A stretch of 64,000 bases of DNA from Chitinophagaceae bacterium (lineage in GTDB: Bacteria; Bacteroidota; Bacteroidia; Chitinophagales; Chitinophagaceae): NCBI GenBank assembly GCA_947447825.1, contig CANFLL010000006.1, positions 1-64,000 of the forward strand, written 5' to 3'. Of the stretch, positions 1 through 64,000 are shown one piece after another. Both the position numbers and the translations under genes were made by a program. The notes below the pieces were generated by a model. That model saw only the letters and a list, made by a program, of their open reading frames with translations. It had not been told where the DNA came from and did no database searches. Numbering within the stretch: the first letter of the stretch is position 1; every line of letters begins with the position of its first letter.

Positions 1-99
1 CATACCGCTTCTCGGATAGTACCTGTAATAAAATTTAGGTGCAATACGGCAACTGGAATAGGGGTTCAAACTTTCACTTTCGTAGATATTGAGCGTTAG
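1..99 (+). CDS. possible 3' end of a gene entering from the left
   Basis: Frame 1 is open from the window edge for 32 codons and stops at TAG. The other two forward frames close within the first 36 bases. The peptide ends in TFTFVDIER and matches no family I recognise. With so little sequence this may be chance, and nothing outside the window can be checked. Confidence 0.25.
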   Translation, partial: HTASRIVPVIKFRCNTATGIGVQTFTFVDIER

Positions 100-186
100 T
101 TGAGTAACAAAGCCCTGAGAGGTGGGTATTATTTGATTAAATCTTGATTGAAATTAATTAAAAAAAATCGTAACTATTCAGTGGAT

Positions 187-320
187 ATTTAACCACAAGA
201 GTCACAAAGGCTTTCACCAAGAACACAAGGATTGTGTTGTACTTATCTCTTCAGAACTACCATTGGAGGACTCTAAACTTTAGGGTCCTTAGTTTTTTCC
301 TTGTGCACTTTGTGGTAAAT
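187..320. repeat. inverted CACAAAG-type intergenic element
   Basis: The left arm reads aaccacaagagtcacaaag and later acacaagg. The right arm, ccttgtgcactttgtggt, is its imperfect reverse complement about 80 bases on. Similar CCACA/CACAGA-rich inverted fragments occur near 39850-39950, so this looks like a dispersed non-coding element, not a gene. It could fold as a long imperfect hairpin. No transposase is nearby. Confidence 0.45.
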
Positions 321-510
321 ACCCCCCTGAACTGTTACAAATAATGTTACTAATTAAGAGCTGTACTAATTTGTAAACTCAGAAAATAAACTAATGACAA
401 AAGGGTTTATTGTTGTCTATCATATTAACACTAAACAAATAATAGTCCATTTAATTAGTCAAAGAATAAAGTCAAATTGAAGTTTATACTCGTCAGAATA
501 TATCTTTAAA

Positions 511-741
511 TGCATTAAAACTATCCCAGTAGCCTTAAAAGTGCCGTATTTAGGTCAACTAACTGAGTATTCAGGTCAACTGACGCTGTATTTAATTCCG
601 GAAACTCTGTCTTATAATCTACTAACGGTCTTTTTACATCTAAATATATCGGATCTGAATCTAAATAGGCTGTATCTGAATCAACTAACCTTGTATTTGA
701 ATCAATTAACGGAGAATTTAAGAGTAAATACGTTGGTTAAG
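511..741. repeat. degenerate 21-bp tandem repeat array (about 10 units)
   Basis: Units of exactly 21 bases can be laid end to end from about 532 to 741, for example those starting at 553, 574, 658, 679 and 700. The best-conserved parts are a TCAACTAAC-like core and a TGTATTT-like tail. Units at 595, 637 and 721 are strongly degraded. Because 21 is a multiple of three, one frame stays open and reads as a 7-residue repeat (NQLTLYL-like), but I regard it as non-coding. The rest of 1-863 holds no supportable gene. Confidence 0.7.
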
Positions 742-863
742 TATATTTTGAGAAATCATCAAATAGTTATTAGATAACATTTTCCACCTGAGGTAATGTT
801 TTGAATAACTCTACGAACAATGAATTTATTTATCTTTTTCTTATCCTTTACGGTATTGATTCC

Positions 864-1301
864 TTATTTCTTATTTAAAGCATCTCTTATTTCCATCAAT
901 AATTTTTCGGTGCTTGATGGTTCAGCAGGTGCCTCAGCAACATCTTCTTCCTTTTTCTTCATGGCATTAATTGCTTTTATAACTAAAAAGACAAAAATGG
1001 CTATCACCACAAAATCAATTACAGAGGTTACGAAAGTGCCATATTTAATAGCAACTTCTTCCACAGCTTTGGTAATCACTTTTCCTGCCGCATCTTTCAC
1101 TTCAGGTATGCCTTCCTTCAACACAATCTTTTGAGAATTAAAATTACCCCCTCCTGTAAGCATACTAAGTATTGGCATTACAATTCCCTCAATGAACGAG
1201 GAAGTTATTTTTCCAAACGATGCGCCCATCACAAAAGCAACTGCTGTATCTATTAAATTACCACGAAGTGCAAACTCCTTAAACTCTTTAATCATTCCCA
1301 T
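864..1301 (-). CDS. mscL: large-conductance mechanosensitive channel MscL
   Basis: MscL is a homopentameric inner-membrane channel that opens under high membrane tension and releases solutes during hypo-osmotic shock. The protein starts MGMIKEFKEFALRGN, the typical amphipathic N-terminal helix followed by the RGN turn. A first membrane helix follows (AVAFVMGASFGKI, pore-lining) and a second at about residues 85-110 (VIDFVVIAIFVFLVIKAI), then a charged C-terminal helix. The length of 145 residues is normal. I chose the second of three closely spaced ATG codons because family members begin about there; a start 9 bases upstream or 6 downstream is possible. The gene stands alone, transcribed toward the left-end repeats. 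Confidence 0.93.
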   Translation of the reverse strand: MGMIKEFKEFALRGNLIDTAVAFVMGASFGKITSSFIEGIVMPILSMLTGGGNFNSQKIVLKEGIPEVKDAAGKVITKAVEEVAIKYGTFVTSVIDFVVIAIFVFLVIKAINAMKKKEEDVAEAPAEPSSTEKLLMEIRDALNKK

Positions 1302-1486
1302 AACAAGCATTTTTGATATTATTTGAAGGGATGAATATAGAAATATTTTTTATTATTTGTAAGAATAAGAAGTTGATAATTGATTGCTGAAAAATATTTG
1401 CCAATTCTCTATTCCTTTTTTCTAATGATTTCAGCTTTGATTTAACACATTTTCTTTCCTTCAATACACTGCCTTATCTTCGCCCG

Positions 1487-3814
1487 ATGCAGGATTATTT
1501 ATTAGGATTAAACGAACCCCAACGAGAAGCTGTTACACACAAAGATGGTCCACTTATGATAGTGGCAGGAGCAGGAAGTGGAAAAACTAAGGTGCTTACA
1601 ACCAGAATAGCGCATTTGATGGCACAAGGCGTAGATGCATTTAATATACTTGCCTTAACTTTTACCAATAAGGCTGCCGCCGAAATGAAGGAGCGGATTG
1701 AGAAAATACTAAATAATAACGAAGCCCGCAATCTTTACATAGGAACATTCCATAGCGTGTTTGCAAGGATATTGCGTGGTGAAGCGCATAGAATTGGCTA
1801 TCCTAACAACTTTACTATTTATGATACGGATGATAGCCGTAGTGTAATTAAAACCGTTATCAATGAATTGCATCTAGATGATAAAACCTATAAACCAAAT
1901 ATAGTGGGCAATAGGATTTCGTCGGCAAAGAATGCATTGATGGGGCCGAGAGAATATATGTTGGATACCTACATTCAACAAGAAGATATTAGGGCAAACC
2001 GTCCGGCTTTGGGGCAAATTTATCTAGCCTATACCGCACGCTGTTTTAAGAATGGTGCCATGGATTTTGATGATTTGCTATTGAAAATGTATGAGATGCT
2101 AAATACGCAGCCAGAAGCATTGATAAAATACCAGCGCAAGTTTAAATACATTATGATTGATGAGTATCAGGATACCAATGCGGTGCAATATCAAATAACC
2201 AAACTATTGGGTGCTATGAATGAAAACGTCTGTGTGGTGGGCGATGATGCACAGAGTATTTATAGCTTTAGAGGGGCAACCATCGAGAATATTCTTCAGT
2301 TTCAGAAGGATTATGACGATGTGAAAGTGGTGAAACTAGAGCAGAATTACCGTAGCACACAAAGTATATTGAAGGTTGCCAATGAGATTATTGGGAATAA
2401 TAAAGGGCAGATTCCTAAACAATTATGGACGGATAACAAGACTGGAGAGAAAATAAAAGTGGTGCGTACCATGACAGATAATGATGAAGGTAAGTTTGTG
2501 GCCGATGTTATTCAGGAGCAAAAATTACGTAATCATTATTTCAACAGAGACTTTGCCATCCTTTATAGAACCAATGCCCAAAGCCGGGCGTATGAAGAAA
2601 GCCTACGCCGGATGGGGATTACTTACCGCATTTATGGGGGTGTAAGCTTTTATCAACGTAAGGAAGTGAAAGATATGCTTGCTTATTTGCGGGTTATTGT
2701 AAACCAACGTGATGAGGAAGCCCTAAAACGTATTATCAATTATCCGGTAAGAGGAATTGGGAAAACCAGTATTGAAAAGTTAGTTATTGTTGCCAACGAA
2801 CAAAACATCAGCATGTTTGAAGCTTTGCAACGTGCTGGCGAAATTGGTTTTAAAGGCGGCACATTGGAAGCTATTCAGAACTTTGTTACAATGGTTCGAT
2901 ATTTTCAAACCTTATTAAACGATAAAAATGCGTACGATGTAGCGGTACAGGTAGGCAAGCACACCAACTTAGTAAAAGAATTATTTGCCGATAAAACAAC
3001 AGAAGGACTAGCCCGATACGAAAACGTACAAGAGTTACTAAACTCCATCAAGAACTGGACGGAGATGCCGGATAATGAGGATGGCGAAGTGATGGCCAAA
3101 ACATTGGGTGCTTTCTTGCAACAGGTTACCCTGTTTACTGATGCGGATGATGATAAAGAAAATGGTGATGTGGTGAAACTAATGACCATTCACGCTGCAA
3201 AAGGATTAGAATTTGGTTGTGTGTTTGTGGGCGGCGTAGAGGAAAACCTTTTTCCTAATGCAATGGCGGTTAATACGCGCGAAGAACTTGAGGAAGAAAG
3301 ACGGTTGTTTTATGTGGCGGTTACACGTGCAAAGGATAAGTTGTGGTTGACGTTTTCTAACTCTCGGTATCGTTTTGGACAGTTAGTACAGAATGATCCT
3401 AGCCGTTTCTTAGATGAGATGCCAGAGCAGTTTCTGGATAGAACAAACTCTGGTGGCGGAATGCGAAATCAAGGAAGTGGTACAAGTACGGGAATCCCTT
3501 TTGAGCGTATGCACAAAGGAATGGGTACACCAAATGCGGGTAATGGAAATCCGGGAGGGCCTAAACCGAAACCAAGTTATATGCCTCCGCCAGTAGCGCC
3601 TAAGGTAAAAGAACATGTGCCATCGGAAAACTTTGTGGCGAGTGATACTAGCAATTTGCAGGCTGGTCAACAGGTAGAACACCAGAAGTTTGGCTTTGGA
3701 ATAGTATTGAAAGTTGAAGGTTCGGGGCATAATCCAATTGCTAATATCGACTTTAAGCAGAATGGAGAGAAGAAGATAATGCTGAATTATGCAAAGCTTC
3801 GGATTGTGGAGTAA
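1487..3814 (+). CDS. UvrD/PcrA-type ATP-dependent DNA helicase (SF1)
   Basis: This is a superfamily 1A 3'-5' DNA helicase of the UvrD/PcrA group, acting in nucleotide-excision and mismatch repair and in clearing stalled forks or transcription complexes. Visible motifs are the Q-motif region LNEPQREAV, Walker A AGAGSGKT near residue 28, IDEYQDTN (motif II), QSIYSFRGA, QNYRS, TIHAAKGLEF and VTRAKDKLW. The C-terminal 50 residues (VEHQKFGFGIVLKVEG) form the small Tudor-like RNA-polymerase-binding domain of PcrA. A Gly/Pro/Asn-rich linker precedes it. At 775 residues it is a typical length. A small gene starts 9 bases downstream, so the two may share a transcript. Confidence 0.95.
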   Translation: MQDYLLGLNEPQREAVTHKDGPLMIVAGAGSGKTKVLTTRIAHLMAQGVDAFNILALTFTNKAAAEMKERIEKILNNNEARNLYIGTFHSVFARILRGEAHRIGYPNNFTIYDTDDSRSVIKTVINELHLDDKTYKPNIVGNRISSAKNALMGPREYMLDTYIQQEDIRANRPALGQIYLAYTARCFKNGAMDFDDLLLKMYEMLNTQPEALIKYQRKFKYIMIDEYQDTNAVQYQITKLLGAMNENVCVVGDDAQSIYSFRGATIENILQFQKDYDDVKVVKLEQNYRSTQSILKVANEIIGNNKGQIPKQLWTDNKTGEKIKVVRTMTDNDEGKFVADVIQEQKLRNHYFNRDFAILYRTNAQSRAYEESLRRMGITYRIYGGVSFYQRKEVKDMLAYLRVIVNQRDEEALKRIINYPVRGIGKTSIEKLVIVANEQNISMFEALQRAGEIGFKGGTLEAIQNFVTMVRYFQTLLNDKNAYDVAVQVGKHTNLVKELFADKTTEGLARYENVQELLNSIKNWTEMPDNEDGEVMAKTLGAFLQQVTLFTDADDDKENGDVVKLMTIHAAKGLEFGCVFVGGVEENLFPNAMAVNTREELEEERRLFYVAVTRAKDKLWLTFSNSRYRFGQLVQNDPSRFLDEMPEQFLDRTNSGGGMRNQGSGTSTGIPFERMHKGMGTPNAGNGNPGGPKPKPSYMPPPVAPKVKEHVPSENFVASDTSNLQAGQQVEHQKFGFGIVLKVEGSGHNPIANIDFKQNGEKKIMLNYAKLRIVE

Positions 3815-3823
3815 ATTAAAGTA

Positions 3824-4216
3824 ATGAAAGAAGAACGAAAACGTGCAAGAACATGGGCAAAGGATAACATACCAGAATTCGGAATAAAAATAATCATAGA
3901 TAATTTTCCAGTTGAGGAATTAAGCTTTTACAGGAGTGACGTAAAGTCAATAACAGGTAAATCTCATGAAGATGCTGCTTATTTATTTAGTCAAATTTCT
4001 ATTCTTCCTGAATTGTTAAAAGAAGCAGTTTACATGGGTAGCTCTCCAGATTATGGTTCGCACAATGAAGTTTGTTTTTGGCATTATTTCTACTTTACAA
4101 TGAATAAACGGTCGAGCTATTTCAATATAATGGAAACAAAGAAAGGAGAGTTTAGAATATATTCGGTTAGTGACGAAAAAGGGTTTGATAAATATAAAAT
4201 AAAAAACAAGGTTTAA
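3824..4216 (+). CDS. small protein resembling BECR-fold (barnase/EndoU/colicin/RelE-like) nucleases
   Basis: The protein has 130 residues and no signal peptide or membrane segment. The pattern of a GKSH segment, a helical stretch ending LLKEAVYMG, then FWHYFYFTM and a strand ending GEFRIYSVSD resembles the small phage-associated barnase/EndoU/colicin E5-D/RelE-like (PBECR or LPD3-type) nuclease domains from memory; I could not test this. Those domains usually sit at the end of large polyvalent or toxin proteins. Here one appears as a stand-alone gene 9 bases after a helicase gene, with no recognisable immunity gene. Treat it as hypothetical; the family link is inference. Confidence 0.6.
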   Translation: MKEERKRARTWAKDNIPEFGIKIIIDNFPVEELSFYRSDVKSITGKSHEDAAYLFSQISILPELLKEAVYMGSSPDYGSHNEVCFWHYFYFTMNKRSSYFNIMETKKGEFRIYSVSDEKGFDKYKIKNKV

Positions 4217-4315
4217 AGCTGCGGTGAGGTGGTTCTGCAAACCACTGCGACTTATACTCTAAAACCTTGTTATGCAAATGTAACTGTAAATCTCTATTTT
4301 TATCAACTATATAAA

Positions 4316-4765
4316 ATGGCAGGGAAAAATATTATACTTAACATAGATGGATTGAACGAGGACTTCCTGAAAGGAACTCGTTTAATAGCTATTACTGCCC
4401 CGCTGAAAAAGCACCAGTTCTGTTTGAAGTTGAACAATCTGCTCAACCTTAACTTTAAGCTTTGTAGTGAGAAGGAAGTGCCAGTAGAGAAGAAAAACAG
4501 GAAGTATTATTTCTCCATCTTTCAATCTACGGAGCCAACCAATCCATTTATGGAATACATTATTTATCATACACAATATGATGGGGAATATTTACTTCCA
4601 GAATTGAAGCATACCGATTATCTGTGGCTCATTCGTGGAAATGCTATCGAAGAGGATCATTTTAACTTCATTAAACAAGGGATAAAATCTATCAGTGGCG
4701 TACAAATGGTCGCTGAGATATATCCCGAGCAGATAAAAAGTAAAGGCAATTTGGTGTTTGAGTAA
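4316..4765 (+). CDS. IPExxxVDY family protein
   Basis: This is a conserved Bacteroidota protein of unknown role. The family is named for an IPExxxVDY motif, seen here as LPELKHTDY at about residues 101-109, followed by LWLIRG. The protein is 149 residues long, cytosolic, with no signal peptide or membrane helix. An upstream in-frame non-ATG start would add 29 residues unlike the family, so the ATG in MAGKNIILNIDG is preferred. A GC-rich hairpin with a T-run follows the stop. I know of no established biochemical function for this family. Confidence 0.8.
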   Translation: MAGKNIILNIDGLNEDFLKGTRLIAITAPLKKHQFCLKLNNLLNLNFKLCSEKEVPVEKKNRKYYFSIFQSTEPTNPFMEYIIYHTQYDGEYLLPELKHTDYLWLIRGNAIEEDHFNFIKQGIKSISGVQMVAEIYPEQIKSKGNLVFE

Positions 4766-4792
4766 TAAAACACTTTCTAATTAATAACATCC

Positions 4793-4817
4793 AAAGCCCC
4801 TTTAGGGTTGGGGTTTT
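4793..4817 (+). terminator. hairpin terminator
   Basis: The stem is aaagcccc/ggggtttt with a 9-base loop and ends in TTTT. It lies between the IPExxxVDY gene and the S4-domain gene, so it can end transcription from the left. Confidence 0.5.
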
Positions 4818-4828
4818 AATCATAATTC

Positions 4829-5212
4829 ATGGTTACAAAAGAAAAACTTAGGATAGATAAATATTTATGGTCGATAAGGCTATTTAAAACAAGAAGTTTA
4901 GCTTCTGAGGCCTGCGAAAAAGGAAAGGTGAAGCTGAATGGCGGCTCGGTGAAACCTGCCAAAACAGTAAATGTTGGAGATGAATACGAAGTGAAAACAG
5001 AAGCAAGAAAGTGGCTGATAAAGGTTACCGGATTGGTACATAATAGGGTTGCTTATGCCGAGTCTCTCAACTTTTATATTGATATAACGCCTGAGGAAGA
5101 GTTGGATATTACCAAGTTTCAACCTTCTTCTTTTCATACGGGCAAACGCCTTAGTAAGGTGGGCAGACCTACCAAGAAAGAACGTAGGGATTGGGATGGA
5201 TATATGGAATAA
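4829..5212 (+). CDS. S4 RNA-binding domain protein (Hsp15/HslR family)
   Basis: This is a small basic protein of 127 residues with an S4 alpha-L RNA-binding domain at the N-terminus (RIDKYLWSIRLFKTRSLAS, then KGKVKLNGG and KPAKTVNVGDEYEV). E. coli Hsp15 binds free 50S subunits that carry a nascent chain and helps recycle stalled subunits; the domain order and length match that family. The basic C-terminal tail (KVGRPTKKERRDWDGY) is also typical. The gene is in its own unit, preceded by a terminator, with about 190 bases of spacer before the next gene. Confidence 0.88.
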   Translation: MVTKEKLRIDKYLWSIRLFKTRSLASEACEKGKVKLNGGSVKPAKTVNVGDEYEVKTEARKWLIKVTGLVHNRVAYAESLNFYIDITPEEELDITKFQPSSFHTGKRLSKVGRPTKKERRDWDGYME

Positions 5213-5405
5213 ACTAACGAGGTGTCTTTGGGGATATTAAGTACCCAATTTTAAATACGAATTATCATCAACAGGACATATTTCCATTAAATAATTAATC
5301 AGAAGAAACTTAGTTGATATACTAGTCACATAAACCTCTTTTCTTTGTAGGCATTTATTTTTTTAAGTTCCTTTTTGTTACAATACTCTTGAATTATCTA
5401 ATCAA

Positions 5406-5837
5406 ATGAAGAAAACTATTCTACCCTTACTATCGTTTATGCTTCTTGGTGGCAATTTGATAGCTCAAACATTTTCGAAAGATTCTACTAGCAAGCAAGT
5501 TCACAAGGGATACAAAGAATCTATATTTCCAGGTGGTAAAGAAGCATGGATAAACTACGTTCAATCGAATGTAAACGGAGCTTTGGGCAAGTACATTCTT
5601 AATCCAAAAGGACTTCCAAAGGTTCAGCAGAGTGCTTATGTAACCTTTAAAGTAGATAAGGATGGAAGTATTACAGATGTAGTGGTTACAAATGCCGCTG
5701 AATTAAACCCCAAATTGGTTGAAGAAGCATTGAGGGTTATAAAAAGTAGTCCTAAGTGGACTCCGGCCATGAGTGATGGAGAGTTTATTACCGAAAAAGG
5801 AATGCAAACAATTACTTGGGAACATGGAAAGAAATAA
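5406..5837 (+). CDS. secreted TonB C-terminal-domain protein 1
   Basis: An N-terminal signal peptide (MKKTILPLLSFMLLGGNLIAQ) leads into a single TonB C-terminal domain: AYVTFKVDKDGSITDVVV, then EALRVIKSSPKWTPA. There is no N-terminal transmembrane anchor with Pro-rich linker as in true TonB energy transducers. At 143 residues it is the bare domain, exported to the periplasm. It is followed 18 bases later by a second gene of the same design, an apparent tandem duplication that has diverged. The role is unknown; it may bind outer-membrane receptors or peptidoglycan, which is inference from the fold. Confidence 0.78.
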   Translation: MKKTILPLLSFMLLGGNLIAQTFSKDSTSKQVHKGYKESIFPGGKEAWINYVQSNVNGALGKYILNPKGLPKVQQSAYVTFKVDKDGSITDVVVTNAAELNPKLVEEALRVIKSSPKWTPAMSDGEFITEKGMQTITWEHGKK

Positions 5838-5855
5838 AAACTAAAATTGAAACAA

Positions 5856-6350
5856 ATGAAAAAGATATTTTTAATACTAATAGTGGCTGTTGTTATTGTT
5901 ACTGGTTTAAATGCACAAAGTCAGGGTTCTGATTCTGCCTACTATAAAGGCAACGTATATCACTTTGGGTTTTCAGGATTTAATGCCAAAGGGGATAGCC
6001 TTTTTACTTCTACGCAAATAGAGGCGGAATTTCCTGGAGGGGCAGTTGCTTGGAGATCTTATTTAGAAAGAAACCTAAAAACTTCTGTTGGGTCTAAATA
6101 TATAAAGATTCCAAAGGGAGAATCAAGTGCAATTGCGAGAGTTAATTTGAATTTTCAGATTGATGAGCTTGGTAATATTCAAGACATACAGGTTGATAGT
6201 GTTTCTCGTGCCACGGTTCATGAAAAAATTATTCAAGAAGCAATTAGGGTAATTAAAAAAGGACCCACATGGACACCAGCTTGGCAAAATGGGAAGAATG
6301 TTCGTTATAGGGCTTTACAATCTATAAGTTTCGTTTCTTCAAAAGATTAA
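5856..6350 (+). CDS. secreted TonB C-terminal-domain protein 2
   Basis: This protein has 164 residues: a signal peptide ([21 protein letters not shown]) followed by a TonB C-domain ([20 protein letters not shown], then [20 protein letters not shown]). The conserved [12 protein letters not shown] segment near the N-terminus also occurs in the preceding gene as FPGGKEAWINYV, so the two are paralogues. An upstream TTG could add three residues, but the ATG gives a clean signal peptide. It sits 14 bases before trmD and may be co-transcribed with it. Function is unknown. Confidence 0.78.
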
Positions 6351-6364
6351 TCAAACTCCTCCAC

Positions 6365-7039
6365 ATGCAAATAGACATTATCACTGTAGCACCCGAATTA
6401 TTGGATAGCCCATTTAGTCATAGTATTATGAAGAGGGCACAGGACAAAGGCTTGCTTACTGTCCGTACTCACAACCTTAGAGAGTGGGCAATAAATAAAC
6501 ATGGTCAGGTAGACGACTATCAATATGGTGGTGGTGCAGGCATGGTGATGATGTGCGAGCCTTTGGCAAACGCTATTGAGTACTTGCAAAAGACGACTAC
6601 CTACGATGAAATCATATATATGACGCCGGATGGCCCTACGTTTCAGCAGCAGATGGCTAACCAATTGTCGATGGCGGAGAACTTACTCATCATCTGCGGA
6701 CACTATAAAGGCATCGATCAACGTATACGTGATTTGTATGTTACCAAAGAAATCTCTATCGGAGATTATGTGTTGAGTGGTGGCGAACTAGCTGCAGCCG
6801 TAGTAGTGGATGCAATAGGTAGATTGATACCCGGTGTGCTAAATGATGAGACGTCTGCCTTGTTTGATAGCTTTCAGGATAACTTATTGGCTCCCCCCGT
6901 TTATACCCGCCCGGCAGAGTTTAAAGGATTGAAAGTACCTGATATATTGCTTACCGGGCATCCATTAAAGATAGAAGATTGGCGTATGGAGCAAAGCCTG
7001 CAACGCACGAAAGAAAGAAGACCTGATATTTTAGAGTGA
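6365..7039 (+). CDS. trmD: tRNA (guanine-N1-)-methyltransferase TrmD
   Basis: TrmD methylates G37 at N1, next to the anticodon, using S-adenosylmethionine, and so prevents +1 frameshifting. It is a SPOUT-class knotted dimer. The sequence shows the family start [20 protein letters not shown], the YGGGAGMVM segment, the cofactor-knot motif [11 protein letters not shown], and [13 protein letters not shown]. The protein is 224 residues, standard length. The usual rpsP-rimM-trmD-rplS operon is not present; here it follows two TonB-domain genes. A long inverted repeat begins 10 bases after the stop. Confidence 0.95.
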
Positions 7040-7048
7040 GGGGAGTTG

Positions 7049-7266
7049 AGGGAAAGAGGAGATAGGAAAGGAGGATAAGAGTGGTGGAGGAATATAGGGA
7101 AGAAGTATTGGAGGATAAGAGGATAAGAGTATTGGAGTATAAAAAAATAGGGATAGAACTATTGAAGCTACAAAAACTTGGTGTGTATCTATTATTAACA
7201 CTCTTATCCTCTCTCCACTTTCCCTTTCCCCTACTCTTATCCTCCTTTCCTATCTCCTCTTTCCCT
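7049..7266. repeat. 34-bp perfect inverted repeat between convergent genes
   Basis: The arms at 7049-7082 and 7233-7266 are exact reverse complements over 34 bases (core agaggagataggaaagg). The 150-base loop carries further GGATAAGAG/CTCTTATCC copies. It lies between trmD (+) and the GH3 gene (-), which converge on it. A bidirectional terminator or mobile palindromic element are both possible. A 73-codon open frame across it is a purine/pyrimidine-tract artefact. Confidence 0.75.
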
Positions 7267-7298
7267 TCTCTTCCCCTCTTATCCTATTTCCTCCTTCC

Positions 7299-9029
7299 CT
7301 AATAACCTATACTTACAGGCAATGTTCCCACCGCTTTTGCCTTGCCTACTAGTATATCTGCTGCGGCTTGCTGAACTATTTCATCGTCCTCATAACACGC
7401 AATGAGGTTGGGGGCATTGCTCGAAACCTTCATGGCATAAGGATTACCAAAGAAGAGCGTTGCTGTATTTGCTTGTTGTTGCAACTCATTAATCAAATAA
7501 ACAGAAGCCTTACTCAATCCATAATTATTGGCAGGGCGGCGACTATAATTGTGAACACCAATTACGATGGCATCGTACATTTTATGTTTAAGAAGCGTAA
7601 TTAATTCTTCTGCACTTTGTCTATCACCAATAGTATCTATCTTCTTAGCCCCCGTTTGAGGCTCAATGGTCTCTTTGGTGATTACCGCATTAACCTCTCC
7701 CGAAAAGAAATAATTATCACTATTTACCTCAGATTTTAATCGGGTAGCTATGGCGTTTTCCTTGCTCACCCCAATGGCTATATAGGCTATCTTTCGTTCG
7801 GCTTTCAATGGTATAACTTGGTTATTATCATTTAGTAGTGTAATGGCATTGCGCGCCACTTCTGTTTTAATGTATTTAGTTTCTACGTTTAGGTCTGCTA
7901 CTAGGTTACGTGTATCTACAGGCTGATAGTGGTTTAGCCCCATGTTATATTTAACCAATAATATCTTTCTTACGCTAGCATCTATTTGTTTCCAGCTAAG
8001 TTTTTTGTCGGCAATGGCCTGTTTTGTTTTAGCAATTGTTCCTTCTATGTCGGTAGGCAAACAAAGCATATCGTTGCCCGCCACTAGCGCCATCATACTT
8101 GCTTCTCCATCTGGAAAGAACTTGCTAATGCCCTTCATTTCTAGCCCGTCAGTAACGGTTATGCCTTTAAAGCCTAGTTGTTTTTTGAGCAATCCATCTA
8201 CCGCTTTGCTCGATAGGGATGTGGCCAAATGCACTGTGGTATCTATTGCGGGAATGTATAAATGAGCCATCATCACACTTCCTACTCCTGCTTTAATCAT
8301 CTCTTTAAAAGGATAAAGCTCTAACGAATCCAATGATTTTATTGATTTATTGATAACAGGCAAATCCAGGTGACTATCCACTGCTACATCGCCATGCCCA
8401 GGAAAGTGTTTGGCACAGGCCATCACGTTTTCGGCTTGTAATCCTTTCATGTATTGAACCCCAAAGGTTGCTACTTTATACTTGTTTTCTCCAAAGCTCC
8501 TGTCATTAATTACCGGGTTTTCGGGGTTATTGTTAACATCAACTACGGGGGCGTAGTTAACGTTAATGCCCATTCTTTTACACTGAAAACCTACGGTGTT
8601 ACCCATTTGATAAATAAGATTAGGGTCTGTAGTTGCCCCCATCATCAACTGATGTGGAAAGTTAATAATGCTATCGAGCCTCATACCCAAACCCCACTCT
8701 GCATCAATGCAAATCATCAGTGGAGTCTTGGCAATACTTTGGTAATAGTTGGTCAAATTTACTTGTCTTGCTGGCCCACCCTGAAAAAAGCAAAGCGATC
8801 CTACATTATACTTCTTTATGATGTCTGTAACCTGCTGCACATGCTCGGGGCCAAGGTTGCTATGCGCCCTGATAACCATCAATTGGGCAATCTTTTCATC
8901 AACGGTGAGAGAGTCAAACTGTTGTTTAACCCATTTTTTGGCAGCTCTTGATCGTTTGTAAAAATCTTGCGAGAATCCACTATGGACTATTGATAATAGT
9001 AGGCAAACTACAATAAACTTTCTGTTCAT
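7299..9029 (-). CDS. secreted glycoside hydrolase family 3 beta-N-acetylhexosaminidase
   Basis: This GH3 enzyme is of the NagZ type, which removes N-acetylglucosamine from muropeptides or other beta-GlcNAc glycans. The diagnostic block KHFPGHGDVAVDSHLDLP begins at residue 207 and contains the Asp-His pair typical of GH3 N-acetylglucosaminidases. The catalytic aspartate is in TVTDGLEMKG (Asp294). A signal peptide (MNRKFIVVCLLLSIVHSGFS) points to export, unlike cytosolic NagZ. The 576 residues cover the TIM barrel and a C-terminal alpha/beta domain. Some Bacteroidota homologues carry an extra C-terminal beta-lactamase-like domain, which is absent here. The gene is monocistronic. Confidence 0.9.
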   Translation of the reverse strand: MNRKFIVVCLLLSIVHSGFSQDFYKRSRAAKKWVKQQFDSLTVDEKIAQLMVIRAHSNLGPEHVQQVTDIIKKYNVGSLCFFQGGPARQVNLTNYYQSIAKTPLMICIDAEWGLGMRLDSIINFPHQLMMGATTDPNLIYQMGNTVGFQCKRMGINVNYAPVVDVNNNPENPVINDRSFGENKYKVATFGVQYMKGLQAENVMACAKHFPGHGDVAVDSHLDLPVINKSIKSLDSLELYPFKEMIKAGVGSVMMAHLYIPAIDTTVHLATSLSSKAVDGLLKKQLGFKGITVTDGLEMKGISKFFPDGEASMMALVAGNDMLCLPTDIEGTIAKTKQAIADKKLSWKQIDASVRKILLVKYNMGLNHYQPVDTRNLVADLNVETKYIKTEVARNAITLLNDNNQVIPLKAERKIAYIAIGVSKENAIATRLKSEVNSDNYFFSGEVNAVITKETIEPQTGAKKIDTIGDRQSAEELITLLKHKMYDAIVIGVHNYSRRPANNYGLSKASVYLINELQQQANTATLFFGNPYAMKVSSNAPNLIACYEDDEIVQQAAADILVGKAKAVGTLPVSIGY

Positions 9030-9469
9030 TAATCAAAATTATAAACACAAAATAAAGCTTTGCTAATTAAGTAGTAATTGTTTATTTTTTGATTTAATAC
9101 ACGAAGTCAATAAAATGACGGAAATGTATATCTCCATACAATTATTTTGATGATGAAAAATTTATTTTACGTCTGAAAGACACAATGTGCATAACTTTTT
9201 TGTCAATGCTAAAAAAATACCTCGTAGGTTACATCCGAAACAAAAAGTAAACAATGATTTCTTCGAAAATATCTTCAATAAGATGCTATCAAGCGTTGTT
9301 TCACAATTTTGCCATCATCAATCTGGCTTTTGTGGTTTCACATCTTCTTTCTCTTTTTAAAGGAACAATTTATCCTGCACAGTCTTCATATCATCCCCCC
9401 GTTTAGTAGCTTTTAAATCATTCATGTTGTAATTAAAGCATTTCAAGTTTCAATGATTTTTTTAATGTG
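9030..9469. other. AT-rich intergenic region
   Basis: This stretch of about 440 bases lies upstream of the GH3 gene and should hold its leftward promoter. I see no gene, RNA or convincing hairpin in it. Confidence 0.4.
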
Positions 9470-9700
9470 TGCTACAATTTCTCTTTGTTAGTATGGCGTT
9501 ATAAAATTTTAGCGTGAAATATTTCATAGTTAGTGTGATTTAGAAAATATAATGCTACAATTTCTTTTTGTTAGTATGACATTATAAAATTTCACCGTGA
9601 AATATTTCATAGTTAGTGTGATTTGAAAAAAATAATGCTGCAATTTCTTTTTGTTAGTGTGACATTATAAAATTTCACTGTAAAATATTTTACAGGTAGC
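9470..9700. repeat. 83-bp tandem repeat array, 2.8 copies
   Basis: Units start at 9470, 9553 and 9636, exactly 83 bases apart, each beginning tgct[a/g]caatttct. Each carries a central palindrome: TGAAATATTTCA in units 1 and 2, TGTAAAATATTTTACA in unit 3. The third copy changes both arms so that pairing is kept. The array ends about 45 bases before the start codon of a hypothetical protein. No coding potential is evident. Confidence 0.85.
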
Positions 9701-9743
9701 TTTTTATTCAGAATTGCTACATCATCTTTATAAAATTAATAAA

Positions 9744-10433
9744 ATGAGAACACCTCAAATAAGTGTAACTAAGGTTAAAAGAATAAAAAATGATGACTTG
9801 GCAGATTCAGCCAAAGAAATGAGTGATGCAATTTTTGGCAATCCTATCGACTTTTCACCGCCATATCCTTCAACAGCAGACGCAATTACAAAACTTATTA
9901 CACCATATACAGCCACAAAAGCAGCGCATAAATTAGGAGGAAGACTTGCAAAACCAGCTTTTGATGCTGCTAGAAAACTGTTGATAGCAGAAATGGTTTT
10001 ATTTGTGGATTATGTTAATGGAATTGCAAAAGGAAATCTAGATATTCTTCATGCTAGTACACTACCTACAAATGAAGATGATAAAGACTTTAAAAAATTA
10101 ATTTCTGATGGAGCTGTAGTTCAAAATATTACTGACAAGAAAGGATTGAGTGGACAAATATTGACAGATTGCGACAATTTTGGAGTAGGTGTTGAATATT
10201 TAACTATCATATCCGAAGCCGAAGTTCTTCCTGTAGGTGCTGTGGTTGAAAAAAATGGACAATTAACTTTTCCTAGTGGTTTTACAGGAAGTTTTTTTAC
10301 TCACATTTTTTTAACTAGAAAGAAGACGTTCATTAATCTTAAACCCGGTGTTTTCTATTACATATACTATGTATTGGTTTATAAACAAACGGTTGGTAGA
10401 TTGAGCGAACCATTGAAAGCTGTTTGTAATTAA
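9744..10433 (+). CDS. hypothetical protein, helical N-terminus and fibronectin-like C-terminus
   Basis: This 229-residue protein has no signal peptide. The middle is helical (FDAARKLLIAEMVLFVDYVN), and the last 60 residues look like a beta-sandwich edge (KKTFINLKPGVFYYIYYVLV) of fibronectin type III character. The gene at 23234 has the same layout and a matching LTIAGFTPGVTYPFAA segment, so the two appear to be distant paralogues. Both lie directly downstream of a tandem repeat array. An upstream TTG would add 10 residues, but the ATG is preferred. I do not recognise a function. Confidence 0.7.
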   Translation: MRTPQISVTKVKRIKNDDLADSAKEMSDAIFGNPIDFSPPYPSTADAITKLITPYTATKAAHKLGGRLAKPAFDAARKLLIAEMVLFVDYVNGIAKGNLDILHASTLPTNEDDKDFKKLISDGAVVQNITDKKGLSGQILTDCDNFGVGVEYLTIISEAEVLPVGAVVEKNGQLTFPSGFTGSFFTHIFLTRKKTFINLKPGVFYYIYYVLVYKQTVGRLSEPLKAVCN

Positions 10434-10548
10434 TTAACTAGGAACTAAATGTAAATTCGAAATAAAAAATGTTTTATTGAAATACTTTTTCATTTCAATT
10501 ATTAAAACAAGTTCTTTTGTTCCGTTCTTTACAAACAAAATTTCTAGT

Positions 10549-11193
10549 ATGCATTTCGACAAAGAATCTCGACGGGTAGTAAGAAAAAATATATTTTCTA
10601 AATTGGTGCAGGCTTTTCTTCAAGGTGTCATTGTGCTAGCACCCATTGGCGTAACAATTTGGGCAGTATTGTTTCTTTTCAATTCAGTTGATAATATACT
10701 GCCTAGCATACTTCATAAAATTGTTCCCTCTTTTGTAGGAATAGATTCGGAAGGGAATTTTAAAAAAATTCCTGGCCTAGGGTTTTTAGTTGTACTCACC
10801 TTGGTAATGTTAATAGGCTGGGTGTCCTCTTCTTTTTTTGTAGGAAAGATTGTTTCTTTCATGGACAGAATTCTTGAAAAAACACCGGGCATTAAAGTAA
10901 TTTATACTACAGTAAAAGACTTATTAGAAGCTTTTGCAGGCAACAAAAAGAAGTTCGATAGACCTGTACTGGTAAATGTAGATGGCGAGGGAGTTTGGAG
11001 GGTAGGTTTTATCACACAAAAATCTGTTCCTCATTTTGAATTGGAAGAACATGTTGCAGTTTATGTGCCACATTCCTACGCAATTAGTGGTATTTTATAT
11101 TTTGTTCCTCCCAGCAAAATAAAACTACTTAACCAAGTAAGTGCGGCAGATGCGATGAAATTTACAGTAAGCGGTGGGGTCACAGCGGTGTGA
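10549..11193 (+). CDS. DUF502 family inner-membrane protein
   Basis: This is a 214-residue DUF502 protein with two transmembrane helices (VIVLAPIGVTIWAVLFLF and FLVVLTLVMLIGWVSSSFFV). The family signature LEKTPGIKVIYTTVKDLLEA follows, then a soluble beta-rich domain with VGFITQ and VYVPHSYAISG. Function in bacteria is not established. The ATG at MHFDKESRR is preferred over an upstream TTG that adds 24 unlikely residues. A SNF2-family gene starts 29 bases after the stop, so co-transcription is possible. Confidence 0.88.
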   Translation: MHFDKESRRVVRKNIFSKLVQAFLQGVIVLAPIGVTIWAVLFLFNSVDNILPSILHKIVPSFVGIDSEGNFKKIPGLGFLVVLTLVMLIGWVSSSFFVGKIVSFMDRILEKTPGIKVIYTTVKDLLEAFAGNKKKFDRPVLVNVDGEGVWRVGFITQKSVPHFELEEHVAVYVPHSYAISGILYFVPPSKIKLLNQVSAADAMKFTVSGGVTAV

Positions 11194-11222
11194 CAGAATA
11201 CCGGTAACAAAAAACAGAAATT

Positions 11223-14015
11223 ATGGCTGATAAAACAGTTTTCGACGTATTCAAAAAAGAAAAATCAACGACAACTGTTTCAGCAGGAAAAGTTATACCA
11301 GTAGTTTTTTGTTTGTTATTCGATGATTCTGGGGCTTACATTGAAGTGCGAAACCACAAATCAAAACCCGTTGAAGTAGATTATCAGCAATATAGCGGCG
11401 TTGCCAGAACAATATTAAAGCAAGTAACTACCATACACCATCGGTCAGATTTTGTTGTCGATTGGGAACATCCCACAAATCAAGTTTATCTGCACGAAAA
11501 TGATGCACTCATTGATCTTCTATTACAAACAAATCAATGGATTACAGAAGATGGAACTGTAATTGAAGCGATGCCAGAAAAGGGCTCTCTACAATTGGTT
11601 TTAACCACTCTTGAAGATGAAATAAACATAAATTCTACTTTGATAATGTGGTCTGAAAATAGAACTTACCACAATTTTGAATTCATTAATGAAAACCACC
11701 TGTTCGCTGAAAATAAAGTAGTAGAGACTTCACCTGTAGGAAGCAACTTTAAAGCATTGCCTTTTTTTAATACCAATGTTAAATTAAAAGACTTAGCCAA
11801 GTTTCTTTCAATCTTTTTTTCATTTACAAAGCATATTGACTTAGCGTATGATGATAATGTTGTAAGTTTTTCTAAACATAAAATAAAAACCACACCAGTA
11901 TTAATTTTTGAAAAGATTGATATGGATGATGCCTTGTGCATGAGGGTTGCGCAGATATTGCCCGGCATTGATGCAAGTTTATTGAGCGATTATGAGCTTT
12001 CTTATTTTGCTTCTATCAATGATTTGGAAGAAACAATTGAAGTGAAACCAATAGAACAAGAAAATAACGGCACTTATATCAACGAAATACATACGCTTCT
12101 AATAAAACACATTCCAAAATCTGTGAAAGACAAAGAGGGAACTGTGATTTTAGAAAGTGATTTGTTTATTATACCCAAAGAAATAGCCTCCGAATTTATA
12201 TATGATGAGTTGCCATCCCTGCTTTCTACTTACAAAATAATGGGAGCTGAAAATTTGAAGGCTTATAAAATTAGTACCAATAAACCGATACTAGAATTAA
12301 GGTTAACACATGGATTAGACTTCTTGGAGGGATCTGCAAGTTTGCACTTTAACAATGAACAATTTTCCTTGTTTGATGCCTTACAGCAGTATAGCAAGAA
12401 TAAATACATATCACTCAGTGATGGAACAAATGCAATTGTTAATGAGGGATATATGCAAAAACTGATGCGCATTTTCAATAAAGACAAGGAGAATGTAAAC
12501 GTTTCTTTTTTCGATTTGCCCCTTCTGGATGGTTTGATAGACGAAAAGTTGGCGGAAACAATGTTTGCTAAGTCAAAAGAAATTTTTCAAGGATTTAATG
12601 ATTTACATAAAACAGAAAATCAACTACCCAACATAAATGCCACGCTACGGCCTTATCAACAACAGGGGTATCATTGGTTGAAATATTTGCAAAGTGTTAA
12701 TTTGGGTGGATGTTTGGCTGACGATATGGGTTTGGGAAAAACGTTGCAGACTATAACGCTTTTAGCATCCATTTATCCTGAAGAAGCAGTGCCAACTCTT
12801 GTGGTAATGCCAAAGAGCTTGTTATTTAACTGGGAAAAAGAGTTGGACAAATTTGCACCTCAGATAAGTTATTATGTATATCATTCCCCCAATAGAAATT
12901 TAGAAGAAGCTACTAAAAAAAATCTTATTCTTACTACTTATTCAATGGTTCGAAATGATATTGAAAAGCTACAAGAAATTCCTTTTTGTTATGTAATCCT
13001 TGATGAATCACAAAATATTAAAAATGTTTCATCTCAAGCTTCAAGAGCAGTAATGCTGCTTCAAGCTCAACATAAATTGGCATTAAGTGGCACTCCAATA
13101 GAAAATAATTTAGGAGAATTATATGCACTGTTTCGGTTTTTGAATCCATCAATGTTTGGAAGTCTAGAAAATTTTAATAAATTTTATCTATCGCCCATTC
13201 AAAAAGATAATAATCTTGAAACAACAGCCGATTTGAAGAAAAAGATATATCCATTTATTCTGAGAAGGCTAAAGAAGGATGTACTTGCCGAATTGCCAGA
13301 TAAAATAGAACAGGTTTTGTATGTTAAAATGAGTTATGAACAAAAGAAATTGTATGAACAAAGAAGGCAATATTATCAAGAGGCCATTAAACAGCAGGTG
13401 GCCATAAAAGGGATACAAAACACACAATTTTTTGTTTTTCAAGCATTAAGTGAACTCAGACAATTGGCATCTACACCAGAAGGAACAAGTAATGGATTGA
13501 TTAAGTCGCCAAAAATTGAGCTTTTGATGGAGCAATTGTTGGATGCAGTTGCTAATAAGCATAAAGTATTGGTGTTTGTAAATTTTTTGATGGCATTAGA
13601 GCTAATTGGTGAAAAATTAGAAGATCAGGGTATTGAATATGTAAGTATGAGTGGATCTTCGAGAAATAGACAGCAATTGGTAGAACGGTTTCAAACAGAC
13701 ATAAATTGTAAGGTGTTTTTATTAACGCTAAAAACAGGTGGTACAGGGCTGAACTTAACGGCGGCTGATGTGGTGTTTATTTTTGATCCTTGGTGGAATA
13801 AAGCCGCAGAAAACCAAGCTATAGATCGGGCTCATAGAATTGGTCAAGATAAAACCGTACTTACCTACAAATTAATTACAGAAGGTACAATAGAAGATAA
13901 AATTTTGCTATTACAAGAGAAAAAATCAGAAATATTCAACAATATTATTTCTACAGATAGTGCTTCCTTAAAAGCAATTAGCGAAGAAGATATCCAATTT
14001 ATGTTGGGTGTATAA
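11223..14015 (+). CDS. SNF2-family (Swi2/Snf2) DNA translocase
   Basis: This 930-residue superfamily 2 ATPase has its motor in the C-terminal half. Motif I is DDMGLGKTLQT near residue 500, motif II ILDESQNIKN (DESQ in place of the usual DEAH), motif III ALSGTPIENN, motif V LKTGGTGLNLTAAD and motif VI QAIDRAHRIGQ near 865. The first 450 residues match no domain I can name and may bind a partner or DNA. SNF2 enzymes translocate on duplex DNA to remodel bound proteins. A 597-residue gene follows after 11 bases, and its C-terminus resembles a helicase-associated winged helix, so the two probably act together. Confidence 0.93.
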   Translation: MADKTVFDVFKKEKSTTTVSAGKVIPVVFCLLFDDSGAYIEVRNHKSKPVEVDYQQYSGVARTILKQVTTIHHRSDFVVDWEHPTNQVYLHENDALIDLLLQTNQWITEDGTVIEAMPEKGSLQLVLTTLEDEININSTLIMWSENRTYHNFEFINENHLFAENKVVETSPVGSNFKALPFFNTNVKLKDLAKFLSIFFSFTKHIDLAYDDNVVSFSKHKIKTTPVLIFEKIDMDDALCMRVAQILPGIDASLLSDYELSYFASINDLEETIEVKPIEQENNGTYINEIHTLLIKHIPKSVKDKEGTVILESDLFIIPKEIASEFIYDELPSLLSTYKIMGAENLKAYKISTNKPILELRLTHGLDFLEGSASLHFNNEQFSLFDALQQYSKNKYISLSDGTNAIVNEGYMQKLMRIFNKDKENVNVSFFDLPLLDGLIDEKLAETMFAKSKEIFQGFNDLHKTENQLPNINATLRPYQQQGYHWLKYLQSVNLGGCLADDMGLGKTLQTITLLASIYPEEAVPTLVVMPKSLLFNWEKELDKFAPQISYYVYHSPNRNLEEATKKNLILTTYSMVRNDIEKLQEIPFCYVILDESQNIKNVSSQASRAVMLLQAQHKLALSGTPIENNLGELYALFRFLNPSMFGSLENFNKFYLSPIQKDNNLETTADLKKKIYPFILRRLKKDVLAELPDKIEQVLYVKMSYEQKKLYEQRRQYYQEAIKQQVAIKGIQNTQFFVFQALSELRQLASTPEGTSNGLIKSPKIELLMEQLLDAVANKHKVLVFVNFLMALELIGEKLEDQGIEYVSMSGSSRNRQQLVERFQTDINCKVFLLTLKTGGTGLNLTAADVVFIFDPWWNKAAENQAIDRAHRIGQDKTVLTYKLITEGTIEDKILLLQEKKSEIFNNIISTDSASLKAISEEDIQFMLGV

Positions 14016-14026
14016 ATTTAAAAATT

Positions 14027-15820
14027 ATGATAGACCCTAGTGATTATACGGCTAGAATGCATATTGAACAGCATTACACAAAAGATACCATTGCCGATGG
14101 TTTATTTAAATATGTAAAGGCATTTTTTTTAAAGGATACTGATCCCGATTGGCAAAATGAATTAACAGTACAAAACACGCATACCTTATTGACCAAAAAG
14201 TCTTTCACAAGGTCTGACATGGTTTTGATAGGTTACTCAGTTTTTTATGATGAAGAAATTTATCGTGCTTTTTTGAAAAGTTTGCCATGGTATTTGCCAG
14301 TTGCAATCGAAAAGTTGGTTTGGCTTGATTCCATGACTTCAAGAGATATGGAAGACTTTCTAAAATCATATATTGATACACATAACCAGAACAATCCTAA
14401 TAATCTAGTACCTCATCAAGCACATGATCTTTCATTTTTTCCCAAAAAATCGGATTACTATTCTCGTGGTTCGCATGGAGATTTGTATATTCCAAAAGAG
14501 ATGAAGGAGTTTATTATTAGGTTTTATACAAAGCCTATTTACCAAGATTTTGTTCCTCTTTCAGAAATTCCTGAAACAACTTATATATACAGTGCAGAAA
14601 AACAAATTTTTGATGAACTACAACAAATAATTTCCTATCACTTACTCGGAAACATAAAATTTAGTGCTTCTGGAAGACCAGTTGAATCTACATTGGGAAA
14701 ATTTCAAAAGAGCTGTGGAATAGAAGAGTTTTATGGAACAGAAAATGAAAAACTTAGTAAGGTTAGATCAAATCTTATTGCAGGAATGCTTTATGGTCTT
14801 GCCCAAAAAGATTTTGAAATAGATAATCTTGAAATAATTAAGTTTCTATTCAATAAACATTATCAAACCTTATTCACACCGCAATTTGTGCTAACTGGAT
14901 TTAAAGGCTGGAATTTGTTTGAACCTTATGCGGATAGAAATAAAGATATAGAAACAAAACTAATGACGGTTTTGGGCGATATGCCACTCAATGATTGGAT
15001 GAGTCTTGAAAACCTAACAGAGTTATTGGGGTATCGATTTGTAAATTTAAATCCGCTTACGGTTTCCGCTGTTCAATCAAAATTATATTACGAGGAAGAG
15101 TTGCCTTTAAATGAAACCAAAAGAATTAGTTTAAACTCTGGCACGTATAACTCTTATATCACTACTCCTTTTTTAAAAGGGACTTTATTTCTTTTTGCTG
15201 CTTTTGGATTAGTGGAAATAGCGTATGACACACTAAATGTTGAAAAATTTGGAAGTACTTATTTTTCAAGTTATGATGGATTGAAATTTTTTAAACTCAC
15301 CGCTTTAGGTGCATATATTTTTGGAATTAACTCAAAGTACGAGCAACCAATCATCACTACAGAAAAGGCAAAAATATCTTTGTCGAATGATTCATTGATG
15401 ATTATTGCTGATGGCAAAATGACAGCACTAAATGATAAGATGCTTTCGATTTATAGTGAAAAATTGGGAGACACTCGTTATAAGGTTTCGGCAGAAGCTT
15501 TTTTAAAAGATTGCAAAAACAGAAAAGAGATAGATAATAAAATTGTTTTGTTTAAATCAATGATAAATGGAACTATTCCCTCGCTTTGGGAAAGATTTTT
15601 TAAGGAATTACTAACCAATGCTTCTGCAATAAAAATAAATAAATTTCTTCAAACATATTCACTGCCTGTTGAGGATAAGGAACTCCACAAGATTGTTGCG
15701 CAGGACACTATTCTTAAACAAATTGTATTAAAGGCGGAAGGATATAATATCCTAGTTCCCAATGAGAATGTAGTTAAATTCAAAAGCCGATTAAAAGAGC
15801 TGGGCTTTATTGTCGAATAA
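14027..15820 (+). CDS. SNF2-associated protein with XPB-N-like winged-helix C-terminus
   Basis: This is a 597-residue cytosolic protein with no motif I can assign over most of its length. Internal TEL/LLGYRF and FLFAAFGLVEIAYD segments look like repeated winged-helix units. The last 100 residues, with VAQDTILKQIVLKAEGY then ILVPNENVVKFKSRLKELGF, resemble the C-terminal part of helicase XPB/Ssl2 N-terminal (Helicase_C_3-like) domains. That, and the 11-base gap to the SNF2 gene, suggest a DNA-binding partner of the translocase. It ends 4 bases from the convergent asnB stop. The domain link is from memory and unverified. Confidence 0.72.
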   Translation: MIDPSDYTARMHIEQHYTKDTIADGLFKYVKAFFLKDTDPDWQNELTVQNTHTLLTKKSFTRSDMVLIGYSVFYDEEIYRAFLKSLPWYLPVAIEKLVWLDSMTSRDMEDFLKSYIDTHNQNNPNNLVPHQAHDLSFFPKKSDYYSRGSHGDLYIPKEMKEFIIRFYTKPIYQDFVPLSEIPETTYIYSAEKQIFDELQQIISYHLLGNIKFSASGRPVESTLGKFQKSCGIEEFYGTENEKLSKVRSNLIAGMLYGLAQKDFEIDNLEIIKFLFNKHYQTLFTPQFVLTGFKGWNLFEPYADRNKDIETKLMTVLGDMPLNDWMSLENLTELLGYRFVNLNPLTVSAVQSKLYYEEELPLNETKRISLNSGTYNSYITTPFLKGTLFLFAAFGLVEIAYDTLNVEKFGSTYFSSYDGLKFFKLTALGAYIFGINSKYEQPIITTEKAKISLSNDSLMIIADGKMTALNDKMLSIYSEKLGDTRYKVSAEAFLKDCKNRKEIDNKIVLFKSMINGTIPSLWERFFKELLTNASAIKINKFLQTYSLPVEDKELHKIVAQDTILKQIVLKAEGYNILVPNENVVKFKSRLKELGFIVE

Positions 15821-15824
15821 TAAG

Positions 15825-17705
15825 TTACAAAATTGCAGCCACACTCAAATATCTCCAATCATGATTGTTTTTAGCATGGGACGAAGATGTTTGAGTGGCA
15901 GTATTTAATATCTTAGGGGATAATATATTTTTGTCTACCAATTTTTTTCTGCTTACATGAATCAACTCAATTATCGAAGCATTTTTCATCCATTCTTCTT
16001 GGGGAGGTTCATAGCCAACTTTTCCTTTTCGCCAAGTTATCGTGTCAGGAAGTTTGTTTTCTACAGATTTTCTTAAAATCCATTTTGTAAATCCATCTCT
16101 TATTTTAAAGGATGATGGTAAAGAAAAAATGAATTCTACTAAGTCATGGTTTAAAAAAGGTAATCTAACCTCTCTGCTTTGAGCCATAGAATTCCGGTCT
16201 GCATACCTTAATAATTCTTGCAATCCTACTGTTGTGGTATTATAATAAAGTAGGTCTTCCATTTTTTTTACTACAGGCTTCTGAAGAGTATCCTTGTTTT
16301 GGTATTTTTCATAGAATTCCTTTTCAATGAAAGGAAGATTTTTTTGTTCAAATACTGCTTTTAATTGTAATTGGCTTGCTGTTTTTTCAGGCATAAATGC
16401 AGCAGCATAATTTTTAAGATTCCATTGATCCAGAAAACCATTCGCTTGTAGTAGACTTTTTTCTTTTTTAAAATCACAGTAACTCACGGTAAGTTTTTCT
16501 TGCAAAAACCAAGGGGTATATTTTTTATAGCCTCCAAGAATTTCATCTGCACCTTGCCCATCCAGTAAAACAGTAACCCCTTTTTCTTTTGCTAGTTTAT
16601 ATACCATAAACTGTGTGAAAACACTTGCACTCTGAACGGGTTCTTCTTGATGAAACATTAAACTTTCCCAATGCCTCACATAGTCTTCGGCTGTTGGGGT
16701 TATGAAATGACTGTCAAAATTTTCGTAACTAAAATATTGCTGCACCTCTTTAATGTATGCACTCTCATCATGTTTGAACCCAGGAAATACGGCTGAAAAT
16801 GTGTTTAAAGACTTTAAATTATTGCCCATTAAAACAGCAACAATACTACTGCTATCCAATCCTCCACTCAACGAAGTACCCAATGATACATCGCTTCTTA
16901 GTCTTCGTTTAATAGATGCGGTAAATAACTCTTGGAACTCCTCAATTGTTTTTCCATCTTCAGTTAGTAGTCTTTTTTCTTTTAATTTTTGAATTGAAGT
17001 GGATAGTGAATACCATCTTTTCATTTGAACCTTTCCCTTATCAGGCTGAATAGATAGGTAATGTCCTGGGGGTAAAGAAAGTATGTTACTGTAAAATGTT
17101 TGTGTTTGTTTAATTGGGTTCTGGGTGTAACCGAGAGAGAGATAGTTTAATACCATCGTTCCATTTAATTCTTTTGGTACACCAATTGCCCAAAGTGCTT
17201 TCATTTCACTGGCAAAAAGAAACTGCTCAAACATGCCTCTTTGCTGATAATTTGTGTGATAGTAAAGTGGTTTTTCTCCAAATCTGTCTCTGGCAATCCA
17301 CAATTCTTTGGCATCCGAATCATATAATGCAAAAGCAAACATGCCATCAAATTGATGTAAACAATCTTTGCCCCAAAAATCATAAGCTGCTGGAATAACT
17401 TCGCTATCACTATTTGTTCTGAAAGTATATCCCTGTTTTTGAAGTAAATTTTTCAATTCTACATAATTATAAATCTCGCCGTTAAAAACGAGTGTATAAT
17501 GCAAATAATTGAATGGCTGTGCAGCAGCATTGCTTGTATCTAGAATAGCTAGTCGTTTATGACCAAGGCAAACTGTATTGTCATCATTAGTCCATTTCCC
17601 TTCGCCATCAGGTCCTCTGTGATGCAATGTGTCCATCATTATTTGAACTTTTTGGGGCTGAACTAAAGTAGAAAATGGAGAAATGATGCCTGCAATGCCA
17701 CACAT
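15825..17705 (-). CDS. asnB: asparagine synthase (glutamine-hydrolysing), AsnB type
   Basis: This enzyme makes asparagine from aspartate, ATP and glutamine. Cys2 of MCGIAGI is the class II glutaminase nucleophile; RGPDGEG and FNGEIYNY are further glutaminase motifs. The synthetase domain carries the PP-loop SLSGGLDSSS (residues 278-287) and YADRNSMAQSREVRLPFLNHDLVEF is the typical substrate region. The length of 626 residues fits the AsnB/WbpS-like group, which often sits in surface-polysaccharide loci. The divergent neighbour is a polyprenyl-phosphate glycosyltransferase, so a role in amidating a sugar or peptide is possible alongside primary metabolism. Confidence 0.92.
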   Translation of the reverse strand: MCGIAGIISPFSTLVQPQKVQIMMDTLHHRGPDGEGKWTNDDNTVCLGHKRLAILDTSNAAAQPFNYLHYTLVFNGEIYNYVELKNLLQKQGYTFRTNSDSEVIPAAYDFWGKDCLHQFDGMFAFALYDSDAKELWIARDRFGEKPLYYHTNYQQRGMFEQFLFASEMKALWAIGVPKELNGTMVLNYLSLGYTQNPIKQTQTFYSNILSLPPGHYLSIQPDKGKVQMKRWYSLSTSIQKLKEKRLLTEDGKTIEEFQELFTASIKRRLRSDVSLGTSLSGGLDSSSIVAVLMGNNLKSLNTFSAVFPGFKHDESAYIKEVQQYFSYENFDSHFITPTAEDYVRHWESLMFHQEEPVQSASVFTQFMVYKLAKEKGVTVLLDGQGADEILGGYKKYTPWFLQEKLTVSYCDFKKEKSLLQANGFLDQWNLKNYAAAFMPEKTASQLQLKAVFEQKNLPFIEKEFYEKYQNKDTLQKPVVKKMEDLLYYNTTTVGLQELLRYADRNSMAQSREVRLPFLNHDLVEFIFSLPSSFKIRDGFTKWILRKSVENKLPDTITWRKGKVGYEPPQEEWMKNASIIELIHVSRKKLVDKNILSPKILNTATQTSSSHAKNNHDWRYLSVAAIL

Positions 17706-17921
17706 AAAATTGTTTTAATAATGTAATAAAGTTCTAAAAATTGTTGCTGTAAATGATGGTAAAAATAATGTATTGATTCGCCAATTATTTTTTCTTGATG
17801 CTAATATTAAAAATCCAATTTCAACCAAGTATATTTGTTCAGTCAATTAATAAACTTTTTTTTAACGTCAACATTAAGACCCCACGTTTTAATATTTGAA
17901 TTTGGTCAACAAGCATAATTT

Positions 17922-19022
17922 ATGGGCAATATTATTATAGGAGTAATCATAGCTTTCATTGTAAGCTTTTATGCAATGCCAATTATTATTCAACTTGCTG
18001 ATCAAATTAAAATATTTGACATTCCCGACGAACGTAAAGTTCATAAAAAACCAATTCCTTCTCTCGGTGGCTTAGGAATATTCATTGGCTTTATGATGGG
18101 TTTATTGTTAACTCAAAGTATTCCAGCAGTGGCTGGTCAGTTGCAATATTTTTATGCTTCTTTTTTGGTAGTGTTTTTCTACGGCATAAAAGATGATATT
18201 TTGAAGCTAGTTCCAATGAAGAAAATTCTTGGACAGCTCATCGTTTCAATCATTCTAATTTTCAAAGCAAATCTAGCAATTAGTAACCTCTACGGGTTTC
18301 TTGGGGTAACCTTAGTAATTGAATCATTAAGTTACATGTTAACTTTAATGACAATTGTAGTTATCATGAATGCGTTTAATTTAATTGATGGCATCGATGG
18401 TTTGGCAAGTTCATTAGGCATTCTTTCTTGTTCTGTTTTTGGTGTTTTTTATTATCTTAATGGAGATATGTTTTTCGCTTTAATTGGTTTTGTTTTTCCT
18501 GCTAGCCTTTTTGCTTTTTTGATTTACAATTACTCTCCTGCAAAAATCTTCATGGGAGATACGGGTTCCATGTTAGTGGGATTAATAAATGCAATATTGG
18601 CTATTCATTTCATTGAAACAGCAGCAACTTCAAATGTATTATACTTAGAAAATGTTAGAATCGCCCCTCCTGCTATGGCCTTTGGAATTCTTGCAGTTCC
18701 TCTTTTTGATACCCTTAGAGTCTTCGGAATTAGAATATTGCACGGTCATTCTCCCTTTTTTCCGGATAGAAGACACCTTCATCACCTGCTGTTAGATAGA
18801 GGATTTAATCACAAGCAAATTCTATTCACCTTGGTTTCTGTGGCTGCACTTTTTATAGTAATTACTTATTTTACCCTACCCATTGGTTGTACTTTTTGTA
18901 TTCTTATTCAAGGAACAATCTTTTTTTCAAGTGTGTATTTAATGACTAAGCTTGTGAAGACTAAGAAACAACTTGCCGTAGTAAGACACGATATTCATGT
19001 AGTGAAAAGTGCGGCTAACTAA
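17922..19022 (+). CDS. polyprenyl-phosphate glycosyl-1-phosphate transferase (WecA/MraY superfamily)
   Basis: This 366-residue polytopic membrane enzyme transfers a sugar-1-phosphate from a UDP-sugar to undecaprenyl phosphate, the first step of O-antigen, teichoic-acid-like or capsule synthesis. Motifs are PDERKVHKKPIPSLGG, the catalytic NLIDGIDGLAS, the Mg-binding FMGDTGSMLVG, and the WecA-type DRRHLHHLLLDRG histidine motif, which separates it from MraY. About ten hydrophobic helices span the protein. The exact sugar (GlcNAc, QuiNAc or other) cannot be read from sequence. It is divergent from asnB across about 215 bases. Confidence 0.9.
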   Translation: MGNIIIGVIIAFIVSFYAMPIIIQLADQIKIFDIPDERKVHKKPIPSLGGLGIFIGFMMGLLLTQSIPAVAGQLQYFYASFLVVFFYGIKDDILKLVPMKKILGQLIVSIILIFKANLAISNLYGFLGVTLVIESLSYMLTLMTIVVIMNAFNLIDGIDGLASSLGILSCSVFGVFYYLNGDMFFALIGFVFPASLFAFLIYNYSPAKIFMGDTGSMLVGLINAILAIHFIETAATSNVLYLENVRIAPPAMAFGILAVPLFDTLRVFGIRILHGHSPFFPDRRHLHHLLLDRGFNHKQILFTLVSVAALFIVITYFTLPIGCTFCILIQGTIFFSSVYLMTKLVKTKKQLAVVRHDIHVVKSAAN

Positions 19023-19060
19023 CCATAATAGACTTCTATTAGGTTAATAAGCCGCACTTA
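19006..19060. terminator. bidirectional hairpin terminator
   Basis: The arms gtgcggctaactaacc and ggttaataagccgcac pair with two mismatches around a short loop. The left arm includes the last codons and stop of the WecA-like gene. A-runs and T-runs flank both sides, so it suits the convergent pair with pruA. Confidence 0.7.
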
Positions 19061-19090
19061 ATTAAGAAAGATATTTTCCTTTTTTTATTC

Positions 19091-20722
19091 TTAACTCTCT
19101 TGAAGGAATGGATATTTATAATCAGTAACAGGAACATAAACTTCTTTAATTGTTCTTGCACTCAACCATCTATATAAGTTAATCATACTTCCTGCCTTAT
19201 CATTTGTTCCGCTTCCTCTTGCGCCGCCAAATGGCTGCTGACCAACTACTGCACCCGTAGGTTTATCATTTATATAAAGATTTCCAGCAGCGTTTCTCAA
19301 TTTGTTTGTCGCAAATTCTACAGCAAATCTGTCTTGTGCAATGATAGCTCCTGTTAAAGCATAAGGTGAAGTTGAATCTACAAGGCTAATTGTTTCTTCA
19401 AATGCTTCTGCATCGTAAACATAAATGGTCAATACTGGCCCAAATATTTCTTCGCACATAGTTTTATATTTCGGATCAGACGCCTCTATTACGGTAGGTT
19501 CTATAAAGTATCCAATGCTTTTATCATAATTACCACCTGCAATAATCTTCACGGTTGGATTGTTCTTTGCTGTTTCTATATAGCCAGAAATTTTATCAAA
19601 GGCACGCTCATCAATTACAGCATTAACAAAGTTGCTAAAGTCTTCAGGAGTTCCCATTTTAATAGTTGCCAATTGTGCAACCAATTTTTCTTTTATCGCC
19701 TCGGCAAGATTACTTGGTAGATAAGCCCTAGACGCCGCACTACATTTTTGCCCCTGAAACTCAAATGCGCCACGTATCAAAGCCGTTACTGCCACATCTA
19801 CATCGGCACTTTTATGAATCAACACAAAATCTTTTCCGCCTGTTTCGCCTACAATTCTTGGGTAAGTTCTGTATTTATTAATGTTCTCACCAATGCTCTT
19901 CCACATGGTATTGAACACATTGGTGCTTCCTGTAAAATGCACGCCAGCAAAATCTCTGTGCGAAAAACAAACTTTTCCTAACACCGGACCATCCACATAA
20001 ATAAGATTAATTACCCCATCTGGCAAGCCTGCTTCTTTTAGTACTTGCATGAAGATATTGGCAGAATAAATTTGCGTGTAAGCAGGTTTCCAAACCACCA
20101 CATTGCCACAAAGTGCTGCACTAGCACAAAGATTTCCGCCAATAGCCGTAAAATTAAAAGGACTTACTGCCAATACAAAACCTTCTAATGGTCTCCATTC
20201 CACACGGTTGTTCATTCCGGGAGAAGAGATAGGTTGTTGTTTATAAATCTCGGCCAAGTAGTGTACATTGAAACGAAGAAAGTCGATAAACTCACAAGCT
20301 GCATCTATTTCTGCCTGATAAACATTTTTCCCTTGCCCCAACATAGTAGTACCCACAATGTGGTAACGGTATTTGGTAGCCAACAAATCGGCAGCCTTTA
20401 AAAAGATGTGCGCCCTATTTTCCCAGCTCATTTCCTCCCAACTACTCTTTGCCGCCAATGCAGCTTCTATAGCTTGGTGCACATGCTTTTCTTCTCCTTC
20501 GCTAAAATGCCCCAATAGAAAATCCTTTTCGTAAGGGGGATTAATGGCTATCTTTTTATCCGTAAAAACCTGTTCACCTCCTATGTACATAGGAATATCT
20601 ACAGGGGTATTTTTTAAAGATTGAAGTGTTTTCTTAATGGCAGCCTTTTCCGGACTATTGGGTGCATATTGAAAAGTGGGTTCATTAACCGGCATCGGAT
20701 AAGAAAAAGTACCTATTGTCAT
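19091..20722 (-). CDS. pruA: L-glutamate gamma-semialdehyde (1-pyrroline-5-carboxylate) dehydrogenase
   Basis: This NAD+-dependent aldehyde dehydrogenase oxidises glutamate-gamma-semialdehyde to glutamate, the second step of proline catabolism. Catalytic residues are Glu293 in VGETGGKD and the nucleophile Cys327 in FQGQKCSAASR. The Rossmann motif HFTGST and the substrate loop KAGSMINLYRWLSARTIKE are present. At 543 residues it is the stand-alone monofunctional form, without the proline dehydrogenase domain of PutA. No putA-like proline dehydrogenase is adjacent. Confidence 0.95.
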   Translation of the reverse strand: MTIGTFSYPMPVNEPTFQYAPNSPEKAAIKKTLQSLKNTPVDIPMYIGGEQVFTDKKIAINPPYEKDFLLGHFSEGEEKHVHQAIEAALAAKSSWEEMSWENRAHIFLKAADLLATKYRYHIVGTTMLGQGKNVYQAEIDAACEFIDFLRFNVHYLAEIYKQQPISSPGMNNRVEWRPLEGFVLAVSPFNFTAIGGNLCASAALCGNVVVWKPAYTQIYSANIFMQVLKEAGLPDGVINLIYVDGPVLGKVCFSHRDFAGVHFTGSTNVFNTMWKSIGENINKYRTYPRIVGETGGKDFVLIHKSADVDVAVTALIRGAFEFQGQKCSAASRAYLPSNLAEAIKEKLVAQLATIKMGTPEDFSNFVNAVIDERAFDKISGYIETAKNNPTVKIIAGGNYDKSIGYFIEPTVIEASDPKYKTMCEEIFGPVLTIYVYDAEAFEETISLVDSTSPYALTGAIIAQDRFAVEFATNKLRNAAGNLYINDKPTGAVVGQQPFGGARGSGTNDKAGSMINLYRWLSARTIKEVYVPVTDYKYPFLQES

Positions 20723-20826
20723 AATTAAATTTTAGGTGTGCAATTTACGGTTTTCAGTTTTCATAATTGGCGGTTAGTAGGTTAATTGGCTTTTAGGATT
20801 GATTTAACCATTGTTTAATTCCCAAC

Positions 20827-20935
20827 TCGTCGTTGTTGTGTCTATTGACTACTTGATAAAATTTCACTTATCTGCTTTATGTTGTTGGTCAAAAGACACA
20901 ACAACGGCGAATGGGTGGGAAGAGCAGTAAAGGGA
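20827..20935. repeat. hairpin plus left copy of the direct repeat bordering the TAC cassette
   Basis: Arms 20831-20843 (cgttgttgtgtct) and 20894-20906 (agacacaacaacg) are perfect reverse complements, extended by a further imperfect 7 bases, with a loop of about 50 bases. The right arm continues as ggcgaatgggtgggaag. A related sequence, gtcaaaagacgcaac then ggcgaatgagcgggaag, lies at 22671-22703 in the same orientation on the far side of three genes. Confidence 0.7.
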
Positions 20936-20940
20936 AAATA

Positions 20941-21045
20941 ACAACAATCTTAGCGAAGCCACGCGTGAAAGACGGCGCGGTAGCAGCGAGTCCGTTTAAA
21001 ACGCTGATTTGACGTGCGCTAGCGGAGAATGAGAGAGAAGACCAA
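20941..21045. other. GC-rich non-coding patch
   Basis: About 100 bases (for example acgcgtgaaagacggcgcgg) are visibly richer in G+C than all the surrounding sequence. I found no tRNA cloverleaf, no open frame and no clear hairpin. It lies just inside the left border repeat of the three-gene cassette and may be a scar of foreign DNA. Confidence 0.45.
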
Positions 21046-21104
21046 TAAAGGAAGAAATATTTTTCGCATATTAATTCGAGAAGAATACAAAGTATTCCAA
21101 TATA

Positions 21105-21590
21105 TCACGAATCACTTGAATTAGTATTTTCCTTAGGTATAAGTTTATCAAGTAATTTCTTTGTTGATATGATAGGAAGAATCAATTTCTTTAATATTGT
21201 TCCTTGACATCTTGTATAAATAATTCCTCGGGAAGTAGAATATGAAATATTTGCAAGACTTGTAATTAAGTCAGAGTTAATCTCAATGGTATTTTCCAGA
21301 TTTACCAGCTTCTCTAAATTCTCTAACTCAAAAAAGTATGCTAATTCAAATCTTCCTTTAATATCAATAGGTTCATTTGTGAGGGTAAGTAGTTTTATAT
21401 TACAAGTAAAAATTACACGGATTTTTTTTTGATTCACACTAATTGCTGGCGAGAATCCATAGCTGATGTCAAAATAGTACTTTTCACTTTCTAAATGTGA
21501 AAGATCTGTGTTATTTTCAATAAGAGCATTTAATATAATTATCTCATCTATCTTTAAAAGCTCTATATCAAAGTTATCATTGTTACTCAT
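21105..21590 (-). CDS. SecB-like chaperone of a putative TAC (toxin-antitoxin-chaperone) module
   Basis: This is a 161-residue cytosolic protein with the SecB fold pattern: an N-terminal strand region, a long strand VIFTCNIKLLTL, then ELAYFFELENLEKL, and a helix-turn region with YSTSRGIIYTR followed by LPIIS. The latter corresponds to the SecB segment that ends in a conserved Pro. True SecB serves SecA export; SecB-like proteins in TAC operons instead fold and protect the antitoxin. It is the last gene of three, and its ATG overlaps the antitoxin stop by 4 bases (ATGA), so translation is coupled. Family assignment is by pattern only. Confidence 0.72.
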   Translation of the reverse strand: MSNNDNFDIELLKIDEIIILNALIENNTDLSHLESEKYYFDISYGFSPAISVNQKKIRVIFTCNIKLLTLTNEPIDIKGRFELAYFFELENLEKLVNLENTIEINSDLITSLANISYSTSRGIIYTRCQGTILKKLILPIISTKKLLDKLIPKENTNSSDS

Positions 21591-22024
21591 ACTAATTCTT
21601 TTTCTATATTGACCTGATGAGCTGGTTTTACATTGTTCTTCTTTATATCAGCATATTCTATTTTCTGTTCGCTAATATTGCCAGCTCCATCTATAATCAT
21701 TTTTGCATGGCAAGTATTATACGGTATTTTGACTTGCGTAAATGTTGACTCCTCAGTTTTTGTGCAAACTGCAATTATTGGCTCTCCAAAAGCTATTTGC
21801 AACTTAGTTAATGTCTTTATCGTAAAATTCTGAACTCCCGATAACCATTTTGATACCTCTGCCTCGCTTTTGTTTAGCTTTTCTGCTAATAATTTTTGTT
21901 TCCCTCCAAATTTCTCCTCTAATAATTCATGAATTCTTTCAAGTATATCCATTGAAAGGTTCACCTCCTCATTAATTTCTTCGGGGGTATTTTCAACTAT
22001 TTGATGGAAATTTTTTAGTTTCAT
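21587..22024 (-). CDS. HTH (XRE/HigA-like) antitoxin with C-terminal extension
   Basis: Residues 22-75 form a helix-turn-helix domain: GGKQKLLAEKLNKSEAEVSK then WLSGVQNFTIKTLTKLQIAFG. This is the XRE/HigA antitoxin type that binds toxin and operator DNA. About 65 further residues follow (KIPYNTCHAKMIIDG, ending KPAHQVNIEKELV). In SecB-dependent TAC antitoxins such a tail is the chaperone-addiction (ChAD) region that makes the antitoxin depend on its chaperone; assigning that role here is inference. Start and stop each overlap the neighbouring gene by 4 bases. The total length of 145 residues is longer than plain HigA. Confidence 0.8.
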   Translation of the reverse strand: MKLKNFHQIVENTPEEINEEVNLSMDILERIHELLEEKFGGKQKLLAEKLNKSEAEVSKWLSGVQNFTIKTLTKLQIAFGEPIIAVCTKTEESTFTQVKIPYNTCHAKMIIDGAGNISEQKIEYADIKKNNVKPAHQVNIEKELV

Positions 22025-22506
22025 ATCTCAATTTCATAATTAATTAAACAATCTATTGTCTGATAATTTATCTCTCTATCTAACAACCCTTTGTCAAGCC
22101 TTTTTGCAATTTTATTCGCATTACTAAAATGCTCTTTTACGTTTTTGCAGTTTATTGGATTTATGTCTGTTTTAATATCACCATTCAGCAACACAAGAAC
22201 ATTATCTGTTAATCTAATACAATATAATCGTAGCCCAAAGTCCTCCTTATTGGCGTCCATAATTGCTTGACTTACAATTGGCAATGCATGAGCCGCACTC
22301 TCAAATTTAAAAAAGTAAGATCTTGCCCCTCTTTTTCCAATCTCTTTAATTGTTTTATAAGCAATTTGCAATTCTTCAAGATGCTGTGGAAACTCTTTAT
22401 TATCAAATTTTTGAAACTCCGCCAAAGAACAATCTCCTAACTTGACTGAGTAGAATTCTACCTTACTAGTTGACAATTCGTCTATTTTTTCAAAAGTTAC
22501 TCTCAA
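22021..22506 (-). CDS. RelE/HigB-like toxin of the putative TAC module
   Basis: This is a 161-residue protein and the first gene of the cassette. The core RGARSYFFKFE, then LRLYCIRLTDNVLVLLNG and KTDINPINCKNVKEHFSNANKIAKRLD, follows the RelE/HigB order: an alpha-hairpin, a strand with a conserved Arg, a strand ending in a hydrophobic-Leu-Asn-Gly turn, and a C-terminal helix. Such toxins are ribosome-dependent or free mRNA endonucleases. The only start consistent with the frame is TTG, because a stop lies just upstream and there is no early ATG; this may keep toxin output low. Its stop overlaps the antitoxin ATG. Confidence 0.7.
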   Translation of the reverse strand: MRVTFEKIDELSTSKVEFYSVKLGDCSLAEFQKFDNKEFPQHLEELQIAYKTIKEIGKRGARSYFFKFESAAHALPIVSQAIMDANKEDFGLRLYCIRLTDNVLVLLNGDIKTDINPINCKNVKEHFSNANKIAKRLDKGLLDREINYQTIDCLINYEIEI

Positions 22507-22534
22507 CTTAATTTATAAGTTAAGAACAAATATA
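22505..22534 (-). promoter_or_regulatory. TAC promoter and operator-like palindrome
   Basis: On the minus strand TATATTTG (22527-22534) matches the Bacteroidota -7 box TAnnTTTG. It is followed by AACTTA-ATTTA-TAAGTT (22505-22521), a perfect 6-base inverted repeat that overlaps the toxin start codon. Transcription would begin about a dozen bases before the TTG. The palindrome is the natural candidate for HTH antitoxin autoregulation. No strong -33 TTTG is seen. Confidence 0.5.
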
Positions 22535-22661
22535 TAGACTTTCAGTTTAGATAATCTAAAAATATTTATTCGGTTAATTAATCTTTTAACAAAAGTAGGT
22601 AAAAACAACAATCAGCAGAATATTAGTTGCGCATTTTATTTAGTTGTCAAAGCCCAAAGTA

Positions 22662-22715
22662 TCGTCGTTAGTCAAAAGACGCAACCGGCGAATGAGCGGG
22701 AAGTTGAATAAAGAA
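22662..22715. repeat. right copy of the direct repeat bordering the TAC cassette
   Basis: The sequence cgtcgtt-a-gtcaaaagac then ggcgaatgagcgggaag repeats the left border (20827-20935), but lacks the 57-base loop found there. Both copies point the same way and enclose the toxin, antitoxin and chaperone genes. Confidence 0.65.
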
Positions 22716-22859
22716 AAAGTTTCTGTCATTTTCCCACACAATTCCTACATTGCATCTGGTTAAGGGGTACAGGCGTTGCTTTGGTGCAACAAGAATCTAA
22801 AAGTTTCATCACTCATACTTCTTACATGTTTTCAATTGCTAGTTATCGGGTTGCCACTA

Positions 22860-22890
22860 AGGAAGGCTTCGCTTCTAGCGAAACCTTCCT
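22860..22890. other. strong hairpin, arms aggaaggcttcgc / gcgaaaccttcct
   Basis: A 13-base stem with one mismatch closes a 5-base loop. No T-run follows on either strand, so it does not look like a simple terminator. It may be part of a structured RNA or a relic palindrome. It lies upstream of the 21-bp array. Confidence 0.5.
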
Positions 22891-23006
22891 CGAAAAAACC
22901 TCTTTTAAAGCCTTCGATACAGGCATCTTCCACTTTAATCATCTTGTTTTATACGTTCCACCAACCAGATAGGGAGGCATATTTGGCATGTCTCCCCTCA
23001 TATAGT

Positions 23007-23184
23007 GTTAACCAAATACGGCATAAGGTTAACCAAATGCGGCAAAGTGTTAACCAAATGCGACGTAAGGTTAACCAAATGCGACAAAGTGTTAACCAAA
23101 TACGGCAAAGTGTTAACCAAATGCGAAATAAGGTTAACCAAATGCGGCAAAGTATTAACCAAATGCGACGTAAGGTTAACCTAA
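23007..23184. repeat. 21-bp tandem array, eight units plus a partial
   Basis: The unit is gttaaccaaatgcggcaaagt, repeated at an exact 21-base step with few changes. Unit ends alternate between AAGT and TAAG types. After a TAAG end the junction forms the 8-base palindrome GGTTAACC. One frame is open and reads a 7-residue repeat (VNQMRQS), but it lacks a credible start and I treat it as non-coding. The array ends about 50 bases before the next gene. Confidence 0.9.
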
Positions 23185-23233
23185 TTTTTAGACTTAGTAG
23201 TGAAAAATAATTGAATAATTTAAATTAAATGAT

Positions 23234-23869
23234 ATGAATCAAGTTATAATAGATTTTGCAGGATATACCGACGAATTAATAGCAACAGATGCGGCAGCAG
23301 TAGTTTTAGGTTGTAATGCTACTAATACCAACTTTAGTGTGGTTGCCCAGCATACCGCCGTAGTTTCCGCATTGGGTGTCTACAATCCTGCCTTGGCGGC
23401 ATGTGCACACGGCAATGAGGCAGACACAGATTTAAAAAACACGAAGAAAGGATTGTTGGTAATTGCCATGAGGGTATTGGGAGTACAAGTAAATGTACAA
23501 GCCAATCGCGATAGAATCAAGGCTTTGAGTAGTGGTTTCCCGATGGAAAAAGAAGGTAGCCACCAAGTAATGGGCGATGTGGCGAATTTTAAAGTAGCTG
23601 CAGGAAGTGTAGCAGGATACATGAATTTTAGTGCCGATAAACCAAAAACATATTCTACTCACGGAACCATTTTTGCCTATTGGGATGTGGCTTTGGGGCC
23701 TACGCCTGCCGATAAAAACAAATGGTTTCAACGGCATAGCAATGGGGTAAGCCTTACCATTGCTGGATTTACGCCGGGTGTGACTTATCCTTTTGCCGCC
23801 GCCTACAAGGGGCTTGATACAGATTTGCTGTTGTGGACGCCTACCATGAATAAAATGGCGGGTGATTAG
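23234..23869 (+). CDS. hypothetical protein, paralogue-like to the gene at 9744
   Basis: This 211-residue protein has no signal peptide. The N-terminal half is Ala-rich and helical (FSVVAQHTAVVSALG, then KGLLVIAMRVLGVQVNVQA). The C-terminal part has a fibronectin-like segment VSLTIAGFTPGVTYPFAA, comparable with FINLKPGVFYYIYYVLVYK in the 9744 gene. Its codons look richer in G+C than those of its neighbours. It lies between a 21-bp repeat array and a strong terminator, as a single-gene unit. Function is unknown. Confidence 0.72.
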   Translation: MNQVIIDFAGYTDELIATDAAAVVLGCNATNTNFSVVAQHTAVVSALGVYNPALAACAHGNEADTDLKNTKKGLLVIAMRVLGVQVNVQANRDRIKALSSGFPMEKEGSHQVMGDVANFKVAAGSVAGYMNFSADKPKTYSTHGTIFAYWDVALGPTPADKNKWFQRHSNGVSLTIAGFTPGVTYPFAAAYKGLDTDLLLWTPTMNKMAGD

Positions 23870-23906
23870 GTTTGTTGTTTTGAATTTTGAATTTTGAATT
23901 TTAATT

Positions 23907-23946
23907 AAAAAAGAGAGGCTGCCCCAATTGGAGCAGCCTCTCTTTT
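23907..23946. terminator. strong bidirectional terminator
   Basis: The arms aaaagagaggctgcccc and ggagcagcctctctttt pair with one mismatch around aatt, flanked by A and T runs. It serves the hypothetical gene at 23234 and, in reverse, the ricT-like gene. Confidence 0.85.
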
Positions 23947-23996
23947 ACTTATTTCCTAAATTTAAATAATTACAACCTTAAACTCTAAACTAACAA

Positions 23997-25562
23997 CTAT
24001 TCTGCGGGCTTATCACCACCTGTTTGTTTAGGTTCTCCATTATTTCTATTTTCCCTTGGGGGTTGCGGCCTTTGGGGATGTCTATTTTGAGGAGGCCGCT
24101 GTTGTTGAGGCCTTTGTTGTGGCTGTCCACCATTTTCCCTTTTGGGCTGTGGCTGATTATTTTGTGGAGGCCTTTGCGGATTCCTGTTTTGTGGAGGCTT
24201 CTGCTGAGGAGGCACATTGTTTTCTCGCCTCGGTTGCGCAGGTCTGTTTTGTGGTTGCCCAGCATTATCCCTGTTTTCCCTTGGTTGCGTAGGTCTGTTT
24301 TGTGGCTGCCCCGCATTATCTCTATTTTCTCTTGGTTGTGCCGGTCTGTTAGGTTGCTGACCACTATTTTCCCTGCTCTCTCTTGGCTGTGGCGGTCGTT
24401 GCTGCCCTCTTTCGCCACCACGATTTTCTCCTTGTGGTCTGTCGGCGTTTCGGTTGCGGTCATCTTTCCGTCTATTTTTTTCTAGCGGCTTCAATGTAAT
24501 TTGACCAACTAAATCAGCATATTCAGGTTCAACATCTTTATTTTTTCCTACGCTCAAATCTAAAGGTTCCAAGTCGGTAGGCTTCACGCCCTGACTATTT
24601 AGCTTTTTAATTTCTTTTGCGCGCTGAATAGATAATGGATAATGCTTGCTTCCACCCTGAAGCATATACCACATAAGGTTCTTAAAAATATCTTTTTTAA
24701 TTAAAAATGCATTGCCTTTTGCTGTTTCCAATACATCTGCATTATCAGGAAAATGTTGTAGCGCATCAAGATACGTGTCTAATTCAAAGTTTAAACAGCA
24801 TTTTAAACGACCACATTGGCCACTCAATTTTGTTTGGTTGATAGATAAGTTTTGGTATCGTGCAGCGGTGGTGTTCACGCTTTTAAAATCGGTTAGCCAA
24901 GTGCTACAGCAAAGTTCACGACCGCAACTGCCAATGCCTCCCATTTTTGCCGCCTCTTGCCTGATGCCTATTTGCTTCATTTCCACTTTAAGCCTGAACT
25001 CATTAGCAAACATTTTAATCATCTCTCTAAAGTCAACCCTATCATCGGCAGTGTAAAAGAAGGTTGCTTTTTTTCCATCAGCCTGAATTTCAATTTCAGA
25101 CAGTTTCATTTGCAGTTTCAGTTCAATGGCAATCTCCCTACTTCTCGAAAGTATTTTAGCTTCACGTCCTTTGCTTATGCCAAAACTTTCAATATCTCTT
25201 TCAGTGCTTGGTCTCAGCACTTTTTTAATTTCTGGATCAAGTTCATTCATTCCCCTCTTTTTCAGTTGCATCCGTACCAACTCGCCCGATAAACTTACTT
25301 CCCCCACATCATAACCGCCAATACCTTCTACAGTTACGTAATCCCCTTTCTCAAAATATTGCAGCGTAGTGTTTCTGAAAAAATCTTTTCTACTTCCATT
25401 TTTAAAGCTCACCTCAATAATTCTGCATTGACTTTCGGCATCATCAACAGGCAAATTCACTAGCCAGTCATGAACGTTCATTCTGTTACATCCGCCCGTA
25501 CTACACCCACCATTACTTTTGCAACCGTTAGGTTTTCCAGTGCCACATGATCCGCAACCCAT
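23997..25562 (-). CDS. ricT: RicT/YaaT-like PSP1-domain protein with long Pro/Arg/Gln-rich tail
   Basis: The PSP1 C-terminal domain is clear: EFRLKVEMKQIGIRQEAAKM then GGIGSCGRELCCSTWL, with a second Cys cluster at SGQCGRLKCCLNFE. In Bacillus, RicT (YaaT) with RicA and RicF binds Fe-S clusters and promotes RNase Y-dependent mRNA maturation. Here a Cys-rich N-terminus (MGCGSCGTGKPNGCKSNGG) precedes it. From about residue 365 the tail is low-complexity and holds a 17-residue repeat with core RENRDNAGQPQNRP. The tail is likely disordered and may bind RNA. At 521 residues it is much longer than Bacillus RicT. No ricA or ricF is adjacent. Confidence 0.85.
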   Translation of the reverse strand: MGCGSCGTGKPNGCKSNGGCSTGGCNRMNVHDWLVNLPVDDAESQCRIIEVSFKNGSRKDFFRNTTLQYFEKGDYVTVEGIGGYDVGEVSLSGELVRMQLKKRGMNELDPEIKKVLRPSTERDIESFGISKGREAKILSRSREIAIELKLQMKLSEIEIQADGKKATFFYTADDRVDFREMIKMFANEFRLKVEMKQIGIRQEAAKMGGIGSCGRELCCSTWLTDFKSVNTTAARYQNLSINQTKLSGQCGRLKCCLNFELDTYLDALQHFPDNADVLETAKGNAFLIKKDIFKNLMWYMLQGGSKHYPLSIQRAKEIKKLNSQGVKPTDLEPLDLSVGKNKDVEPEYADLVGQITLKPLEKNRRKDDRNRNADRPQGENRGGERGQQRPPQPRESRENSGQQPNRPAQPRENRDNAGQPQNRPTQPRENRDNAGQPQNRPAQPRRENNVPPQQKPPQNRNPQRPPQNNQPQPKRENGGQPQQRPQQQRPPQNRHPQRPQPPRENRNNGEPKQTGGDKPAE

Positions 25563-26062
25563 ATTTTTTTCTTTACAAAGTCATTAATTAGTATTTCATC
25601 AAAGCAATCGTAACTGATTTTTGTTTGATGACGTAACAGAAGTGTAGCAAATTGGTGGGAGAAAAGGGGGATTAGTTATTGTGTTTTTGATGAACAATGC
25701 TGTATTGTTCAACCAATTTTCAGCAATGTGCTTTTCTATTTATGGCAGAGAAGCTGTTTTATTATGTGATATAAAGCTTTAATTCTATGTTTATATATAT
25801 GAATTCCCTACTTTTTCTTCCTTTCTTTTTCAATCTACAAAATCTTCAACGCCTCCAAAAATAGTGAAATAAGAAACAGATTATTATACGGATACTGGAA
25901 AAGTTTATTTAACAACAATTATTTACAGTCTATTTAGCTGGAATTAGGGCAATGTTTTTTCTTATAATTGTATTTGAAAGTTATTATCAATCTATTTATT
26001 TTATCTTTTATTTGATTGCAAAAGTTTAAAATTTAAAACAAAAGAAGATGAAATGAAGATGT
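25563..26062. other. AT-rich intergenic region
   Basis: These 500 bases are very A+T-rich and contain no open frame I would defend, no tandem array and no strong hairpin. The region should include the leftward promoter of the ricT-like gene. Confidence 0.4.
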
Positions 26063-27007
26063 TTAAATTAATCCATTGGTTAACTCCTTTTCGTTGAGTC
26101 CTGTAAAATCCATTGTTTCTTTCAAGGACATTCCTTTGTTTTTTAATTTTTGTGCAATATTTAATTTACTTTTAAGAAGCTCTAGTCTACTTTCCTCTCT
26201 AACCTCTTCTCTACCTTCTACTCTACCTTCTACTCTTCCCTCTTCTCTTCCCTCTTCTCTTCCCTCTTCTCTACCTTCTCTTTTGGCTTCTTCTTTCGAG
26301 TATTCTAAAGCATTAAAATTGTCTCTAAAAACCTTCAGGCTTGATTCATAGCCATGCCTTTGTGCTTCGGTAAATTTTGCTAACTCGGCACTTTCAAAAG
26401 CTTGTATAAAAACAGTATCCTTAAAAATGGAAGGAATCACCTGAAAGTCTTCCAAATGTTTAATAAAGTATAACCATTGGTCTAGGCGAGAAGATAATTC
26501 TTCTTCAGTTTTTAAAAAATTGGGCATCTCCAAATAAATGTAGGTTAGTTTATCGTAAAAAACTTTCCCATACTGGTTCTTCAACTTAATGGTGTGCATC
26601 ACTTCATCTTTGGATTCTTCGTTTTTTGTGTCAAAAGTAAAGTCGAGGATTCCAATGCAATACACCGCACTAAGTTTATAGTTCCACTCCCCCTTTTCGG
26701 CTTGCTCCACAATCGGAAATGTGGAATAATAGATGGTGCGATCTTTAAAATAGTTCTGCTTCACTTTTTGCAGTTCTACAATAAACTTCTCGCCTATTTC
26801 ATTTTCACAGTATATGTCATAAACAGCTTTTCTATCTGCCACCGTAAAACCTAATTGCTCAGTACTTTTAAAACTAATACTTTCAATTTTACGTTCTTGT
26901 TTTAGAAGTGCATTTAAAAAATCAATTAGCAATGGTTTACTGGCTTCTTCAGCAAAGATTTTCTTAAACCCAAAGTCGGTGAACGGATTTACATATTTTG
27001 CTTTCAT
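26063..27007 (-). CDS. Rpn/PDDEXK-family nuclease (recombination-promoting nuclease/putative transposase)
   Basis: This 314-residue member of the PD-(D/E)XK Rpn family starts YVNPFTDFGFKKIFAEE, the family hallmark. The nuclease core follows: DIYCENEIGEKFIVELQ (the D, then ExQ), and FKDRTIYYSTF. E. coli RpnA-type proteins cleave DNA and promote RecA-independent recombination. Before the C-terminus lies an in-frame run of EGREEGREEGR-type repeats, followed by a short helical tail (LNIAQKLKNKGMSLKETM) typical of the family. No terminal inverted repeats surround it, so it is not an intact transposon. It is a single gene. Confidence 0.9.
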   Translation of the reverse strand: MKAKYVNPFTDFGFKKIFAEEASKPLLIDFLNALLKQERKIESISFKSTEQLGFTVADRKAVYDIYCENEIGEKFIVELQKVKQNYFKDRTIYYSTFPIVEQAEKGEWNYKLSAVYCIGILDFTFDTKNEESKDEVMHTIKLKNQYGKVFYDKLTYIYLEMPNFLKTEEELSSRLDQWLYFIKHLEDFQVIPSIFKDTVFIQAFESAELAKFTEAQRHGYESSLKVFRDNFNALEYSKEEAKREGREEGREEGREEGRVEGRVEGREEVREESRLELLKSKLNIAQKLKNKGMSLKETMDFTGLNEKELTNGLI

Positions 27008-27277
27008 AAACTAAATGTTGTTTGGTGCGAAACTATGTTTAATGGTATGAAACAAAGTAATAAATTTCATAAATGGAAATTGGATAGTTAAGAGTTGAAT
27101 ATTGTCATTTTGAATTTCTATCAGTAAAATAATCATCCTCGCAAGAATATTCCTTTATAAACATCTTTTAGGGAAATTTATTGCCTTTTATACCTACACT
27201 TTATTACTCAAAACTTCCTAGAAACCTATTGAACATTGAAATGTGCTATGTTTGTGAAAACAGACTTTTAATTGAAC

Positions 27278-28009
27278 ATGGGCAAATTCTTTCTTTCGTT
27301 TCTGCTTCTTTGCGCTTTATTGATGAAGGCAAATGCACAACAGAAATTTTTTATTTATGTCGAATCTGAAACAAAAGAACCTTTTTATCTTTTGATTGAT
27401 GGAAAAACAAACTTCAGTTCGTCTTTAAATGGATTTTTAACCATCCCACAAATGTCAAACGGTGATTATGATGCGGAGATTGGTTTTGTAAAAAACAAGT
27501 ATCCCGAACAGCATTTCATCTTATCTATTAAAGGAATGGATGTTGGATTTATTCTCCGAAGAGCCAAAGACAACACTTTTAGTTTATTGAATCTTCAAAC
27601 TTTTGCCACACTGATGCCTGTTAATCTTGCCAACAATAATGCAGGAAATGTGCAATCCTCTTTGCTTCAACAACCTATTAGCAATACCAACACCAATCTT
27701 ACTAATAAGTTGAAACAAAAACCCAATTGCACCATTGCTTCCGATGCAGATTATAGTCTGCTAAAAAAGCAAATGCAAAATGCTAAAACCGACTTGGAAA
27801 TGATTGCTGAGGCACAGACCGTGTTTGAAGACAAATGTTTTTCTGTGGAGGAAATAAAAAATCTTGGTAAACTTTTCTCTACGGATAAAAACAAACTCGC
27901 TTTCTTTTTAGCAGCTAAGGAAGCCATTTATGATGGAAATAATTTTGGATCATTACAAGGGCAACTCATTGAACCCGCCATCATAAAACAATTTAAAAAC
28001 GCCCTCTAG
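27278..28009 (+). CDS. secreted DUF4476-like protein
   Basis: This 243-residue protein has a signal peptide (MGKFFLSFLLLCALLMKANAQ) and an N-terminal beta-rich part (FYLLIDGKTNFSSSLNGFLT). A Gln/Asn-rich linker follows, then a helical C-terminal domain with SLLKKQMQNAKTDLEMIAEA and the ending FLAAKEAIYDGNNFGSLQGQ. This arrangement matches Bacteroidota proteins with a C-terminal DUF4476. The role is unknown. The stop is 3 bases before truA, so the pair is probably one operon. The ATG is chosen over a TTG two codons upstream. Confidence 0.78.
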   Translation: MGKFFLSFLLLCALLMKANAQQKFFIYVESETKEPFYLLIDGKTNFSSSLNGFLTIPQMSNGDYDAEIGFVKNKYPEQHFILSIKGMDVGFILRRAKDNTFSLLNLQTFATLMPVNLANNNAGNVQSSLLQQPISNTNTNLTNKLKQKPNCTIASDADYSLLKKQMQNAKTDLEMIAEAQTVFEDKCFSVEEIKNLGKLFSTDKNKLAFFLAAKEAIYDGNNFGSLQGQLIEPAIIKQFKNAL

Positions 28010-28012
28010 CCA

Positions 28013-28753
28013 ATGCTGCGATATTTTATTGAAGTGGCTTATAAAGGCACACATTACAGCGGTTTTCAGACGCAACAGAATGCTGAAACCATACAGTCGG
28101 TTCTTGAATTGGCATTGCAAAAAGTGTATAAATCCCAGTTTCAGCTCACTTGTTCTTCCCGCACTGATGCTGGCGTTCATGCTTTGCAAAATTTTTTTCA
28201 TGTAGATACAGAATCTGAGTTGAACCTAAAGCAAGTTTATAATGTGAACGCAGTTTTGCCAAGAGATATAATTGTGAAGAATATTAGACCTGTAGCGCCA
28301 GATTGGCATGCTCGTTTTAGTGCCACTCATCGAGAATATAAGTATTACATCACCAGAAATAGAAACCCATTTTTAACCGAAACAGCGTGGTTTTATCCGT
28401 ACGACTTAAATGTGGAAACACTGCAACAGGCAGCAGAAATACTGCTTACGTACGCAGACTTTACTTCTTTTTCTAAACGTAACACGCAAGTGAAAACTTT
28501 TATCTGCAACATTATTACGTCAAAGTGGGTGCAGGAAGAGGGATGCTTGGTGTATAATGTGAAGGCAAATCGTTTTTTAAGAGGGATGGTTAGAGGTTTA
28601 GTAGGCACAATGCTTCAAGTGGGGCGTGGGCTGATTACACTCGATGATTTTAAAAAGATAATTGAAGCCAAAGACTGCACAAAAGCAAATTTTACCACTC
28701 CTTCAACAGGATTATTTTTGGTAGAAGTTATTTATCCCGATTCCAAAGAATAA
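28013..28753 (+). CDS. truA: tRNA pseudouridine(38-40) synthase TruA
   Basis: TruA isomerises uridines 38-40 in the anticodon arm of many tRNAs. The catalytic aspartate is in SSRTDAGVHALQNFFHVD. Other family signatures are the start YFIEVAYKGTHYSGFQTQ, DWHARFSATHREYKYYI, and the C-terminal NRFLRGMVRGLVGTMLQVG. The length of 246 residues is normal. An 82-bp repeat array begins 22 bases after the stop. Confidence 0.95.
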   Translation: MLRYFIEVAYKGTHYSGFQTQQNAETIQSVLELALQKVYKSQFQLTCSSRTDAGVHALQNFFHVDTESELNLKQVYNVNAVLPRDIIVKNIRPVAPDWHARFSATHREYKYYITRNRNPFLTETAWFYPYDLNVETLQQAAEILLTYADFTSFSKRNTQVKTFICNIITSKWVQEEGCLVYNVKANRFLRGMVRGLVGTMLQVGRGLITLDDFKKIIEAKDCTKANFTTPSTGLFLVEVIYPDSKE

Positions 28754-28775
28754 GATTTTTTGGTTCTCTTGATTT

Positions 28776-29067
28776 GGAAATCTGAGTCCAAAATGAGTCG
28801 CAGCAGGCTAGAATCTGGAAATCTGGGTTGCCGCTAACCCGTTTCATGTTAGATTTTGGAAATCTGAGTCCAAAATGAGTTGCAGCAGGCTAGAATCTGG
28901 AAATCTGGGTTGTGGCGAACCCGTTTTACGTTAGATTTCGGAAATCTGAGTCCAAAATGAGTCGCGGCAGGCTAGAATCTGGAAATCTGGGTTTCTGCGA
29001 ACCCGTTTTATGTTAGATTTTGGAAATCTGAGACCAAAATGAGTTGCAGCAGGCTAGAATCTGGAAA
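28776..29067. repeat. 82-bp tandem repeat array, 3.5 copies
   Basis: Units start at 28776, 28858, 28940 and 29022, exactly 82 bases apart. Each holds two small hairpins. One is GGGTT-loop-AACCC, where the 6-base loop changes completely between copies (gccgct, gtggcg, tctgcg) while the arms stay fixed. The other is AGATTT-tgg-AAATCT across the unit junction. Conserved stems with free loops suggest selection on structure. It lies between convergent truA and the LolD-like gene and could also serve as a terminator. Confidence 0.88.
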
Positions 29068-29092
29068 TAAGTAATGAAATGATTTTTTCAAT

Positions 29093-29767
29093 CTATCTCA
29101 CAATCTGCCCATCCTTCATCTCAATAATTCGATCACAGTTTTTTGCAAAGTCATCATCATGAGTTACCGCAATAATGGTTTGCTTTCGTTCCTGAGCTAG
29201 TTCCCTAAAAATATCGAAGACTATCTGCGTATTTATTGTATCAAGATTTCCTGTTGGTTCATCGCCCATAATGATGGCAGGGTCATTAATTAATGCCCTT
29301 GCAATGGCTACCCTCTGCTGCTGACCACCAGATAGCTTAGTCACTTTTTTTAATGCTTGCTCTTTCAGTCCTAGCATCTCTAAGTTTCTGTAGGCCTTTT
29401 CTTCAATCTCTGTTCTGGATAATCTTTTTAGCTTTAGGGCAGGAATCATTACGTTTTCAAGTGCAGAAAACTCTGGCAATAAGTAATGAAACTGAAACAC
29501 AAAGCCAATGTTTTCATTACGAAATGACGCTAGTTGATTTTGAGATTTATTAGTAAGCACAGTATCTTTTATGATTAGTGAGCCTTCATAATCAGTGTCC
29601 ATCGTGGATAGAACATACATTAAAGTAGATTTTCCACAACCCGATTTGCCTACTAAAGCCAAAAACTCGCCCTGATTAACCTCAAAGCTAATTCCTTTTA
29701 ATACCTGAAACTTTTCTGGCTCGTAGAAGTGCTTAACGATGTTGTCTGCTTTTAATATAACGCTCAT
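29093..29767 (-). CDS. LolD/MacB-type ABC transporter ATPase
   Basis: This 225-residue ABC ATPase has Walker A GKSGCGKST, the Q-loop FQFHYLLPEFSALEN, signature LSGGQQQRVAIARAL, Walker B AIIMGDEPTGNLD and the H-loop AVTHDDDFA. LolD/MacB-type ATPases power lipoprotein release, cell-division or export permeases. The FtsX-like permease, fusion protein and TolC-like channel directly upstream show it energises one tripartite exporter. The ATG (MSVILKADNIVKHFY) is preferred; an upstream start would translate an AT-rich inverted repeat (NNYQLTIINY). It is the last gene of the efflux operon. Confidence 0.92.
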   Translation of the reverse strand: MSVILKADNIVKHFYEPEKFQVLKGISFEVNQGEFLALVGKSGCGKSTLMYVLSTMDTDYEGSLIIKDTVLTNKSQNQLASFRNENIGFVFQFHYLLPEFSALENVMIPALKLKRLSRTEIEEKAYRNLEMLGLKEQALKKVTKLSGGQQQRVAIARALINDPAIIMGDEPTGNLDTINTQIVFDIFRELAQERKQTIIAVTHDDDFAKNCDRIIEMKDGQIVR

Positions 29768-29783
29768 ATAATTGATAATTGTT

Positions 29784-29851
29784 AATTGATAATTGTTAAT
29801 TGATAACCTACACAACCGATTTTGTTCATTATCAATTGTCAATTATCAATT
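29784..29851. repeat. AT-rich inverted repeat within the efflux operon
   Basis: Arms at 29784-29806 and 29829-29851 (aattgataattgttaattg type) pair over 23 bases with two mismatches around a 22-base loop. The left arm is itself a direct double of attgataattgtta. It fills the 89-base gap between permease and ATPase genes and would sit in the operon mRNA as a stem just before the ATPase start. Confidence 0.7.
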
Positions 29852-29856
29852 AAAAT

Positions 29857-31098
29857 CTATCCTCTAAGAATACTTACGGGGTCAATTTTAGAAGCTTTGT
29901 GCGCAGGGAGATAGCCGGCCACAAAAGTGGTTATCAATCCAAACACAAACGCCAGTAAATAATTGTGTGGGTAATATGTCATGGGGAGATGATGCATTCC
30001 CGCAATTTCAAACTTCACATTATTTACCAATCGAGAGATGATGTAACCCAAGACCATCCCCACACAGCCTCCCAAAATGCCAATGATAATGGCTTGTGTT
30101 AAAAAAATTTTTGTGACATCGCCACCCGAAAATCCCATCGCTTTCAGGATTGCTATTTCACGTATCTTTTGGTTGATGGTCATATTCATAATGTTGTAAA
30201 TTCCAAAGCCTGCCACCAATAAAATGGTCAGCGAAACGGCTCTGGCAATGGTATCCCTCAAGCTAGAACCTGCAACTAATTGTTGGTTACCCATTTGCCA
30301 TGACTCTACCTTGTAAGGTATAATCGATTTTATGTTGTCTATTAATGGTTGCGTATTGTTATAATCCTCCATGTCAATTTGAATGTCTGTCACATAGTCT
30401 TGATTCACGCCTAGTAGTTGTCTGGCCGCATTAATGGCTATATATGCTTTTGATTTATCAACGCTTAATACATCTGTTCTAAAAATTCCTATTACTTTAT
30501 AGTTTCTAGAAATGCCATCTGAAGTAAGAATATTTACGTTGTCGTTCATTTTTAAACCTAGGACTCTTGCCAATTCCACACCCACAAAAATGCCATCCGA
30601 ACGATATTTTAGTTCGCTCCAATTCCCTTGAATAATATGTTTGGCACATCCATACACTTTATCCTCACCGATCACATCAACGCCCGAAACTGTTCCATTT
30701 ACTTTGTTACCCGCATTTTTAAAGAACACACTAATGTTCACCTGAGAGGTAAAGCCTGTTAAGTTTTTTTGTTTGGCCAAAGTGGCAAGTATTGCAGCAG
30801 AGTTTTTGATGCCATCAGTATACTTAATCACTTTAGCATTCCGCACATTAACGAGATCATTAGGATATATTTTTTGGGCAATGTTTGAATGGTCTGTCGG
30901 GCCATCATTATAAATGCGAACATGGGCTAATGCACTGAAAGCAAGATCTGCTTGTGTGTCGTTTACGCCAGACATGAAGCCTGTCATAAATATATACATG
31001 CTGATGCCAAACGTTACGCCTAGCATGGCCACAATTGTTTGCTTTACATCGGTGGTGAGGTGAACCTGAGAAATGCGATTATTAATAGAACTTAACAT
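29857..31098 (-). CDS. FtsX-like ABC transporter permease (MacB/LolE type)
   Basis: This 413-residue inner-membrane permease has the MacB/FtsX layout: an N-terminal membrane helix after LSSINNRISQVHLTTDVK, a large periplasmic MacB_PCD-like domain (about residues 45-260), then three helices. FGIYNIMNMTINQKIREIAILKAMGFSGG is the FtsX-family coupling region, cited here by its core IREIAILKAMGFSGG. With the neighbouring fusion lipoprotein and TolC-like protein it should form a MacAB-TolC-like exporter. The start is 6 bases after the upstream gene's stop, so translation is probably coupled. Confidence 0.9.
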   Translation of the reverse strand: MLSSINNRISQVHLTTDVKQTIVAMLGVTFGISMYIFMTGFMSGVNDTQADLAFSALAHVRIYNDGPTDHSNIAQKIYPNDLVNVRNAKVIKYTDGIKNSAAILATLAKQKNLTGFTSQVNISVFFKNAGNKVNGTVSGVDVIGEDKVYGCAKHIIQGNWSELKYRSDGIFVGVELARVLGLKMNDNVNILTSDGISRNYKVIGIFRTDVLSVDKSKAYIAINAARQLLGVNQDYVTDIQIDMEDYNNTQPLIDNIKSIIPYKVESWQMGNQQLVAGSSLRDTIARAVSLTILLVAGFGIYNIMNMTINQKIREIAILKAMGFSGGDVTKIFLTQAIIIGILGGCVGMVLGYIISRLVNNVKFEIAGMHHLPMTYYPHNYLLAFVFGLITTFVAGYLPAHKASKIDPVSILRG

Positions 31099-31104
31099 GA
31101 GTTG

Positions 31105-32193
31105 TTATTTTTTAGGTAATTCTAGTATTTCATTACCTGTTAAGCCATCTGTTATTTCTGCCCACTCTAAAGTTTTGATGCCAGTTTTGATGCCTACTTT
31201 TTTGTGTTCTACTTGTAGTGTAATTGAATCCCCTTCTGCTAAGTAGTTTGCAGGGATTACCAATACATTTTTCTTCTCTTTAATGATGAAGTTAGCTTGT
31301 AATTGCGTTCCATCTTTTAACAATTGTGGATGCTCTGTAAATGTGGCTTCCACAATAAACGATTGGCTAGTGGCATCGAAAGATGGGTATATTTTAGAAA
31401 CAGAAGCTTTGTAAACATGGGTTTTATCGGTGTTTAACGAAAGGAGTACTAACTGATTCAGTTGAATTCTGTTGATGTCATCCTCCGCCACTTGCAGACG
31501 GGCTATTACTTTTCCGTTGCCCATGTCTGCAATGGCTTCTCCTTTTTTCACATAATCACCATTTTTTTTATAAACGTTTAGTATCAGTCCATTTGCAGCA
31601 CTAATGACCGAATAGAATCCATTGTTTTGCTGTTGAATTTGTAATTGAGCCTTTGCATTTGTAGCATTTAAGGTTAAATTTTGTTTTAAATCCGCCAATT
31701 GTTTTTGCAAAACCTTTATGTTAGATATGTCGTTTTTATATTGCAATCCTACATTGTCGTAATCAGCTTTTGACACGGCGTTGGTAGCTATTAGATTTTG
31801 GTAACGACCAAAGTTGATAGAGTCTGTTTGTTTTTTTATGTTTGCTTGGTTAATCTGTTCTTCCAATTGTTGAATTTGCGGCGCATCACTTGCCATTTTT
31901 GTTTGGGCATATTTCAGGTTCTCCATTGCATTCGTTACTTGTGTTAGTTGCACATCATTTTGAATTCGAAAAAGTGTTTGTCCCATTTTTACTGAATCAC
32001 CCTCTGCCACCAGAGATGTCGTTATATAACCTTCAGAATTAGCGGTAACCTTGTATTGGTTTACTGTAACTGCTTTTCCACTAGCAAAAACCGCATCTAC
32101 AATGTCTTTATGTTCGGGCTTTATTCCCTCTTTGTTTTTACAAGAGAATAAAAGTGCTGATAAAACTAAAATTGAAATAAAAATGTGTTTCAT
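31105..32193 (-). CDS. periplasmic membrane-fusion lipoprotein (HlyD/RND-MFP family)
   Basis: This is a 363-residue adaptor linking the inner-membrane permease to the outer-membrane channel. The N-terminus MKHIFISILVLSALLFSCK carries a lipobox (LLFSC), so it is a lipoprotein. A lipoyl half (ITTSLVAEGDSVKMGQTLFR) is followed by a coiled-coil hairpin (about residues 100-190), the second lipoyl half (GLILNVYKKNGDYVKKGEAI) and beta-barrel domains. This order is that of MacA/HlyD-like adaptors. The ATG directly before the signal sequence is preferred over one 57 bases upstream. Confidence 0.9.
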   Translation of the reverse strand: MKHIFISILVLSALLFSCKNKEGIKPEHKDIVDAVFASGKAVTVNQYKVTANSEGYITTSLVAEGDSVKMGQTLFRIQNDVQLTQVTNAMENLKYAQTKMASDAPQIQQLEEQINQANIKKQTDSINFGRYQNLIATNAVSKADYDNVGLQYKNDISNIKVLQKQLADLKQNLTLNATNAKAQLQIQQQNNGFYSVISAANGLILNVYKKNGDYVKKGEAIADMGNGKVIARLQVAEDDINRIQLNQLVLLSLNTDKTHVYKASVSKIYPSFDATSQSFIVEATFTEHPQLLKDGTQLQANFIIKEKKNVLVIPANYLAEGDSITLQVEHKKVGIKTGIKTLEWAEITDGLTGNEILELPKK

Positions 32194-32233
32194 AATGATG
32201 ATATAATTACTGTATAACAGGACTCTTATTGAT

Positions 32234-33532
32234 TTATTGCCTAGCCTCAATTACTGCTTTTGTATTTAATAAACTTGATAGATTGTTTAAGTATTGATTT
32301 TCTGCCACCAAATAATCCTGAAATGTTTTCAGATATATATCAACGCTAATTAAACCCATATTAAATTTTTGTTTTGATAGCAGCATATTTTTACCAAATA
32401 AATCAAAGTTGTTTTTAGAGCTTGTAACTAATGCAGAAAAAGTATTTAAATTTTGGATTAATAATATATCATTGATATTGCTTTGGTCTTTTGCTACTTG
32501 ATAATTTTGTTCTGCAATTTTCTTTTGGGTATTGATGCTTTTCAATTTATTGTTGTTAGCAAAGCCAGTAAATATTGGCCAATTTAGTCCCAAACCAATG
32601 TATTGATAGTCTGCCCATGCATTTTTAGTAAAGCTCATCTCGAACCGATCTCTATATTCTTGAAAACCAAAATACCCTGTTGCTGTAATTTTAGGAAAGG
32701 CTTTTGCTTTCTGTTCTTTTATCTGTAATTCATTGATAGTAATGTTTGTAGAGTATGGTACTAATGTTTTGTCGGAGTTCAAATTAATATTTCTTGAAGG
32801 AATATTTTCTATGTCCAATGGTATAAGTATAAAAGTTTTTTCAGGGGAAAGTCCAGCTAATACTTTAATGTTAGCCACTGCCTGATTAAACAATTGTTCA
32901 CTTTGATAAATATTCTGCTGCACATTGTTTTTGTTAATTTTTGCCAGATTTACTGCACTAGCATCAGAAAGTCCTTCGTCAAACTTTTGTTTGATAGCAA
33001 GGAAAATACTGTCTACTACCAGGATGTCCTTTTCTGCAATGTCTATGGATTTTTTTGCAACTAAGGCTGCATAATAATACTGACCTAACTTTAATTTTAA
33101 TGTTTGCAAGAAAGCATCCTGCTGAACAGTATTTAATGCAATATTTTCTTTTGCAATTTTTGATTGCAAAATTGCTTGCCAATCAAACAAATCCTTTGTT
33201 AGGGTAAGTCCTGTATTATAGGAATAGTGCTTTCCAAATTGTAGATAGGCAGTACTTCCAGGATGTCCCACTAAAGCACCGGGAACAGGTGTGACAGATT
33301 GTATCAGATTGTCCTGACCATTAAAGCTAGCAAATGCTTGTGGGTAATAAAAACTTTTAGAAGTATTGTATTCGAAAATTAATTGTTCCTCGTTAAGGTT
33401 ATAAACCCGCTGATTAGGATTGTTTTTGAGTGCAATTTGCCAAAGTGATTCAAAGTCGCCAATCTTCATCTGGGCCGAAAGATTATTCAGAAAGAGAAAA
33501 GTAGTTGATAGGTAAACTAATTTTTTGATCAT
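32234..33532 (-). CDS. TolC-like outer-membrane efflux channel
   Basis: This 432-residue protein has a signal peptide (MIKKLVYLSTTFLFLNNLSA) and the two-fold repeat of long alpha-helical and beta-barrel segments of the outer-membrane efflux protein family (KIAEQNYQVAKDQSNIN in the second half, FNMGLISVDIYLKTFQDYL near the end). It forms the outer-membrane tunnel of the exporter encoded downstream. The gene is first of the structural genes, preceded by the tetR gene with a 21-base gap. Confidence 0.9.
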   Translation of the reverse strand: MIKKLVYLSTTFLFLNNLSAQMKIGDFESLWQIALKNNPNQRVYNLNEEQLIFEYNTSKSFYYPQAFASFNGQDNLIQSVTPVPGALVGHPGSTAYLQFGKHYSYNTGLTLTKDLFDWQAILQSKIAKENIALNTVQQDAFLQTLKLKLGQYYYAALVAKKSIDIAEKDILVVDSIFLAIKQKFDEGLSDASAVNLAKINKNNVQQNIYQSEQLFNQAVANIKVLAGLSPEKTFILIPLDIENIPSRNINLNSDKTLVPYSTNITINELQIKEQKAKAFPKITATGYFGFQEYRDRFEMSFTKNAWADYQYIGLGLNWPIFTGFANNNKLKSINTQKKIAEQNYQVAKDQSNINDILLIQNLNTFSALVTSSKNNFDLFGKNMLLSKQKFNMGLISVDIYLKTFQDYLVAENQYLNNLSSLLNTKAVIEARQ

Positions 33533-33553
33533 AAGTTGACAAATAAGTTGAAT

Positions 33554-34165
33554 TTACATTTTTATTGAGTTCCAAATTATTGTTGGTATTTCTTTTTTCC
33601 TTTGTTGCAACATTGTTTTAAAGCCTTCCTCTTCTATTCCAAAGATTTTCATCATTAAAGGTTTGCCCAAAAAAGGAAAAATGGTGAGGCTTTGAATATT
33701 AATGAGCAAATCTCTGGCATCAATCTGTCTTATTGCTCCCTTTGCAACTTCTTCGGCAATCTGGAGATTCAACCCATTTAATACTGCCAGTATTGGCAAA
33801 CTTTCAATGGATTTGAAAACAATTTCTGGGTTATGGTGCAGTTCTGTCAAAATAAAGATGGGTAAATCTGGAATTTCATTCAGTTTATCAATATCAAATG
33901 CTACTATTTTTTCAATTTTTTCTTTCAGTGAAAGGTTGGCAGTAATGAAAACGCCGATTGCCGAAAAGAGATTTCTATATTCCTGATGAAATATCTCTGC
34001 AAATAGTTTTTCCTTAGATCTAAAGTAATAATTAACCATTGACTTAGTAGTGCCAGCTTCCTTGGCTATTTCTTGCACAGATGCGCCCTCAAACCCTTTT
34101 CGTTTAAATATTTTAAGGGCAGCTTGTCGGATTGTTTCCTCTGTACCAATTATTTTTTCATTCAT
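33554..34165 (-). CDS. TetR family transcriptional regulator of the efflux operon
   Basis: This 203-residue regulator has an N-terminal HTH (TIRQAALKIFKRKGFEGASV then QEIAKEAGTTKSMVNYYFRS) typical of TetR repressors, and an all-helical ligand-binding C-terminal domain. It is the first gene of the five-gene unit (TetR, TolC-like, adaptor, permease, ATPase), all on the same strand with short gaps. It therefore probably represses its own operon and is released by an exported compound; the ligand is unknown. Confidence 0.9.
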   Translation of the reverse strand: MNEKIIGTEETIRQAALKIFKRKGFEGASVQEIAKEAGTTKSMVNYYFRSKEKLFAEIFHQEYRNLFSAIGVFITANLSLKEKIEKIVAFDIDKLNEIPDLPIFILTELHHNPEIVFKSIESLPILAVLNGLNLQIAEEVAKGAIRQIDARDLLINIQSLTIFPFLGKPLMMKIFGIEEEGFKTMLQQRKKEIPTIIWNSIKM

Positions 34166-34538
34166 TGAACGACCGTTTAGAACAACTGTTCGAGTTGCAA
34201 AAATAGGATGTTGATATTAACTGCAAAATGTATTTTTTATCGAAAAAGAGTGATAATTCATATTCTGAATACGTTGTAAAAATTATTTTTACAACTTGCG
34301 AATAGCTTTTGGAGAATAGAGAAACAATAGTTTTCTGCAAAAAGTTAATTGTGATTGTCAAATTTCTAGTTTTTGAAAGTGTTTTTATTAATTTATCATG
34401 ATTTTTTAGTTAATAATTTTTTTTAACAACTTTTTTATATACTTTGCACCGCATAAAGAGTAATAGTATTTGCTTTATTATTTAGTACAATTAAAACATA
34501 TATTTAATCTTGAGCATTAATTCAAACAAATAATATAA
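34166..34538. promoter_or_regulatory. divergent promoter region between tetR operon and DUF6089 gene
   Basis: This AT-rich stretch of about 370 bases separates two divergent units. For the rightward gene a TATACTTTG element near 34437-34445 is a plausible Bacteroidota -7 box with a long 5' leader. No gene or repeat array is seen. The TetR operator should lie near 34170-34330, but I could not single out one palindrome. Confidence 0.4.
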
Positions 34539-35498
34539 ATGAAAAAATTTAAAAAGATTTCTCTAATTATCTTAGTACAAATTACTATACTTGCCTTAAC
34601 AAGCAAAAATGGGAATGCACAAGGTTTTAGTCTTACAACTTCTTTAGGTGTTAGTAATTATCTAGGTGACCTTGGTACAGAAGGTAACACGACTGCATAC
34701 AAGCCCGATTTTAGTGTTGGTGCTTCTTATGATTTGTTAAATAGATTACGGTTAAGGCTTAATCTTTCTGCACTAAGTGTTCAAGGAGATGACGTTAATT
34801 CAACCACTAAAGGTGTGAAAAATAGAAATTTGAGTTTCAAATCTCAAATTCAAGAAGCTGCTTTATTAGCAGAATTTGACATACTTGATAATTCATTTAA
34901 CAGTATTATTCCTTATGTCTTTGCCGGACCTTCTGTTTACCACTTTGACCCTCATCCCTTACGTCCTTTATCTAGATATGGAGATGTTTCATTGCGTAGT
35001 CTTGGCACTGAAGGGCAATTTATTCCTGGTAACAAATACGCTGATAGTAAATATAGTTTAACTCAATTGAATATACAATTCGGGTTGGGTGTAAGATTTG
35101 AAATTTCAGAAAAAGTATCACTTGGTTTTGAGGCAAACTACAGAAACCTATTTACAGATTATTTAGACGATGTTAGTTCAAATCACTACATAGCTCCTTC
35201 TACATGGGATCAAGGTGTTTTAGATGCTGGTGGTGAAAATACAGCATTGGGTAAACAGTTAAGAATGGCTCAAGCTTATGCTTGGAATAACAGAATTGAT
35301 GCCAAAACTGGATTGTCAGTGCTGCCTACAGAAGCAAATGCCAGTTTTCCTAGAGGTAATCCATCAAAAAATGATGCCTATTATTCATATCAAGTACGTT
35401 TAAATATTAATTTGAGTTCTATTGATGGTGGTTCTGCTTTCTATTCACCTAGAAACCCAAGTGGTAGAAAGCAACTTAGATGTGCTAGAGTTTATTAA
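34539..35498 (+). CDS. DUF6089 family outer-membrane beta-barrel protein
   Basis: This 319-residue protein has a signal peptide (MKKFKKISLIILVQITILAL, cleaved near GNAQG) and a porin-like beta-barrel pattern. The start GFSLTTSLGVSNYLGDLG is the DUF6089 hallmark, and LNIQFGLGVRFEISEKVSLG is a typical barrel strand pair. The family is widespread in Bacteroidota; its function is unknown, though outer-membrane placement is clear. It is transcribed alone, with a terminator just after it. Confidence 0.85.
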   Translation: MKKFKKISLIILVQITILALTSKNGNAQGFSLTTSLGVSNYLGDLGTEGNTTAYKPDFSVGASYDLLNRLRLRLNLSALSVQGDDVNSTTKGVKNRNLSFKSQIQEAALLAEFDILDNSFNSIIPYVFAGPSVYHFDPHPLRPLSRYGDVSLRSLGTEGQFIPGNKYADSKYSLTQLNIQFGLGVRFEISEKVSLGFEANYRNLFTDYLDDVSSNHYIAPSTWDQGVLDAGGENTALGKQLRMAQAYAWNNRIDAKTGLSVLPTEANASFPRGNPSKNDAYYSYQVRLNINLSSIDGGSAFYSPRNPSGRKQLRCARVY

Positions 35499-35520
35499 TA
35501 ATGCTATTTTTTAAATTACA

Positions 35521-35556
35521 GAGACCGTCTTAATTTATTGAGACGGTCTTTTTATT
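35521..35556 (+). terminator. hairpin terminator
   Basis: A perfect 9-base stem agaccgtct/agacggtct with a 10-base AT loop is followed by a T-run. It ends the DUF6089 unit. Confidence 0.85.
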
Positions 35557-35571
35557 TAATACCTTCTTCAA

Positions 35572-36198
35572 ATGATTTCTATAACGCTCATAATTGTTGC
35601 TATTACCTGCATTATTTCATTTATTAGTTTTTCTAATGCTAAATTGATGGAAGACCTTATTTTCTATCCACCGTCTATCACTAATAGCAATCAATGGTAT
35701 AGGTTTATTACGTCAGGTTTTATACACGCAGATGTTCAACACTTAGCATTTAATATGTTTACACTTTATTTCTTTGGAAATAGTTGGGAGACTGCATATA
35801 ATAATTATTTGGGATTGGCTAAAATATGGTACGTCATTCTCTACGTTGGGGCATTAGTAGTTAGTCAAATACCAAGTTATATAAAAAATAGAAACAACTA
35901 TCGGTATAGTAGTTTAGGAGCGTCTGGGGCTGTATCTGCTATTGTATTCTCTATGATATTATTAATGCCATGGAGTACTTTATATGTATTTGTTTTACCT
36001 GTACCAGCCATAATTTATGCTGTTCTTTATCTTGGATACACTATCTATATGGGAAAAAGGGGCGGAGACACTATTAATCATGATGCCCACCTTTGGGGAG
36101 CAATCTTTGGAATTGTGTTTTGTATTGTACTCAAGCCAGAAGTGCTTTCAATGTTTTTAGAAGCAATTACTCATCCTCACTTTGGAGGTATTGAATAG
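35572..36198 (+). CDS. rhomboid family intramembrane serine protease
   Basis: This is a 208-residue six-helix membrane protease. The catalytic serine is in LGASGAVSAIVFS, the catalytic histidine in HDAHLWGAIFG, and the first conserved motif GFIHADVQHLAFNMFTLYFF includes the oxyanion-site His/Asn. Rhomboids cleave substrates within the membrane; the substrate is unknown here. The length is that of a minimal bacterial rhomboid without cytosolic domains. It converges with the Hsp20 gene over a hairpin terminator. Confidence 0.92.
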   Translation: MISITLIIVAITCIISFISFSNAKLMEDLIFYPPSITNSNQWYRFITSGFIHADVQHLAFNMFTLYFFGNSWETAYNNYLGLAKIWYVILYVGALVVSQIPSYIKNRNNYRYSSLGASGAVSAIVFSMILLMPWSTLYVFVLPVPAIIYAVLYLGYTIYMGKRGGDTINHDAHLWGAIFGIVFCIVLKPEVLSMFLEAITHPHFGGIE

Positions 36199-36214
36199 AT
36201 AGGAGATGAAAAAA

Positions 36215-36247
36215 ATAAACCCCACTCAAACTATGTGTGGGGTTTAA
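36215..36247. terminator. bidirectional hairpin terminator
   Basis: The stem AAACCCCAC/GTGGGGTTT with a short AT-rich loop is flanked by A- and T-rich sequence. It lies between convergent rhomboid and hsp20 genes. Confidence 0.8.
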
Positions 36248-36271
36248 ATCTTAAAAAGTTGCAAAGAACTA

Positions 36272-36703
36272 TTACTCTATGTTGATTTCTTTAGGCGAAA
36301 CCTTGATTTCATCTTTTTTAGGTAGATTAACTTTAAGTATGCCATCTTCATACTTAGCAGTAATATTCTCTGTGTTGATTTTTTTGTCAAGTCCAAAGCT
36401 CCTTTTAAAGTTTTGATGGCTAAATTCTTTTCTAATTGTTTTGCCTTCTACTTTTTCGCTGTCTTCTTTCTTTTCGTAGCTGATTGTTAGTACGTCATTC
36501 TCGGTGTTTACTTTAAAGTTTTCTTTTTTTAACCCAGCAGCATTCAATTCTAAATTGAATGCATTGCTTGTTTCAAAAATATTAACCGCTGCAATTGCTT
36601 TGTATGAATTGCCATCACGTCCCCAAGTGGAGGGAAAGTGATTGTAAACTTCATCAAATAGTTCATTGATGATTCTTGGATTACTTTGTTTTACGAATGT
36701 CAT
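36272..36703 (-). CDS. Hsp20/alpha-crystallin small heat-shock protein
   Basis: This 143-residue ATP-independent holdase has an alpha-crystallin domain from about residue 45 (FNLELNAAGLKKENFKVNTE, then FSHQNFKRSFGLDKKINTEN) to the C-terminal GILKVNLPK motif. The IxI-type tail motif is seen as KEINIE. The short N-terminus contains PSTWGRD, common in Bacteroidota Hsp20. It binds unfolding proteins in heat or oxidative stress. Single gene; I see no CIRCE-like operator upstream. Confidence 0.93.
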   Translation of the reverse strand: MTFVKQSNPRIINELFDEVYNHFPSTWGRDGNSYKAIAAVNIFETSNAFNLELNAAGLKKENFKVNTENDVLTISYEKKEDSEKVEGKTIRKEFSHQNFKRSFGLDKKINTENITAKYEDGILKVNLPKKDEIKVSPKEINIE

Positions 36704-36930
36704 AACCTGAAATTTTAAATGTTATTAATAATTGTTTTATGGTTTTTCATTTTACAATAAATATTCCTTTCATTAAATGGCTTTAGAGGTGTGACACAAT
36801 GACTCTTCTTGTTTTTAAAAGGTGTCAATATGGCCTTTTCGATTGCCGCAAAAAGACAAAAAGGTTACTTTAATGGCGTATAGGTTAGTTTCTTTGTTAT
36901 AAATTTGCACTTCATTTAAAAATGTAAGTT

Positions 36931-37347
36931 ATGTATCCAGCAGAAATAGTATTGCCAATGAAGGCAGAATTAACCGATCATGGTTTTGAAGATATGAATT
37001 CGCCTACTTTAGTTAGTGAAACACTGAAACAAGAAGGTACTACACTAGTGGTTTTAAACTCAGTTTGTGGTTGTGCAGCAGGAGCATGTAGACCAGGCGT
37101 TTTGATGGCAATTAATAATGCTACTAAAAAGCCTGATCATTTAGCAACAAGCTTTGCTGGATTTGATGTTGATGCAGTGAAAAAAGTTCGTGAATTTCTG
37201 CTTCCATTTCCTCCATCATCACCTGCAATAGCTTTGTTTAAGGATGGCGAATTGGTAAGTATGTTAGAGCGTCATCAAATTGAAGGTCGTCCGGCTCAAG
37301 CAATTGCCCATCATCTTATTGCAGAGTTTGATAAATTTTGTAATTAA
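36931..37347 (+). CDS. bacilliredoxin (BrxA/BrxB, YphP/YqiW family)
   Basis: This is a 138-residue thioredoxin-like protein. The redox motif is CGCAAGACRPG, the CGC active site of bacilliredoxins, which remove bacillithiol from oxidised proteins. The start MYPAEIVLPMKAELTDHGFE and the cis-Pro region are family-typical. The conserved C-terminal half (MLERHQIEGRPAQAIAHHL) is intact. Bacillithiol or a related thiol in this organism is an inference. Single gene with its own terminator. Confidence 0.92.
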   Translation: MYPAEIVLPMKAELTDHGFEDMNSPTLVSETLKQEGTTLVVLNSVCGCAAGACRPGVLMAINNATKKPDHLATSFAGFDVDAVKKVREFLLPFPPSSPAIALFKDGELVSMLERHQIEGRPAQAIAHHLIAEFDKFCN

Positions 37348-37385
37348 TTATATACTAATTTTCTTAAAGTATACCTGTGTTTTAC

Positions 37386-37417
37386 AAAAAGCTTCACTTT
37401 TAGGTGAGGCTTTTTGT
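37386..37417 (+). terminator. hairpin terminator
   Basis: The arms aaaaagcttcac and gtgaggcttttt pair with one G-U around a short loop and end in a T-run, just after the bacilliredoxin gene. Confidence 0.85.
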
Positions 37418-37511
37418 ATTTATAATAACAAAATCATTTTTATCAATAATTAGTTATTGGTTAACATTGCACCCTTTTGAAATAATTTTGTTTTAATTTA
37501 ATATACTTTTT

Positions 37512-38798
37512 ATGTACCCAAACTTATATTATGCACTCAAAGATTGGTTTGGTGTTGATTTAACCTTTCTTAGATTAGTGAACACCTTTGGTTTTTTTGT
37601 GGCAATTTGTTTTTTGGCCGCTGCAGGAATTGTAGCAATTGAGTTAAAACGTAAGCAAGGGCAAGGTTTTTTATCCTTTACTGAGGAGAAAATTATGGTT
37701 GGTGCTCCTGCTTCTCCAATCGATTTGATTCTAAATGCAGTTATCGGTTTTTTGTTCGGGTATAAAATTATTGGGGCTTTTATAATGAGTAATTCACTGG
37801 TAGATCCTCAATCTTTTATCTTATCTGCAAATGGAAATTTGCCTGTAGGTATAGTGGTGGCATCAATTTTTGTTGGGATTAAGTGGTGGGAGAAAAATAA
37901 AGAAAAGCTGGCAGTACCAGAAGAAAGAATTATTCGCATCTGGCCAAGTGACCGAGTGGGAGATTTAGTTATTTATGCGGCAATCTTTGGTTTTGCTGGT
38001 GCAAAAGTGTTTCATAACCTAGAAAACTGGAATGAATTTGTAAAAGATCCATTGGGTTCTCTTATTTCATTTAGTGGTCTTACGTTTTATGGGGGTCTAA
38101 TTTGTGCTGGTTTGGCCATTGCCTTTTATGCAAAAAAGTATAAGATTGGAATTATTCATTTGGCTGATGCTTTTTCTCCTGCTTTAATGTTAGGGTATGC
38201 TATAGGAAGAATTGGATGCCAAATTAGTGGCGACGGAGACTGGGGGATTTTGAATAGTAGCTACATTTCAACACCCTTGGGTAAAATTAGTTTAGCATCC
38301 AATACTGATTTTAGAATGCAGATGGGACATAATATGGATTATTATCTTAGCCTGAATAAAACGTTGGATCAGGTTAGATATGTGTCTGTTCAATCATTTT
38401 GGCATCTGCCTGATTGGCTTTTTGCCTATAACTTTCCGCATAATGTTATTAGTGAGGGGGTTCATATCTCTGGTTGTGATGGTGCTCAATATTGCAATCA
38501 ATTGCCTATTCCTGTTTTTCCTACAGCTTTATATGAAACTATAATTTGTACTATTTTATTTTTTATTCTGTGGGCATTTCGAAAAAAGCTTAAAAATGCA
38601 GGTCAAATTACAGGGCTTTACTTAATATTTAATGGGTTAGAGCGTTTTTTCATTGAGAAAATAAGAGTAAATACTCGTTATGAAAGTCTTCCTTTTCAAC
38701 CAACACAAGCCGAATTAATTTCTTCTATAATGATTCTTTCTGGGATAATATTTTTTGTAGTCGTATCAAGACAGAAAAAGGAGGTGATTGTTAATTGA
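37512..38798 (+). CDS. lgt: prolipoprotein diacylglyceryl transferase Lgt (long form)
   Basis: Lgt transfers a diacylglyceryl group from phosphatidylglycerol to the lipobox cysteine of prolipoproteins, the first step of lipoprotein maturation. Motifs include FSGLTFYGGLICAG, the signature ALMLGYAIGRIGCQISGDGD (Arg and Asp conserved) and FPTALYETI. At 428 residues it is longer than the roughly 290 of E. coli Lgt. It has an extra N-terminal membrane segment with a polar stretch (LKRKQGQGFLSFTEEKIMV), and an insertion of about 60 residues after the signature that contains HLPDWLFAYNFPHNV. Long Lgt forms occur in this phylum. Confidence 0.9.
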   Translation: MYPNLYYALKDWFGVDLTFLRLVNTFGFFVAICFLAAAGIVAIELKRKQGQGFLSFTEEKIMVGAPASPIDLILNAVIGFLFGYKIIGAFIMSNSLVDPQSFILSANGNLPVGIVVASIFVGIKWWEKNKEKLAVPEERIIRIWPSDRVGDLVIYAAIFGFAGAKVFHNLENWNEFVKDPLGSLISFSGLTFYGGLICAGLAIAFYAKKYKIGIIHLADAFSPALMLGYAIGRIGCQISGDGDWGILNSSYISTPLGKISLASNTDFRMQMGHNMDYYLSLNKTLDQVRYVSVQSFWHLPDWLFAYNFPHNVISEGVHISGCDGAQYCNQLPIPVFPTALYETIICTILFFILWAFRKKLKNAGQITGLYLIFNGLERFFIEKIRVNTRYESLPFQPTQAELISSIMILSGIIFFVVVSRQKKEVIVN

Positions 38799-39021
38799 AA
38801 GAATAATGTGATTGGTTTGTAAAAATTCTTTATAGTTATTCATAATGATTTTGGAATAATCAAAATGTTAGATTAAGAACGAAAATGATAATTCTTTACC
38901 GATTTAAATGATATATTAATAGCTAAAATAAATGTTAGCTTAACTAATTCAAATCTTTTTAGCTGCTTGATATAGATTGCTAATGAGAAATGTGTCACAA
39001 TAATGGTATACTAAAACTATT

Positions 39022-39765
39022 TTATTTAACCACAGAAGTCTTAATTTCCTTCCATAAATCTCTATAACATTTAGCAGCAAAGCTATTACGGGCAAAGGTT
39101 TCTAGCGGAGCTTCGTTTACGCCCATCTTTTCTATATCGCTGAGGTAAGGAATGTAGTTTCTGAAAAATAAACCATCTTTATTAAAGAAGGACATCGTTT
39201 CATGGTGAAGATTCTTGCGGCTATCCACCATATTAAAAAAGCAACGCAATTTGCTTTTGTCAAACTCTTGTTCTGTAAAATAATTAGCAACAGTATCGTA
39301 AGATCGTATGGAGAGGGTTGTAGGTATATTGGGCAGCAGAATCCAATCGGCGGCATTAAAAATATTATCGTGCAATAAGGAAATCCCTGGAGGAGAATCT
39401 ATAATAATAAAATCGAAAGACTTCTTTAGAGAAGAAAGTAAAGTTCCCAGTCTTTTCTTGCTTTGTTTACCCTCACTTAGTAGCACATCTGCGTGACGGG
39501 CAGATATATCGGCTGGAATAACAGAAAGATTCGGGTATAATGAAGGTTGAACAGTGGAGAGTAAATCCACATCGTTTTTTAATACCTTTTTAGATTCATT
39601 TTTAATGGAAGAACTTACGCCCAGATAAAAAGATGCCGACCCCTGAGGATCCAAATCCCAAAGTAAAGTTTTATAGCCATCTTTGGCTGCCAAATAAGCT
39701 AAATTGATGGCAGAAGTTGTTTTGCCTACTCCTCCCTTTAGATTGTAAAATGCTAACGTAACCAT
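39022..39765 (-). CDS. ParA family partition-type ATPase
   Basis: This is a 247-residue deviant-Walker ATPase. Motif A is YNLKGGVGKTTSAINLAY, A' is LLWDLDPQGSASFY, and motif B is FIIIDSPPGISL. Such proteins move DNA or protein cargo over the nucleoid. No parB or parS-like site is adjacent, so this may be an orphan ParA of chromosomal or cargo-positioning type, not plasmid partition. The ATG (MVTLAFYNLKGG) is preferred over a start 72 bases upstream that adds an atypical tail. Confidence 0.9.
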   Translation of the reverse strand: MVTLAFYNLKGGVGKTTSAINLAYLAAKDGYKTLLWDLDPQGSASFYLGVSSSIKNESKKVLKNDVDLLSTVQPSLYPNLSVIPADISARHADVLLSEGKQSKKRLGTLLSSLKKSFDFIIIDSPPGISLLHDNIFNAADWILLPNIPTTLSIRSYDTVANYFTEQEFDKSKLRCFFNMVDSRKNLHHETMSFFNKDGLFFRNYIPYLSDIEKMGVNEAPLETFARNSFAAKCYRDLWKEIKTSVVK

Positions 39766-39837
39766 AAGTATAAAAATACAAGATATATGCTTTGAGTGTG
39801 TAAACTTTTTGAAGAATAGACCTCTTTGGAAATCCAT

Positions 39838-39955
39838 TTTCCATCTTTTTCTGTTATCTCAGTGCCTCGGCGGCAAAGAAATTCTACATAATTGTAAAAA
39901 ATGATTGCCACAGAAGGCACAGAAAAAACAGAGATAAAAAATAGAAGCCACTCTT
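39838..39955. repeat. imperfect inverted repeat upstream of parA
   Basis: The left arm atctcagtgcctcggcggcaa and the right arm ttgccacagaaggcacagaa, with acagagat beyond it, can pair imperfectly. The same CACAGA-rich theme occurs near 190-320 and near 60770. It looks like a dispersed intergenic element. Beyond the array that follows, nothing else is evident up to 40425. Confidence 0.4.
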
Positions 39956-40040
39956 TTTTTATCACAAAGCAATTGTCGAAGAGATATAATGATATTTTGG
40001 GGTTGTTCGTAAATGTCAGCTCTTTTTTACAAAAAGACGA

Positions 40041-40368
40041 CTGGTCAAGTACTTCGCTCGACCAGAATCACCAAAACTCGACAAGAATAGAGGTAGTCTG
40101 GTCGGGATTAGTACTACTCTTGTCAAGAATCACTAAAACCTGACAAGAATAGGGGTAGTCTGGTCGGGATTAGTACTACACTTGTCAAGAATCACTAAAA
40201 CCTGACAAGAATAGGGGTAGTCTGGTCGGGATTAGTACTAATCTTGTCAAGAATCACCAAAACCTGACAAGAATAGGGGTAGTCTGGTCGGGATTAGTAC
40301 TACTCTTGTCAAGAATCACTAAAACCTGACAAGAATAGGGGTAGTCTGGTCGGGATTGGTACTACTCT
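40041..40368. repeat. 62-bp tandem repeat array, about five copies plus a fragment
   Basis: Units start at 40078, 40140, 40202, 40264 and 40326, exactly 62 bases apart; the last is cut short, and a diverged fragment precedes the first. Each unit holds two inverted repeats: GTAGT with AGTACTAC around a Gly-rich-looking ggtcggg core, and CTTGTCA with TGACAAG across the unit junction. The copies are more than 90% alike. It sits between parA (-, start) and the deacetylase gene (-, stop), so it may also affect transcription. Confidence 0.9.
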
Positions 40369-40425
40369 CGCCCGCTTTTAGTAAAAGACAGCCAACATTG
40401 AATAAATGTTTGTTTGAAAGTAGTT

Positions 40426-41742
40426 TTATCCAGTAAAATTGCGTTTCAAGAATGCTTCATACATTTCCCTCCAAGGTTTCCATTGAGATTGATTGGTGAG
40501 GAAATGATTGTGAAATATGGTAATTAATTTTCCGCCAACAGCCTTAACTGCATCATGATAATACTGCAACTCCTCGGCAGCTTCGGTGGCAGATAAATGC
40601 TCCTCGAAATAGGAATTTGCTTCCATATAACAGTAGGGATGAATGAGCAGGTTGGTAGGTTCATCCTTTTCTAAATCGTACCAATAAAAGGGCGACGCCA
40701 CCGAAGCCCTGAATCCATTGATACTTCCATAACCCATAGAATAATCTTCGGTAATGCCATTCTCTATCAGGTTTCGATAAGTATCTGGCAAAGTCAACCG
40801 TATGTAATGCTGCCTACTAAGGTTGCAATCTTTTTGGGTAATGTTTTCTAATGTTTTAATCTCTTCCGATAGTAATGTTTTACTATCCCCACTCTGCCAA
40901 GATGGATGAATGCCAACAGTATATTTTGCAGCATGATGTTTTACCAAATCGTGCATGGCAGGGGAGGAGGCGGTAATATTCTTATCGTAAATACTTTTCT
41001 TCTTGGCTAATAAGAAAAAATAAACAGGACTGAGGTTGTGCTGTTTGTGCAAACCATCAAACCAAGAATAAGTATCAAAAGGATCTTGCTGCTTGCCACT
41101 ATACACGTTAGCCCGCTCAATAACCTTTTCCAGATCTCCTTTAATTAAGTCTTTAAAGAATCCACCCACGTTCTTTAAAATTGGTTGATGATTGTAAGCG
41201 TAGGTAATGTCTATATCGTAAGTGGGGGTGTAGTTGAAAGTCGAAAGTCGAGAGTCGAAAGTTGTGAGCAGTGAGTGGTGAGTTGTTAGTTGTGTAAGTA
41301 GGTCTTTTATCCAAATGTTTACTAAAGGAATCGTGAGGAAGTTGTTTTTATATGAAATAGATTCTGTGTGGGAATATCTGCCATAACTATCCTTTTGATG
41401 TGGGAGATATTCTTCATACCGAGCAATTAAATAGAAGATAGCTGCGAATACATCGAAGCCATGATTATCTTCTTGATTAATAAAAAAGCATGGATTGTTT
41501 CTACATTTGCCAACGGTTATAGAAATGGGGTATATTCTTTCATGAAACAATAAGATATGTGGAAGAATATGGTATTCCTTATCGGCAATTGGTTTAAAAC
41601 TATAATTTATCTTGATGGGTTCATCATGGGATAAATATTCTTCTTTGTTGGAAGTAAATAAAATCTGCCGCCCAATAACACTTTGAATGAATTCAATGGT
41701 ATATTGAAACCGCGACGAAACAGCAGGAGTAAATATTATCAC
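40426..41742 (-). CDS. polysaccharide-deacetylase-like protein (DUF7033 N-terminus)
   Basis: This 438-residue cytosolic protein has an N-terminal domain with CFFINQEDNHGFDVFAAIFY then LIARYEEYLPHQ, as in Bacteroidota proteins with a DUF7033-type front. The C-terminal half has a NodB-like barrel with YTPTYDIDITYAYNH (Asp pair) and YTVGIHPSW (His). These would be metal-site residues of a carbohydrate esterase, although the usual HxxxH is less clear. A low-complexity insert (TTHHSLLTTFDSRLSTFN) between the two halves is encoded by short repeats of an intergenic type. It sits 2 bases after the Uma2 gene and is probably co-transcribed. Confidence 0.8.
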   Translation of the reverse strand: MIIFTPAVSSRFQYTIEFIQSVIGRQILFTSNKEEYLSHDEPIKINYSFKPIADKEYHILPHILLFHERIYPISITVGKCRNNPCFFINQEDNHGFDVFAAIFYLIARYEEYLPHQKDSYGRYSHTESISYKNNFLTIPLVNIWIKDLLTQLTTHHSLLTTFDSRLSTFNYTPTYDIDITYAYNHQPILKNVGGFFKDLIKGDLEKVIERANVYSGKQQDPFDTYSWFDGLHKQHNLSPVYFFLLAKKKSIYDKNITASSPAMHDLVKHHAAKYTVGIHPSWQSGDSKTLLSEEIKTLENITQKDCNLSRQHYIRLTLPDTYRNLIENGITEDYSMGYGSINGFRASVASPFYWYDLEKDEPTNLLIHPYCYMEANSYFEEHLSATEAAEELQYYHDAVKAVGGKLITIFHNHFLTNQSQWKPWREMYEAFLKRNFTG

Positions 41743-41744
41743 GA

Positions 41745-42296
41745 CTATTCTGGTTTGTAGATTTGTTGAAGACTAAAGCCAATGTTTAGGTTGCTGAAGT
41801 TGATGGTATCTTGATTGTTTATTAAAGTATCCAATTGCCATTCGCCATCTGTATCTTTTGTATACAATAAAACAGATTGTTTTTCTGGCTCTACACATAA
41901 ATAATAATGCAGACTCTCTATCTTTTGGTACTGAATAAACTTGTCTACCACATCATATTTACGAGTGCTTTCGGATAATACTTCTACTATTACGATGGGT
42001 TCTGTACTGAAATATTTATCTGGATTAGGATGGCAAACCATCACATCGGGATAAAAGAAATTGCCCAAAGGAGTCTTAACCTTTACAGATTCTATAAAGA
42101 CACGATAGTTTGTGCCTTTTAAAAGCTGCCTTAAAACCATTGCAATGTTTAAAGTAATCTCGTTGTGGTCTGTAGATACGCCGCTCATGGTAATAAGATT
42201 TCCATTAAAAAGTTCGTGTTTCTGTTCGCTTTTTTCTTCGAACAAGATATACTCCTGTTCGTTTGCGAATGTTTTTTGAATAACCTCTCGTTTCAT
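41745..42296 (-). CDS. Uma2 family endonuclease-like protein
   Basis: This 183-residue PD-(D/E)XK-fold protein of the Uma2 family shows YFLFEE-type start (EYILFEEKSEQKHELFNGNL), FFYPDVMVCHPN (Asp) and IVIVEVLSEST (Glu) followed by DVVDKFIQYQKIESLHYYL. The DxV, ExL and K residues form the predicted catalytic triad. Uma2 proteins are abundant in bacteria that undergo DNA rearrangement but their biological role is not settled. A deacetylase-like gene follows 2 bases later. Confidence 0.9.
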   Translation of the reverse strand: MKREVIQKTFANEQEYILFEEKSEQKHELFNGNLITMSGVSTDHNEITLNIAMVLRQLLKGTNYRVFIESVKVKTPLGNFFYPDVMVCHPNPDKYFSTEPIVIVEVLSESTRKYDVVDKFIQYQKIESLHYYLCVEPEKQSVLLYTKDTDGEWQLDTLINNQDTINFSNLNIGFSLQQIYKPE

Positions 42297-42334
42297 AACA
42301 CTACCTTTTTAATTGAGAAAGCATAAATATACCA

Positions 42335-43717
42335 CTATACCTTCTTATCCGTTCTTTCTTTCCAAAGTTCGTTGAAAGTCTTTTGGCTAAAGTTTAGTTC
42401 ACTTCTTTGTGCTGTCCAAGCGGTAAACGTTCTATTTACCATCCAATTCTTAATTTGTCCATTGCCAGAATTCATTATTAGTCGGTGCATACTAGCCATT
42501 CGCCATACTTTCCAAGCTAATCTTTCCGAAATGCTTCCCAAGCCAGTCTCAACGGCTTCATGCCTATTCTCTAATAATATTTCATGAATATTAATCCTCA
42601 TCGGACAAACCTCTGTGCAATTACCACACAAAGAAGAGGCATTGCTAAGGTGTTTATATTCCTGCATACCACTTAGGTGCGGTGTAATAACACTTCCAAT
42701 TGGGCCGCTATAAGTGGCATCGTAACTATGCCCACCAATGTTTTTATAGATGGGGCAAGCATTTAGACAAGCACCACAACGAATACAATAAAGTGATTCC
42801 CGTGTTTTAGGATTCTTTAATAAGTTGGTACGGCCATTATCCAACAATATCACATACATCTCCTCCGGGCCATCCGTTTCGTTTGGTTGTTTAGGCCCTG
42901 TGATGATAGAGTTGTAAACCGTAACCTTTTGCCCAGTGCCATAAGTAGATAATAAAGGCCAAAACAAAGAGAGGTCTGTCATGGCCGGAAGTACCTTTTC
43001 TATGCCTACAATAACGATATGTGTTTTAGGAAAAGCGCAACTCAATCTAGCATTGCCTTCATTTTCTGTTACTGCCACACCGCCAATGTCTGCAATGATA
43101 AAGTTAGCACCCGTAACGCCCACTTCTGCCTTAATATATTTGTCACGCAGCTTTTCTCTAGCTACAAGCGTTAGTTCTTTCGGGGTTAAATCTCTGGGCG
43201 TACCCAATTTATCAGCAAACAGTTTAGCAACATCTTCCTTGTTCTTGTGCATTGCCGGCGTAACAATATGGTAAGGAGCTTCGCCATCCAATTGCTGAAT
43301 ATATTCGCCCAAATCGGTTTCTACACTCTCTATTCCTTGTTGTTCTAAGTAATGGTTCAGGTGAATTTCCTCCGTCACCATACTCTTACTCTTTACCACC
43401 GATTTGCAATTCTTTTCCTTGCAAATCTTCCCTACATAGTTCAACGCCTCTTCTGCATCCGAAGCCCACAATACTTTCGCCCCTCTACGTGTTATTTGTT
43501 GTTCGAAGTGTTCCAGATGTTTATCCAGATGCTCAATGGCACTCCACTTTATGTTTTTAGCCTGCTCTCTTGCCTGCATCAAATTGCTAAACTGCGCCTT
43601 CCCAAAAGGAACAGTTGCATTGTATTTGCCAATATTAAAATTAATCTTGCGACGATGCTCCTTATCAGGTGCTTTAATAGTACTCTTCGCAATAAATGAT
43701 GCAGCAGATTTAGACAT
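42335..43717 (-). CDS. lutB: LutB/LldF-type iron-sulfur protein (L-lactate oxidation)
   Basis: This 460-residue protein has an N-terminal LUD domain (VGVTGANFIIADIGGVAVTE) and a ferredoxin-like pair of 4Fe-4S motifs: CIRCGACLNACPIYKN and CGNCTEVCPMRINIHE. In Bacillus LutABC oxidises L-lactate to pyruvate. The partner genes lutA (CCG-domain) and lutC are not in this window, so the complex must be completed elsewhere or the role differs. The C-terminal region is helical. It stands between a repeat-containing spacer and the Uma2 gene. Confidence 0.9.
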   Translation of the reverse strand: MSKSAASFIAKSTIKAPDKEHRRKINFNIGKYNATVPFGKAQFSNLMQAREQAKNIKWSAIEHLDKHLEHFEQQITRRGAKVLWASDAEEALNYVGKICKEKNCKSVVKSKSMVTEEIHLNHYLEQQGIESVETDLGEYIQQLDGEAPYHIVTPAMHKNKEDVAKLFADKLGTPRDLTPKELTLVAREKLRDKYIKAEVGVTGANFIIADIGGVAVTENEGNARLSCAFPKTHIVIVGIEKVLPAMTDLSLFWPLLSTYGTGQKVTVYNSIITGPKQPNETDGPEEMYVILLDNGRTNLLKNPKTRESLYCIRCGACLNACPIYKNIGGHSYDATYSGPIGSVITPHLSGMQEYKHLSNASSLCGNCTEVCPMRINIHEILLENRHEAVETGLGSISERLAWKVWRMASMHRLIMNSGNGQIKNWMVNRTFTAWTAQRSELNFSQKTFNELWKERTDKKV

Positions 43718-43730
43718 GTTCTTTTTGTTT

Positions 43731-43822
43731 ACCGTTAACCGTTAACCGATATACCGCAGGGCGGTCAAAGGTAATTCGGTTAACGATGTTACGGAATACG
43801 GTTGACGGTCAACGGTATACGG
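43731..43822. repeat. GTTAAC-rich inverted and direct repeat
   Basis: The segment carries accgttaaccgttaaccg, then cggttaacg and acggttgacggtcaacgg. Several copies pair as imperfect stems. It fills the gap between metF and lutB, both leftward, and could affect read-through. The GTTAACC core recalls the 23007 array but the period does not match. Confidence 0.4.
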
Positions 43823-43830
43823 AGAGCGAA

Positions 43831-44784
43831 TTAAACCAATTCCTTCACCACATCATGAATTACTTTCGGTTTGCCCAATGTGTAGTAATGCAATACCGGA
43901 ACACCAAATTGTTTCAATTCTTTACTCTGTTGAATCAACCATTCGGTACCTATTTGCTCACATTCAGCATCTGATTTAGCTTTCATGATGGCATTACTAA
44001 GATCGGTTGGTATATCCACATGAAATATGCGCGGCAATACAGACAGTTGTTTTTTATTAGTAATAGGCTTCAAACCCGGAATGATAGGAATGGTGATGCC
44101 CATATCCCTGCAAGATTTTACAAAGTCGAAGAACTTCTGATTGTCAAAAAACATCTGTGTCATGATGTATCCTGCACCAGCATCTACCTTTTCCTTCAGC
44201 CTGTTTAAATCTATTTCCAAGTTAGGCGCTTCAAAGTGTTTTTCAGGATAGCCTGCCACACCTGCACAAAACTTAGTCTTGCCACCATTCTTAATATCTT
44301 CATCCACATAAATGCCGTGGTTCATGTTTACCACCTGCTTCAAAAGGTCAATCCCTAATTTATGACCACCCACTTCTGGTTCAAAGCTTGCTTCGTTCTT
44401 GGCAGCATCACCCCTAAGGACTAATACATTATCAATCCCCAAAAAGTCTAAATCAATCAATGCATCTTCCGTTTCTCTAACGGTAAATCCACCACAAATA
44501 ATGTGTGGCACCGCATCTATTTTATAATGATTCATGATGGCGGCACAAATACCCACCGTTCCTGGACGTTTCCTTACTTCCACCTTATCGAATGTACCAT
44601 CAAGCTTCTTTTTAAACATGGTTTCGCTACGGTGATAGGTAACATTTATCCAGCTAGGTTTAAATTCCATCAATGGATCAAGGTGATCGTATAAACTATT
44701 AATTGTTTTTCCTTTCAATGGCGGCAATACCTCAAAAGAGATAAGTGTGTCCTTTGCCTGTTCAATATGCTCCGTTATCTTCAT
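43831..44784 (-). CDS. metF: 5,10-methylenetetrahydrofolate reductase
   Basis: MetF is a FAD-dependent (beta/alpha)8-barrel enzyme that reduces 5,10-methylene-THF to 5-methyl-THF for methionine synthesis. Motifs are ISFEVLPPLKG (catalytic Glu near the start), NVTYHRSE, NVLVLRGDAAKNE, AGAGYIMTQMFFDN and IPIIPGLKPI. The length of 317 residues is usual. It is the first gene of a leftward pair with lutB but about 110 bases of repeat DNA separate them. Confidence 0.94.
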   Translation of the reverse strand: MKITEHIEQAKDTLISFEVLPPLKGKTINSLYDHLDPLMEFKPSWINVTYHRSETMFKKKLDGTFDKVEVRKRPGTVGICAAIMNHYKIDAVPHIICGGFTVRETEDALIDLDFLGIDNVLVLRGDAAKNEASFEPEVGGHKLGIDLLKQVVNMNHGIYVDEDIKNGGKTKFCAGVAGYPEKHFEAPNLEIDLNRLKEKVDAGAGYIMTQMFFDNQKFFDFVKSCRDMGITIPIIPGLKPITNKKQLSVLPRIFHVDIPTDLSNAIMKAKSDAECEQIGTEWLIQQSKELKQFGVPVLHYYTLGKPKVIHDVVKELV

Positions 44785-45051
44785 ATAAAAAATTTCGCCG
44801 CAATATACAACTATCCTAAAAGCACTTTTATTTGCGGTGTTAAATTAAGAAAAAGGGTACTGTAAGATGTTAAAATATTATGTGCAGTGATAAATAATAA
44901 GTGATAGGTGTTTAATTAAACCATCCAATATTGAACTACAAGTTGCCAAATAAGTAGTTGCTGATAAACAATTGATACTTTTTATTCTCCTTTCCTGCCT
45001 AATCAGCAGTTAAATTATACTTCACAATTGAATAAAGAAAAGTTCAATTAA

Positions 45052-45810
45052 TTATTCCTTATGAAATACCGTGGCATTTGCTTGTGCTGTAGGCGTTACT
45101 ACTAAATCGTTGATGCACACATGTGGCGGCAATGAAGCACAATACAAGGCTATGTCTGCCACATCTATTGCTTGCAGTGGTGAATAACCTGCATAAACAG
45201 CAACAGCTTTCGATCCATCTCCTTTAAATCGAACATTAGAGAACTCTGTATCTGCTGCACCTGGATGAATGGCAGTCACCTTAATTTTATTTGGCAATAA
45301 ATCTATACGCATCGATTTGCTGATAGCATCCACCGCAAATTTGGTAGCACAATACACATTACCTTCCTTGTAAACATCCTTACCTGCTGTTGAACCAAGG
45401 TTGATGATATGGCCACTTTGGCGAGCAATCATCAACGGAACAACCGCTTTAGATACATATAGTAGTCCCTTTATGTTCGTATCAATCATCGTTTCCCAAT
45501 CATCCAAACTAGCATCTTCAAAACTATCTTTACCCAATGCTAGTCCTGCATTGTTTATTAAAACATCAATAGTCTTCCAAGCTTCAGGCAGGGTTTCTAT
45601 CGCATTAAAAACCGTTGATTTATCTTGCACATCAAAAACTAGAGGTAAAATATCTACCCCATATTCAGTCGTTAATTTATTGGCAATTTCAGCTAATTTG
45701 TCTGCTCTTCTTCCTGTAATGATGCAATTATATTTTGCTCCTGCAAACTTTTCCGCCATGGCTTTTCCAAATCCAGACGTAGCACCTGTTATCAATACTG
45801 TTTTATTCAT
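45052..45810 (-). CDS. SDR family oxidoreductase (YdfG-like)
   Basis: This 252-residue short-chain dehydrogenase has the cofactor motif TGATSGFGKAMAEKF, NNAGLALGKDSFED (YdfG-type), the active-site serine in LGSTAGKDVY, and the YxxxK pair in VYCATKFAVDAIS. Arg at IITGRRADKL after beta-2 suggests NADP preference. The family acts on 3-hydroxy acids such as serine or 3-hydroxypropionate; the natural substrate is unknown. It lies 9 bases after the large surface protein gene's stop, on the same strand. Confidence 0.92.
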   Translation of the reverse strand: MNKTVLITGATSGFGKAMAEKFAGAKYNCIITGRRADKLAEIANKLTTEYGVDILPLVFDVQDKSTVFNAIETLPEAWKTIDVLINNAGLALGKDSFEDASLDDWETMIDTNIKGLLYVSKAVVPLMIARQSGHIINLGSTAGKDVYKEGNVYCATKFAVDAISKSMRIDLLPNKIKVTAIHPGAADTEFSNVRFKGDGSKAVAVYAGYSPLQAIDVADIALYCASLPPHVCINDLVVTPTAQANATVFHKE

Positions 45811-45819
45811 ATTTAATTG

Positions 45820-48579
45820 TTATCTTATTAATACAACGGTTCCCTTATTGAATAGTTTATTGTTGCCCTTATAATCTGTTCCTTGCACCACATATATGTA
45901 TGTGCCTGCTGGTTGCGCCACCCCATTAAAGTTGCCATCCCATCCATGCCCAACCTGCGAGGTAGTGTACAGTAATTGTCCAAATCTATTATAAATGCTA
46001 AAGAAATCCAATTTTAATACTCCTGCTGGAATAGGTTTAATTATATCATTCAGTCCATCACCATTGGGCGTAAAGGCACTGGGTACAAATATCTGTGGCG
46101 GTGTCTGAAATATTACAACCTTAATAGTGTCTGTGCCATAGCAAGCCAGTTTGTTTTTAATAGTTGCCATCACCACATAAGTAATAGAGTCTATGCCAAG
46201 CCCATATTCTGCCGTTGGGTTATAGATATTGTTATTGTTTAGATAAGTGTTGCTACTATTTGTTGCCTTCCATAAATAATTAGCGTTAGTAGAATCTACT
46301 GTTCCAATAACTTTTAAATTTAATGGTTGATTTACCACCACACTTGTGTCGTTTCCTGCATTAATTTTTATTTCAGGAATTACTGTTACAGTTACTGTAT
46401 CGCTTTTTGGTTTTGGACAAGTATTCTTTTGTGTGTAATAAACTTTCAATGTATAACTAGTTGTGGAGTCGGGCTGTGCAACGGTGGTTAGCGATGTACT
46501 ATCTTGAAGTCCTGTTCTGGGAGACCAACTAAATTTATCTGCGGCAATAGAAGCGTGCAGTGTTGTCTTTTCTCCATAGCAAAGGGTCACGTCATTGCCT
46601 GCATCGGCAACAGGATAAGGATATACATTAATCTCTATCGTATCTTTTGCCACACATTTCTGTCCCAGATTTACTTGCACAGAATATTGGGAGGGATTCT
46701 TTAATGGTGTCACCCACGGGTTGTAAATATTGGCAACCGTCTCGTTTGTATTGCTACTTTTCCACTTATAAGTTTGTCCTAATGAGATTGCATGAAGCTG
46801 AATGGAATCTGTTTGGCAAATTGTGGTATCAGGGCCAAGACTCACCTTTATTCGAGGAACAGTATTCACAATAATTGAATCGGAAGCCACGCAACCAGAG
46901 TCGGTCATGGTAACATAAAATGTGGCAGTGTCTTTTGGATAAACATAAGGATTCGCACTATTAGGATTGATGATAGAATCAATTGAGTGCCATTCAAACT
47001 TTTCATTGCCTGTTGAGCCTTGTTCGCTTGCAGAAAGCTGAATGGTGTCACTACTGCAAATTAATGTGCTTCCTTTGGGATTTAGCACTAGTATGGGTTG
47101 TGCCCGTACGGATAATTTTTGTGTGAGACTATCTGTGCAACCATTACTGTTTTCTACCCAGAACGAAACTGTTTTCTGACCAGACGTAGGATATAAATAT
47201 GTAGTGTTTTGAAGCGTTGAGGTATCGGTTAACACAGTTGTTTCTCCAAAGTTCCATAGCCAATTTGTGATTGTTCCATATTTACTGTAAGAAGAATCTG
47301 CAAAACTGTAAGGCTTTTGAATACAACTTCCTTTAATGTCAATCTTTGCTTTAAAACCAGGATAAACTCTCACTTTAGACTTAGCGGAATCTTGACAACC
47401 ACCTGAAGCCGTTACTGTTAAGGATAAGTTGTAAACGCCTGTGTCTTTGTAAACGTGAATTGGGGTTGCCAATATTGAAGTGTTGGAATCTAGCGTAGAA
47501 AGAGAATCTCCAAAGTTCCATTCATAGTGAGCTATGTTTGAATTGGTAGATTCATTTTTAAAACTAACAGTAAAGCTATCGCAAACAGGATACCGAGGAA
47601 GTAACTCAGCAGCTTGCAAGGCACAGCTTGCTACTTTTAAGGTAAAATCCTTTCTATGTACACCAATTACTTTTCCTTTTCGCCATTCAGTTATACAAAC
47701 ATTAACCACATAGGATCCTGCCGATGGTGCTGTGCCAGAAATAATTCCAGTAGTTGCATTGATGCTAGCTTTTGATCCTAAAGGAAAGTCACCTGAATAG
47801 CCTGAATTATATGTTACCTCTACATAAGGAGGATTTTGATAATTTATGTCGGCTGCATAAGTTGTTTTACCTCTGTTGTAGGCAGCGCAGAGGGTGTAAG
47901 AAAGGGAATCGCCATAAGTGGTTGAGTCAGGGTCGAAAGCACTAAAGTCTACTTTAAAACTATCTCCTGCGCATATCAAGGTAGTATCCTTTATATAGCT
48001 TTGTGGGCTAGAATTTGTTTCTGTACCCAATGTGTTTGTGCCTGGTATTTCGCAAGTATAAGTAGCTCCTTCTGCATTTATATAACTATTACCTGATTGA
48101 ACAGGGGAAAATTCTACATTCACAATCGAAAAACTACGGCAGCAAGTTTGGTATCCTACAGTATATCCTTCGGCTATGTCGGGTAGTTCCTTGTCAAATT
48201 CATAATAGGCTATTTGATAGCACACTTGAGGTTTGGTCGTTAGACAATTATTATAGGTCGATTTATTAATTACAGTTACATTCCCTTTTATGTTGACATC
48301 AACCAAATCCCCATATTGAACCGTTGGGCTTGTATTTTTATAAATTCCAATAGATATACTTGTGGGTAAATCTGCAAGTTTTTGACCGTTTACTGATGAT
48401 GGATTACACTCTCTAAACAAACGAAGCGTTATTCGGTATTTTGATGAGTTTGCTGCTGTGCCTTTACCAAGATAGGTATAGTACATTTCTCCTCCAGCAA
48501 TGTGTCCGGCCATTGCGGAACCATAAAGCATAAATAAGGCTACGAAAAATACAATATATTTTGTGTTCATAATCTTCAA
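45820..48579 (-). CDS. T9SS-secreted PKD-domain surface protein with gliding-motility C-terminal domain
   Basis: This 919-residue protein has a signal peptide (KYIVFFVALFMLYGSAMAG) and an N-terminal HIAGGEMYYTYLGKG segment typical of Bacteroidota surface adhesin-like proteins. Several PKD-type repeats follow (HYEWNFGDS, ITNWLWNFGET), and the C-terminal T9SS type B sorting domain is PSAFTPNGDGLND, IYNRFGQLLY, GTYIYVVQGTDYKG. It is exported across the outer membrane by the type IX system and anchored on the surface. The start could be the ATG 9 bases downstream. The function is likely adhesion or scaffold. Confidence 0.92.
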   Translation of the reverse strand: MKIMNTKYIVFFVALFMLYGSAMAGHIAGGEMYYTYLGKGTAANSSKYRITLRLFRECNPSSVNGQKLADLPTSISIGIYKNTSPTVQYGDLVDVNIKGNVTVINKSTYNNCLTTKPQVCYQIAYYEFDKELPDIAEGYTVGYQTCCRSFSIVNVEFSPVQSGNSYINAEGATYTCEIPGTNTLGTETNSSPQSYIKDTTLICAGDSFKVDFSAFDPDSTTYGDSLSYTLCAAYNRGKTTYAADINYQNPPYVEVTYNSGYSGDFPLGSKASINATTGIISGTAPSAGSYVVNVCITEWRKGKVIGVHRKDFTLKVASCALQAAELLPRYPVCDSFTVSFKNESTNSNIAHYEWNFGDSLSTLDSNTSILATPIHVYKDTGVYNLSLTVTASGGCQDSAKSKVRVYPGFKAKIDIKGSCIQKPYSFADSSYSKYGTITNWLWNFGETTVLTDTSTLQNTTYLYPTSGQKTVSFWVENSNGCTDSLTQKLSVRAQPILVLNPKGSTLICSSDTIQLSASEQGSTGNEKFEWHSIDSIINPNSANPYVYPKDTATFYVTMTDSGCVASDSIIVNTVPRIKVSLGPDTTICQTDSIQLHAISLGQTYKWKSSNTNETVANIYNPWVTPLKNPSQYSVQVNLGQKCVAKDTIEINVYPYPVADAGNDVTLCYGEKTTLHASIAADKFSWSPRTGLQDSTSLTTVAQPDSTTSYTLKVYYTQKNTCPKPKSDTVTVTVIPEIKINAGNDTSVVVNQPLNLKVIGTVDSTNANYLWKATNSSNTYLNNNNIYNPTAEYGLGIDSITYVVMATIKNKLACYGTDTIKVVIFQTPPQIFVPSAFTPNGDGLNDIIKPIPAGVLKLDFFSIYNRFGQLLYTTSQVGHGWDGNFNGVAQPAGTYIYVVQGTDYKGNNKLFNKGTVVLIR

Positions 48580-48690
48580 TCCAATTGTCTAAAAATCTAG
48601 GATTATTTTTGTGGGGTTACTGTTGCCTCACAAATTTACAATCCAAGTTTTAACATTGTTGTTAGTAGTTAGTTATTCTTTTATGGTCCA

Positions 48691-49311
48691 TTAATCACTA
48701 ATACTCTTCTCTATCATTTTTAATGCTATTGAACTAAGGGTATATTGCTGAAAGGCAACTTTTGTTATCAGATTTCTTTTTCGCATAGCCCTAACATGTT
48801 TCGCCATCCCATCAAGCGAAAGTTCTACTACCTTCCTTAATTCTTTACAGGAATTCTTAGGATTATTATGCAGATGAAGTAACACTTTTGCCGTGTTGTT
48901 AAGGCTAGGTTCAGGGCAAGTTTTCATTACAGTCTTTAGCTCATTCATAAGCAAACAGATGTTTATATTATTTGTGCCTACCTTTTCTCGAAAGGTATCA
49001 TCAGAAAGCTTCGATGTGCCTAAGTTTTTTATAAGCATAGCATCATCACTAAAACTTGTGCCCATGTTATTTTGAAGCATAGCATCATCAGGGCTTATCA
49101 TGTCAGCGTTATTTTTAATGGTAGCATTAAACGCCATCGGTGTGCCTATGTTATTTTGAAGCATAGCATCAGAAGACGTTTTAATGAATACATTATTTTT
49201 TTCATAGGCATAAACAAGGTTTTCTAGTACTACAACTTTTTCTGATAACACCTTAATGATAGTATTTAGCCTATTGTTTTCTTCTTGAAGCAAAGTGTTT
49301 GCATCTTTCAT
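48691..49311 (-). CDS. winged-helix protein with coiled coil and internal repeats
   Basis: This is a 206-residue protein. Residues 1-40 form a leucine-zipper-like coiled coil (EENNRLNTIIKVLSEKVVVL). Residues 45-115 hold a degenerate 14-residue repeat (DDAMLQNNMGTSFS type), about 42 bp each. The C-terminal 75 residues look like a winged helix (AKVLLHLHNNPKNSCKELRK then MAKHVRAMRKRNLITKVAF). It may be a DNA-binding regulator with a variable middle. No partner gene is linked. I do not recognise the family. Confidence 0.68.
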   Translation of the reverse strand: MKDANTLLQEENNRLNTIIKVLSEKVVVLENLVYAYEKNNVFIKTSSDAMLQNNIGTPMAFNATIKNNADMISPDDAMLQNNMGTSFSDDAMLIKNLGTSKLSDDTFREKVGTNNINICLLMNELKTVMKTCPEPSLNNTAKVLLHLHNNPKNSCKELRKVVELSLDGMAKHVRAMRKRNLITKVAFQQYTLSSIALKMIEKSISD

Positions 49312-49656
49312 GTACTACAATTTTATTTTGACAATCTACAAGCTGCTTTTTTAGCTAATAGTTTTTTAATGAATAGGATAATCTTTTCTTTTATCCTTCA
49401 CGCTCAAATGAAGATAGTGGCTAAATGAAAAATTAGGATGGTTATTTAATCAATATCCTCAGCTAGAATAAAAGTTGATGGATGCAATTGCTGGTTTACT
49501 GCCATAGTGTTTTTGTATCTTTATAATAGGATTCCTAGAATGCCAATGAATAATACTGAATATGTGTATAAAAAAAGGAAAGGTCATCTTTTCAAAAATG
49601 AAATGATGACCTTTTATTTCCCTACTTTAACCAACAAATTTTATAGTAATTCCTGC
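49312..49656. other. intergenic region
   Basis: It separates two leftward genes and holds the leftward promoter region of the winged-helix gene and a strong terminator at 49579-49616. I see no gene. Confidence 0.4.
49579..49616 (-). terminator. hairpin terminator
   Basis: The stem aaaggtcatc/gatgaccttt, lengthened by tttc/gaaa, is flanked by A-runs on the left (a T-run on the minus strand). It ends the PadR-PspC transcript. Confidence 0.85.
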
Positions 49657-51864
49657 CTAAATAACGTTTATTAGCGAAGGCACTAATTCTGTTTCCTCTT
49701 CATTTGTATCCCTCTTTTTGTTATTAGGCACAATAACCGTCTTTTGATATTTGCCCTTTTCGGCAGCACTATCTGCATTCATTTTTAGCTCACGTTTCTT
49801 TTCGTCAAGTTCCCTTTGTTGCTCTTCAAGCTGTTCTTTTAGTTCTTGCTTTTTATCATCCATTTCACGTTGCTTATCTTCAATTTCTTGTTTCAATTCA
49901 TCCATTCTTTCCCTAATATCATCACTATTGCTGTTGTCTTTATTATCCTCAATGATGCTGCCATTACTAGAAATTAGTTTTAACCCTTTTGGTGTCATGA
50001 TATATTCTTTATTAGTTTCCCAATTCATATCGTCTTCATTGCCAAAGTTGTCATTCCAATTCCAGTCGTTTCCATTAACACCAAGGTCAATGTGGGTTCT
50101 CCAGCCAATTTTGTCATCAATTTTAATTCTCTTACCCAAAGGAACAGCAATGGTAATAATCATTCTTTGATTCCTGAATTTATCGGTAGTGTTAATCTGA
50201 ATACCTTTATAAAGTGAGAGGATTGAGTCTTTTTGGGTGATAGAATATTTTATTTTATTAGCTAATTCAGTAGCTGAGGCACGGGTAATGCCATTACTCA
50301 TTTTAAGAACAGTTACCTCAAAGCTATCAGATAAAGATCGGACGATTCTTACATCTGTGTTTGGAACAAAAACGGTGTCAGTATCTATTCCTTCAAAAGG
50401 TTCAAGCCTCAACCAATGCTTTCCATGCCAATTGTTGGTATATCCTGTTAATGCCACTTCTAGTTTATCAATTTTTGCATTCGTTAAGGTTACTTTTTCT
50501 TCTGCTGCCGTGCTTTTATACCTGAAATCATTTCGGATAGAAACCAAAAGTGTTAGTAAGCATATTACGCCTGCAATCCATAATGAAAGGAACGAGTACC
50601 TTACAATGCCACTGTTACTTTTAGATTTTGTAATTCTTCTAACCGCAAAAGTGATGATGCCAATGATGGGTACCCATACTGATAGCAATATGCCAATCCA
50701 TGCTAGTGCAGTTTCCCAGCCCTCAGTAAATATGTAATTGAACACCGGAGAAATTCCTATGAATGCCACACCTGCGGCAAACAAGCCTACGACTATGCTA
50801 AACAACGTAACTGCTAATATGAAATAGGCAAATATTTTGGCAATCATAGTAATAACCCCACCCAAGCCTAAACTAGTTCTTTTGGCAGCATCAGCCACTT
50901 CATTGCCAAATGTATGGGCACGAGGTGCAAAATCTTTACCCAAACCTTCGGCTCTGTTTTTTAAATCAGCACCAAACTTTTCAGCTCTTCCCTTAAAGCC
51001 TTCCATATCCGTTTGGATAGTGTTTTTAATGCTGTTCAAATCAACTCGTTCTCCTTTCATTTCTAGTTTATCAGCACTAGTAACAGCTTCTGGCAGTAGT
51101 ATCCACAAAATAATGTAGAGTATTGTTGCGCCTGGACTAAAAGAAAGACTCACAAAATGTGGGAATCCAAATATGCCCCAGTTGTGCCATTGAGTAACGA
51201 AGGACAAGAAAGGCACAAGAAATAGGATACGTGGAATCCACACTTTCACGCCAAAATAATGTCCTAGACCACTACAAACGCCACCTATTAGTTTGTCGTC
51301 CATATCCCTCAATAATCGTTTGCGCATGCTACCTATCACTTGATTTGCAGAACTAGGAATGGCAATCCAAAGGATTAGGTAAGTCCAAAAAGAGAAAACA
51401 TTGCCTAGCACGGCCAAAATGCGTACTATCAATGGGTCAATGCCAAAATAATTGGCAATACCACTACAAACACCACCCAAAACTTTGTTGTTTTCGTCTC
51501 TATATAAACGGCGACTACTAAAGCTAAAAGTTTCTTTTGTGTAGTTAGTTTCATTAGTAGGATTACCACCCAATTGCGAATGAACTTTAGCTTCCTCATC
51601 ATCAAAATCTTCTGGGCGACCCATACTTTTAATAATGTTGTTTACATCTTCATCGGTAATGCAGGTACTGCCTTTTTTTAATGTTTCTGCAAAAAGCTCT
51701 GCAATGCGGCTTTCAATGTCATTTATTATTTCGTCTCTGCCTTCTTCATTTGCAAAATAGCGACGTAGGCTTTCAACATATTGTTTTAAAATATCGTAGG
51801 CAATCTCTTCAATAGGAACTACCCTTCCCTGAAAGTTGATGTTAATTACTTTTTTCATGTTCAT
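49657..51864 (-). CDS. PspC-domain membrane protein (two PspC domains, coiled-coil tail)
   Basis: This 735-residue protein has a short helical N-terminus (about residues 1-110), followed by two PspC domains: RRLYRDENNKVLGGVCSGIA, then NYFGIDPLIVR, and RKRLLRDMDDKLIGGVCSGL. Several membrane helices follow (IAKIFAYFILAVTLFSIVVG), then a soluble domain rich in beta strands, and a long coiled coil (about residues 645-705). PspC senses envelope stress in the phage-shock system. Its co-transcribed PadR gene upstream suggests stress-controlled expression. The ATG two codons later is an alternative start. Confidence 0.9.
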   Translation of the reverse strand: MNMKKVININFQGRVVPIEEIAYDILKQYVESLRRYFANEEGRDEIINDIESRIAELFAETLKKGSTCITDEDVNNIIKSMGRPEDFDDEEAKVHSQLGGNPTNETNYTKETFSFSSRRLYRDENNKVLGGVCSGIANYFGIDPLIVRILAVLGNVFSFWTYLILWIAIPSSANQVIGSMRKRLLRDMDDKLIGGVCSGLGHYFGVKVWIPRILFLVPFLSFVTQWHNWGIFGFPHFVSLSFSPGATILYIILWILLPEAVTSADKLEMKGERVDLNSIKNTIQTDMEGFKGRAEKFGADLKNRAEGLGKDFAPRAHTFGNEVADAAKRTSLGLGGVITMIAKIFAYFILAVTLFSIVVGLFAAGVAFIGISPVFNYIFTEGWETALAWIGILLSVWVPIIGIITFAVRRITKSKSNSGIVRYSFLSLWIAGVICLLTLLVSIRNDFRYKSTAAEEKVTLTNAKIDKLEVALTGYTNNWHGKHWLRLEPFEGIDTDTVFVPNTDVRIVRSLSDSFEVTVLKMSNGITRASATELANKIKYSITQKDSILSLYKGIQINTTDKFRNQRMIITIAVPLGKRIKIDDKIGWRTHIDLGVNGNDWNWNDNFGNEDDMNWETNKEYIMTPKGLKLISSNGSIIEDNKDNSNSDDIRERMDELKQEIEDKQREMDDKKQELKEQLEEQQRELDEKKRELKMNADSAAEKGKYQKTVIVPNNKKRDTNEEETELVPSLINVI

Positions 51865-51878
51865 TTAAATTTTGTTGG

Positions 51879-52244
51879 TTAAAGTATTGTTTCGGTTTCT
51901 GAAGGACTTTTGTGTGGTATGTTTTGTGTGAGTGCATGTACTGCGTCTGCTAGTTCTTTCCAAGTGCTTTCAAGTGCTTCGTAAAACAGCAAACCTTCTG
52001 TTGTCATTACAAAATACTTTCTGGGTGGGCCGCTATTACTTTCCACCCATCTGTAGTTGAGGTAGCCCGCGTTTTTTAATCTAGTCAAAAGGGGGTAAAG
52101 TGTGCCTTCAAGTATGTTAAGGTTCGCTGCTTTCATTTTATCAACAATATCACTTGGATAAACCTCTCCTTGTCGTATCACAGACATGATGCAGAATTCC
52201 AAAACCCCCTTCCGCATCTGACTCTGTGTGTTTTGTATGTCCAT
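51879..52244 (-). CDS. PadR family transcriptional regulator
   Basis: This 121-residue winged-helix regulator has the PadR core EFCIMSVIRQGEVYPSDIVD, then LEGTLYPLLTRLKNAGYLNY and SGPPRKYFVMT, with a C-terminal dimerisation helix. It lies 14 bases before the PspC gene and is the first gene of that operon, so it probably represses its own transcript, as PadR proteins do for a linked membrane gene. Confidence 0.93.
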   Translation of the reverse strand: MDIQNTQSQMRKGVLEFCIMSVIRQGEVYPSDIVDKMKAANLNILEGTLYPLLTRLKNAGYLNYRWVESNSGPPRKYFVMTTEGLLFYEALESTWKELADAVHALTQNIPHKSPSETETIL

Positions 52245-52340
52245 AATTTCTTTGTTTAATAACTTAATAATTCAATGTATTTGTTTTTCAGTTGCATGCT
52301 ATTAGCTTCCGGATGCCAATAGTATTTTACTTTCATGACA

Positions 52341-52381
52341 CAAAGATGCAACTTTTTTTAGTACTATGCAAAACAAAGTAC
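52341..52381 (-). promoter_or_regulatory. promoter with PadR-like operator
   Basis: On the minus strand CATCTTTG (52341-52348) approximates the -7 box TAnnTTTG, with a TTTG (52369-52372) 20 bases upstream as the -33 box. The spacer and -33 region carry GTACT-N11-AGTAC (52361-52381), an inverted repeat of the type PadR proteins bind. A repressor on it would block the promoter. Confidence 0.5.
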
Positions 52382-53096
52382 CTAGTTTTTAATGGTAATA
52401 GGTTAAAGAAAGATGTTTGTGGTTTTATAAATAATTATAAATCAATAAGATATAAGGATGTATAGCAAAAAAAATGTTTTATTCGGATTGATGAGTGGTA
52501 AAATGAATACATGAAAAACATGCCTTTCAAGAGAAAAGGATTCAATAAATAGGGGAGGAGGAGAGTGCGGAGGGGGAAAGTTGGTTTAAAAAGGAATAGT
52601 AAATCAGTCTATCAACCTTCGCAATCAATTAAAAGATTCTTTATTGCTACCTCTAAAACTGGATAATGATTAATGATAATATTTCAGGTTTGTAGATTTT
52701 CTATCTCAGTATGTCCATGATAAAGTTTGTTATGCGCATCAATTATTTTTCTCATTATTGGTTATCGATATGTTTGTGTTTAGTTTCAAAAGTGCATTCA
52801 TCGCTTATCCAATGGTTATTAGGTTTCGCTAGCATCATTTTGTAAAAGGGGGTGAAAAGATTGGTGTTATATAAATAAATACTATTAAATGAGTGCTTTT
52901 ATAATTCGGCTAAGTAAGTGTTAAGTTTTATAAAAGAAGTTCAAAGATTTTATTTGTATAGTGTCTGGCGTGTTGGTATACTGTTTTTTTTCTGCTTATT
53001 CTTTCTAATCCATACTCGGTTGCTATATTTCTTTTAAACTTAAACTGAAAATTATTACCTTTCAAACAATCAGTTTTCATTTATACCTTCTTCTTG
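52382..53096. other. intergenic region, 715 bases
   Basis: The region is AT-rich, between divergent padR and antiporter units. I see no open frame, repeat array or RNA motif. The rightward promoter for the antiporter gene should be near its right end. Confidence 0.4.
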
Positions 53097-54341
53097 ATGA
53101 CGAATTATCAAATATTGATTTTAATAGTGTGCTGTTCAGCTTTCTTCGCCTACATAAATCAGCGATTCATTAAAATGCCTTTCGTAATTGGGCTTTTCCT
53201 ACTTTCTACAGTATTATCATTGGCAATATTGAGCGTTCGGTTTTGGTCTTTTGATTATTTCATACAGATTAAAACACTAGTGGCAAGGGTAGATATAAGT
53301 AAATATATTTTAGAATATATGCTAGGATATTTGCTTTTTGCAGGATCGTTGCATACAGATTGGAAGGGCATTCGGCAGGAAATTAGACCTATTACCATCC
53401 TGTCGGTGTTTGGTGTTTTGCTTTCTACCTTCATAATAGGAGCATTAATTTACCTTCTTGCAATGCTTTTCTCATTACCAGTTCCCCTTATTTATTGTTT
53501 ACTTTTTGGCGCATTAATGTCGCCTACAGACCCTATTGCAGTGCTAGGAATCCTCACCAAAGCCAATGTGCCTAAAAAGTTAGAATCTATTATTGTAGGC
53601 GAAAGCTTGTTTAATGATGGGGTTGGAGTGGTTGTTTTTTTATCACTTCTAGATACCTTACATAGTGGAACACTAGACTTTAATATCTATCATTCAAGCA
53701 TTTTATTTATTCAGGAAAGCATTGGAGGCATTGCCTTTGGGCTTGGAGCAGGGTATTTGATGCACAAAATTTTAACCTCCATAGATCATTTTGAAACAGA
53801 AGTTCTGTTAACCCTTGCATTTGTAATGCTGGGCTACACCGTTTGCTTACAATTAAATATCTCTGGTGCATTAGCAATGGTAGTGATGGGGTTATTTGTG
53901 GGTAATTACAATTATGAACAAACCCTTAGCGATACAACAATTGTGTATGTAGAAAAATTCTGGGAGCTAATAGATATTATATTAAATGCAATCTTGTTTG
54001 TAATTATATCTTTTGTTTTGGTGGTTGTAGAGTTTAAATCTGGCTACCTCCTTTTTGCAATTGGTGCAGTGATAGTCGTTCTTTTTTCTAGGGTTGCTGT
54101 AATATTTATTCCTAAGTTAATTATGCCTCAAGTCATTAGATTTAATAAAATAGAAACAGGAATAATGATTTGGGGAGGGTTGCGAGGCGGACTCTCTATT
54201 GCCTTAGTGCTGTCATTGCCGAATTGTGAACAACGTAATATTTTATTAATTTCTACTTATGCTTGTGTGGTATTTAGCATCTTAGTACAAGGACTAACCA
54301 TAGAGAAACTGGCATTGTATAAAAGTAAAAAACATGTTTAG
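53097..54341 (+). CDS. cation:proton antiporter (CPA1, NhaP-like)
   Basis: This 414-residue transporter has about 12 hydrophobic helices. The CPA1 family motifs are visible: FGALMSPTDPIAVLGIL then ESLFNDGVGVVVFLSLLD, which hold the Asp-containing transport site (ND) and a TDP motif. WGGLRGGLSIALVLSLP near the C-terminus matches too. It exchanges Na+ or K+ for protons at the inner membrane. An ATG follows a TTG directly upstream, and I prefer the ATG. The next gene's start overlaps its stop by 8 bases. Confidence 0.9.
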   Translation: MTNYQILILIVCCSAFFAYINQRFIKMPFVIGLFLLSTVLSLAILSVRFWSFDYFIQIKTLVARVDISKYILEYMLGYLLFAGSLHTDWKGIRQEIRPITILSVFGVLLSTFIIGALIYLLAMLFSLPVPLIYCLLFGALMSPTDPIAVLGILTKANVPKKLESIIVGESLFNDGVGVVVFLSLLDTLHSGTLDFNIYHSSILFIQESIGGIAFGLGAGYLMHKILTSIDHFETEVLLTLAFVMLGYTVCLQLNISGALAMVVMGLFVGNYNYEQTLSDTTIVYVEKFWELIDIILNAILFVIISFVLVVVEFKSGYLLFAIGAVIVVLFSRVAVIFIPKLIMPQVIRFNKIETGIMIWGGLRGGLSIALVLSLPNCEQRNILLISTYACVVFSILVQGLTIEKLALYKSKKHV

Positions 54342-55053
54342 ACATAAAGGCAAATCTCGCACATGGATTCATAACTTAAAGCTAGCTTCATTGCTATCTT
54401 TTGTAGCAGGAATTGTAAATGTTACAGGCTTTTTTGCTGTACAAAAACTAACAACAAACGTAACAGGTCACTTTGCATTTTTTGCCGATGAAGTCATCAA
54501 AAAGAACTATTCAGCCGCATTGATATACCTTTTATATATAACATCCTTTTTTTTAGGTTCTTTTATATCAAGCTTATTAATTGAAATTATGTTGCGCAAA
54601 AACCCAAGGTTCATGATTTTAATTCCAGTTTCAATAGAGTTAACCATCCTAACTTCCATTGCCTTACTTGCCAAAAACGAAGTACTTGAACACCCTAATT
54701 TAATTGCCTGTTGTTTGCTATTATCTATGGGGCTTCAAAACTCATTAGTAACAAGTATTTCAAATTCGGTAGTACGCACCACACACCTCACAGGACTATT
54801 TACTGATTTAGGGATAGAGCTTTCACAGATATTTTTTTATAATGAGGAAGAACAACAGGAGCGTTTGAAGTCTTCCATTAAATTACGATTAGCCATCATC
54901 AGCTTTTTCTTCTTAGGATGTTTTGTGGGAGGATATACCTATTTATTAAAGGGAATAGCTAGTTTATTTTTGGCTGTAGCCTTTTTGCTGGTAGGATTGT
55001 TTTATGATACCATTAAGTTTGGAGTAGTTACGTTGAAAAGGAAATATTGGTAG
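54334..55053 (+). CDS. DUF1275 (YoaK) family membrane protein
   Basis: This 239-residue inner-membrane protein has the DUF1275 start LASLLSFVAGIVNVTGFFA then TTNVTGHFAFFADE, an internal ALLAKN-type helix set, and MGLQNSLVTSISNSVVRTTH then LTGLFTDLGIELSQ. Six to seven membrane helices are seen. The role is unknown. It overlaps the antiporter stop by 8 bases, so the two are coupled in one operon and may act in the same ion or envelope process. Confidence 0.88.
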   Translation: MFRHKGKSRTWIHNLKLASLLSFVAGIVNVTGFFAVQKLTTNVTGHFAFFADEVIKKNYSAALIYLLYITSFFLGSFISSLLIEIMLRKNPRFMILIPVSIELTILTSIALLAKNEVLEHPNLIACCLLLSMGLQNSLVTSISNSVVRTTHLTGLFTDLGIELSQIFFYNEEEQQERLKSSIKLRLAIISFFFLGCFVGGYTYLLKGIASLFLAVAFLLVGLFYDTIKFGVVTLKRKYW

Positions 55054-55285
55054 AAGGGTGTGCAATATAATTTTAAGCATAAACAATTTACCAACAGATT
55101 AATTAAATATTCGTAACATTACTTGGTAAAATTATTTTATGGATTTAGGAACAAGAATTTAATCTACAAATAGAACGTATTCGTGAAAAAATAGTAAACA
55201 AATATTAATTAATAAAGGTAAAATCTTGTGGCTAAACCATTTTCCATTAATTTCACGGCGCAAAAAAAAGATATAATCTAAATAT

Positions 55286-56944
55286 ATGGCAGAAGTAATT
55301 AAGATGCCCCGTTTGAGTGATACCATGACCGAAGGGGTAATAGCAGCATGGCATAAGCAAGTAGGTGATACCGTTAAAAAAGGTGACGTACTTGCAGAAA
55401 TCGAAACAGATAAAGCAACAATGGAATTGGAAAGCTACCAAAATGGAGTTTTACTTCATATTGGTGCTAAAAACGGTGGTAATTTACAAGTAGATGATAT
55501 TTTAGCAATATTGGGTACTGCTGGTGAAGATATTAGTTCTTTATTGGGTGGATCTAGTGCAGCTCCAGTAGCTGTAGTTGCTCCAGAAGCAAAAGCTGTT
55601 GCAGTAGAAACCCTTGCTGCTTCTGCCAGTTCAGTTGACTTATCTACCTTGGAGGAAGTTGTATTAATGCCTCGTTTAAGTGATACCATGACCGAAGGCG
55701 TAATCGCTGCTTGGCAAAAGAATGTGGGTGATGACGTTAAAAAAGGTGATGTAATTGCTGAAATTGAAACCGACAAAGCAACCATGGAATTAGAAAGCTA
55801 CAAAAACGGTAAGCTTTTATACCAAGGTGCTAAAGTGGGTGAAAAAATTCAAGTAAATGATTTGCTTTGTATTATTGGAGATACTAGTTTAGATGTCGCT
55901 GCAATTGTTAAAGCTGTTAGTGGTGGTGCTGTTGCGCCAACTGTTGCCGAAGCACCAAAAGAAGAAGTAAAAGCTGCTGCATCTGTGCCTGCTTCTGTTC
56001 CCGCAGCAGCTGTGGCCTCTGCCCCTGCTGTAGTCAATGAAGGAAGAATTTTTGCTTCTCCATTAGCTAAAAAAGTTGCTTCTGACAAGGGAATTGATTT
56101 AAAATATGTTCAAGGAAGTGGTGATAATGGTAGAATTGTTAAAACTGATGTTGACAATTTTGTTCCAGCCGTTGCTGCTCCTGCTACTGTCCCACAAGTT
56201 GCTTCTGTAGCAAGTGCACCTGCACCTGCTTCAACAACAAGTAAGGTCACAACTTATGGTGTTGAAAGTTATGATGAAGTACCTGTATCTCAAATGCGTA
56301 AGGTAATTGCTCGTAGATTGAGCGAAAGCTTGTTTACTGCGCCACATTTCTTCCTTACGATGAGTATTGATATGGATGAAGCTATCGCTGCACGTGCTAA
56401 AATTAATGAAGGAGCGAAATCTAAAATAAGTTTCAATGATTTGGTTTTAAAAGCAACTTCTATTGCCTTAACCCAGCATCCAAAGATAAACAGTAGTTGG
56501 TTGGGCGATAAAATTCGTACTAATTACCATGTAAATATTGGTGTTGCTGTTGCAGTTGATGAAGGCTTATTGGTTCCTGTTGTTCGTTTTGCGGATAAGA
56601 AATCATTGAGTCAAATTAATGCAGAGGTTAAAGACTTCGCACAAAAAGCTAAAGATAAAAAATTACAGCCATCAGATTGGGAAGGAAGCACATTTACTAT
56701 TTCAAATTTAGGAATGTTTGGAATTGACCAGTTTACAGCAATTATTAATCCACCTGATGCCTGTATTTTGGCAGTGGGGGGTATTTCTCAAGAGCCAGTT
56801 GTTAAAAAAGGACAAGTTGTTCCAGGAAATGTAATGAGAGTTACACTTAGCTGCGACCATAGAGTAGTTGATGGAGCAACAGGAGCTGCATTTTTGCAAA
56901 CACTTAAAAGTTTGTTGGAAGAGCCAGTTAGGATGTTGGTTTAA
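55286..56944 (+). CDS. pdhC: dihydrolipoamide acetyltransferase, E2 of pyruvate dehydrogenase
   Basis: This 552-residue E2 component transfers acetyl from lipoate to CoA in the pyruvate dehydrogenase complex. Two lipoyl domains (MPRLSDTMTEGVIAAWHKQV and MPRLSDTMTEGVIAAWQKNV, each with an ETDKATMELES lipoylation lysine) are joined by Ala/Pro linkers. The E3-binding domain (FASPLAKKVASDKGIDLKYV) follows, then the catalytic domain with SCDHRVVDGATGAAF (active-site His-Arg). E1 subunits are not in the window. Single gene with its own terminator. Confidence 0.95.
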   Translation: MAEVIKMPRLSDTMTEGVIAAWHKQVGDTVKKGDVLAEIETDKATMELESYQNGVLLHIGAKNGGNLQVDDILAILGTAGEDISSLLGGSSAAPVAVVAPEAKAVAVETLAASASSVDLSTLEEVVLMPRLSDTMTEGVIAAWQKNVGDDVKKGDVIAEIETDKATMELESYKNGKLLYQGAKVGEKIQVNDLLCIIGDTSLDVAAIVKAVSGGAVAPTVAEAPKEEVKAAASVPASVPAAAVASAPAVVNEGRIFASPLAKKVASDKGIDLKYVQGSGDNGRIVKTDVDNFVPAVAAPATVPQVASVASAPAPASTTSKVTTYGVESYDEVPVSQMRKVIARRLSESLFTAPHFFLTMSIDMDEAIAARAKINEGAKSKISFNDLVLKATSIALTQHPKINSSWLGDKIRTNYHVNIGVAVAVDEGLLVPVVRFADKKSLSQINAEVKDFAQKAKDKKLQPSDWEGSTFTISNLGMFGIDQFTAIINPPDACILAVGGISQEPVVKKGQVVPGNVMRVTLSCDHRVVDGATGAAFLQTLKSLLEEPVRMLV

Positions 56945-56965
56945 TTATGATTAAAAACATAAAGT

Positions 56966-57000
56966 AAAGGGTCTGTCTTTTGTAAGACAGGCCCTTTTTT
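56966..57000 (+). terminator. hairpin terminator
   Basis: The stem aaagggtctgtctt/aagacaggcccttt has one G-U pair and a TTTT tail, just after the PDH E2 gene. Confidence 0.85.
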
Positions 57001-57108
57001 GTGGGATAATTTGATGCGATTTATCCCTAATAAAAAACGATTGTTTAACCATATCTGCTAAATGAGAGTTTTAATCAAACCTTTTTTAATCAATGTTGTA
57101 TTATAAAT

Positions 57109-57981
57109 ATGAATGTATTTTCAATTAAAGATTTAGAGCAGCTTTCTGGAATTAAGGCACATACCATACGTATTTGGGAAATAAGATATAATTTCTTAAA
57201 GCCAAATAGAACAAATACAAATATTCGATACTATAGTAATGAAGAGTTGAAGATAATATTGAATACTTCCCTTCTGATTCGTTATGGATATAAAGTTTCG
57301 CAAATTGACAAAATGAATTCCGACGAAATTAATCTGAAACTTTTGGCACTTTCCAATTCAGAAGCTCAGAAAGAAAGAACCATTAATGAACTTATTCAAT
57401 TCATGATTGACCTAGAAATAAACGCATTTGAAAAAACGCTAGATAAATACATAAGTACCAAGGGGATTGATAAAACAATTATTGAAATAGTATTCCCATT
57501 CCTCGAAAAAGTCGGATTGTTATGGCAAACTAATCACGTTAATCCAGCACAAGAACACCTAGTGACAAATATTATTCGTCAGAAACTGATTGTTGGTATT
57601 GAGAAAGTGGCCTTGTTTAATTACAAAGGAAAAACAGTTTTGATGTTTTTGCCAGAGGGTGAGTATCATGAACTATGTTTACTGTATATGTATTACCTAT
57701 TAAAGCAGAAAGGATACACTATTTTGTATCTTGGTGCAAATAGTCCAATTAAAGATGTTTTATATCTATTTGATACTAAAAAACCTGCTATTATATATTC
57801 TCATTTGACGGCAATATCAAACAACTTTAAATTAGAAAAATTCTTCTCACATTTTAATGGTAAATTGCTAAATAGTGAATTAGTTCTTTCGGGGCAATTG
57901 ATACAAGACTATAAAAGTGCGCTTCCTGTCAATATAATATTAAAAAAGTCTCTTGCAGAAGTAGTAGCATATTTTTATTAG
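57109..57981 (+). CDS. CarH-like MerR regulator with B12-binding domain
   Basis: This 290-residue protein has a MerR HTH (residues 3-65; IKDLEQLSGIKAHTIRIWEI, then RYNFLKPNRTNTNIRYY) followed by a B12-binding light-sensor module. A Trp-containing cap (WQTNHVNPAQEH, W139, E149, H150) matches the Wx9EH motif of CarH. The B12 site is EGEYHELCL (H187 in the ExH-type position). In Thermus and Myxococcus, CarH uses adenosylcobalamin to sense light and represses carotenoid genes in the dark. Here no crt gene is seen nearby; the target may be distant. The start ATG follows 164 bases after pdhC. Confidence 0.85.
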   Translation: MNVFSIKDLEQLSGIKAHTIRIWEIRYNFLKPNRTNTNIRYYSNEELKIILNTSLLIRYGYKVSQIDKMNSDEINLKLLALSNSEAQKERTINELIQFMIDLEINAFEKTLDKYISTKGIDKTIIEIVFPFLEKVGLLWQTNHVNPAQEHLVTNIIRQKLIVGIEKVALFNYKGKTVLMFLPEGEYHELCLLYMYYLLKQKGYTILYLGANSPIKDVLYLFDTKKPAIIYSHLTAISNNFKLEKFFSHFNGKLLNSELVLSGQLIQDYKSALPVNIILKKSLAEVVAYFY

Positions 57982-58124
57982 GATACGTTAGTATTGGTCG
58001 GTATCAGTAAGCATCTGATAGAAACTTTTTATTATAGCTAAGTGATTTTTAACAATTTTTAAAGTTAATTCTTTCAAATCGAATTTATATCATTAACTTT
58101 ATGGCAAAATAAAACGCAGCAATC

Positions 58125-58946
58125 ATGAAAACGGTACTTATTCCGACAGATTTTTCTGAAACATCAAAAAATGCAGCAGAGTATGCTGTAGGCTTGGCAG
58201 CCCTTTTAGGTATTCCTAAATTAGTTTTTTATCATTTTTATCCAACTAAGCTGGTTTATAATCCTGCTGGAGAATTGGATGAATACGCTTCTGTGGAGCA
58301 AAATAGAATTAAAAGTATTGAGGATTTAAATGAATTTATTGAGTCACTTGGTACAGTTCCTGCAAATGTTCAAGTTGAAATGTATCAAGGTGCAGAGTCC
58401 GTAAATGCTGGAATAGCAGAGATTGCCAAAATTACCTGTGCAGATTTGATAGTAATGGGAATTAAGGGTGGCGGAATAATAAAAGAGACCATAATTGGTA
58501 GTCACACTCTTTCTATTGCAAAGCATACAACAGTTCCAGTGTTAATTATTCCTGCAACAGCTAAGCTTAACAAGTGCGAAAAAATTGCTTTCTTGAGTGA
58601 TTTTAAAGATGTAGAAAATAATAAATCTGTAGAAGGACTTAGAACTTTCTTAGATCATGGGGTTGTAAAATTCACCATTCTTCATTTGTTACGTCATCAT
58701 GAAAAAATAGATGAAGCGCATCCAGAAAAGCTCAAACTGGAAAAAATGTTTAAGAAGTATAGTCCAGCTTTTCAATACAAGGAAAGTCATCATTACACCG
58801 ACGATGTAATAGATTATGTTTTTGAGAGCAATACTGACATCTTAGCATTAGTTCCTGAACACCATGGATTATTAGAAACAATATTTAATGACCATACCAA
58901 GAAGTTGGCTTTCCATAGTAAAGTTCCTGTGTTGATAGTTCATTAA
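58125..58946 (+). CDS. universal stress protein, two tandem USP domains
   Basis: This 273-residue protein has a first USP domain (MKTVLIPTDFSETSKNAAEY, LIVMGIKGGGIIKETIIGS then PVLIIPA), with the ATP-binding G-2x-G-9x-G(S/T) type motif, and a second, more diverged half starting at CEKIAFLSDFKDVENN. USPs stabilise cells under starvation or redox stress. It follows the MerR gene by 143 bases on the same strand, but no shared promoter can be shown. Confidence 0.92.
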   Translation: MKTVLIPTDFSETSKNAAEYAVGLAALLGIPKLVFYHFYPTKLVYNPAGELDEYASVEQNRIKSIEDLNEFIESLGTVPANVQVEMYQGAESVNAGIAEIAKITCADLIVMGIKGGGIIKETIIGSHTLSIAKHTTVPVLIIPATAKLNKCEKIAFLSDFKDVENNKSVEGLRTFLDHGVVKFTILHLLRHHEKIDEAHPEKLKLEKMFKKYSPAFQYKESHHYTDDVIDYVFESNTDILALVPEHHGLLETIFNDHTKKLAFHSKVPVLIVH

Positions 58947-58964
58947 CAAAGATTAGATATAAAT

Positions 58965-58998
58965 AAAAGGCTGCAATTTGATTGCGGCCTTTTATTTT
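58965..58998. terminator. bidirectional hairpin terminator
   Basis: The arms aaaaggctgcaat and attgcggcctttt pair with one G-U around a short loop, between convergent usp and nadE genes. Confidence 0.85.
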
Positions 58999-59030
58999 AT
59001 ACTGTTATTGAATATGTTTAATTGAATTGG

Positions 59031-60713
59031 TTAACTCAAATATTTTCCAACTATCGGAACCCTTCTTCCAACTCCAAAGGCTTTTGGACTCACTCGAATA
59101 ATTGGGCAAAATTGGTTTCTTTTATATTCATTTGTGTTAACTAATTTAATAGCTCTGTCTACAATAGCAGCATCAAAACCTTTATTCTTTATTTCAGCAG
59201 GATCTAGTCGCCTTTCTATATATTGGAATAATATTTTATCCAACACAGAATAATCGGGTAAGCTATCACTGTCTTTTTGATTAGGTCTCAATTCGGCACT
59301 TGGTGCTTTTGTGATGATATGATTTGGAATGATTTCCTTTTCTCTATTTATATATCTCGCTAAAGCATAAACCTGAAGCTTATAGCAGTCTCCCAAAACA
59401 CCTAATCCTCCTGCCATATCACCATAAAGCGTTCCATAACCGGTAGAAAGCTCACTTTTGTTAGAGGTATTTAATAAGATATATCCAAACTTATTAGCAA
59501 TCGCCATCAATAAATTTCCTCTTGTTCTGCTTTGCATATTTTCTTCGGCTAAACTAAAAGGAAGATCTTTGAATATGGGGTTCAATGTTGTTAAAAAGCT
59601 TTCATAAACTTCATTTATTCTGATGATATCATAAGGGTTATTTAGATTTGTGCTTAATTGCACTGCATCATTAACAGAATGCTCTGTAGAATAAGGTGAA
59701 GGCATTAGGATTGCTCTAACATTTTCGCTACCTAAAGCATCGCAAGCTAATGCCAAAACTACAGCCGAATCAATGCCGCCACTACTTCCCAATATGGCCT
59801 TAGTGAAACCCATCTTAGCAAAATAATCTTTGATACCTAAAATAAGGGCGTTATAAACCTGATCTATATTAAGTGTTTCATTTAAAGACATTATTCCAGG
59901 ATCACGATCAGACAAAGAAGCTTGTTGGGCTATAATGGGTTCATCTATCGTTCCATCGTCATTTAATATTACCCCATCAATGGACTCTGTAAATGAAGGA
60001 AGTAGCTTACGGATATTTCCCATTTTATCGAGAATCAACGAGGCTCCATCAAACACAATTTCCGTTTGGCTACCCACTGCATTACAGTAAAACATTGGTA
60101 AGCCATATTTTAATACATTATTTCTGACAACTTCAATCCTTTCTGCCCCGTGTGTGTAATCGAATGGACTAGCACTTAGATTGATCATTAAATCTGGGTT
60201 TTGTTCCATCAAAATATCCATTGGGCAGATGCGATATAATGGATTATTGCCTAAATTCCAGATGTCTTCACAAATTGTAATTGCTAGTTTTTTGCCTTTA
60301 AATTTCACTACATTCCATTCATAAGCTGGCTCAAAGTATCTGTATTCATCAAATACATCATAGGTAGGCAAGAGGGTTTTATGTATTTCGGCAATTATTT
60401 TTTGTTCGTACAAAAAGAAAGCTGCATTAAATAATCCTTTTCCTTTTAGGTTCGGATTCTTTGCTGGAGAACCTATTATTACCCCAATAGTGTCGGCATG
60501 AAGTTTTATTTTATCTATTGCTGCATAGCATTTATTAATAAAATCATTGAACTCTACAAAGTCGCGAGCTGGATAGCCGCAAATACTCATTTCGCTAAAT
60601 ACAATCAGATCTGCTTGGGCTTTTTTTGCAGTATTGATTGCGGAGATAATTTTTTCTGTATTACTTTCAAAATTTCCAATGTGATAATTCTGTTGCGCCA
60701 ATAAAATCTTCAT
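59031..60713 (-). CDS. nadE: glutamine-dependent NAD+ synthetase
   Basis: This 560-residue enzyme uses glutamine, ATP and nicotinic acid adenine dinucleotide to make NAD+, the last step of NAD biosynthesis. The N-terminal nitrilase-like amidase has Glu in FSEMSICGYPARDF, Lys in HKTLLPTYDVFDE and Cys in ITICEDIWN, the amidase triad. The C-terminal synthetase has the PP-loop GSSGGIDSAVVLALA and NKSELSTGYGTLYGD. The ATG MKILLAQQNYHIG is chosen over one 57 bases upstream, whose extension would be hydrophobic and unlike the family. Confidence 0.94.
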   Translation of the reverse strand: MKILLAQQNYHIGNFESNTEKIISAINTAKKAQADLIVFSEMSICGYPARDFVEFNDFINKCYAAIDKIKLHADTIGVIIGSPAKNPNLKGKGLFNAAFFLYEQKIIAEIHKTLLPTYDVFDEYRYFEPAYEWNVVKFKGKKLAITICEDIWNLGNNPLYRICPMDILMEQNPDLMINLSASPFDYTHGAERIEVVRNNVLKYGLPMFYCNAVGSQTEIVFDGASLILDKMGNIRKLLPSFTESIDGVILNDDGTIDEPIIAQQASLSDRDPGIMSLNETLNIDQVYNALILGIKDYFAKMGFTKAILGSSGGIDSAVVLALACDALGSENVRAILMPSPYSTEHSVNDAVQLSTNLNNPYDIIRINEVYESFLTTLNPIFKDLPFSLAEENMQSRTRGNLLMAIANKFGYILLNTSNKSELSTGYGTLYGDMAGGLGVLGDCYKLQVYALARYINREKEIIPNHIITKAPSAELRPNQKDSDSLPDYSVLDKILFQYIERRLDPAEIKNKGFDAAIVDRAIKLVNTNEYKRNQFCPIIRVSPKAFGVGRRVPIVGKYLS

Positions 60714-60862
60714 AAAAACGAAGATAAGAAGGAAGAGGGAAAAGGAGATAAAGGGTTGCCGCAAAGACACAAAAACAGAAAGGATCCCGAAGAAGAATGA
60801 AAGAGTTTGTGTGGATTATAAACTTTACTGGAGAAGGCAATTCGGTATTACTTATTTAGCTC
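60714..60862. other. upstream region of nadE
   Basis: A CACAAAAACAGAAAGG-type fragment near 60770 recalls the dispersed CACAGA elements. No gene is seen. The nadE promoter should be here. Confidence 0.35.
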
Positions 60863-61042
60863 CTCACGTGTGAGGAATGTTTCCCCACGTGTGTGGGAAG
60901 TTTCCTCACACGTGAGTAACAATATCCCACATGTGGGGAAGAATATCTCACATGTGAGGAGTAATCGCTCACATTTGGGAGACTATCGCTCACATGTGAG
61001 GAATCATAGCACACATGTGGGGAATACTTGCCCACACGTGAG
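60863..61042. repeat. nine-unit palindrome array with exact 21-bp period
   Basis: Near-palindromes of consensus CYCACRYGTGRG begin at 60863, 60884, 60905, 60926, 60947, 60968, 60989, 61010 and 61031, each 21 bases from the last. Arm bases vary together: CTCAC pairs with GTGAG, and CCCAC with GTGGG. A 21-base step places all sites on one face of the helix. The array lies between divergent nadE and purA, about 330 bases from the purA promoter. It has no credible coding role. Confidence 0.92.
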
Positions 61043-61400
61043 CAGTACAATATGTTACTCGAAAAAAAGGAATTTATATATGAATAAGAAGGAAGAAAAC
61101 AACGAATCCGCTAAAGCCATAATGCAATGTCAGTAATAGATAGAGGAGATTTAATGGTGCAACTATGATGGGATACTATTTATAGAATTGGGTGAATGAA
61201 GGTAAAATGGCTATTAAAAATTAGCGTACTTTTAAAAATCCGATGTCAATTGATGAAGGATTACACATTTTATAAAACTAAGTACGTTGAAGTTTTATTT
61301 AAGTAGTTGATGCTATCAAATTCATCAACAAAAAAAATGGCTGATTATTCATTTGCAATAACACAACACTTACATTTGTCGCCTAATAAAACAAAAAGCT
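61043..61400. other. intergenic region upstream of purA
   Basis: AT-rich, with no gene or repeat that I can support beyond the -7 box near its end. Confidence 0.4.
61371..61378 (+). promoter_or_regulatory. purA -7 promoter box
   Basis: TACATTTG matches the Bacteroidota -7 consensus TAnnTTTG exactly and lies 22 bases before the purA ATG, giving a very short 5' leader. The upstream TTTG is only 15 bases away, which is closer than the usual spacing of about 19, so the -33 element is uncertain. Confidence 0.45.
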
Positions 61401-62663
61401 ATGGTTGACGTACTACTTGGGTTGCAGTGGGGAGATGAGGGGAAAGGTAAAATTGTAGATTTCTTTGCGCCCAATTATGATATAGTTGCTCGTTTTCAAG
61501 GTGGTCCAAATGCAGGACATACTTTATATGTTGGCGATAAAAAAGTGGTTCTTCATCAAATACCTTCAGGTGTTTTTCATCAAAACATTGTAAATATCAT
61601 TGGTGGAGGTGTAGTTTTAGATCCAATTACGCTTAAAAGAGAGTGCGATACTGTTGCTTCTTTTGGTATTGATGTTCGTAAAAACTTGTTTATCTCTGAG
61701 CGTACCAACATCATTGTACCAACTCACCGTGCATTGGATAAGGCAAGTGAAATGTCGAAAGGCGATAGTAAAATTGGTTCAACACTGAAAGGAATTGGAC
61801 CTGCTTACATGGACAAAACGGGGAGAAATGCGCTAAGAGTTGGTGATTTATTGGATAAAAGCTTTATTTCGCAGTACATTAAACTTAGGTTGAAGCATCA
61901 AAAGTTGTTAGATAATTTCCATTTTATTGAAGATATTTCAACTTGGGAAGATGAGTTTTTTGAGGCATTGGAATTTTTAAGAACACTTAATGTTGTTAAT
62001 AGTGAATACTTTATTAATAACCAGATTTCAGCTGGTAAAAAAGTTTTAGCTGAAGGTGCACAAGGAAGTATGTTAGATATTGATTTTGGAACATTTCCTT
62101 TTGTTACTTCTTCAAATACTATTTCTGCGGGTGTTTGCACAGGTTTAGGTGTTTCTCCAAAACTCATTAATGAAGTTTTTGGGGTAACAAAGGCTTATTG
62201 TACAAGGGTAGGCAGCGGTCCTTTTCCTACTGAATTAGAAGATGCAACTGGAGAAGAATTACGAAAAATAGGAAGTGAATTTGGTGCTACAACTGGTCGT
62301 CCTCGCAGATGTGGTTGGATTGATTTGGTTGCTTTGAAATATTCTTGCATGATTAACGGCGTAACTCAGCTAGTTATGACAAAAGCAGATGTGCTAGACA
62401 GTTTTCAAGAATTGAAGGCATGTACTGCTTATAGCATTAATGGAACTGAAACAAATGAAGTTCCGTTCCAAATTTCCAAAGTAAAAATAGACCCAGTGTT
62501 AAAGGCTCATGAGGGGTGGTATTGTGATACAACAAAAATTAAAGAAGCAGCAAATTTGCCAGAGCCTATGACAAAATACATTGATTTTATTGATAATTTT
62601 GTTGGCGCACCTATTAAATATGTGAGCAATGGTCCAGGAAGAGACCAGATTGTACAATTATAA
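61401..62663 (+). CDS. purA: adenylosuccinate synthetase
   Basis: PurA condenses IMP and aspartate with GTP to adenylosuccinate, the first committed step to AMP. The signature GLQWGDEGKGKIVD near the start holds the catalytic Asp and GTP loop; FQGGPNAGHTLYVG, the Lys-rich TLKGIGPAYMDKTGR and TTGRPRRCGWIDL follow. The length of 420 residues is standard. A divergent promoter region with the palindrome array lies upstream. An Asp-rich gene follows 70 bases later. Confidence 0.96.
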   Translation: MVDVLLGLQWGDEGKGKIVDFFAPNYDIVARFQGGPNAGHTLYVGDKKVVLHQIPSGVFHQNIVNIIGGGVVLDPITLKRECDTVASFGIDVRKNLFISERTNIIVPTHRALDKASEMSKGDSKIGSTLKGIGPAYMDKTGRNALRVGDLLDKSFISQYIKLRLKHQKLLDNFHFIEDISTWEDEFFEALEFLRTLNVVNSEYFINNQISAGKKVLAEGAQGSMLDIDFGTFPFVTSSNTISAGVCTGLGVSPKLINEVFGVTKAYCTRVGSGPFPTELEDATGEELRKIGSEFGATTGRPRRCGWIDLVALKYSCMINGVTQLVMTKADVLDSFQELKACTAYSINGTETNEVPFQISKVKIDPVLKAHEGWYCDTTKIKEAANLPEPMTKYIDFIDNFVGAPIKYVSNGPGRDQIVQL

Positions 62664-62733
62664 AAGAGAGAAAAAATTTTTTTGGTTAATACAAATTTCA
62701 TTTTAATTTTTACAGTCTAAAACTTATTAGAAC

Positions 62734-63183
62734 ATGGCAGTTAAATCTGATAAGGATGCTAAATCCACAACAAAGAAAAGTGCGGTAGGAAGTCCGGCAC
62801 CAAAAGTATCTTCAAAGAGTAAAAAACAATTGGAAGAAGATGATGACGATGATTTGGAAGAAGATGATGTGAAACCTGCAAAAAAAAGTGCAGCCAAAGC
62901 GTCTTCGAAAAAATCTAGTGATGATGATGATGATGATGATGATTTCGGTGATGATGCCGAAAGTGATGATTGGAATAGTTCTGACGACGACGATTGGGAT
63001 CCTGATTTTGATGAATTTGATGTTCCTAAATCTAAAGGGGGAAAAGCTCCTGCTCCTAAAAAAACAACTGGAGCTAAGAAAGCAAAATCAGATGATGATG
63101 ATGACTTCATTTTAGATGATGACTTTAGCGAATTTGACGCATTTGGCGGAAAAGACAGCTTTGATGATGACGACGACTTCTAG
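62734..63183 (+). CDS. acidic Asp/Lys-rich low-complexity protein
   Basis: This 149-residue protein is built of alternating Lys/Ser/Ala-rich segments (TTKKSAVGSPAPKVSSKSKK) and runs of up to eight aspartates (SSDDDDDDDDFGDD), with a final FDDDDDF. It has no signal peptide and is predicted to be disordered. Such proteins with a poly-Asp tail occur in Bacteroidota; their role is unknown, with metal or nucleoid interaction only a guess. It has the ATG start MAVKSDKDAKS. It lies between purA and pabB, both on the same strand. Confidence 0.75.
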   Translation: MAVKSDKDAKSTTKKSAVGSPAPKVSSKSKKQLEEDDDDDLEEDDVKPAKKSAAKASSKKSSDDDDDDDDFGDDAESDDWNSSDDDDWDPDFDEFDVPKSKGGKAPAPKKTTGAKKAKSDDDDDFILDDDFSEFDAFGGKDSFDDDDDF

Positions 63184-63234
63184 TTCTAGATTTCAATTTC
63201 AATTAATGTTATAAACCTAGGTTATTGTCAAATA

Positions 63235-64000
63235 GTGCTAAGAAAAAAACAATCATTTGCAATAAATAATTTTAAGGAAACAAAAAATCAACTGCTATAT
63301 TGGTCCAACCATTATGGCAGTTGTGCTTTTCTAGACAATCAACAATATAAATCTCGGTATAACAGTGCTGAGTGTATTGTAGGAGTTGGTGCTATGAAAA
63401 TTTTTTCTACTGTTGCCGCCAATCATCAAAAGCAGTTACAAACATTTATTGAAGAAACAAATGATTGGCTTTTTGGTCATATTTGTTACGACTATACAAA
63501 TTGTATAACTACACAACTAATACCCAAAAAGGAAGACAATATTTGTTTTGAATCAATTTACTTTTATCAACCAGAAATAGTACTTATCCTTAATAAAGAT
63601 AAGCTGGACATTGAAAGCTTGACATTAAATCCTGAGGTTGTTTTTAATGAAATAGTTGCATTTATTTCAAATAGTGAAACTTTTTTTCATCCTAAACTTA
63701 CTTTACAATCAAAAATAACTAAGGAAGAATATCTCTCAACTATCAATACAATCAAGAAGCACATCCTGCGCGGTGATTGTTACGAAATAAACTTTTGTCA
63801 AGAGTTTTTTTCAAATGAAGCTGTTATCAATCCATTATCTATTTATAAGCAACTTACTACTATTTCACCAAATCCATTTTCCTGCTATTATAAGTTGAAT
63901 GATAAGTATTTGCTTTGTGCAAGTCCAGAACGCTACATAAAAAAAACTGGTAACCAGTTAATCTCTCAGCCCATAAAAGGAACTATTAAAAGGGATAATA
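63235..64000 (+). CDS. pabB: aminodeoxychorismate synthase component I (partial, runs off the right edge)
   Basis: The visible 255 residues belong to the anthranilate/para-aminobenzoate synthase component I family. The conserved ILRGDCYEINFCQEF and CASPERYI, with SQPIKGTIKR just before the edge, are family-specific; the PIKGT Lys is the ADC-synthase-type nucleophile residue. It aminates chorismate for folate synthesis. The start is GTG (VLRKKQSFAINNF); no in-frame ATG lies just upstream. The catalytic C-terminal part lies beyond the window. The choice of pabB over trpE rests on the PIKGT motif. Confidence 0.85.
   Translation, partial: MLRKKQSFAINNFKETKNQLLYWSNHYGSCAFLDNQQYKSRYNSAECIVGVGAMKIFSTVAANHQKQLQTFIEETNDWLFGHICYDYTNCITTQLIPKKEDNICFESIYFYQPEIVLILNKDKLDIESLTLNPEVVFNEIVAFISNSETFFHPKLTLQSKITKEEYLSTINTIKKHILRGDCYEINFCQEFFSNEAVINPLSIYKQLTTISPNPFSCYYKLNDKYLLCASPERYIKKTGNQLISQPIKGTIKRDN

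Follow-up and report, generated by a model that had tools for sequence, protein, structure and literature searches.

The toxin-antitoxin-chaperone (TAC) system of Mycobacterium tuberculosis, HigB1-HigA1-SecB-TA (Rv1955-Rv1956-Rv1957), encodes a RelE-fold toxin, a tailed helix-turn-helix (HTH) antitoxin and a SecB-fold chaperone, in that order. Initial descriptions were of a system responding to stress (PMC5105189, PMC4257090), and the concept of chaperone addiction has been set out for TAC systems (PMC5105189). HigBAC of Escherichia coli C496, going by its description, likewise consists of a HigB toxin, HigA and a SecB-like HigC, and is triggered by the lambda major tail protein, which disrupts the HigA-HigC contact (PMC11980606). 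CmdTAC of E. coli ECOR22 is an abortive defence system with a capsid protein as its trigger (PMC11618068); its antitoxin is an HTH protein and its chaperone SecB-like, while its toxin, CmdT, is an mRNA ADP-ribosyltransferase. According to a survey, SecB outside the alpha-, beta- and gamma-proteobacteria is mostly linked to toxin-antitoxin genes (PMC4257090). TAC systems are known from these other bacteria and are little described in the Bacteroidota.

We describe a cassette from a Chitinophagaceae genome that has the gene order and the three component types of the M. tuberculosis system. It differs from that system in its toxin, which at about 160 rather than about 120 residues lies beyond single-sequence detection, and in its chaperone, which is about 16% identical and falls outside the Pfam SecB family (PF02556). 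We consider it very probable that this is a HigB-type TAC cassette with the cycle of chaperone addiction, autoregulation and phage-triggered abortion proposed below, for which we infer toxicity, target, chaperone dependence, repression, trigger and phage protection.

The cassette

The window, meaning the whole 64-kb stretch of DNA analysed, belongs to a 4.6-Mb draft genome. Three minus-strand genes spanning 21105-22506 follow one another in the order toxin, antitoxin, chaperone:

22021..22506, minus strand: gene for the 161-aa toxin, with a TTG start; RelE superfamily, HigB/Gp49-like and divergent; PADLOC PDC-M64A/B, 1.9e-31
21587..22024, minus strand: antitoxin gene, 145 aa, Cro/C1-type HTH and 65-residue tail; Pfam HTH_3, 1.1e-7; PDC-M64C, 4.7e-26
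21590..21784, minus strand: C-terminal tail of the antitoxin, proposed chaperone-addiction (ChAD-like) region; a tail of such length goes with the chaperone gene and is lost with it
21105..21590, minus strand: chaperone gene, 161 aa, SecB fold by predicted structure, Foldseek and structural alignment; PDC-M64C, 1.3e-22
22021..22024, minus strand: exact ATGA overlap of toxin and antitoxin genes; -4 overlap in 17 of 93 relatives
21587..21590, minus strand: exact ATGA overlap of antitoxin and chaperone genes; -4 overlap in 22 of 77 relatives, any overlap in 52 of 77

The original prediction, made from the letters of the window, had three leftward genes joined by two exact ATGA overlaps, and both junctions lie where it placed them. 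The TTG start that it gave the toxin is the codon at 22504-22506, and the 65-residue tail that it gave an XRE antitoxin is recovered when residues are counted after the HTH glycine, G80. The same gene order is repeated in dozens of loci, which is beyond chance.

Family assignment and distribution

Among the three proteins the antitoxin HTH gave the only informative Pfam match, and NCBIfam gave none above its cut-offs. The toxin and the chaperone had no direct sequence match in Pfam, NCBIfam or PDB, and PDB searches with single sequences and with profiles returned nothing usable for either. The chaperone did not match Pfam SecB even at E-values up to 5; the toxin did not match Pfam Gp49/HigB (PF05973), the two families being linked by profile-profile comparison only. 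All three proteins matched the PADLOC models of PDC-M64, an undescribed candidate defence system, with all components present. None of the papers searched names PDC-M64. We identify it as a HigB-type TAC, an assignment drawn in the present analysis that gives the undescribed system a concrete identity.

The toxin sequence by itself picked up no relatives in a scan of genome contigs, whereas a small alignment used as query gave 16 named loci; the viral contigs, phages and plasmids searched yielded none. The comparative set holds 93 distinct related loci, 77 with a chaperone gene and 16 without. The PDC-M64 chaperone family is present in 77 of 395 genomes sampled across the Bacteroidota, about a fifth. 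Canonical SecB is rare in this phylum: 3 of 148 genomes had a Pfam SecB, and the cassette's own genome had none. This rarity agrees with the survey cited above (PMC4257090).

Three chaperone-family genes (L022, L024 and L027) have no recognisable antitoxin or toxin gene upstream and are possibly solitary SecB-like genes or broken cassettes. At another locus (L129, 885-1887) a Pfam SecB gene stands beside the gene for an unassigned 189-aa protein, and the toxin and antitoxin described here have no relative there; this may be another type of TAC.

Chaperone

The structure models of the chaperone and the toxin were built from few sequences. That of the chaperone (12 sequences, pLDDT 85.7, pTM 0.79) consists of four long strands followed by one long and one short helix. 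The original prediction had called this protein SecB-like by pattern; the top solved structure found by Foldseek for the model is Rv1957 SecB-TA itself (5mtw, E 5e-8), in which this M. tuberculosis TAC chaperone was crystallised together with its antitoxin's tail peptide; SecB of Haemophilus influenzae and E. coli come next. Structural alignment gave Z 11.1 to Rv1957 and 11.9 to SecB over 130-139 aligned residues (rmsd 2.8-3.3). At two other Bacteroidota loci (L128 and L130) relatives of the toxin and antitoxin are accompanied, in the third slot, by a Pfam SecB protein above the cut-off. On the predicted structure, then, the third gene product is a SecB-fold chaperone.

Toxin

For the toxin model (14 sequences, pLDDT 89.4) the Foldseek matches were weak, with a best E of 0.07, and ranks one to seven were all HigB toxin-antitoxin structures. 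The M. tuberculosis TAC structure 7awk is one of the toxin's top three structural matches. VIA-align matched the model to HigB of Streptococcus pneumoniae (Z 9.2, 112 residues, rmsd 4.0) and to M. tuberculosis HigB1 (Z 8.2); nearly all entries below these were RelE-superfamily toxins. A profile of the 93 toxin relatives compared with 28 Bacteroidota Gp49/HigB proteins gave an hhalign probability of 93 and a score of 47.6, against 18.0 for the best of 30 column shuffles and at most 14.6 for the chaperone and antitoxin families; profile E-values are those of single comparisons. Structural alignment and profile comparison alike uphold the RelE/HigB-like call that had been made by pattern. In the predicted structures examined, both 161-residue proteins are what the original prediction had staked itself on, RelE-like and SecB-like.

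Four toxin residues are invariant: F66, R93, G109 and K112. The profile alignment pairs R93 with the arginine in the ARVF stretch of HigB, and K112 with the first of the two lysines in its GFIKK motif. Judging from the residue correspondences in PMC9098466, R93 would be the counterpart of R77 in HigB-TAC and R61 in RelE, and K112 that of K95 and R81, respectively; K95 of M. tuberculosis HigB-TAC is required for toxicity (PMC9098466). Within the RelE superfamily the toxin belongs to HigB/Gp49, as a divergent member that retains the catalytic arginine and lysine; it is probably a ribosome-dependent mRNA endonuclease.

The HTH antitoxin and SecB-like chaperone found also in CmdTAC (PMC11618068) might speak for a system of that type, with an ADP-ribosyltransferase toxin. 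Since the toxin model is RelE-like, the profile comparison ties the family to Gp49/HigB and neither Pfam nor NCBIfam matches the toxin to a transferase family, this reading is almost certainly wrong.

Other small proteins fill the toxin slot at loci that have the same chaperone and antitoxin families and not the present toxin. At one of them (L009) the relatives of chaperone and antitoxin are paired with a Pfam HigB_toxin protein (1.9e-19).

Antitoxin tail and chaperone gene

Where a chaperone gene follows, the antitoxin tail is 41-94 residues long (n=77). Without one it is 9-37 residues in 14 of 16 loci and 52 and 48 in L116 and L122. The medians are 60 residues with and 20.5 without the chaperone (rank test p 9e-10, kinship ignored). 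On the best toxin tree the chaperone switches between present and absent a minimum of 13 times, with five switches on well-supported branches. In the five independent well-supported pairs the tail change is never in the opposite direction, although with five pairs p cannot be below 0.06.

The closest comparison is that of L033 and L034, from the same genus, which have 86% DNA identity on both sides of a stretch of about 590 bp that is absent from L033. This single deletion begins just past the HTH and stops close to where the chaperone gene ends; the antitoxin is left with a short new terminus. Ka/Ks in the remaining parts is 0.08 for the toxin and 0.04 for the HTH, indicating purifying selection. 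Joint loss of tail and chaperone is what chaperone addiction (PMC5105189) predicts, because a tail without its chaperone would be harmful. Comparison of the related loci thus bears out the coupling of tail and chaperone, which along with gene order and tight gene spacing had been read as the TAC design, and the tail appears, from these sequences, to depend on the SecB-like chaperone.

The same evidence bears on a different account of the third gene, as a SecB-like chaperone serving mainly protein export or general folding that lies behind a toxin-antitoxin pair by chance. We hold this to be very unlikely: the tail comes and goes with the chaperone gene, the genes overlap in most loci, and a distribution as patchy as 77 of 395 genomes is unlike that of a housekeeping gene, even though the cassette's own genome is without Pfam SecB and some TAC chaperones can substitute for E. 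coli SecB (PMC5105189).

Antitoxins with a chaperone unusually often end in alanine or another small residue (AA, AI, AS, VA), resembling ClpXP-type degrons; across the 93 loci alanine is the final residue of 30% of such antitoxins, compared with 0% of toxins and 5% of chaperones. This stays a hint, because the ATGA overlap constrains the last codon. One locus (L057, 1571-2452), which lacks a chaperone gene, encodes downstream of a truncated toxin a 293-aa antitoxin-like HTH protein whose C-terminal part is weakly like the HEPN-like AbiA domain.

Palindrome, promoter and toxin start

Two elements lie directly upstream of the toxin gene:

22507..22524, minus strand: 18-bp palindrome CTTAACTTATAAATTAAG, putative operator, abutting the TTG start; kept in the family and unique in the genome
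22527..22534, minus strand: promoter -7 box TATATTTG, 20 nt upstream of the start codon; TAnnTTTG pattern in close relatives

A palindrome had been predicted to overlap the toxin start. The 18-bp form abuts the TTG, and a longer form with one mismatch reaches into it; the palindrome CTTAACTTATAARTTAAG occupies the stretch from the -7 box to the TTG start. When up to one mismatch is allowed, its core, AACTTATAAGTT, is present upstream of 35 of the 93 toxin genes, as against 3 of 1860 shuffles, and in 0 of 93 sequences upstream of the antitoxin gene, and the 18-mer has a single occurrence in the 4.6-Mb genome.

A sigma-70 promoter scan gave chance level only, and the Bacteroidota -7/-33 pattern was informative instead. 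Of 16 close relatives, 13 have TAnnTTTG, the Bacteroidota -7 consensus, 19-20 nt upstream of the start, versus 2% in shuffles. These 13 of the 16 loci in the cassette's clade have TAnnTTTG, one or two bases, the palindrome and TTG in succession, often with a -33 TTTG at 19-20 bases. A larger group of loci uses GTG as start, and there the palindrome includes the start codon. Under the longest-ORF rule, 73 of the 93 toxin genes have a GTG or TTG start codon; antitoxin genes begin with ATG in 87 of 93. The palindrome is likely an autoregulatory operator lying over the transcription start; the transcript would be nearly leaderless and the toxin start weak.

The TTG start, together with broken toxins among the related loci (L045, L072), could be taken as a sign of a decayed cassette whose toxin is inactive. 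The chance of this seems very small, given three intact frames, the presence of the invariant residues, a TTG start that is kept in the clade and Ka/Ks well below 1 in close relatives.

Proposed mechanism

We propose that the HTH antitoxin neutralises the HigB/Gp49-like toxin, and that its tail would make it unstable unless the SecB-like chaperone is bound there. Alone or with the toxin, the antitoxin would repress the operon at the palindrome, which covers the transcription start and abuts the TTG start codon, an arrangement that may also hold toxin translation low. The trigger would be whatever draws the chaperone off the tail; the likeliest candidate is a structural protein of a phage, as with HigBAC and CmdTAC in E. 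coli. The antitoxin would then be degraded, and the freed toxin would halt translation and so abort infection.

More tentatively, with somewhat less than even confidence, we suggest that the SecB-fold family is chiefly a defence sensor in a phylum mostly without housekeeping SecB; that tail and chaperone form a removable unit, gained and lost together, that has turned TAC into plain toxin-antitoxin and back many times; and that operator, promoter and non-ATG toxin start form one fixed block. Near-identical cassettes with and without tail and chaperone are natural experiments on chaperone addiction, and the claim that the two make one module is directly testable with such minimal pairs.

Mobility and genomic neighbourhood

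In the window the cassette is surrounded by housekeeping genes. The segment that varies between related genomes, and the repeats bracketing the cassette, are:

20808..22719, no strand: variable segment with the TAC only inside; HNH and Fic genes instead in a sister genome (G867), absent in one of the same genus (G860)
20881..20937, plus strand: left copy of a direct repeat of about 57 bp, within an inverted repeat with 28-nt arms (20822-20915)
22664..22718, plus strand: right copy, its end adjoining the synteny breakpoint at 22720

The housekeeping genes on either side of the segment are PSP1 and a gene of the aldehyde-dehydrogenase family (probably encoding P5C dehydrogenase); in G860 these two are direct neighbours and the cassette is missing. 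The matching site in G867 (L181, 3234-5365) holds an HNH gene, a Fic gene (PADLOC PDC-S04, 1.8e-64) and one further, unassigned gene. Identity to G867 is unequal on the two sides, about 82% and 95%, which suggests recombination at the site. By these genome comparisons the cassette is movable. The site between PSP1 and the aldehyde-dehydrogenase gene may be a small exchange hotspot. The repeat family has partial copies on at least four further contigs in this genome. The flanking repeats were considered as integron attC sites; this was dropped, as their ends, judged by eye, misfit the attC consensus.

Related cassettes have as neighbours, among others, genes for type I methyltransferase and specificity (L047), type I restriction (L049) and CBASS cyclase and HORMA (L054), and one lies downstream of phage tail-fibre and endolysin genes (L042). 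These flanks were chosen by eye, and no enrichment is claimed.

A cassette that is mobile, bracketed by direct repeats and set among housekeeping genes could also be a TAC-type addiction or stress module with no real anti-phage role, stabilising its own mobile segment or slowing growth under protein-folding stress, and the M. tuberculosis TAC was first described as responding to stress (PMC5105189, PMC4257090). We think this possible and rather unlikely. Against it stand the match to PDC-M64, a PADLOC candidate defence system, the Fic and HNH genes at the same site in the sister genome, and the several relatives beside restriction-modification (RM), CBASS or prophage genes. The swap with Fic and HNH genes and, in the hand-picked flanks, the RM and CBASS neighbours are traits of a defence locus, and the cassette is probably directed against phages.

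Two further elements lie nearby in the window. A 21-bp tandem array of 8.7 copies (23004-23185, unit AGTGTTAACCAAATGCGACAA) separates the cassette from a 211-aa gene at 23234, and a PD-(D/E)XK nuclease family transposase gene (PF12784) occupies 26063-27007, 3.5 kb from the cassette.
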